Positions 1-21,689 of a stretch of 21,689 bases of DNA are shown here, in pieces. This stretch comes from a virus: positions 1 to 21,689 of IMG/VR virus record IMGVR_UViG_3300030329_002785. One strand, 5' to 3'. The translations under genes were made by a program, and so were the position numbers. Under the pieces are notes generated by a model. It did not search any database and was not told where the DNA came from. It saw only the letters and a program-made list of their open reading frames with translations. Each line of letters starts with the position of its first letter. Position 1 is the stretch's first letter.

Positions 1-362
1 TGCCTTCCCTGTAGATTGTCAGGAACATCTAATGCCCCTTGCCACTTACGAGGTGGCACATTATAAAGTTCTATCTCGTGTGCAGATGCTATTCCCTTCC
101 ATAATCCATAATTATAACCAAACCTAAATGCCCCTACCCTACCATCACCGGGAAATGTCCATACATGCTCAATGAACAATATAACATCATCATTACTATT
201 AGCCATTCCTATCCCTGCCTCAAATATCCCTGCCATTTCATGCACGGTCTTAGGACATCTAAGAGCCTTAATATAATCATTGTCCATTTCTGGTTTTATG
301 ACGGCTATCCCCCCATTCATTCCGGGGTCTATTCCTACAAATAACTTCTTTTCATATTCCAT
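1..362 (-). CDS. RuvC-like Holliday junction resolvase (C-terminus cut by window edge)
   Basis: The first 120 residues are visible. They open with MEYEKKLFVGIDPGMNGGIA, whose GIDPG is the first acidic motif of RuvC-type RNase H-fold resolvases. A second acidic residue follows in ILFIEHV at about residue 65, the usual strand position of the catalytic Glu. The C-terminal acidic residues lie beyond the window. The ATG at 362 overlaps the end of the helicase gene by 11 bases, so the two are translationally coupled. Inferred role: cleaving branched DNA before packaging or during recombination. The fold assignment is fairly safe, but the exact resolvase family is not decided. Confidence 0.8.
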   Translation of the reverse strand, partial: MEYEKKLFVGIDPGMNGGIAVIKPEMDNDYIKALRCPKTVHEMAGIFEAGIGMANSNDDVILFIEHVWTFPGDGRVGAFRFGYNYGLWKGIASAHEIELYNVPPRKWQGALDVPDNLQGR

Positions 363-1680
363 ACTTACGAGCCTCCTTAAACTCTTCCATTGTGTTATAT
401 AACTTAACTTTATCTCCATCAAACCCAAGTTTAACAGAGCCTGAATTTCCGTACCTTACCTTTGAGCCTATGATTTCTATACCATTTGCTCCTACTTTGG
501 ACTTTGCGAAATTAATTTTATAATCATAAAAAACAAACCATACATTCTCAGCAACTTGCTCTATTGAGCCTGATTCTGCAAGGTCTGACAACATAGGTCT
601 TTGATTCATTCTACTCTCTAATGCCCTGTTTAATTGCGATACAAGAATAGCACAAGAACCCGTTGACTTTGCTAACCATTTATAATTATTAACAATACTT
701 TCTAATTGCAATCTTCTTTGCTCCATTGGATTATCAGGGCGTATAAGCTGAATATAATCATCAATTACAATATCAGGCTTAAACTTTTTAACCTCTGAAG
801 CACTTGAGTTAAAATCTTTAAGGTTATCGAACATTGCAAACTTATTTTCTGAGTATTTATCTATAATTGCTTGCTTTACTTTTTGTAGTTCTGCCATGCC
901 TTGCATATCAAAAACACCTCTACGAATCATCCCGTAGGAAAGGTCGCCACTTTCTAATGCAATAAGTTTCTTCAACATCTCCGTGTTAGTCATCTCCCTA
1001 TTAAATAGAACTACCTTTTTATTATTTTCTATAAAACTCTTTATAAGATTGATTGTAAAAGTGGTTTTCCCATGACCCGGTCTTCCCCCCACAATAGTAA
1101 TTTCACCCCTTGTCATACCTCCAGACAGGTCATCTAATCCTGTAAAACCAGTTCTAATAAGATTTCCCTGCCCAGTTTCTATGTCAGATATGACATTATT
1201 CATAGCATTATCTATATCAAAGGTTTCCCCCGGTCTTATCTCTATGAGTTCACCTATCAATGAGTGAGCATCAGTAAGGGTATCATATACTGCAACATGA
1301 TTATTTGATGCAAGGCTTTGTATTTCAGAAGTTCTTTCTATTATAAGCCTTAATAGATACTTTTCATAAATTGACTTTGCATATACGATTGCAAGAGATT
1401 TGCCTACAGAATAATTATATAAACCTGTTAAATAATAATGAGTTAGACCAGCAGACTTTTCACCTTCAGTTAAAGATTCTGCAATGGTTATTAGGTCAAC
1501 ATGGTATCCAGCAGCTACCATATTACCTATCTTATTCCATAATAGTTTACTTGTTTTCTTATAAAGCGTATGCTCGTTAATATAATTCAAAACATCATTG
1601 AAGATAGACGAATCCTCAATAACTGCTCCCAACAAGGCATCTTCTGCCTCTGAAGCACTTGGCATTTTTACTTTGCTCAT
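352..1680 (-). CDS. DnaB-type replicative DNA helicase
   Basis: At 442 residues this has the normal DnaB length. An N-terminal helical domain (about residues 8-110, EDALLGAVI then LITIAESL) is followed by the RecA-like ATPase. The Walker A is GGRPGHGKTT at about 198-207, the Walker B is DIVIDDYIQLI at about 303-313, and SQLNRALESR is the later RecA-family motif. It should form the hexameric helicase that unwinds the phage DNA ahead of the polymerase. The start overlaps the stop of the upstream small gene (ATGA), with AAAGGATGG as ribosome binding site. No primase, loader or polymerase is visible in the window, so these are either outside it or supplied by the host. Confidence 0.95.
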   Translation of the reverse strand: MSKVKMPSASEAEDALLGAVIEDSSIFNDVLNYINEHTLYKKTSKLLWNKIGNMVAAGYHVDLITIAESLTEGEKSAGLTHYYLTGLYNYSVGKSLAIVYAKSIYEKYLLRLIIERTSEIQSLASNNHVAVYDTLTDAHSLIGELIEIRPGETFDIDNAMNNVISDIETGQGNLIRTGFTGLDDLSGGMTRGEITIVGGRPGHGKTTFTINLIKSFIENNKKVVLFNREMTNTEMLKKLIALESGDLSYGMIRRGVFDMQGMAELQKVKQAIIDKYSENKFAMFDNLKDFNSSASEVKKFKPDIVIDDYIQLIRPDNPMEQRRLQLESIVNNYKWLAKSTGSCAILVSQLNRALESRMNQRPMLSDLAESGSIEQVAENVWFVFYDYKINFAKSKVGANGIEIIGSKVRYGNSGSVKLGFDGDKVKLYNTMEEFKEARKYGI

Positions 1681-1817
1681 TTACCATCCTTTTTATTTTC
1701 AATTATTGGCAGATAAGAATGAAGAATTTCTTCCATCACTCTTACCTGCTCTTGTAGTTCCTTGTTTTTCTCCAACAATCCTTTAATTATTTCTAAAAAT
1801 TCTTCAGATTGATTCAT
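1677..1817 (-). CDS. Small coiled-coil-like hypothetical protein (46 aa)
   Basis: ATG at 1817 to a TGA overlapping the helicase start (ATGA). The product, beginning MNQSEEFLEIIKGLLEKN, is charged and leucine/glutamate-rich, and most of it looks like one amphipathic helix. I do not recognise the family. Tight coupling on both sides supports it as a real gene. The position just upstream of the helicase makes a helicase accessory role possible, but this is only inference. Confidence 0.6.
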   Translation of the reverse strand: MNQSEEFLEIIKGLLEKNKELQEQVRVMEEILHSYLPIIENKKDGK

Positions 1818-1977
1818 TCTTTAATATATCTTTAAATGTTTTTGGGGATATTATTTCCTCTCCCCCTGCTACAATCTTAAAGGCAACCGTTCTTCCTTTT
1901 TTGATTAAACACTTTTCTTTTAATTGGTGTTCAAGTAGCCTTAATTCATCATATAACTGTTTATATCTCTTTATCAT
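1804..1977 (-). CDS. Hypothetical protein (57 aa)
   Basis: Starts MIKRYKQLYDELRLLEHQLK, a helical charged N-terminus, followed by a short strand-rich tail (VAFKIVAGGEEIISPKTF). It overlaps the genes on both sides by about 14-17 bases, as expected in this compact operon. The family is not recognised. Confidence 0.6.
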   Translation of the reverse strand: MIKRYKQLYDELRLLEHQLKEKCLIKKGRTVAFKIVAGGEEIISPKTFKDILKNESI

Positions 1978-2080
1978 TTTCAGGATACTCCTTATTACAT
2001 TCTTTGCATATTCTTAACCTGTTTAAATCAATTATAACCTCTTTTTCTTTATCGCATAAATCACAATAATCTACTACCAT
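1961..2080 (-). CDS. Zinc-ribbon mini-protein (39 aa)
   Basis: Two CxxC knuckles are visible, YCDLCD near the N-terminus and ICKECN about 18 residues later, enough for one tetrahedral zinc site. AAAGGAG lies 8-9 bases before the ATG at 2080. It is one of several zinc-knuckle genes in this operon. Function unknown; such modules usually bind nucleic acid or protein. Confidence 0.7.
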   Translation of the reverse strand: MVVDYCDLCDKEKEVIIDLNRLRICKECNKEYPENDKEI

Positions 2081-2226
2081 AATGGCTGTCTCCTTTTTGC
2101 ATCATTTTTCCGGTTACGCTCCCTTTGTTTCTCGTGCCTACAAGGGTTGCATAATTGATGCTTACGACCATAGAAGAAATAAAATTCTTCTGCAGACTTT
2201 TCTTCTTTACATTTTTTACACTTCAT
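2074..2226 (-). CDS. Zinc-finger mini-protein with basic tail (50 aa)
   Basis: MKCKKCKEEKSAEEFYFFYG is followed by QLCNPCRHEKQRERNRK. The CxxC...CxxC pair with an Arg/Lys-rich tail resembles the zinc-binding start of some phage HNH endonucleases, but there is no HNH catalytic region in its 50 residues. AAAGGGAAG lies just upstream of the ATG. The basic tail suggests nucleic-acid binding. Confidence 0.7.
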   Translation of the reverse strand: MKCKKCKEEKSAEEFYFFYGRKHQLCNPCRHEKQRERNRKNDAKRRQPLW

Positions 2227-2323
2227 TATCTTCCCTTTCTAAACAGTTATCACAAGTCCTTGCATCTACATCGCCTGTTATATCTGTATACTTATCTTCA
2301 CATTCTATACAAGTCCACTGCAT
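2216..2323 (-). CDS. Zinc-ribbon mini-protein (35 aa)
   Basis: MQWTCIECEDKYTD, then RTCDNCLERED: a minimal two-knuckle zinc ribbon with an acidic remainder. The start overlaps the stop of the gene before it (TAATG), and AAGGAG is placed inside that gene's end. Function unknown. Confidence 0.7.
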   Translation of the reverse strand: MQWTCIECEDKYTDITGDVDARTCDNCLEREDNEV

Positions 2324-2613
2324 TACTTATTCTCCTTTTCCTTGCCCCAACTAAATGGGTTTAGATTTAGCTCTTTTTGATACCAATTTATTTCTTCTTT
2401 TAGCTCTTTTAGGCTCTTCTCTGCTTGAAGCTTTCTATCTTCTTCTAACTCTACAAGAATATCCATAGCAGAATTGACATTGGATTCTAATTGAGAAATC
2501 CTATTTTCAATTTGCCAAAAGCCATATACTGCTATACTAACTATCACTATTAATTGCATTAACCATTTAAAGTTAATAGTAATATTCATACCATCATTTA
2601 TAATATTAGACAT
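2323..2613 (-). CDS. Membrane-anchored coiled-coil protein (96 aa)
   Basis: I place the start at 2613 (MSNIINDGMNI), because AAAGGAAT lies a few bases upstream; an earlier in-frame start at 2679 would run through a structured region. Residues about 17-36 (WLMQLIVIVSIAVYGFW) form one membrane segment. Residues 37-85 are a charged heptad-like coiled coil (IENRISQLESNVNSAM onward). The layout, a short N-terminus, one membrane helix and a long cytoplasmic or periplasmic coil, also occurs in spanin/holin accessory proteins, but this gene sits with replication genes, so a membrane-tethering role is equally possible. Confidence 0.75.
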   Translation of the reverse strand: MSNIINDGMNITINFKWLMQLIVIVSIAVYGFWQIENRISQLESNVNSAMDILVELEEDRKLQAEKSLKELKEEINWYQKELNLNPFSWGKEKENK

Positions 2614-2650
2614 TTCATTCCTTTTACTATACCTAATGCAGGTATAACTA

Positions 2651-2862
2651 TTAATTTTGTGGGGGCAGAGCCTCAGCACCGAGACCTACCCCCTCTGAAT
2701 TGACATAACTCATAGAGTTACATACAGTTTTTTTGATGCTGGTTTTATTATCGCCAGCAGGTGCAACTTGTAGCCACCAAATTATTCGTCTTTAATGCCC
2801 ATTCCTTCCGACTTAGGAAATTTTAAGATATTCCTTGGGCTACGAATCTTTTTCAGGAACAC
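2651..2862 (-). pseudogene. Apparently frameshifted small gene
   Basis: Two consecutive open stretches in different frames look like one protein. Part A (2862 down to 2782, possible GTG start) contains LKKIRSPRNILKFPKSEGMG and ends KDE-stop. Part B (2785 down to 2651) begins IIWWLQVAPAGDNKTSIKK and ends GLGAEALPPQN-stop, with no start codon of its own until its middle. Restoring one A at GAATAATT (to GAAATAATT) joins them as KDE-IIWW. This may be a sequencing indel, real decay or recoding. The family is not recognised. The distal part carries complementary GGGGG/CCCCC and CAGAG/CUCUG segments. Confidence 0.4.
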
Positions 2863-3031
2863 AGTCTTCCATTGCTTCAATGGTTTTCTCTGCTATTCCC
2901 ATAGGGTCATTAGATTCTACAATATTCTGCAAACCCTCTAATGCTATATTATACTGACAACTACGAACCGTAAGCTTTGCTAATAAAGTTCTATTTTGCC
3001 TTCTCAGTTCATTCTCAAGTATATTACTCAT
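2840..3031 (-). CDS. Hypothetical helical protein (63 aa)
   Basis: The ATG at 3031 (MSNILENELRRQ) is preferred over the in-frame ATGs at 3040 and 3037, because GGAAGG lies about 9 bases before it and directly abuts the other two. The product is mostly helical (ENELRRQNRTLLAKLTV, then ALEGLQNIVES) and acidic at the end. It overlaps the upstream small zinc gene. Function not recognised. Confidence 0.65.
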   Translation of the reverse strand: MSNILENELRRQNRTLLAKLTVRSCQYNIALEGLQNIVESNDPMGIAEKTIEAMEDCVPEKDS

Positions 3032-3170
3032 CAACATCATCCTTCCAAAAGTCTATATAAAATTTTGCATTCTTCTTGCACTTGGAACACATCTCTGTTA
3101 CAACCTTTCTGCCCCCCATATCTTTTTTAAGTGGCAATGAATGGCAACATTCACTAATCCTAACCATCAT
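3024..3170 (-). CDS. Zinc-knuckle mini-protein (48 aa)
   Basis: Contains SECCHSLPL near the N-terminus and EMCSKCKKNAKFYIDFW further on: four Cys able to form a zinc site. The ATG at 3170 overlaps the previous stop by four bases (ATGA), which favours it over the ATG at 3167. Function unknown. Confidence 0.65.
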   Translation of the reverse strand: MMVRISECCHSLPLKKDMGGRKVVTEMCSKCKKNAKFYIDFWKDDVDE

Positions 3171-3358
3171 AATAATCTTTCGTGTAAGTCCTTTCTTTTA
3201 TTTCCTAATTCTCTTTTTGCACATTTTTTACATATCATATCAAATAATAATTCACCTGTCATTAGGCTATACCATTTATACCACATAGAATTCATTTTAT
3301 AATCTCCACAACATTTGCAATTACCAGAAGCTTTTCTATTTTTTTCTATTAATTTCAT
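3167..3358 (-). CDS. Zinc-ribbon mini-protein (63 aa)
   Basis: I use the ATG at 3358 (MKLIEKNRKASGNCKCCGDY); a GTG start at 3388 is possible but would read through the ribosome binding region. Zinc ligands are probably NCKCCG and ICKKCAKRE, with an aromatic middle (MWYKWYSLMTGELLF). The strong GGGGGAGGG upstream can pair with a nearby pyrimidine segment (see the 3368-3404 entry). Function unknown. Confidence 0.6.
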   Translation of the reverse strand: MKLIEKNRKASGNCKCCGDYKMNSMWYKWYSLMTGELLFDMICKKCAKRELGNKRKDLHERLL

Positions 3359-3367
3359 TTCATTCAA

Positions 3368-3404
3368 CCCTCCCCCCATAGACAGCACGAATATGAGGGG
3401 AGAG
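3368..3404 (-). promoter_or_regulatory. Possible hairpin hiding the ribosome binding site of the 3358 gene
   Basis: In the minus-strand transcript CUCUCCCC (3404-3397) can pair with GGGGAGGG (3375-3368) over eight base pairs including one G-U. This covers the ribosome binding site of the following gene, with a loop of about 21 bases. A second pyrimidine run CUCUCCUCC lies just upstream and could compete. Translational control is inferred, not shown. Confidence 0.3.
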
Positions 3405-3427
3405 TGAACTAACCGTAAGGAGGAGAG

Positions 3428-3574
3428 TTACCTATACCGATAAAAAGTGGACTTGGAAATCCGTAATAAAGATAACAAGGTGCTTGCCCTTATTCCAAGA
3501 ACTTTATGTAAAAATAACCCTATCCTTAGCTTGAATCGAGTCCGTTTAGAACGGCAATTCTTCAAGTTCGACAT
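3428..3574 (-). CDS. Possible helix-turn-helix micro-protein (48 aa)
   Basis: ATG at 3574, inside the last 29 bases of the single-strand-binding-like gene, with GGGGAAG about 7 bases upstream. The very basic product (MSNLKNCRSKRTRFKLRIG at its start) ends VLGIRASTLLSLLRISKSTF followed by YRYR, which reads like a helix-turn-helix with recognition helix ISKSTFYRY. Against it: CGG and AGG Arg codons are more frequent than in the neighbours, and the protein is short. It could be a small regulator or excisionase-like DNA binder, or chance. Confidence 0.4.
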   Translation of the reverse strand: MSNLKNCRSKRTRFKLRIGLFLHKVLGIRASTLLSLLRISKSTFYRYR

Positions 3575-4157
3575 CTACTTCTTCCCCATCTTTCCATAGG
3601 TTAATAGATTTAACTTCAAGGCTTGTCCTCTCAATTCCATCTTTGCCTGTCCAAGGTTTGCCAAAATCTACATTAGCAAGTACAGGCTTTCCTAAAAAGT
3701 CCTTAGCATCTAATGTTGGTAATCCCTTAACAGTTCTTTTTTCGCCATCAATTTCAACCTCTATATCTGGACAAGTAATCCCAAGAGCCTCTGCAGTTTC
3801 CATAAACTTTCTATTACCACCGGGATTACCTTCAAAATCATCACCCAACTCCGGTGCTAAAAAGCGAAAAACTCCTTGAGACCTAATCTCTCTTCCTACA
3901 TACTCAACCCCTGATACACTTTTAGGCGTTCCATCAATGTCTTCTACTTGATAGGTTCTTGTCTTAGCAGTAGTGTCAACCTTGACTATAAAATTATAAA
4001 TACAAGCCTTGTATTTATTTCTTACAGACCTTACTGCTGTATCACATTTAATTATATGTGCAGGATACACACCCTTTGCAAGCCTTGTATTAGTTTTCTC
4101 TTGCGAAGGGTCAAAGTAGTCTGTTGTTGTTGTCATTGTTTCTGCAACTGTACTCAT
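3546..4157 (-). CDS. Probable phage single-stranded DNA-binding protein (DUF669-like)
   Basis: 203 residues. The first 25 are Thr-rich. The body is beta-rich with charged strands (ACIYNFIVKVDTTAKTRTYQ, later GKPVLANVDFGKPW), as in OB-fold phage ssDNA-binding proteins. The end is acidic and finishes VDVELEELPF, like the acidic-Pro-Phe tail through which SSB proteins recruit partners. It follows directly after the Rad52-like gene (GGAGAAAG ribosome binding site inside that gene's end), the usual pairing of annealing protein and SSB. Expected to coat single strands in replication and recombination. The family call rests on length, tail and context. Confidence 0.6.
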   Translation of the reverse strand: MSTVAETMTTTTDYFDPSQEKTNTRLAKGVYPAHIIKCDTAVRSVRNKYKACIYNFIVKVDTTAKTRTYQVEDIDGTPKSVSGVEYVGREIRSQGVFRFLAPELGDDFEGNPGGNRKFMETAEALGITCPDIEVEIDGEKRTVKGLPTLDAKDFLGKPVLANVDFGKPWTGKDGIERTSLEVKSINLWKDGEEVDVELEELPF

Positions 4158-4158
4158 T

Positions 4159-4776
4159 TTATCTTTCTCCTATTAGTGTTGTTATCTTCTTCATTGTTGC
4201 TTCATAATTAGTTCTATTGATTGTCATTTTTTCAATACCACTTTCTATCTTCGCAACGGTTTTTTCATCTTTGAGGTTCTTAAGGCTATCCTTAATAGCT
4301 TTTAACTGCGAAGGTTCTAAGCTAATATCCTCAATTCTTTTTCTATATACATCATCAGCAATATTACATAGTCTATTTACTGCTACTTTAAAGCAATCAG
4401 AATTTGCAGACTTCATATCATTGCCAATATCTACATAATCACCGGTCTTTGTAGATGTCATAACTCTATGAGCATCAATAGCATCAAAGTGCCGTTCTAC
4501 ACCACTATCAACTATTGTTAATCTGCCATGTACTGATATAACCTTATCTCCAATAAACTCATACTTAATAATCTCCCATTTCCATATAGGAAAATGAGTA
4601 TTTAGCATGTGCCTCATATAAGCTTCATCTACATAGTCAAAACCCTGCTGTTCCTTAATATAATAAGCAGGAGTATCAATCTCTGATACTTCTGTATGCC
4701 TTACTATGACATCAGTTTCTAACTCCATTAGAGCCGTGCTTTGAACTATATTGCTGTTCATTTTACCATTCTTCAT
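4159..4776 (-). CDS. Rad52-like single-strand annealing protein
   Basis: 205 residues. The central part has the Rad52/Rad22-type pattern: WKWEIIKYEFIGDKVISVHG, strand-strand-turn, then an acidic/His stretch (HFDAIDAHRV), and a helix with NDMKSANSDCFKVAVNRLCN, which matches the conserved alternation of Ala, Ser, Asp and Lys that precedes the LG/LC turn in this superfamily. The C-terminal 55 residues are a charged helical tail. Such proteins form rings that anneal complementary strands, usually with an exonuclease and SSB partner, both encoded nearby. GGAGAG lies before the ATG at 4776. Confidence 0.75.
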   Translation of the reverse strand: MKNGKMNSNIVQSTALMELETDVIVRHTEVSEIDTPAYYIKEQQGFDYVDEAYMRHMLNTHFPIWKWEIIKYEFIGDKVISVHGRLTIVDSGVERHFDAIDAHRVMTSTKTGDYVDIGNDMKSANSDCFKVAVNRLCNIADDVYRKRIEDISLEPSQLKAIKDSLKNLKDEKTVAKIESGIEKMTINRTNYEATMKKITTLIGER

Positions 4777-4785
4777 TTTACTCTC

Positions 4786-4905
4786 CTATTTTAAAATTAT
4801 ATAAAAAATTATCCAATACCAAAATATAACACACCATACAGATACTGCTAAAAATATCATCCCTCTTGCTACAAAAGATAATAATTTAATGATTTTGTCA
4901 ATCAT
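4786..4905 (-). CDS. Single-pass membrane mini-protein (39 aa)
   Basis: MIDKIIKLLSFVARGMIFLA followed by VSVWCVIFWYWIIFYIILK: a short amphipathic start and one long hydrophobic segment. The start overlaps the previous stop (TAATG at 4905). No family recognised; it could be a membrane-active early protein. Confidence 0.6.
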   Translation of the reverse strand: MIDKIIKLLSFVARGMIFLAVSVWCVIFWYWIIFYIILK

Positions 4906-5261
4906 TATGCTTTACCTATGATATTGTTTTCTTCTAAGAAATCCTTAATATCCCCAATTTCTTTAGGAATATCTTCAATATCCTCATCAAGCCAATGCCA
5001 CATCATTTCGCAAAACTCTTCATAATCAACATCCTTTGTTTTAGTATCTTTTAAGAATAGTTTATAAAAGTCTCTTAATTCATTTTTAGCTTCATGCTTC
5101 CAAAATACAAACATTGTGTATTGATTTAAACTTAGGTCTCCAATTTGCCTATCTTTTATTAGTTTGCAAAAATCATTTACAATAGCTTCTCTATTTGTAT
5201 CTGCAAATTCTTCAGCTCGTTTAATCGCTTCTTCTATTTCGTGTGTTTTACTAATTAGCAT
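4905..5261 (-). CDS. Acidic helical hypothetical protein (118 aa)
   Basis: The ATG at 5261 (MLISKTHEIEEAIKRAEEFA) has AAGGAG 7 bases upstream and overlaps the nuclease gene end by 11 bases; an in-frame start at 5342 would run deep into that gene and is less likely. The protein is helical with a strongly acidic C-terminal part (MMWHWLDEDIEDIPKEIGDI). Not recognised. Its place between the nuclease and the annealing protein suggests part of the recombination module. Confidence 0.65.
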   Translation of the reverse strand: MLISKTHEIEEAIKRAEEFADTNREAIVNDFCKLIKDRQIGDLSLNQYTMFVFWKHEAKNELRDFYKLFLKDTKTKDVDYEEFCEMMWHWLDEDIEDIPKEIGDIKDFLEENNIIGKA

Positions 5262-5709
5262 CGCATAACTCCTTATATTGACAGTATTTACATTCCCAAT
5301 CCATAACAGGTGCTTCTCCATCTTGCAATGAAGGCAACCCATTCTTGTGCAGGTCTAAAACTCTTGTCCAATAGTTATAACTTTGGTCAATAAAGTCTAA
5401 ATCAACCTCAACCTCTTTAATCACAGAAGTATCTTTGTTATAACAGGTGAGGAACAAACCATCACATCTACCATACTCCTCCCTAATAGCATATCCATAA
5501 GTGCCTAATTGCAACTCTTGGTGGATGGATGGCTTGCCCTCTTTTTTCCTTCCAAATTTATAACGCCAAGACCAACTTCCTACTGTCTTAATATCATAAA
5601 TAAAAACCTCGCCACTCTCCATTATAACAACCACATCTATAAAGCCTTTGACATTTAATTCAGGAATATCAACAGGATGTTCTACTATAATATCTTTTAC
5701 TCCGTCCAT
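5251..5709 (-). CDS. Cas4/RecB-like PD-(D/E)XK nuclease, C-terminal half
   Basis: 152 residues carry the core of the nuclease fold: GFIDVVVIMESGEVFIYDIK (the D...(D/E)xK centre, residues about 22-41), then HQELQLGTYGYAI (motif Q at about 63-75), and a C-terminal CKYCQYKELC cluster that in Cas4-type enzymes gives three of the four Fe-S cysteines. What is missing, the first Cys and the His of the N-terminal motif, is found in the separate gene at 6202-6456. Its own ATG at 5709 has AGGAG and a TAATG overlap, so it is translated independently. Likely a 5'-3' exonuclease partner of the annealing protein, working as a two-chain enzyme. Confidence 0.75.
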   Translation of the reverse strand: MDGVKDIIVEHPVDIPELNVKGFIDVVVIMESGEVFIYDIKTVGSWSWRYKFGRKKEGKPSIHQELQLGTYGYAIREEYGRCDGLFLTCYNKDTSVIKEVEVDLDFIDQSYNYWTRVLDLHKNGLPSLQDGEAPVMDWECKYCQYKELCDAN

Positions 5710-5879
5710 TAAAATTCTCCTGTAATAGCATCACATACTTTATAATCTTCCTGCTCTCTAATAAAATCACACATGCAATTATTACACATATAATCTCCAT
5801 AACAATTAACATTTAAGTCCGTAGTATAATAGACATTGCCACATTCACCATCACATAATTTGGTTATTCTTTTACTCAC
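5709..5879 (-). CDS. Zinc-ribbon mini-protein (56 aa), GTG start
   Basis: The GTG at 5879 has AAAGGAG 6 bases upstream. Cysteines: KLCDGECGN, later YMCNNCMCDF and KVCDA. At least four Cys suit a zinc ribbon. It lies between the two halves of the nuclease and overlaps the start of the C-terminal half. Function unknown. Confidence 0.7.
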   Translation of the reverse strand: MSKRITKLCDGECGNVYYTTDLNVNCYGDYMCNNCMCDFIREQEDYKVCDAITGEF

Positions 5880-5896
5880 TATTTACTCCTTTACTT

Positions 5897-6073
5897 TTAA
5901 ACTTCTTCGGTTTCCATTTCATTCCAAACTTCTAAATTGGAACTTTCTATTTCTAATTGATTGCTTAATAATTTGCCTTCATATATCTCCATAGCTTCAA
6001 ATTCGTCTAATGCTTCAATTATAACAGCAGGGTAGAGATTAACTACAGAGCCTTTAATTAAAAATGTTTTCAT
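5897..6073 (-). CDS. Acidic hypothetical protein (58 aa)
   Basis: ATG at 6073 with AAAGGAG immediately upstream. MKTFLIKGSVVNLYPAVII begins a short strand-rich part, followed by an acidic helical tail rich in Glu. No family recognised. It is the second small gene lying between the two nuclease halves. Confidence 0.65.
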   Translation of the reverse strand: MKTFLIKGSVVNLYPAVIIEALDEFEAMEIYEGKLLSNQLEIESSNLEVWNEMETEEV

Positions 6074-6201
6074 TTTCTCCTTTTTTTCTTTCTTTCTTTT
6101 TATTCTTTTTTCTTTCTTTCTTTTTTTTGTTTATAGTATTATATAATATTATATATAACTACTAAAGAAAAAGAAAAAAAGAATAAAAAAGAAAAAGAAA
6201 A
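6073..6201 (+). repeat. Pyrimidine/purine inverted repeat with AT-rich centre
   Basis: On the plus strand, a nearly pure T/C run (about 6073-6128) is followed by an AT-rich centre (TATAGTATTATATAATATTA, about 6133-6163) and a nearly pure A/G run (about 6164-6201). The arms are imperfect complements, and each carries the single interruption TTTTATTCTTTTTT or its complement, so a long hairpin or unusual duplex is possible. It lies in the gap between the N-terminal nuclease half and the small genes. It may be a terminator, an origin-like element or a hotspot of rearrangement. Confidence 0.6.
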
Positions 6202-6456
6202 TTAATTATCCTTCAATGCTTTTATAAGCATATCTTGGATGTCCTTGTGTACGATTTCGCCCAACCTCATTATCCTTGCACTTCTGCTATCAACAGGATT
6301 AGTAGGTTCAGCCTTTTCAATAGATTCAAAGTAAATTTTTCTTGCACACATACCAGAACTACTTGCTCTGTATTTGCTATCTGTTTTTGGATTCTTTTCT
6401 CGATATTCTTTTCGAGAATTTTCAATCATTTTATCGTAAGTTTCATCAAGTTTCAT
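6202..6456 (-). CDS. Cas4/RecB-like nuclease, N-terminal half
   Basis: 84 residues. SSSGMCARKIYFESI (about 33-47) is the N-terminal Cys motif of Cas4-like nucleases, and RIMRLGEIVHKDIQDML (about 62-78) is the helix with the conserved His of motif I. The protein then stops, exactly where the catalytic Asp strand should begin; that part is encoded separately at 5251-5709. Together the two would have about 236 residues, a normal length for a phage Cas4-like enzyme. The start at 6456 (MKLDETYDKMIEN) follows a promoter and repeat region but only a weak AAGGGG-like site. Confidence 0.75.
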   Translation of the reverse strand: MKLDETYDKMIENSRKEYREKNPKTDSKYRASSSGMCARKIYFESIEKAEPTNPVDSRSARIMRLGEIVHKDIQDMLIKALKDN

Positions 6457-6497
6457 ATTGACCCCTTATCATTTAATTTTCAATTTTCCGGACACGA

Positions 6498-6629
6498 AAA
6501 TATAAGAACATTATTGAACATCATCAAAGAATTTTTTTGGGAAATGTTGGAATATAACCCTGATTCCCACAAATATAAGAGGAGAATTCCCAAAATATAA
6601 GGGCATTTTCCCACTTCTTGAAATATAAG
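6498..6629 (+). repeat. AAATATAAG direct repeats upstream of the recombination operon
   Basis: Identical AAATATAAG copies at 6498-6506, 6571-6579, 6593-6601 and 6621-6629, plus a degenerate one (GAATATAAC) at 6550-6558. Two of them share a longer unit TTCCCA(c)AAATATAAG with a 22-base period, close to two helical turns. The region has no gene. Possible operators, iterons of an origin, or a phage-specific promoter element. Confidence 0.6.
6499..6527 (-). promoter_or_regulatory. Candidate sigma70-like promoter for the recombination operon
   Basis: In the minus strand, TTGATG (6527-6522) and TATATT (6504-6499) are 17 bases apart and sit about 45 bases before the start of the nuclease N-half. 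The -10 lies inside the first AAATATAAG repeat, so a protein binding the repeats could control it. Confidence 0.45.
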
Positions 6630-6683
6630 TCTCAAAAAAAAATCAATATTAAATATTAAAAAAAATATAGTTAAAATTAGTAG

Positions 6684-6707
6684 GAAAGGGGAGTATTGCT
6701 ACTCCCC
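6684..6707 (-). terminator. Hairpin terminator of the amidoligase operon
   Basis: Perfect 8-base-pair stem GGGGAGTA/TACTCCCC with a four-base loop (GCAA in the minus transcript), followed by UUUCC and then more U-rich sequence. It lies just after the last small gene of the operon. The U-run is short, so termination may be partial. From here to 6457 I see no gene, only the repeats and promoter listed. Confidence 0.6.
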
Positions 6708-6723
6708 ACCCTACCTACTTATT

Positions 6724-6822
6724 TTAGAAGAATTGGTCTAAGATAAGTTCACCTATTACACATATTAATACTACTGCTATTGCTACTAACAACCCTTCCA
6801 TTGATGCCTGTATTATTTCCAC
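6724..6822 (-). CDS. Membrane micro-protein (32 aa), GTG start
   Basis: The GTG at 6822 overlaps the stop of the glutamine amidotransferase gene (TAGTG), with GGAG 7 bases upstream. The product VEIIQASMEGLLVAIAVVLI continues CVIGELILDQFF: a single hydrophobic helix. Its GELIL stretch also appears at the start of the 22-residue gene at 9620-9688. No family known to me. Confidence 0.5.
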   Translation of the reverse strand: MEIIQASMEGLLVAIAVVLICVIGELILDQFF

Positions 6823-7685
6823 TATGCTACTCCTTTGCTATTATTATTTTCATAGGTATTGATTTCATCTTCTATTTCGCTACAATCTAAGCACATCCAT
6901 ATATAGGCATCCCTATCATCAGAATAGTAATCACCTACATTAGTGTGGTATAGGTCTTTGCATTCTGCTCCACACCAGCCACATATTAGCTCTTCTTTGT
7001 AGGATGATTTTATACCTACAAAGTCCTTTTTCTCTGAGATTTTATTGCTTTCTAAATAGTCATAGGCAAAATCATTATCTAATTCACCATAACTTATTTT
7101 ATCCTCAGGGTACTTGTAGCTATATGTAGTAGGATAGAAACTACGCTTTTCGTGGTTCTTGTTAGAAAACCATACTCCCTTCTCCCAAGTTCCTAACTTC
7201 TCATTGATTATCTTAAAAGAGCCATCACTATTAAGGAAAGCTAATTTAGACGAACCTATAAAACCTGCTATTAGTTTTAATAGGATAGCATCAGATAGGA
7301 ATGATTTCTTTAGGTTTTTTAGAATATCTCTATTAAATACCTGAGTATCTGATAACTTCTTATCATAATCAACTTCGTTAATTATCCCGTTGTGAGCAAA
7401 TACCATACCCTTCTTAACTTTAAACGGATGTACATTATATGTACCCTCATTAAGTCCGTGTGTAGCTAATCTAAAGTGTAATAAGAATGGTGAACTACTA
7501 CCATATTCTCTAATATCTTTAAGATAACTATTCAGGAACTTATTATATCTCCTAAACTTTTTAGTAGTTATCTTATTATTATTAGTGTAAGAATACCCTA
7601 CTCCGTCAGGATTACTATCATAAGCTGATTTTAGAGTATCTTGGTCTATGTTAGTATTCTGCTCTTGCATTACTAATAAACACAT
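6822..7685 (-). CDS. Class II glutamine amidotransferase (Ntn hydrolase) with C-terminal zinc ribbon
   Basis: 287 residues beginning MCLLV: removal of Met exposes Cys2, the nucleophile of class II amidotransferases. LHFRLATHG (about 69-77), NVHPF (84-88) and FAHNGII (96-102) are the glutamine-binding Arg and oxyanion Asn-Gly motifs. The C-terminal third adds CGWCGAEC and MCLDC (about 235-270), a zinc ribbon. There is no synthase domain, so it should act as a glutaminase giving ammonia to a partner. The obvious partner is the amidoligase encoded 34 bases upstream in the same operon. AGGAGAA precedes the ATG. Confidence 0.85.
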   Translation of the reverse strand: MCLLVMQEQNTNIDQDTLKSAYDSNPDGVGYSYTNNNKITTKKFRRYNKFLNSYLKDIREYGSSSPFLLHFRLATHGLNEGTYNVHPFKVKKGMVFAHNGIINEVDYDKKLSDTQVFNRDILKNLKKSFLSDAILLKLIAGFIGSSKLAFLNSDGSFKIINEKLGTWEKGVWFSNKNHEKRSFYPTTYSYKYPEDKISYGELDNDFAYDYLESNKISEKKDFVGIKSSYKEELICGWCGAECKDLYHTNVGDYYSDDRDAYIWMCLDCSEIEDEINTYENNNSKGVA

Positions 7686-7719
7686 ACTATTATTTCTCCT
7701 ATTTACTTGTTATTTACTA

Positions 7720-9369
7720 TTAAAAGTCCAGACCTTCTGGAATTTCTAATGGGAAGCTAACTACCCTATCTAATTTGTTAATATTATCATCAAAGTATTT
7801 ATTAAGATTTGGGTAGTGTTTTCTTTCAGACCTACAATAATCTATATAGCTTGGTAGTTTTAACCTATACAAAGGGTTGTTCTTAGTAAAGTAGAATAGG
7901 CTATCTACAAATTCTACATTCTTTAAGAAAGATAACTCTAATAAATTACCCTTAAATATTCTAACTTCTACTGTATGCTTGTGTTGTAGGTTTACAGGGA
8001 CATACTTATCTCCAAAGACTATATAACTTTTATAGGCTTTTTCATCTATTATTCCATTGTAATAGTTATCTCTTTTCATAGCTCGTAATCTGCTTACTAT
8101 TTCCTTTTTAGCTTTATCTTTAAAACTATTATTAAACCTTGACCAGTTATTTAATTCTGATACTCTTTTACGCTGGCTAATTAGATAGATAAGTGATTTA
8201 TATTCGTGGATAAAGCTAATAAATTTTATTAGGTGATGGTCTGAGAAGCTATTTTTGCTAATATGTATGTGCATACCACAGGTATTAGTATTGTAAGATT
8301 GTAACCTATCTGTTCCCCTGTGCTTAAATATTGCTTCGTAGAAATTAAAACTCTTAATAGCATTGTAGGTCATAGGATGGGTACATATCTCAAAGCCGTG
8401 ACTTAGGCTACCATCTTCTTTACAATATAGTATATCTTTATCAAAGTAATTTGTAATTTCAGTAGCATATTCACCTTTGCTACCACCACCCTTTACTTCT
8501 ACTTCAAGTTCGCAACCATAGAAGGGAACTTTGCTATTATCTTTACTAACAGCTACTATCTCGTTACCCTTAGTATCATAAAATGATAGCATAGGCTTAT
8601 ATGAATAGCTATGAATATTCCTATTATCTCTATTAGACTCATATTCATTATTACATTCATTGCAGTAGGAAGCACCTCGTTCATCAATATAGTACAAATT
8701 ATCATAGTGAGTGGTGTAGTCACAGTCTTCACAGTAGCCGTAGCTATCTTCATAGCAACTTCGACAGACATAGTAAGAAGATTCTATTAGCATCATATCA
8801 TTAGTAGTAAGGTCGCAGTAGTCTTCACAATGTTCACAGGTTGTAGATTCATTTAGTAGAATAGTAGAAACTAAATCACCTTCAATGCTACTACCGTCAT
8901 AATGCATATAGCAATCTGCTTCATTGTAAAAAATAGATTTATTATTATAGTTATTATAGGGATAGTCAATTTCCTTATAATCATTATTACTAATATCCTC
9001 TGCTACATTTGAATCTGACAGGTTATTAAGTCCTTGTAGTAAGTCTATTAATTGGTATAAATACTCTTTATTATCTGTATTATTATTAATATTTTTAACA
9101 ATTTCCACAGCATAATTAGTAATGGTTATAATGTTTCCTTCGTCTGCTCTGCTATTAGTATAGTAGAGATAATTATAACTATTATCAAGCATATTAGAAA
9201 CATTGTAACCTATATTAAGAGTATTGCTATAATTAAACTGAGGGTATCTAATAAAGCTCTTAATAGTATGGTCTGGCTCATTAGAACATACAAAGCCTAT
9301 TAACTTTGAGTTTGCTACCTTCCTGTAATAATAGTTATCATCTCTATAATAAACTTTAGTTATTTTCAT
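7720..9369 (-). CDS. Amidoligase_2-like (COOH-NH2 ligase) enzyme with N-terminal zinc ribbons
   Basis: 549 residues. Residues 1-170 are Asn/Tyr-rich and unplaced. Residues 178-239 hold at least nine Cys in CxxC-type pairs (CEHCEDYC, VCRSC, YCEDCD, YCNECN), a zinc-ribbon array. From about 282 the catalytic domain shows the amidoligase signatures: FYGCELEVEV (acidic pair), KEDGSLSHGFEI (acidic residues on adjacent strands), TCGMHIHIS (about 363-371) and HTVEVRIFKGN (about 467-477). This is the glutamine-synthetase-like COOH-NH2 ligase fold, known to be paired with class II amidotransferases. It likely forms an amide on a peptide, protein or surface compound using ATP; the substrate is unknown. 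AAAGGT precedes the ATG. Confidence 0.8.
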   Translation of the reverse strand: MKITKVYYRDDNYYYRKVANSKLIGFVCSNEPDHTIKSFIRYPQFNYSNTLNIGYNVSNMLDNSYNYLYYTNSRADEGNIITITNYAVEIVKNINNNTDNKEYLYQLIDLLQGLNNLSDSNVAEDISNNDYKEIDYPYNNYNNKSIFYNEADCYMHYDGSSIEGDLVSTILLNESTTCEHCEDYCDLTTNDMMLIESSYYVCRSCYEDSYGYCEDCDYTTHYDNLYYIDERGASYCNECNNEYESNRDNRNIHSYSYKPMLSFYDTKGNEIVAVSKDNSKVPFYGCELEVEVKGGGSKGEYATEITNYFDKDILYCKEDGSLSHGFEICTHPMTYNAIKSFNFYEAIFKHRGTDRLQSYNTNTCGMHIHISKNSFSDHHLIKFISFIHEYKSLIYLISQRKRVSELNNWSRFNNSFKDKAKKEIVSRLRAMKRDNYYNGIIDEKAYKSYIVFGDKYVPVNLQHKHTVEVRIFKGNLLELSFLKNVEFVDSLFYFTKNNPLYRLKLPSYIDYCRSERKHYPNLNKYFDDNINKLDRVVSFPLEIPEGLDF

Positions 9370-9382
9370 TATTATTTACCTT

Positions 9383-9601
9383 TTATTTATTAGTTATTGA
9401 AATTTTTCTAATAGGTTTGGACTTATTAGTATGTTCATCTATGTTATTATAAACTTGCTGTAATGATTTTATGCAGTTATCTAATAACGCTTTATTATCA
9501 AATTTATTTTCTTTATAATATAAACCTTTTAAAATACTTATAACGCTTATTATAAGGCGTTGGTTTACTTTGTTAATCCTGCTATCTATTTCTAATTTCA
9601 T
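9383..9601 (-). CDS. Hypothetical helical protein (72 aa)
   Basis: MKLEIDSRINKVNQRLIISV is followed by a second helix (KALLDNCIKSLQQVYNNIDE) and a basic tail. GGAAAGG lies about 9 bases before the ATG. It belongs to the amidoligase operon, directly upstream of that gene. Family not recognised. Confidence 0.65.
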   Translation of the reverse strand: MKLEIDSRINKVNQRLIISVISILKGLYYKENKFDNKALLDNCIKSLQQVYNNIDEHTNKSKPIRKISITNK

Positions 9602-9619
9602 TATAATTAACCTTTCCTA

Positions 9620-9688
9620 TTAACAATGTTTAACTAATTTATTTTTTATTATAATTACTATAATCATTAATAATATAAGTTCACCCAT
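9620..9688 (-). CDS. Membrane micro-peptide (22 aa)
   Basis: MGELILLMIIVIIIKNKLVK plus HC: a hydrophobic helix with basic end. The start overlaps the previous stop (TAATG at 9688). Tiny genes are easy to imagine by chance in AT-rich DNA, but overlap with its neighbour and the similar GELIL peptide at 6724-6822 support it a little. Confidence 0.35.
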   Translation of the reverse strand: MGELILLMIIVIIIKNKLVKHC

Positions 9689-9789
9689 TACTTACTGAGC
9701 CTCTTAATAATATAATTAGCTATATAACAAATTATAATTGGTGAGGTGCTACTTATAATCAAGCCTATTAAACTTTCTTCTATTAACAT
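9688..9789 (-). CDS. Membrane micro-protein (33 aa)
   Basis: MLIEESLIGLIISSTSPIII followed by CYIANYIIKRLSK: one hydrophobic segment with a positive C-terminus. The ribosome binding site is weak (AGGTAAATAGTA before ATG). It lies after the 9814-9840 hairpin. No family known. Confidence 0.45.
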   Translation of the reverse strand: MLIEESLIGLIISSTSPIIICYIANYIIKRLSK

Positions 9790-9813
9790 TACTATTTACC
9801 TATTTAGTAGGTT

Positions 9814-9840
9814 AAAAGGGTAGGCGTTATTACCTACCCT
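9814..9840 (-). terminator. Hairpin terminator or attenuator after the 132-aa gene
   Basis: The minus-strand transcript has stem GGGTAGG/CCTACCC (extended by one A-T pair), loop TAATAACG, followed by TTTT. It lies 16 bases after the 132-residue gene and before the amidoligase genes, so it probably sets a higher level for the first gene and reduced read-through into the rest. Confidence 0.65.
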
Positions 9841-9855
9841 GCTACCCTGTTATAG

Positions 9856-10254
9856 TTACTTACTGTCTGCCTTAGGTTCAACTACCTTTTTAGCTAAGAT
9901 AGTACACTCATAATCAACACCATCAGTAACCCACTTCCAGCTTCTTACTTGTTCTATAACCTCATTATATGAAGCTTGTATCTTAGCCGGAGCGTGGTTA
10001 ATGTGACCGGTACGAGTTCCCTTAACTCTCAACTCTTTAGATACAATTCCGACTGCTTTATTTCTTAGCTTAGTTTGAAGTGCATTCAATTTACCTGAGT
10101 TACTAAGAACTGAAGTATCCTTCTTTACTTCATTATAGACTAACAGGTCTAATTGTTTTTCTACCTGCGTATCAAAGTAGTCCTTTGTTACTGCTATGAG
10201 TTGAGGTTTGTTACTATCTTTTTTAGATACTGCTTTTTCTACTTCTGGTTTCAT
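9856..10254 (-). CDS. Hypothetical protein, first gene of the amidoligase operon (132 aa)
   Basis: MKPEVEKAVSKKDSNKPQL, a Lys-rich flexible N-terminus, is followed by a helical middle (DTQVEKQLDLLVYNEVKKD, then NALQTKLRNKAVGIVSKEL) and a short strand-rich end (WVTDGVDYECTILAKK). No known motif. As the promoter-proximal gene followed by a terminator, it is probably made in the highest amount of this operon. It might be an early takeover protein, a regulator or the substrate of the amidoligase; nothing in the sequence decides between these. AAGGA lies rather far (about 13 bases) from the ATG. Confidence 0.7.
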   Translation of the reverse strand: MKPEVEKAVSKKDSNKPQLIAVTKDYFDTQVEKQLDLLVYNEVKKDTSVLSNSGKLNALQTKLRNKAVGIVSKELRVKGTRTGHINHAPAKIQASYNEVIEQVRSWKWVTDGVDYECTILAKKVVEPKADSK

Positions 10255-10299
10255 GATATTGTTATTTTCCTTATTTACTATGATTTTCTATTTACTTTA

Positions 10300-10315
10300 G
10301 TTAGGTTTCCCTAAC
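10300..10315 (-). promoter_or_regulatory. Hairpin in the 5' leader of the leftward operon
   Basis: GTTAGG-GAAA-CCTAAC in the minus transcript: six perfect base pairs closed by a GNRA tetraloop, about 45 bases before the 132-aa gene and just at the start of the predicted transcript. Such 5' hairpins commonly stabilise early phage mRNA. Confidence 0.45.
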
Positions 10316-10324
10316 GCCTATACT

Positions 10325-10353
10325 AATATATGTCCCTTACTATATTCTCACAA
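10325..10353 (-). promoter_or_regulatory. Candidate leftward promoter for the amidoligase operon
   Basis: Minus strand: TTGTGA (10353-10348), 17-base spacer, TATATT (10330-10325). The predicted start lies right at the leader hairpin. A second possible -10, a perfect TATAAT at 10499-10494, lies further upstream without a clear -35 box. Confidence 0.45.
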
Positions 10354-10381
10354 GCATTATTTTCAACTTTATTTCTTTTAA

Positions 10382-10432
10382 TTACAATGACTTACAAGAG
10401 TTTACATAATACATTATAGATTCAGTAATCAC
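10382..10432 (-). CDS. Possible 16-residue leader peptide
   Basis: GTG at 10432 preceded by AGGAGG at 8 bases, the best ribosome binding site in the control region. It encodes (M)ITESIMYYVNSCKSL. It would be transcribed from the TATAAT at 10499-10494. It is very short, so the evidence is only the strength and spacing of the ribosome binding site. Confidence 0.2.
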   Translation of the reverse strand: MITESIMYYVNSCKSL

Positions 10433-10475
10433 TCCTGCAACCTCCTGATTTTGCTGGTAGTTATATCAATCAGTT

Positions 10476-10671
10476 CAAGTTATACTTTAACTAATTATAG
10501 CTTTTTAAATATCAAAGAACTTTATCCTGTTAAAAAACAGGCACTTAGGGGGGATGGGGATTTTTTGTTGCTGTATATCCCTCTCACACATTTTATAGTA
10601 AAAAGAACTTGAAATTAGCTGTTTTTTTAGTTTCAAGTATTAAAACTTGGAAACAACTTGAAAATCAAGTT
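10476..10671. promoter_or_regulatory. Control region with repeated ACTTG boxes
   Basis: Six ACTTG/CAAGT boxes lie in the gap between the divergent blocks: CAAGTT 10476-10481, AACTTG 10606-10611, CAAGT 10634-10638, AACTTG 10644-10649, AACTTG 10655-10660 and CAAGTT 10666-10671. The last two form a palindrome AACTTG-5-CAAGTT, and 10631-10654 forms another (TTTCAAGT...ACTTGGAAA). They end 12 bases before the small terminase ATG. A possible rightward -10 (TATAGT, 10594-10599) lies next to them. Either an operator cluster or the terminase recognition (pac/cos) site. The rest of 10255-10682 holds a CCTGTT-AAAA-AACAGG hairpin (10526-10541) and no clear gene. Confidence 0.55.
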
Positions 10672-10682
10672 AAATTAATTAT

Positions 10683-11387
10683 ATGGAATTAGAGAAAAAA
10701 AATTCAGGGAGTGCTGCAAAATTATTAGCTATTGAAATGTTAGCTATTCAGCCTTCGATAAAGAAGAAAGAACTTGCAAAGCAGATAGGTGTTACTCGTC
10801 AGGCTCTTAATAAATGGCTATCAGACCCTATGTTTATTGATGCTTGGTACAAGCGTTACATGGAGACTGCTGGCAGGGAATTACCTGCAGTTATCAATGC
10901 AATAATCAATGAAGCAAAGGCTGGTAATGTTCAGGCAGGTAGGCTTATTTTAGAGCATTTTGGTAAATTGGATACAAGGGTTAAAATACAGGTCGAAAGC
11001 CCTTTTGAGAAGTTTATGAAGATAGAGGCAGAGGATGCAGAGTTTGTTGAAGATGAGGAAATTTCTAATGGAGCTACTGACATCGCTAATCAGGCTGCTA
11101 ATCTTCTTCCTTCAGTTGATAATCTTCCTCAGCGTGATAGTCGTAATAATTATCCGGGAGTTCGCAAGAAGAATGAACTCAAGAGTTTGGAATTTGCGAC
11201 TCAAAGTGCTAAGAAGAAAGTTAAAGAGGCTGATAAACAAAGGGATTGGTATGCTCGTAGAAAGCGTGCAGAAGCAGTAGGTTTGGAATTACTTCCTCCC
11301 GGAAGAAGCTCAAAGGCTAAACGGGATGAATGGTGGAAAAAACTTGAAAAATTAGAAATACAAATGTTTGGAGAGGTGCAGGGGTAA
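10683..11387 (+). CDS. terS: Small terminase subunit
   Basis: 234 residues. KKELAKQIGVTRQALNKWLS (about 28-47) is the helix-turn-helix of the small-terminase DNA-binding domain. It is followed by a helical oligomerisation region (AVINAIINEAKAGNVQAGRL) and a long charged C-terminal part. Its place directly before the large terminase fits. It recognises the phage DNA and loads the motor. There is no convincing ribosome binding site before the ATG (AAGTTAAATTAATTAT only), so translation may start on a near-leaderless or AT-rich leader. The ACTTG boxes just upstream are candidates for its own binding site. Confidence 0.85.
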   Translation: MELEKKNSGSAAKLLAIEMLAIQPSIKKKELAKQIGVTRQALNKWLSDPMFIDAWYKRYMETAGRELPAVINAIINEAKAGNVQAGRLILEHFGKLDTRVKIQVESPFEKFMKIEAEDAEFVEDEEISNGATDIANQAANLLPSVDNLPQRDSRNNYPGVRKKNELKSLEFATQSAKKKVKEADKQRDWYARRKRAEAVGLELLPPGRSSKAKRDEWWKKLEKLEIQMFGEVQG

Positions 11388-11420
11388 TTAAGAATTGGGA
11401 ATATAATTTTTGCTGTAGTA

Positions 11421-11627
11421 TTGGCTGTTGTAGTTCAATGGGGCTACTATCTTGATAGATACCCAATGGGTAATTATTCCTGCCCTTCTTATTGTGATGT
11501 ACATCACATACATTATTCACAGGAGAAACTTGATTTTATGGAATACTTAGTTAAAGGTGATACTATTTTAGTATCTTATGAGCATCTGGGTAAGAAAATA
11601 GAAATTGAATGGGTTCGTAGTTATTAA
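11421..11627 (+). CDS. Small membrane protein, in frame behind the small terminase stop
   Basis: The visible TTG start gives MAVVVQWGYYLDRYPMGNYS and then CPSYCDVHH and a charged domain ending EIEWVRSY. The open frame extends upstream without a stop to the TAA of the small terminase itself (IGNIIFAVVLAVVVQW), giving a full membrane segment, but no ATG, GTG or TTG lies there. The true start is therefore unclear: TTG at 11421, a non-standard ATT, or read-through of the terminase stop. His and Cys (CDVHHIHY) could bind metal. Not recognised. Confidence 0.5.
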   Translation: MAVVVQWGYYLDRYPMGNYSCPSYCDVHHIHYSQEKLDFMEYLVKGDTILVSYEHLGKKIEIEWVRSY

Positions 11628-11640
11628 TGAACCCTTTTTT
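11611..11640 (+). terminator. Rho-independent terminator before the large terminase
   Basis: GGGTTC (11611-11616) pairs with GAACCC (11629-11634) across a 12-base loop holding the stop codon of the preceding gene, followed directly by TTTTTT and a longer T/C run. Confidence 0.7.
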
Positions 11641-11740
11641 CTTTTTTTTATTCTTTTTTTTTCTTTTTTAGGAGTATTATAGTAATAGTTGTTATGATAC
11701 TATTAGTATTATTAGTATTATATAGTATTAAATAATAGAA
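11635..11740 (+). repeat. Pyrimidine tract plus TAGTATTA-rich block upstream of the large terminase
   Basis: A T/C run (11635-11669, with the same TTTTATTCTTTTTT core as the element at 6073-6128) is followed by an AT-rich block with repeated TAGTATTA units (11687-11735). It occupies most of the 154-base gap between genes and resembles the left-arm element, which also joins a pyrimidine run to TATAGTATTA. It may contain the promoter of the packaging genes. Confidence 0.5.
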
Positions 11741-11781
11741 AATAACCCGTTTTACCTACATTTGCAAGGGATTTTTTAAAT

Positions 11782-13137
11782 TTGGAAGATTTTATTCGTT
11801 ATAAGAAGCGATACTTTAAGTTCACAGGATACTTTCCTCATGTCGGGCAAGAGAAATTACACTTCCCGGAGAAGGATGCAAGATTCACCGTTGCAGTTTG
11901 TGGAAGACGGTGGGGTAAATCAGTGGCTGCCTCAAAAGAGATAGAAGCAGTAATTACTCAGCCAAAGAAAAGAGCTTGGGTTGTTGCCCCAAGTTATCAA
12001 CTTGCTGAGAAGGTGTTTCGAGAAGTATGGCATGAACTTATAACAAATCAGGGCGTACCAACAAGGCGAGCATCATACCGTGATATGGTTATAGAAACGG
12101 AGTGGGGGTCAGTCTTAGAGGCTAAGTCAGCAGATAATCCTCCCTCACTTGTAGGTGAGGGTCTCGACTTCCTCGTACTTGATGAAGCTGCCAAGCAGAA
12201 AGCTACTGTTTGGGACATGTACCTACGCCCTACCCTTTCAGATAGAAAAGGAAAAGCCTTATTCATCACAACTCCAGAAGGATATAATTGGGTTTATGAG
12301 AAATACCTCCTTGGGAAGAAAGATGCAGATTGGGCTTCCTTCAATTCTCCTTCATGGGAGAACCAATATGCTTACCCTCTTGGTTTAGATGACCCAGACT
12401 TGATAGAGGCTAAGAGAAATATGTCTCCAGAGATATTTGACCAAGAATATGGAGCAATGTTCACTTCCTTTGCTGGTAGAGTCTATCCGTTTGATAGAAC
12501 TAAGGATGTGGGGAACTTCCCTTACAATCCTTCATTGCCTACTTATTGTAGCTTAGATTTTGGATACAGGATGCCGGCTGGAGGATGGTTTCAGACCTAC
12601 ACAATAGATGGAATTACCCACATCAACATGATTGATGAGTTCCTCCATCAAGAAAATATAACTACTGATGATTTAATAGAAGTTTGCAAGTTAAAGAAGG
12701 CTAAATATAATGTTGTGGCTACTTTTGGAGACCCTGCAGGTAGTGCAACACAATCAGTAGCAGGAATGGGTGATATAGAAAAATTTCGTAGAAATGGCAT
12801 GAATGTTCGTTTTGTTCGTGATAAAATTAGTCGTAAATTACCAGATGGTATATCTCATGTTAGAAGTTTCATTGAGAATGCTGAAGGCTTAAGGAGACTG
12901 CATTTGAACAAGAATTGTATGAATATGGCAGAAGATTTAGAGAATTATAGGTATCCTGAGCATAAAGAGGGAAAAGATTTGAAAGAAGTACCTGTTAAAG
13001 ATGGCTATCATGACCATGGATGTGATATGCTTAGATACTTTTTTTTAAATAGATTCCCAATTAGACAGCAAGGTATTCAATTCATAGGGAGAAAACAAGA
13101 GGATAAAAGATGGCAAGATTCGCTGAAGATTACATAA
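11782..13137 (+). CDS. terL: Large terminase subunit (ATPase-nuclease)
   Basis: 451 residues, TTG start (no ATG until far inside). ATPase: Walker A CGRRWGKS (about 40-47), Walker B LVLDEA (131-136), coupling motif FITTPEG (161-167). Nuclease: CSLDFGY (Asp about 259), TFGDPAG (Asp about 317) and YHDHGCDMLRY (about 418-428) are the three acidic positions of the RNase H-like fold. It drives DNA into the head and cuts it. AAGGG is about 12 bases before the TTG. The last 28 bases overlap the portal gene. Confidence 0.95.
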   Translation: MEDFIRYKKRYFKFTGYFPHVGQEKLHFPEKDARFTVAVCGRRWGKSVAASKEIEAVITQPKKRAWVVAPSYQLAEKVFREVWHELITNQGVPTRRASYRDMVIETEWGSVLEAKSADNPPSLVGEGLDFLVLDEAAKQKATVWDMYLRPTLSDRKGKALFITTPEGYNWVYEKYLLGKKDADWASFNSPSWENQYAYPLGLDDPDLIEAKRNMSPEIFDQEYGAMFTSFAGRVYPFDRTKDVGNFPYNPSLPTYCSLDFGYRMPAGGWFQTYTIDGITHINMIDEFLHQENITTDDLIEVCKLKKAKYNVVATFGDPAGSATQSVAGMGDIEKFRRNGMNVRFVRDKISRKLPDGISHVRSFIENAEGLRRLHLNKNCMNMAEDLENYRYPEHKEGKDLKEVPVKDGYHDHGCDMLRYFFLNRFPIRQQGIQFIGRKQEDKRWQDSLKIT

Positions 13138-14459
13138 GACAATCTATTCAAGATTATAAATTAAATAGAATGGATTCCAAGAGAAGGGAGGTAGAAAAAT
13201 ATCTCGACTTTTATTCAGGAACTTCAATAGACCAATATATTAAGCCATATTTTGATGCAATTCCCTTTCAAGAGATTCCTGTCTATGAAATGAATATCAC
13301 TAAGAAGTTTATTAATAAAATGTCAAGAATTTATACTCTTGGTGCAATTCGAAATGTAAATAAGAAATATTCAGAATATACTCGGAAAAAGGATACCTCT
13401 TTTAAGCACATTGAAAGAATAACTCGTTTATTAGGTACTATAGCTACAAGAGTAACTTACGAAGAGGATAAATTTTGCTATTATCCTATTTATTTTTTTA
13501 CCCCTCATTTTGACAGCAGTGATCCTCTTAATCCAGTTGCAATAACATATCCCCTTTTGCCTCCTGTTGATGACCCCTCTTATGACTATGGAAATGAAAG
13601 CTTTGTATATTTTGATGATGAATACCATATCCAATATGACGATAAAGGTAATGTATTTTTAGAAGAGAAGCATGAATTAGGAGCATTGCCATTTGTATTT
13701 ACTCATAGAGAGCATCAATTAGACTCATTCTTTGTTGAAGGAGCAGGAGATATTATTAACACCAACCTTCAGGTAAATATTACTCTTACTGAAATGCAAT
13801 TAGGCTTAAGATACCAAATGTTTGGACAGCCTTGGGCTACTGGAGTGCCTGAAGCAGAGATGACAGCAAGAGCTGGTAGCGATATGATTATTTCTTTGCC
13901 TGAGGGTGCAAGTTTTGGGATAGCCTCTCCCGGAGGAAAGTTAACAGATGTTATTGAAGCTCTTAAATTTCAAATAGAGTTACTTGCTTTATCAAATCAT
14001 CACTATATTCAATTTGCTCAAGACGGAGGGGAGACTCCTTCAGGAACTGCCCTGCAAATTAAAGACTTGGAATCGTTTGAAGATTTTAAAGATGATATAG
14101 AACTTTGGAGACAATATGAGAATGATTTTTATGAAGTTGAGAAAGCTATTGGATTTGCTAATGAAATCAAACTTCCAAACAGATTTGGAATTGATTTTAT
14201 TGAGCCAGACTATCCCAAGTCAGAATCAGAGAAAGTCCTTAGAGATGACTGGGATTTAAAAAATGGTCAAACAACGCTTGCAGAGATTATGGTTCGTGAA
14301 AATAAAGACATTACCTTTGAAGAAGCTGAACGGAAAGTTGAAGAAAATCTTGAAAAAAATGTGAGCCAAATCACATCCTTTATGCCTCCTCAGTTGCAAA
14401 ATAATGAAGGAGAGGAAAGTGAGAATGAAGATGATGATGATGGAGATGGAAGAGATTAG
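13110..14459 (+). CDS. Portal protein
   Basis: 449 residues, following and overlapping the large terminase as portals do. N-terminal helices (YIRQSIQDYKLNRMDSKRRE), a beta-rich middle (YPLLPPVDDPSYDYG), a mid-region with GLRYQMFGQPWATGV, the TPSGTALQIKDLESF stretch before the long stem helices, and an acidic tail (ENEDDDDGDGRD). It should form the dodecameric ring at the head vertex. The order of elements and length fit dsDNA phage portals; the precise subfamily is not decided. GAGGATAAAAG lies before the ATG. Confidence 0.85.
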   Translation: MARFAEDYIRQSIQDYKLNRMDSKRREVEKYLDFYSGTSIDQYIKPYFDAIPFQEIPVYEMNITKKFINKMSRIYTLGAIRNVNKKYSEYTRKKDTSFKHIERITRLLGTIATRVTYEEDKFCYYPIYFFTPHFDSSDPLNPVAITYPLLPPVDDPSYDYGNESFVYFDDEYHIQYDDKGNVFLEEKHELGALPFVFTHREHQLDSFFVEGAGDIINTNLQVNITLTEMQLGLRYQMFGQPWATGVPEAEMTARAGSDMIISLPEGASFGIASPGGKLTDVIEALKFQIELLALSNHHYIQFAQDGGETPSGTALQIKDLESFEDFKDDIELWRQYENDFYEVEKAIGFANEIKLPNRFGIDFIEPDYPKSESEKVLRDDWDLKNGQTTLAEIMVRENKDITFEEAERKVEENLEKNVSQITSFMPPQLQNNEGEESENEDDDDGDGRD

Positions 14460-14586
14460 GAACGCTGTTGCTAATCTACAGATAGATATGTACCAAATAC
14501 GAGAGATGTATAAAATGCTCGAAGAGAAGCAAGAAATATTAGAATTAAAGATGGATGAAATCTTAGAGGCAATAGGCAAAAAGTAA
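14425..14586 (+). CDS. Small coiled-coil protein (53 aa; start uncertain)
   Basis: MKMMMMEMEEIRNAVANLQI, then a continuous charged heptad helix (REMYKMLEEKQEILELKMDE). It overlaps the end of the portal gene in another frame and ends at TAATG with the next gene. AGGAAAG upstream favours the ATG at 14425; 14440 and 14446 are also possible. Function unknown. Confidence 0.55.
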   Translation: MKMMMMEMEEIRNAVANLQIDMYQIREMYKMLEEKQEILELKMDEILEAIGKK

Positions 14587-15140
14587 TGTCTTTAAGTAAA
14601 GTCATAAGATTAATGTCTAAAGTTCAGAAGATTTCTGAAAAGTATGCATCTATTGATAATGAGGTCTATGCTGAAAAAGTTTCTGACTACAAAGAAGAGA
14701 TAAGAGATAGGCTTCTTGATGGGTTAATTGGTGGATATGATATTAATGGCAAAAGATTTAAATCTTTAAGACCATCTACATTAGACATTCGGTCAATTAG
14801 AGGGGTGGCTGGCAAAACTCCATTAAGAGCAAATGGAGGGATAGAAAGATTCTTGGAATCTGAAGGTTTATTTGCTAAAGGAAAGTTACAAATAAAACTT
14901 AATCCACCTCCAGAAGAATATATGGTTGCTCAAAATGAAGGATTTACTCCAACTTATATTCCAAAAGCAAATAAACGAGATGAAATAGGATACTTTAAAA
15001 ACAAAACAGGAATTTCTGTACCTGCAAGACAATGGTATGGACTCCCCAAAACTTATTTAGAAGGGGGTGTAAGATATAATGAATTTATTAAAAAGATTAC
15101 TAAGGAGTTTGATAGGGAACTCTCAGAAGCAATCAGATAG
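14586..15140 (+). CDS. Probable head-tail completion or virion morphogenesis protein
   Basis: 184 residues. DINGKRFKSLRPSTLDIR, GKTPLRANGGIERFLES and later NEGFTPTYIPKANKRDE and SVPARQWYGLPK follow the pattern of phage virion-morphogenesis (gpS-like) and HK97 gp10-like proteins: a region of polar loops, then the (I/V)PARQWxG signature close to the end. It lies between portal and scaffold. Expected to join head and tail. The start overlaps the previous stop. Confidence 0.65.
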   Translation: MSLSKVIRLMSKVQKISEKYASIDNEVYAEKVSDYKEEIRDRLLDGLIGGYDINGKRFKSLRPSTLDIRSIRGVAGKTPLRANGGIERFLESEGLFAKGKLQIKLNPPPEEYMVAQNEGFTPTYIPKANKRDEIGYFKNKTGISVPARQWYGLPKTYLEGGVRYNEFIKKITKEFDRELSEAIR

Positions 15141-15348
15141 CAAGAAATTAGAAGATATGGAAAAAGATTTTGAAACAGTTAAAGGAGATTTAGATTTTTT
15201 ATATGAGACAGTTTTTCCACAAGTTCCATCAGTTTCTGTGGAAAATACTCCAGAATATACACAGACAATAGAAATTCCTGAAGATATTTATAAACAAATA
15301 TACAAATATTCTGAGAATAAGAATTATATTTTCATGGGTATTAGCTAA
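15079..15348 (+). CDS. Hypothetical protein (89 aa; start uncertain)
   Basis: From 15079 it begins MNLLKRLLRSLIGNSQ, overlapping the previous gene by 62 bases. A second ATG at 15157 (MEKDFETVKGDLDFLYE) avoids the overlap but has only a poor ribosome binding site. The rest is acidic and short. A small hairpin (ATTAGG/CCTAAT, 15376-15393) lies between this gene and the scaffold. Not recognised. Confidence 0.5.
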   Translation: MNLLKRLLRSLIGNSQKQSDSKKLEDMEKDFETVKGDLDFLYETVFPQVPSVSVENTPEYTQTIEIPEDIYKQIYKYSENKNYIFMGIS

Positions 15349-15409
15349 AACTCTTGCAAGTATTTAGCAAAAGTTATTAGGTTTGCCCCTAATTAATAGG
15401 AGATTTTTA

Positions 15410-15967
15410 ATGGAAACAGAAGTAACCACTACAGATCAAGTAACGGGGCAGGAGCCTCAACAGGAGAGTCAGACCGATTCTAATGTAGATTATAAAGCCT
15501 TGTATCTTGATGAAGTTAACAATTCAAAGAAGCTTCGTAAAAGATCACAGGAAGCAGAAGCGAAAGTAGCAGAGTTCACAAAAGCTCAAGAGGCTAATAA
15601 GGTAATTCAGATGAAGGAGCAGGAAAAGTTCCAAGAACTATCTGAAGAGCTTCAAAAACAATTAGACTCTACTCTTCCCTATAAAGAAAAATGGGAAGCT
15701 CATGAAACAGCACAGCGTGAAAAGTATCTTTCAAAATTGCCCAAGGCTGATAGAGATAAAATGGCGAATGAAAAGTTAGAGACTTTAGAGTATATTACCA
15801 ATATGCTTCCATCTGAAGATTCTACTTCAGAGCCACCTAAACATACTCCGGGTAAGTCAAGAAATGTTGGTAATGGCATTAATGAAGATTGGACAAGTTT
15901 AAGTGGTAAGGAAGGTAAGGATAATTACGAAAGGTATCTAAATCATCTTGTCAAAAATAAAAAATAA
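15410..15967 (+). CDS. Scaffolding protein
   Basis: The ATG at 15410 (METEVTTTDQVTGQEPQ) has TAGGAG 7 bases before it and is preferred over the in-frame ATG at 15383. 185 residues: Gln/Thr-rich disordered start, then a long highly charged coiled coil (about 35-125, KLRKRSQEAEAKVAEFTKAQ onward) and a flexible, basic end. This composition and its position right before the major capsid gene identify it as the internal scaffold of the procapsid. Confidence 0.75.
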   Translation: METEVTTTDQVTGQEPQQESQTDSNVDYKALYLDEVNNSKKLRKRSQEAEAKVAEFTKAQEANKVIQMKEQEKFQELSEELQKQLDSTLPYKEKWEAHETAQREKYLSKLPKADRDKMANEKLETLEYITNMLPSEDSTSEPPKHTPGKSRNVGNGINEDWTSLSGKEGKDNYERYLNHLVKNKK

Positions 15968-15986
15968 AAATTAAAAGGAGTTAGAA

Positions 15987-16856
15987 ATGGCGTTTTTAGA
16001 TAGAACTACGGGTGCGAATTTTATACCCGAATTATGGTCTGAACCAATTTACAAATTTTATAAAGAAACTAATAAATTGGCAGGTTCTGTTGATGATTAT
16101 TCATCATTAGTAAAAGGTGCAGGTGATACTGTTCATATACCAAAGATAGCACTTAAGGCTGCTGTTGAAAAAGCAAGCTCAACTATTGTAGATTTTAGTA
16201 CGGCTGGTACAGCAGGTAAAGTGGACTTGAGTATTAATAAGCATTATGTTGTTCCTGAATTATTTGAGGATATAGCATTAATTCAAAGTAACTTTGACCT
16301 TATTTCTAAGTACACTAAGATGATGGGTGAAGCTATTGCTCGTCAAGTAGAGAGTGACATGTGGGTAGAGTTAGATGGTTTTCAGACAAGAGTAGATACC
16401 AGTGCTTCTACCGATAATGTATGTGACGCAGATACTTTGCAGGACATTCTCGGACAATTGTATTCAATTGACATTGATCCTAATGATTGTTCATTTGTTA
16501 TGAATAATCTCGTATTAGCAGATGTTATGAATCCAAGTAGTGGTCTTAGTCAATACTTCATCAGACATGATGCAGTTGGTGATGGTTCTGGATTAAGAAC
16601 AGGTGCAGTTGGCTTAATTTACGGAATGGATGTATTTCATAGTGCTGCTATTCCTACAACTGGTACTGATAATCTTGCTGTTGGTGCAGTTTATCCACCA
16701 GATGCTTGTGCTTTTGCAGCACAACAAGATGTTAGAGTTCAATCTCAATATGATATTGCATATCTTGGAACTAAAGTTACAGCAGACATAATCTATGGAA
16801 TGAAACTGATTGATGAATCAGGTGACTTAAGAGGATTAAATTTAGTTAATGTTTAA
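15987..16856 (+). CDS. Major capsid protein (HK97-like fold)
   Basis: 289 residues, good AAGGAG before the ATG. It opens MAFLDRTTGANFIPELWSEP, passes through the E-loop region (VKGAGDTVHIPKI) and the spine helix (YTKMMGEAIARQVESDMWVE), and ends with IIYGMKLIDESGDLRGLNLV. Between them lies the A-domain segment (MNPSSGLSQYFIRHDAV). Length and the order scaffold-capsid fit an HK97-fold major head protein. It is followed by a strong terminator, as expected for the most highly expressed gene. Confidence 0.85.
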   Translation: MAFLDRTTGANFIPELWSEPIYKFYKETNKLAGSVDDYSSLVKGAGDTVHIPKIALKAAVEKASSTIVDFSTAGTAGKVDLSINKHYVVPELFEDIALIQSNFDLISKYTKMMGEAIARQVESDMWVELDGFQTRVDTSASTDNVCDADTLQDILGQLYSIDIDPNDCSFVMNNLVLADVMNPSSGLSQYFIRHDAVGDGSGLRTGAVGLIYGMDVFHSAAIPTTGTDNLAVGAVYPPDACAFAAQQDVRVQSQYDIAYLGTKVTADIIYGMKLIDESGDLRGLNLVNV

Positions 16857-16875
16857 TCTTAACGATTAGTTAATT

Positions 16876-16909
16876 ATAAGGGGTGGGGAAACCTGCCCCT
16901 TATTTTATT
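16876..16909 (+). terminator. Terminator after the major capsid gene
   Basis: Stem ATAAGGGG/CCCCTTAT, eight perfect pairs, loop TGGGGAAACCTG, followed by TTTATT. Placed 20 bases after the capsid stop. The next gene has its own AGGAG, so some read-through is probably needed. Confidence 0.8.
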
Positions 16910-16919
16910 AGGAGAATTC

Positions 16920-17105
16920 ATGATATATTTAAAACATCCAACACAAGGCTTTATAAAGGCTATAAAAGAAAGTGCCACTCCTGTTATTAAGCAGTTAGAA
17001 ACTCATGGTTGGTTTAGGTGCAAAGGTTTAAAAGATGCAACACCCTACTCCGAAGCTAAGGCTGATAAAAAGTCTTCTAAAAAATCACCTAAGAAGAAGA
17101 AATGA
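16920..17105 (+). CDS. Small basic protein (61 aa)
   Basis: MIYLKHPTQGFIKAIKESAT begins a short beta/alpha part; the last 15 residues are almost all Lys and Ser (KKSSKKSPKKKK). AGGAGAATTC precedes the ATG. The basic tail may contact DNA or the capsid. The family is not recognised; position suggests a minor head protein. Confidence 0.65.
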   Translation: MIYLKHPTQGFIKAIKESATPVIKQLETHGWFRCKGLKDATPYSEAKADKKSSKKSPKKKK

Positions 17106-17254
17106 AGAATAGTGTAACAGGTCAAAATAGGGTTATTCGCAAGAAAGGCGATCTTACAGGAGCTGGTAAGGGTGATTGGCTTCGTATAGACCTTGCAGAT
17201 GACCAGTACAAAAAGAATTACGATAAAATATTTAATAAAAAGAAAGTAGATTGA
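17102..17254 (+). CDS. Small basic hypothetical protein (50 aa)
   Basis: MKNSVTGQNRVIRKKGDLTG and then GKGDWLRIDLADDQYKKNYD. ATGA overlap with the previous stop. Its stop codon lies inside the following terminator hairpin. Not recognised; likely structural by position. Confidence 0.65.
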   Translation: MKNSVTGQNRVIRKKGDLTGAGKGDWLRIDLADDQYKKNYDKIFNKKKVD

Positions 17255-17267
17255 TTCTACTTTTTTT
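17243..17267 (+). terminator. Terminator after the capsid-associated genes
   Basis: AAAGTAGA/TCTACTTT, eight perfect pairs, five-base loop, followed by TTTT. The stem starts inside the coding end of the 50-aa gene. Confidence 0.8.
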
Positions 17268-17295
17268 ATTTACTTCCTCTTCTTAAATTATATCC

Positions 17296-17778
17296 ATGAT
17301 TAATGAGATAAAAGAGATAGTAGAGTATGCACTTTATAAGATAGATTGCTATAGCGATGATGGTCTTGCCTTGGTTGTACATACAGGTATGGCTGAATCT
17401 GGATATAGAGCATTAAAAGGTTATGGAGATGGCAACCCTGCTATTGGCTTTTGGCAGATAGAACCTGCAACTATGTTAGATATGATGCGAAATTATATAA
17501 GCTATAGACCCAAGTATAGAGTTGCCTTAGAGGAAATGGGTATGCAATTTTCTGGGGAGGATATTTATGTTTCAGTTTTATCGAATATGGCAGTACAAGC
17601 AGGACTATGTAGATTGCATTATCGTAGAAACCCAAAGCCATTACCTTCTTGGGATGACTTGGAGGCTCAGGCAAAATACTGGAAAAAATTTTACAATACT
17701 GTTGAAGGCAGAGGAACAGTTAAACATTTTTTAGAGGCTAACAAAGATATTGGATTCAATAAGAACGATTTTGAATAA
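17296..17778 (+). CDS. Lysozyme-like transglycosylase or muramidase
   Basis: 160 residues. VVHTGMAESGYRALKGYGDG (about 27-46) carries the catalytic Glu34 in the lysozyme superfamily context, and PAIGFWQIEPATMLDMM (about 48-64) is the Gly-aromatic-Gln-Ile motif of the soluble lytic transglycosylase fold. The C-terminal part is basic and aromatic-rich. There is no signal peptide, so release would depend on the holin-like protein encoded next. Inferred role: cleaving peptidoglycan in lysis, or DNA entry if it is in the virion. No clear ribosome binding site precedes the ATG. Confidence 0.8.
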   Translation: MINEIKEIVEYALYKIDCYSDDGLALVVHTGMAESGYRALKGYGDGNPAIGFWQIEPATMLDMMRNYISYRPKYRVALEEMGMQFSGEDIYVSVLSNMAVQAGLCRLHYRRNPKPLPSWDDLEAQAKYWKKFYNTVEGRGTVKHFLEANKDIGFNKNDFE

Positions 17779-17983
17779 TCACCCCTTTGGTGGAATAAGT
17801 ACAGCAATGGGTGGCTATATAATATCTCTATCAGAGATGCTCTCCCCCTTATTTAGATTTTTAATACTAACTTTTAGTACTATTACGGCAATATCTGTAG
17901 CCTATATACAATATAATAAAGCAAGGAGGGTTTATGTCAAAAGTAAAGACTCCGGTAAGAAGGGCAATAGTAACTCCGGATAA
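17750..17983 (+). CDS. Holin-like membrane protein (start uncertain)
   Basis: From TTG at 17750: NNHPFGGISTAMGGYIISLS, then one or two hydrophobic stretches (LSPLFRFLILTFSTITAISV) and a basic tail. The ATG at 17807 would give 58 residues with GGTGG upstream, but the HPFGG part resembles the start of phage holins, so I keep the longer version. It overlaps the lysozyme gene by 29 bases and the phosphoesterase gene by 50. Expected to open the membrane for lysis; small membrane proteins next to the muramidase support this. Confidence 0.55.
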   Translation: MDSIRTILNNHPFGGISTAMGGYIISLSEMLSPLFRFLILTFSTITAISVAYIQYNKARRVYVKSKDSGKKGNSNSG

Positions 17984-18713
17984 GCATTTCCCATTACATG
18001 ATGTCCCAGCAATAAAAGTTTTATGTCAGGCTATTGAAATAGTAAAGCCTGATACTTATATAGACTTAGGTGATGTAGGAGAATGGGAAGCCTGTTCTCA
18101 TTGGCAATGGAAGAAAAAGCGAAGACCACCTATTGAATATCAACTTCCCTACATCGAAGATGATATATTAGAAGTAAATAAAGGGATGGATATTATAGAT
18201 GAATCTCTTGATAAAGCAAATTGTAAAGATAAGCACATGATTGAAGGCAATCATGATGATTGGATGAACCGTTTTGTAGATGAAAACCCTTTCCTAAAAC
18301 AATATAGATTTAAACACTGTGTAAAACTTAACACAAGAGGCTATGAGTTCCATCCAATAGGAGAATATTATAAGATAGGTAAGCTTAATTTCTATCATGG
18401 GCATCATTTTGCAGGAATTAACCATACGAGGAATCATCTTCTTAGATTAGGTAGCAATATTATGTATGGACATCATCATGATATTCAGCAATCTTCTGTT
18501 ACTCATATTGATGGAGCAAAGTCTGCTTGGAGTATTGGATGCTTAAAGGATATGAAAGATGATAAGAATGCATGGCTTGGAGGTAGAAAACATAACTGGT
18601 CACATGCATTTGCTATTGTAGATTTCTTTGAAAAGGGTTATTTTACGGTACATGTAATTCAAGTAATTAACGGTAAAACCTCACTATGGGGGAACTTTAT
18701 AGATGGAAATTAA
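17934..18713 (+). CDS. Calcineurin-like metallophosphoesterase
   Basis: 259 residues with all core motifs: DKHFPLHD (Asp16, His18), IDLGDVGEW (Asp44-Asp47), EGNHDDW (Asn106, His107, Asp108), YHGHHF (about 154-159) and YGHHHD (about 178-183). This is the two-metal phosphoesterase fold of protein or nucleotide phosphatases. AGGAGGG precedes the ATG. Its place within lysis and late genes is unusual for an enzyme; possible substrates are phosphorylated host proteins, nucleotides, or a wall or lipid precursor. The motifs are clear, the substrate unknown. Confidence 0.85.
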   Translation: MSKVKTPVRRAIVTPDKHFPLHDVPAIKVLCQAIEIVKPDTYIDLGDVGEWEACSHWQWKKKRRPPIEYQLPYIEDDILEVNKGMDIIDESLDKANCKDKHMIEGNHDDWMNRFVDENPFLKQYRFKHCVKLNTRGYEFHPIGEYYKIGKLNFYHGHHFAGINHTRNHLLRLGSNIMYGHHHDIQQSSVTHIDGAKSAWSIGCLKDMKDDKNAWLGGRKHNWSHAFAIVDFFEKGYFTVHVIQVINGKTSLWGNFIDGN

Positions 18714-18858
18714 ACGAGACGAATGGTTTAATTCTATTAGATGGTTTAATCTAATAGTAGGTTTTATGAATTTATATTTATATGTTTATGGTGGTGGATA
18801 CCATCTATTAGCATTGGGAACAATCAATATAGCTGTTTGGGTATTTACAAGAAGGTGA
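18703..18858 (+). CDS. Small membrane protein (51 aa)
   Basis: MEIKRDEWFNSIRWFNLIVG, then NLYLYVYGGGYHLLALGTIN and a basic end: two short hydrophobic stretches around a Gly-rich turn, like a helical hairpin. GGGGGAA lies 8 bases before the ATG; overlap with the phosphoesterase gene end. A holin or anti-holin role is possible. Confidence 0.6.
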   Translation: MEIKRDEWFNSIRWFNLIVGFMNLYLYVYGGGYHLLALGTINIAVWVFTRR

Positions 18859-18861
18859 AGA

Positions 18862-19008
18862 ATGGATTTTTTAAAGAATTATTGGGAACAATTAACAGCT
18901 TTTGTTATATTAGTAATGACTTTAACAAGAATGAGAGTAGATATAGATGTCTTGAAGGAGAAAGTTAAGACATTGTTTGACTTATTTAACTCTCAAAAAA
19001 AGGATTAG
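18862..19008 (+). CDS. Membrane-coil mini-protein (48 aa)
   Basis: MDFLKNYWEQLTAFVILVMT then RMRVDIDVLKEKVKTLFDLF: an N-terminal membrane segment followed by a coiled coil, the layout of XhlA-like lysis accessory proteins and small inner-membrane spanins. GAAGG before the ATG. Family assignment is by shape only. Confidence 0.6.
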   Translation: MDFLKNYWEQLTAFVILVMTLTRMRVDIDVLKEKVKTLFDLFNSQKKD

Positions 19009-19009
19009 C

Positions 19010-19165
19010 ATGCAAGCAATTTTAATTAAAATATTACAATCGTTTTTAACTGAGAAAGTAATCAAAACAGTAGTTTTGGCACTTGGCGATTATTTAGTAG
19101 CATCATCTGCAAATAAATTAGATGATGTTCTTTGGCATAAAGTTAAGAAGCAATTAGGCGACTAA
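19010..19165 (+). CDS. Small hypothetical protein (51 aa)
   Basis: The ATG at 19010 (MQAILIKILQSFLTEKVIKT) has AAAGGA about 6 bases before it and is preferred to an in-frame start at 18977. Mostly an amphipathic or weakly hydrophobic helix (VVLALGDYLVASSANKL), Lys at the end. Overlaps the next start (TAATG). Function unknown; lysis or tail accessory by position. Confidence 0.6.
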   Translation: MQAILIKILQSFLTEKVIKTVVLALGDYLVASSANKLDDVLWHKVKKQLGD

Positions 19166-19836
19166 TGTCTAACGAGGTTAAGCTACAAGAAGGACATCCT
19201 TTAGACGAGAACTTACGCCCAATTAAGGTTGGTGGTAAGTCTTCTGCCATTGAAACTGCACAGCACGGTAATGGTGCAAGGGTGAATGGCAATTTAGAGG
19301 TTACTGGTGATGCCTATGCTTCAATAGAAAAAATGTATTTAGGGTTATTACCTGCTTATTCAGGAATGATAATTGGATATAGATGTATTGGAGAAGATAC
19401 TACACCTGTGACTTTTACCCTAACTACATCAATGGCAACTCTATCATCACAGACTAATGTTATGTTTAACGCTCCCCCATCTGGAAAAGTTGAAGTTAAT
19501 TTTCAAGCACATTATTATGGTGGTAATGGTGCAACTGTTACTTTAGGAATTTCAGATGCTGCTGTTTATTCTGCTTTGTCTGCCCCTTCTGCACAATATG
19601 AAAAAGTTTCTTTCGATGTATCAAGGTTTGATGATGCGATTTTGAACCAAAACTGGGTGATAACAGGCTTAACAGCAGGTACAACTTATCAATATTGGAT
19701 AGGGGCTAAAACATCAAGTACATCAGGGACTCCTACGATTAAATATGGTGGTGATAGTGCAGGGGAAAATGTACCTTTAATAATTAAAGTAACTGCTCTG
19801 CCAGAAGCAGCGACAGGATTCGCAGAATATGCTTAA
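19165..19836 (+). CDS. Virion appendage or decoration protein (223 aa)
   Basis: N-terminal segment ENLRPIKVGGKSSAIETAQH then NGARVNGNLEVTGDA: the Gly/Asn-rich repeat style used in phage fibres to attach to the virion. From about residue 70, a beta-rich domain (PVTFTLTTSMATLSSQ, then KVEVNFQAHYYGGNGA) with Thr/Ser/Gly composition, like a jelly-roll or Ig-like adhesion domain. Expected on the outside of the particle. Not assigned to a named family. Confidence 0.6.
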   Translation: MSNEVKLQEGHPLDENLRPIKVGGKSSAIETAQHGNGARVNGNLEVTGDAYASIEKMYLGLLPAYSGMIIGYRCIGEDTTPVTFTLTTSMATLSSQTNVMFNAPPSGKVEVNFQAHYYGGNGATVTLGISDAAVYSALSAPSAQYEKVSFDVSRFDDAILNQNWVITGLTAGTTYQYWIGAKTSSTSGTPTIKYGGDSAGENVPLIIKVTALPEAATGFAEYA

Positions 19837-19845
19837 AGGAGAATA

Positions 19846-20670
19846 ATGAGTTTAGTAGGAAAAACATTCGCAAGTTATTTTAAAGATTTATTTCATATTG
19901 ATAATTCTAATAGTGGTGTAGATGCTACTATAAGAAATGTTAAAGATGGTCTTGGCAATTCTACTGCCATTTCTCTGTCTGATGACAACCTATCTGTTCA
20001 GCCTATAAATGATGATAACCCAGTTGTTTTAAAAGTGATCAATAAAGCTGGTAATAATATACTTTCTGTTAATTCTATTGATTCATTGGTCAAGGTTGGT
20101 GCTTCCAGCGTTAATGCAACAACAATGTATGCCCATTTTGGAACTTCTTATTTAGATGCTTCAGGTTCAGCATCATTCGCTGCTGATACTCATTATGCTG
20201 TTGGCTTTGCTGGGGCAAATTCTTATGGCTCTGTTGCTGCTAATGTAGCAATGGGAACTTCTACTACTTCGTCTTTTAATGATACAAACCCAGCAACAAG
20301 TTTAACAATATCTAATACTGCAATGGATATGGTTGGAGTATATTGGTATGTTATGGATGATATAACCATAGATGCTGTTAAATGGTGGCACGCTGCTGAT
20401 ACTGCAACAGGCGAGGCGACTGCTGCTCACTTAATGGCTTACACAGTAGATTCTGGGAATAGTGCTACATCTGGAGATTTATCAAGTGGGGTAGTGGTGG
20501 CTGATGGTGCAAATATTACAAATGCAGGATATGAACAAATATACTATCAGTCTATGACAATACAGTCAGCCAATGTGGATGCAGGTAAGGTTATCTTATT
20601 TACATTTGCCTCAGATACAGTTAATTCAGACTATTCAATTAATGCAACAGTCAAATACCATATTAGGTAA
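19846..20670 (+). CDS. Virion structural or fibre protein (274 aa)
   Basis: MSLVGKTFASYFKDLFHIDN, then short beta segments (NDDNPVVLKVINKAGNN), and a Ser/Ala/Thr/Gly-rich C-terminal domain with aromatic strands (MVGVYWYVMDDITIDAVKWW). No enzyme motif. Composition and neighbours (AAGGAG before the ATG, appendage genes on both sides) point to a receptor-side structural protein. Confidence 0.6.
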   Translation: MSLVGKTFASYFKDLFHIDNSNSGVDATIRNVKDGLGNSTAISLSDDNLSVQPINDDNPVVLKVINKAGNNILSVNSIDSLVKVGASSVNATTMYAHFGTSYLDASGSASFAADTHYAVGFAGANSYGSVAANVAMGTSTTSSFNDTNPATSLTISNTAMDMVGVYWYVMDDITIDAVKWWHAADTATGEATAAHLMAYTVDSGNSATSGDLSSGVVVADGANITNAGYEQIYYQSMTIQSANVDAGKVILFTFASDTVNSDYSINATVKYHIR

Positions 20671-20679
20671 GGAGATATA

Positions 20680-21689
20680 ATGCCAAATTTTACAGCAACA
20701 ACAACAATTACAACAGGCAGGGGTGATACCCTGAGAGCAAACAAATCAGGTGCTTATAATGATATTTTTAATATCAGGCAGGAATGTGATAACTCAAATG
20801 CTTTTATTAATTTACTTGCTGGGGGTTCAAAGGCTGCTGCTACTTTAGAAGATTGTAAGACTTTAATTATAAAGAATACTGGCTTATCAGGGGCAGAAAT
20901 ACAATTTAAAACTAAAGAATGGACTAATGGTACTCCTGATAGCAATGGAGGCACAAATTCATATCAGACTTATTTGTTGGCTTCTGGTGATTATATTTTA
21001 TTGCCAAATTTTAGACAGATTAATATGCAAGCAACTGATGCTTCAGGTGGAGATGCTTATCAATTAACTAATCAAGCACCAGATTCTAATATGTATGTGG
21101 CAGTTAATAATCCTGCTGGTGGAGATGCCCAGCTTCTTGATGAGGGAAGCAATATAAATGATTCTGTTACTAATTTTACTGTTGATGATGGTGACTTTTT
21201 CAAAGCAGGAGATTTGATAAGAATAGATAATGAAATAATGGAAGTTACATCAGTTTCTACAAATGAATTATATGTAATAAGGGCAACACATGGCTCGACT
21301 GCTGCTACTCACAATGATGATGCTGCTTTAAGATTTCCATTCTTTAATGCTTATGCTGATTTTGATAAATTCACAACAGCCCAGACAGATGCTTCTGGAA
21401 GATTCAAGGCTATGAACTTTTTTGGATATGCGAGAACTGAAGAAGAAGCAGATGGTTTGGTTGCAGGTTCTATTTCTGGAAAATTCTATGAAGCAGGGTA
21501 TCAGGAATTAGGCTTATCAGGTATCACAGCAAGTACAAACTCTGGTCTTTCAGCCTCGACAACTTATTATTTTAAAATACAATGTGATGGAAGTACAGCT
21601 TTAGAGATTAGCTTCACCACAGATTCTTCTAATGTTAATTTTGGTGGGACTAATGGTATTATACAGAAGATTCAGAGTGCCTTAGATAC
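20680..21689 (+). CDS. Tail or appendage structural protein (C-terminus cut by window edge)
   Basis: The first 336 residues are visible, from MPNFTATTTITTGRGDTLRA. It is Thr/Asp/Gly-rich with beta character. A segment at about 166-207 (DGDFFKAGDLIRIDNEIMEV, then ELYVIRATHGSTAATH) matches the widespread 'GDxIxIDxExMxV...VxRxxxGTxAxxH' pattern of phage tail and baseplate proteins. AAGGAG stands 6 bases before the ATG. Likely a tail fibre or baseplate component. Confidence 0.7.
   Translation, partial: MPNFTATTTITTGRGDTLRANKSGAYNDIFNIRQECDNSNAFINLLAGGSKAAATLEDCKTLIIKNTGLSGAEIQFKTKEWTNGTPDSNGGTNSYQTYLLASGDYILLPNFRQINMQATDASGGDAYQLTNQAPDSNMYVAVNNPAGGDAQLLDEGSNINDSVTNFTVDDGDFFKAGDLIRIDNEIMEVTSVSTNELYVIRATHGSTAATHNDDAALRFPFFNAYADFDKFTTAQTDASGRFKAMNFFGYARTEEEADGLVAGSISGKFYEAGYQELGLSGITASTNSGLSASTTYYFKIQCDGSTALEISFTTDSSNVNFGGTNGIIQKIQSALD

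What the first reader, a model, noticed from the sequence alone, without database searches (positions are those of the whole stretch)
5251..6456. Cas4/RecB-like nuclease split into two genes with a two-gene cassette between the halves
Seen: the first conserved Cys and the motif-I His are in the 84-aa gene at 6202-6456; the Asp, D-x-K, motif Q and three remaining Cys are in the 152-aa gene at 5251-5709. The join falls in a loop before the catalytic strand, and the summed length is normal. Both halves have their own starts, and between them lie two small genes and a long inverted repeat. Inference: a naturally split, two-chain nuclease whose Fe-S cluster would be assembled across chains.
Basis: partly seen in the sequence, partly recalled or inferred. 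Interest (0 to 1): 0.75.

Follow-up and report, generated by a model that had tools for sequence, protein, structure and literature searches.

The report
Phage Cas4-like nuclease in two genes
A group of uncultured phages encodes one Cas4/RecB-type DNA nuclease as two separate small genes with unrelated genes between them. All catalytic and iron-sulfur residues are kept, divided between the two proteins, so the enzyme probably has to be assembled from two chains.

Summary
The 84-aa gene (6456-6202, minus strand) and the 152-aa gene (5709-5251) match consecutive parts of one PHROG, phrog_1706 (model positions 29-101 and 115-244). The same split, at the same loop, occurs in eight other IMG/VR contigs, so it is not an assembly error. 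The intervening genes differ from phage to phage. About 130 related loci carry the fused gene. In them a hypervariable, AT-rich, low-complexity linker sits exactly where the split phages are broken. The motif-I His, both catalytic Asp, the Lys, the Q-x3-Y motif and all four cluster Cys are invariant in the split set, with one Cys and the His on the N chain. dN/dS is far below 1 on both halves (dS saturated). An AlphaFold model holding both halves matches Sulfolobus Cas4 (4IC1) across both (Z 16.9, 198 of 206 residues). The gene sits in an exonuclease-SSAP-SSB-helicase block. Best reading: a natural two-chain Cas4/RecB-like recombination exonuclease with a cross-chain Fe-S site. The kind (gene fission of a phage enzyme) is known from Aeh1 NrdA and T4-like gp43; I found no report of a split Cas4-type nuclease. 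Cross-chain Fe-S assembly and activity remain untested.

The parts
6202..6456 (-). N half of Cas4/RecB-like nuclease (84 aa): Fe-S Cys37 (SSSGMCARKIY) and motif-I His70 (LGEIVH)
   Evidence: phrog_1706 positions 29-101, E=1.4e-8; C37 and H70 invariant in 7 split N halves
5251..5709 (-). C half of the nuclease (152 aa): D25, D39-x-K41, Q67-x3-Y71, C140/C143/C149
   Evidence: PF12705 E=4.8e-11 positions 115-247 of 247; phrog_1706 positions 115-244 E=1e-10; residues invariant in 9 C halves
6074..6201 (-). Spacer between N half and first cassette gene: T-rich tract (TTTTCTTTTTCTTTTTTATTCTTTTTTTCTTTTTCTTT), AT-rich middle, A-rich arm; forms a long hairpin
   Evidence: T-rich tract conserved after the N-half stop in L007, L008, L009, L040
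5897..6073 (-). Cassette gene 1, 58 aa, small protein of unknown function; homologues at the same place in L008 and L009, similar ORF in L007
5709..5879 (-). Cassette gene 2, 56 aa, CxxC...CxxC (possible zinc ribbon); homologues at the same place in L009 and L006; stop overlaps the C-half ATG
4159..4776 (-). SSAP-like protein (205 aa) downstream; the type shared by all split phages with this neighbour on the contig
   Evidence: phrog_37405 E=6.9e-9; weak phrog_3290 single-strand annealing protein
3546..4157 (-). SSB-like protein with acidic C-terminus (203 aa), conserved next to the SSAP in the whole family (inferred function)
4905..5255 (-). 116-aa ORF of unknown function directly after the C half; overlaps its last codons
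352..1680 (-). DnaB-like replicative helicase, same strand, end of the replication/recombination gene block
   Evidence: PF03796 E=2.2e-49; phrog_19

Best explanation
The two genes encode the two chains of one Cas4/RecB-type PD-(D/E)XK nuclease, the recombination exonuclease partner of the phage SSAP. Shown: both ORFs belong to one family. The split is conserved and under purifying selection in a group of phages. All catalytic and cysteine residues are retained and divided between the chains. The fused form exists in relatives. Both halves together give a full Cas4 fold. Inferred: they are translated separately, probably from one mRNA starting at the N half, with the C half coupled to the preceding small gene by the TAATG overlap. 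The N chain (helical cap with Cys37 and His70) docks on the C chain (beta core with D, D-x-K, Q-x3-Y and three Cys). A [4Fe-4S] (or [2Fe-2S]) cluster bridges the chains, and the heterodimer resects DNA ends for the SSAP/SSB. Evolution: the gene broke in its disordered, AT-rich linker, and the resulting intergenic spacer then collected small genes.
For: Adjacent parts of one PHROG. Same split in the contigs of L008, L007, L009, L010, L012 and L027, plus N-only L040 and C-only L006 at contig edges. Fused relatives at about 50% identity with the break point inside their linker. Catalytic and Cys residues invariant in split N and C halves. dN/dS, NG86, about 0.11-0.33 (N) and 0.08-0.17 (C) where dS could be estimated. 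AlphaFold of both halves: about pLDDT 90 (N) and 95 (C). Best match 4IC1 Z 16.9, rmsd 3.0, 198 aligned, range 2..401, spanning both halves. A fused relative gives the same top match with Z 14.5. Nuclease-SSAP-SSB neighbourhood conserved.
Against: No biochemical or expression data. The AlphaFold test used a read-through chain with 165 junk residues between the halves (pTM 0.63), so the relative placement of the halves is helped by fused relatives in the alignment and is not an independent interface prediction. dS is saturated. The SSB role is inferred from position and its acidic tail; no family model matched.
Confidence: 0.82

Rival explanations
1. The halves are rejoined before function: self-splicing intron, trans-splicing, or programmed ribosome bypass produces one chain.
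For: N and C ORFs happen to be in the same frame (6456-5709 = 747 nt); a strong hairpin lies in the spacer.
Against: No Rfam intron match in the window or in nine relatives. The insert differs in length and gene content between phages (about 275 to 1120 nt; 1 to 4 ORFs). C halves have their own starts. 22 in-frame stops separate the halves.
Confidence: 0.05
2. Decaying gene: the C half alone is an incomplete or dead nuclease and the N ORF is a remnant.
For: Split genes are often pseudogenes (general knowledge); the N half has no Pfam match.
Against: Conserved over deep divergence (39-82% identity to the window's halves). N-half dN/dS about 0.11-0.33. His and Cys invariant. Synteny retained with SSAP and SSB.
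Confidence: 0.04
3. The N protein has been co-opted as a separable regulator: the split exists to make nuclease (and Fe-S) assembly conditional, with the hairpin/T-rich spacer as a control point.
For: Conserved spacer 70-130 nt after the N stop in every split phage, T-rich in clade A and with strong hairpins in clade B. N half is the first gene after terminator-like sequences (by eye).
Against: No expression data. The spacer could be a relic of the linker. The promoter scan is at chance level.
Confidence: 0.15
4. Assembly or sequencing artefact.
For: The window is a metagenomic virus contig.
Against: Same arrangement in eight other independently assembled contigs, with divergent sequences and different intervening genes.
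Confidence: 0.01

Closest known systems
Phage Cas4-like / RecB-family nucleases (phrog_1706; PF12705)
   Same: Fold, catalytic motifs, four cysteines, neighbours of recombination genes
   Different: Known members, and the closest fused relatives here, are single-chain; here two genes
Sulfolobus Cas4 SSO0001 (PDB 4IC1)
   Same: Best fold match, Z 16.9 over both halves; same C-terminal cysteine motif in the sequence alignment
   Different: Single chain; CRISPR-associated host protein rather than a phage SSAP partner
Split NrdA of Aeromonas phage Aeh1 (mobE insertion)
   Same: Enzyme divided into two co-assembling chains by an insertion in the gene, with hairpin control of the inserted ORF reported (PMC2988022)
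   Different: Insert there is an HNH homing endonuclease in a critical region; here mostly small genes, in a dispensable linker. Only L008 carries a nuclease (PDDEXK_14)
Split DNA polymerase 43A/43B of Aeromonas phages 25 and 44RR
   Same: Split enzyme with an untranslated intercistronic sequence or an endonuclease gene between the halves; in phage 25 the halves co-purify and have polymerase activity (PMC2988022)
   Different: Different enzyme; no Fe-S site known to be shared

Membership tests
Cas4/RecB-like PD-(D/E)XK nuclease (PF12705 / phrog_1706) | Motifs H, D, D/E-x-K, Q-x3-Y | tested here: met
   H70 (N chain), D25, D39-x-K41, Q67-x3-Y71 (C chain) invariant in the split set
Cas4/RecB-like PD-(D/E)XK nuclease (PF12705 / phrog_1706) | Four conserved Fe-S cysteines, one N-terminal and three C-terminal | tested here: met
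   C37 on the N chain; C140, C143, C149 on the C chain, invariant. Sequence presence only
Cas4/RecB-like PD-(D/E)XK nuclease (PF12705 / phrog_1706) | Profile match above the curated cut-off | tested here: met
   C half PF12705 43.5 bits against a cut-off of 22; N half only through phrog_1706
Cas4/RecB-like PD-(D/E)XK nuclease (PF12705 / phrog_1706) | Single polypeptide (usual, not strictly defining) | tested here: not met
   Two ORFs in nine contigs
Cas4/RecB-like PD-(D/E)XK nuclease (PF12705 / phrog_1706) | Fe-S cluster binding and nuclease activity | not testable with these tools
   Needs protein
CRISPR-associated Cas4 (adaptation module) | Located next to cas1/cas2 | tested here: inconclusive
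   Neighbours scanned are SSAP-like, SSB-like, helicase, GATase-like and amidoligase; no cas1/cas2 seen, but no dedicated profile search of every ORF was made and the contig is a fragment
Phage SynExo (exonuclease + SSAP pair) | Exonuclease gene adjacent to SSAP gene | tested here: met
   SSAP of one type downstream in the split phages, another type in most fused relatives
Gene split by a free-standing homing endonuclease (Aeh1 type) | Endonuclease ORF in the insert | tested here: inconclusive
   Only L008 has a PDDEXK_14 ORF (PF24579 E=4.3e-9); the other inserts hold small ORFs without a nuclease match
Group I/II intron | Intron RNA core | tested here: not met
   No Rfam hit at gathering or relaxed threshold

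The most novel reading that the evidence does not exclude
The nuclease gene family carries, at one fixed loop, an AT-rich/polypurine DNA segment kept for its DNA sequence rather than its protein sequence. This segment makes the gene repeatedly break (and possibly re-fuse) at that point, and in split phages the two-chain state is used as a switch: no Fe-S cluster and no active site until both chains are made. Support: linker codons are strongly shifted to AT-ending synonyms (GAA:GAG 279:11 against 1023:447 in the gene body); in the larger trees a fused clade is nested among split ones, although one split clade is not rejected (p-AU 0.086).
Probability: 0.2. Interest if true: 0.8.

Novelty: new variant of a known kind. 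Interest (0 to 1): 0.6.

Why it matters
It would be, as far as this search shows, the first natural two-chain Cas4/RecB-type nuclease, with an Fe-S site whose ligands come from two separately translated proteins. It gives a natural test of how Fe-S clusters are built across a subunit interface and whether the cluster is structural glue. It also offers a ready-made split nuclease that should be inactive until both chains are present. The many fused and split relatives make the fission/fusion history traceable.

Tried and rejected
Intron or structured RNA in the gap: Rfam at gathering and relaxed thresholds, nothing. Cellular or prophage relatives: two scans of 84,980 species genomes found none. 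Cultured phages: only distant matches, annotated as RecB/Cas4-type exonucleases (Streptomyces, Rhodobacter, Dp-1, Thermus). The Polaribacter phage with the same SSAP type has no detectable member next to it. Promoter scan in the region: at chance level. The polypurine element of the fused linkers is not repeated elsewhere at convincing quality in their contigs, so a general-promoter reading of it is not supported. I first thought the N half was the last gene of the upstream unit; the terminator-like sequences upstream of it (read by eye) suggest it is the first gene of the recombination operon instead. A single origin of the split looked supported with 24 sequences but not with 48-55, so I leave one-versus-several origins open.

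Full report
Check of the observation. The two ORFs are as described. The 84-aa protein matches phrog_1706 (annotated 'CRISPR/Cas system associated') at model positions 29-101 (E=1.4e-8), and the 152-aa protein matches the same model at 115-244 (E=1e-10). The C half also matches PF12705 PDDEXK_1 at positions 115-247 of 247 (E=4.8e-11). Read in gene order they are consecutive pieces of one protein. Shine-Dalgarno-like sequences precede each ORF, and the C-half ATG overlaps the stop of the 56-aa gene (TAATG).

Same split elsewhere. Searches of IMG/VR brought relatives that I classified with profile HMMs of the N and C parts. Separate N and C ORFs are found in the window and in the contigs of L008/L005, L007/L034, L009/L011, L010/L017, L012/L043 and L027/L059. 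L040 shows the N half followed by the same kind of spacer up to the contig edge, and L006 shows a C half with its own start behind a homologue of the 56-aa gene. The intervening genes differ: L007 has one ORF (60 aa); L009 has two (63 and 50 aa); L010 one (79 aa); L027 one (80 aa); L012 three; L008 four, including a 168-aa PF24579 PDDEXK_14 'phage putative endonuclease' (E=4.3e-9). In total 132 loci (some from the same contig) carry one fused ORF of about 240-300 aa, including all 78 loci newly fetched in the last scan, which was seeded with a fused alignment.

Where the break lies. Aligned with fused relatives, the N half ends after the helix carrying the motif-I His and the C half begins just before the strand VEHxxxIxxLNVKGxxD. 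In fused relatives this place is a hypervariable, low-complexity linker: median 99 nt, range 33-138, median AT 79% against about 65% in the flanking domains, often of the form [TATAATAGAGATATA...][AAAGAAAAAGAAAATAAAGAAAAAGAA] (protein ...YNRDIYNRDKEKENKEKE...). Distant relatives have an 11-residue loop. Clade-B N halves of L012 and L027 end ...KRKEPKENI*, much like the fused L054 linker KRKEAKEKENIYI, followed by AT-rich DNA, as expected if a stop codon arose inside the linker. The non-coding spacer after the N stop (about 70-130 nt) has the size of the fused linker. Linker codons are strongly shifted to AT-ending synonyms relative to the gene body and to other K/E-rich stretches (sequences are not independent), so the linker has a DNA-level peculiarity, whether selected or the product of slippage.

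Tree. With 24 sequences split forms were one group (74/97). With 48-55 sequences the split forms fall into clade A (window, L008, L009, L007) and clade B (L027, L010, L012), the latter holding a nested fused clade (L049, L058, L061, L062, L063). One split clade is not rejected (p-AU 0.086). So there was one fission with one re-fusion, or two or more fissions. The split phages with this neighbour on the contig, the nested fused clade and a few others share one SSAP type; most other fused relatives have a different, phrog_659 Sak-like SSAP.

Function retained. In split phages C37 and H70 (N chain) and D25, D39-x-K41, Q67-x3-Y71, C140, C143 and C149 (C chain) are invariant. Rough NG86 dN/dS: N 0.11-0.33, C 0.08-0.17, compared with 0.3-0.55 and 0.4-0.85 for the two cassette genes; dS is saturated in most pairs. 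Downstream neighbours (SSAP, SSB-like protein) are conserved with both split and fused genes. This is the layout of a phage exonuclease/annealing-protein recombination pair, so resection of DNA ends for the SSAP is the likely role (inference).

Fold. I folded the window's own read-through translation (N half, 165 nonsense residues, C half) with an alignment of split halves and fused relatives: pLDDT about 90 over the N half and about 95 over the C half, pTM 0.63. The best solved match is Sulfolobus Cas4 SSO0001 (4IC1), Z 16.9, rmsd 3.0, 198 of 206 residues, range 2..401, i.e. through both halves; next come Cas4-Cas1-Cas2, AdnA, human EXO5, MGME1 and others. A fused relative gives the same top match with Z 14.5 over 194 residues. 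So the halves jointly contain one complete Cas4 fold. That they form it in trans is inferred; the fused rows of the alignment inform the docking.

Spacer. After the N stop, clade A shares a T-rich tract. The same kind of T-rich plus AT-rich sequence stands before the terminase gene in the window (about 11635-11740) and in L080. The window adds an A-rich arm that makes a long hairpin (z about -5); L010, L012 and L027 have strong hairpins (z -2.5 to -4.6); L007, L008 and L009 have none beyond chance. A role as terminator, attenuator or 5'-UTR element is possible but untested.

What is known. Phage enzymes divided by gene fission and working as two chains are known: NrdA of Aeh1 (mobE insertion; active), gene 43A/43B of Aeromonas phages 25 and 44RR (seg insertion or an untranslated intercistronic sequence; halves of phage 25 co-purify and are active) and T4 topoisomerase (PMC2988022). 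A survey of Cas4-family nucleases, including phage and pfam12705 members, has no occurrence of the word 'split' in its main text (PMC5704561), and a full-text search for split Cas4/RecB/exonuclease phrases found nothing. The finding is therefore a new variant of a known kind: fission of a phage enzyme, here one whose Fe-S site would be shared between chains.

Noticed in passing
window 6498-6629 (-): All four CTTATATTT copies of the window lie, same strand, within 132 bp of the non-coding region upstream of the N half (chance mean 1.05). Not found upstream of the N half in L007, L008 or L009. Iterons or an operator are possible.
   Followed up: partly
window 11635-11740 (+); L080 about 928-1020: T-rich tract plus AT-rich sequence, like the one after the N half, just upstream of the terminase large subunit gene in two phages.
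   Followed up: partly
window 6822-7685 (-) and 7720-9369 (-): Class-II glutamine amidotransferase-like protein (weak GATase_6, E=3.5e-4) next to an Amidoligase_2 protein (E=3.8e-7). The GATase-like gene is also upstream of the N half in L007, L008, L009 and L040.
   Followed up: no
L012:3878-4000: Structured non-coding stretch directly before the C half: closing stem AUAGAGAG...CUCUCUAU, MFE -33.6, z -2.2, no Rfam match.
   Followed up: partly
L008:4722-5225: PDDEXK_14 putative endonuclease between the nuclease halves of the closest relative; a possible free-standing mobile endonuclease.
   Followed up: partly
upstream of the N half in window, L008, L009, L007, L010, L012, L027: Terminator-like hairpins upstream of the N-half start, most clearly in L010, L012 and L027 (read by eye). 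The N half may start its own operon.
   Followed up: no
L026:2-646: At the contig edge the C half is joined in frame to about 65 residues of unrelated sequence that looks like a virion-protein fragment; probably an assembly chimera.
   Followed up: no
fused relatives, e.g. L025:3932, L029:3911: The linker DNA is made of lineage-specific short repeats (GGTACT, TGTTACAAGTAA, TATAATAGAGA), unlike the rest of the gene.
   Followed up: partly
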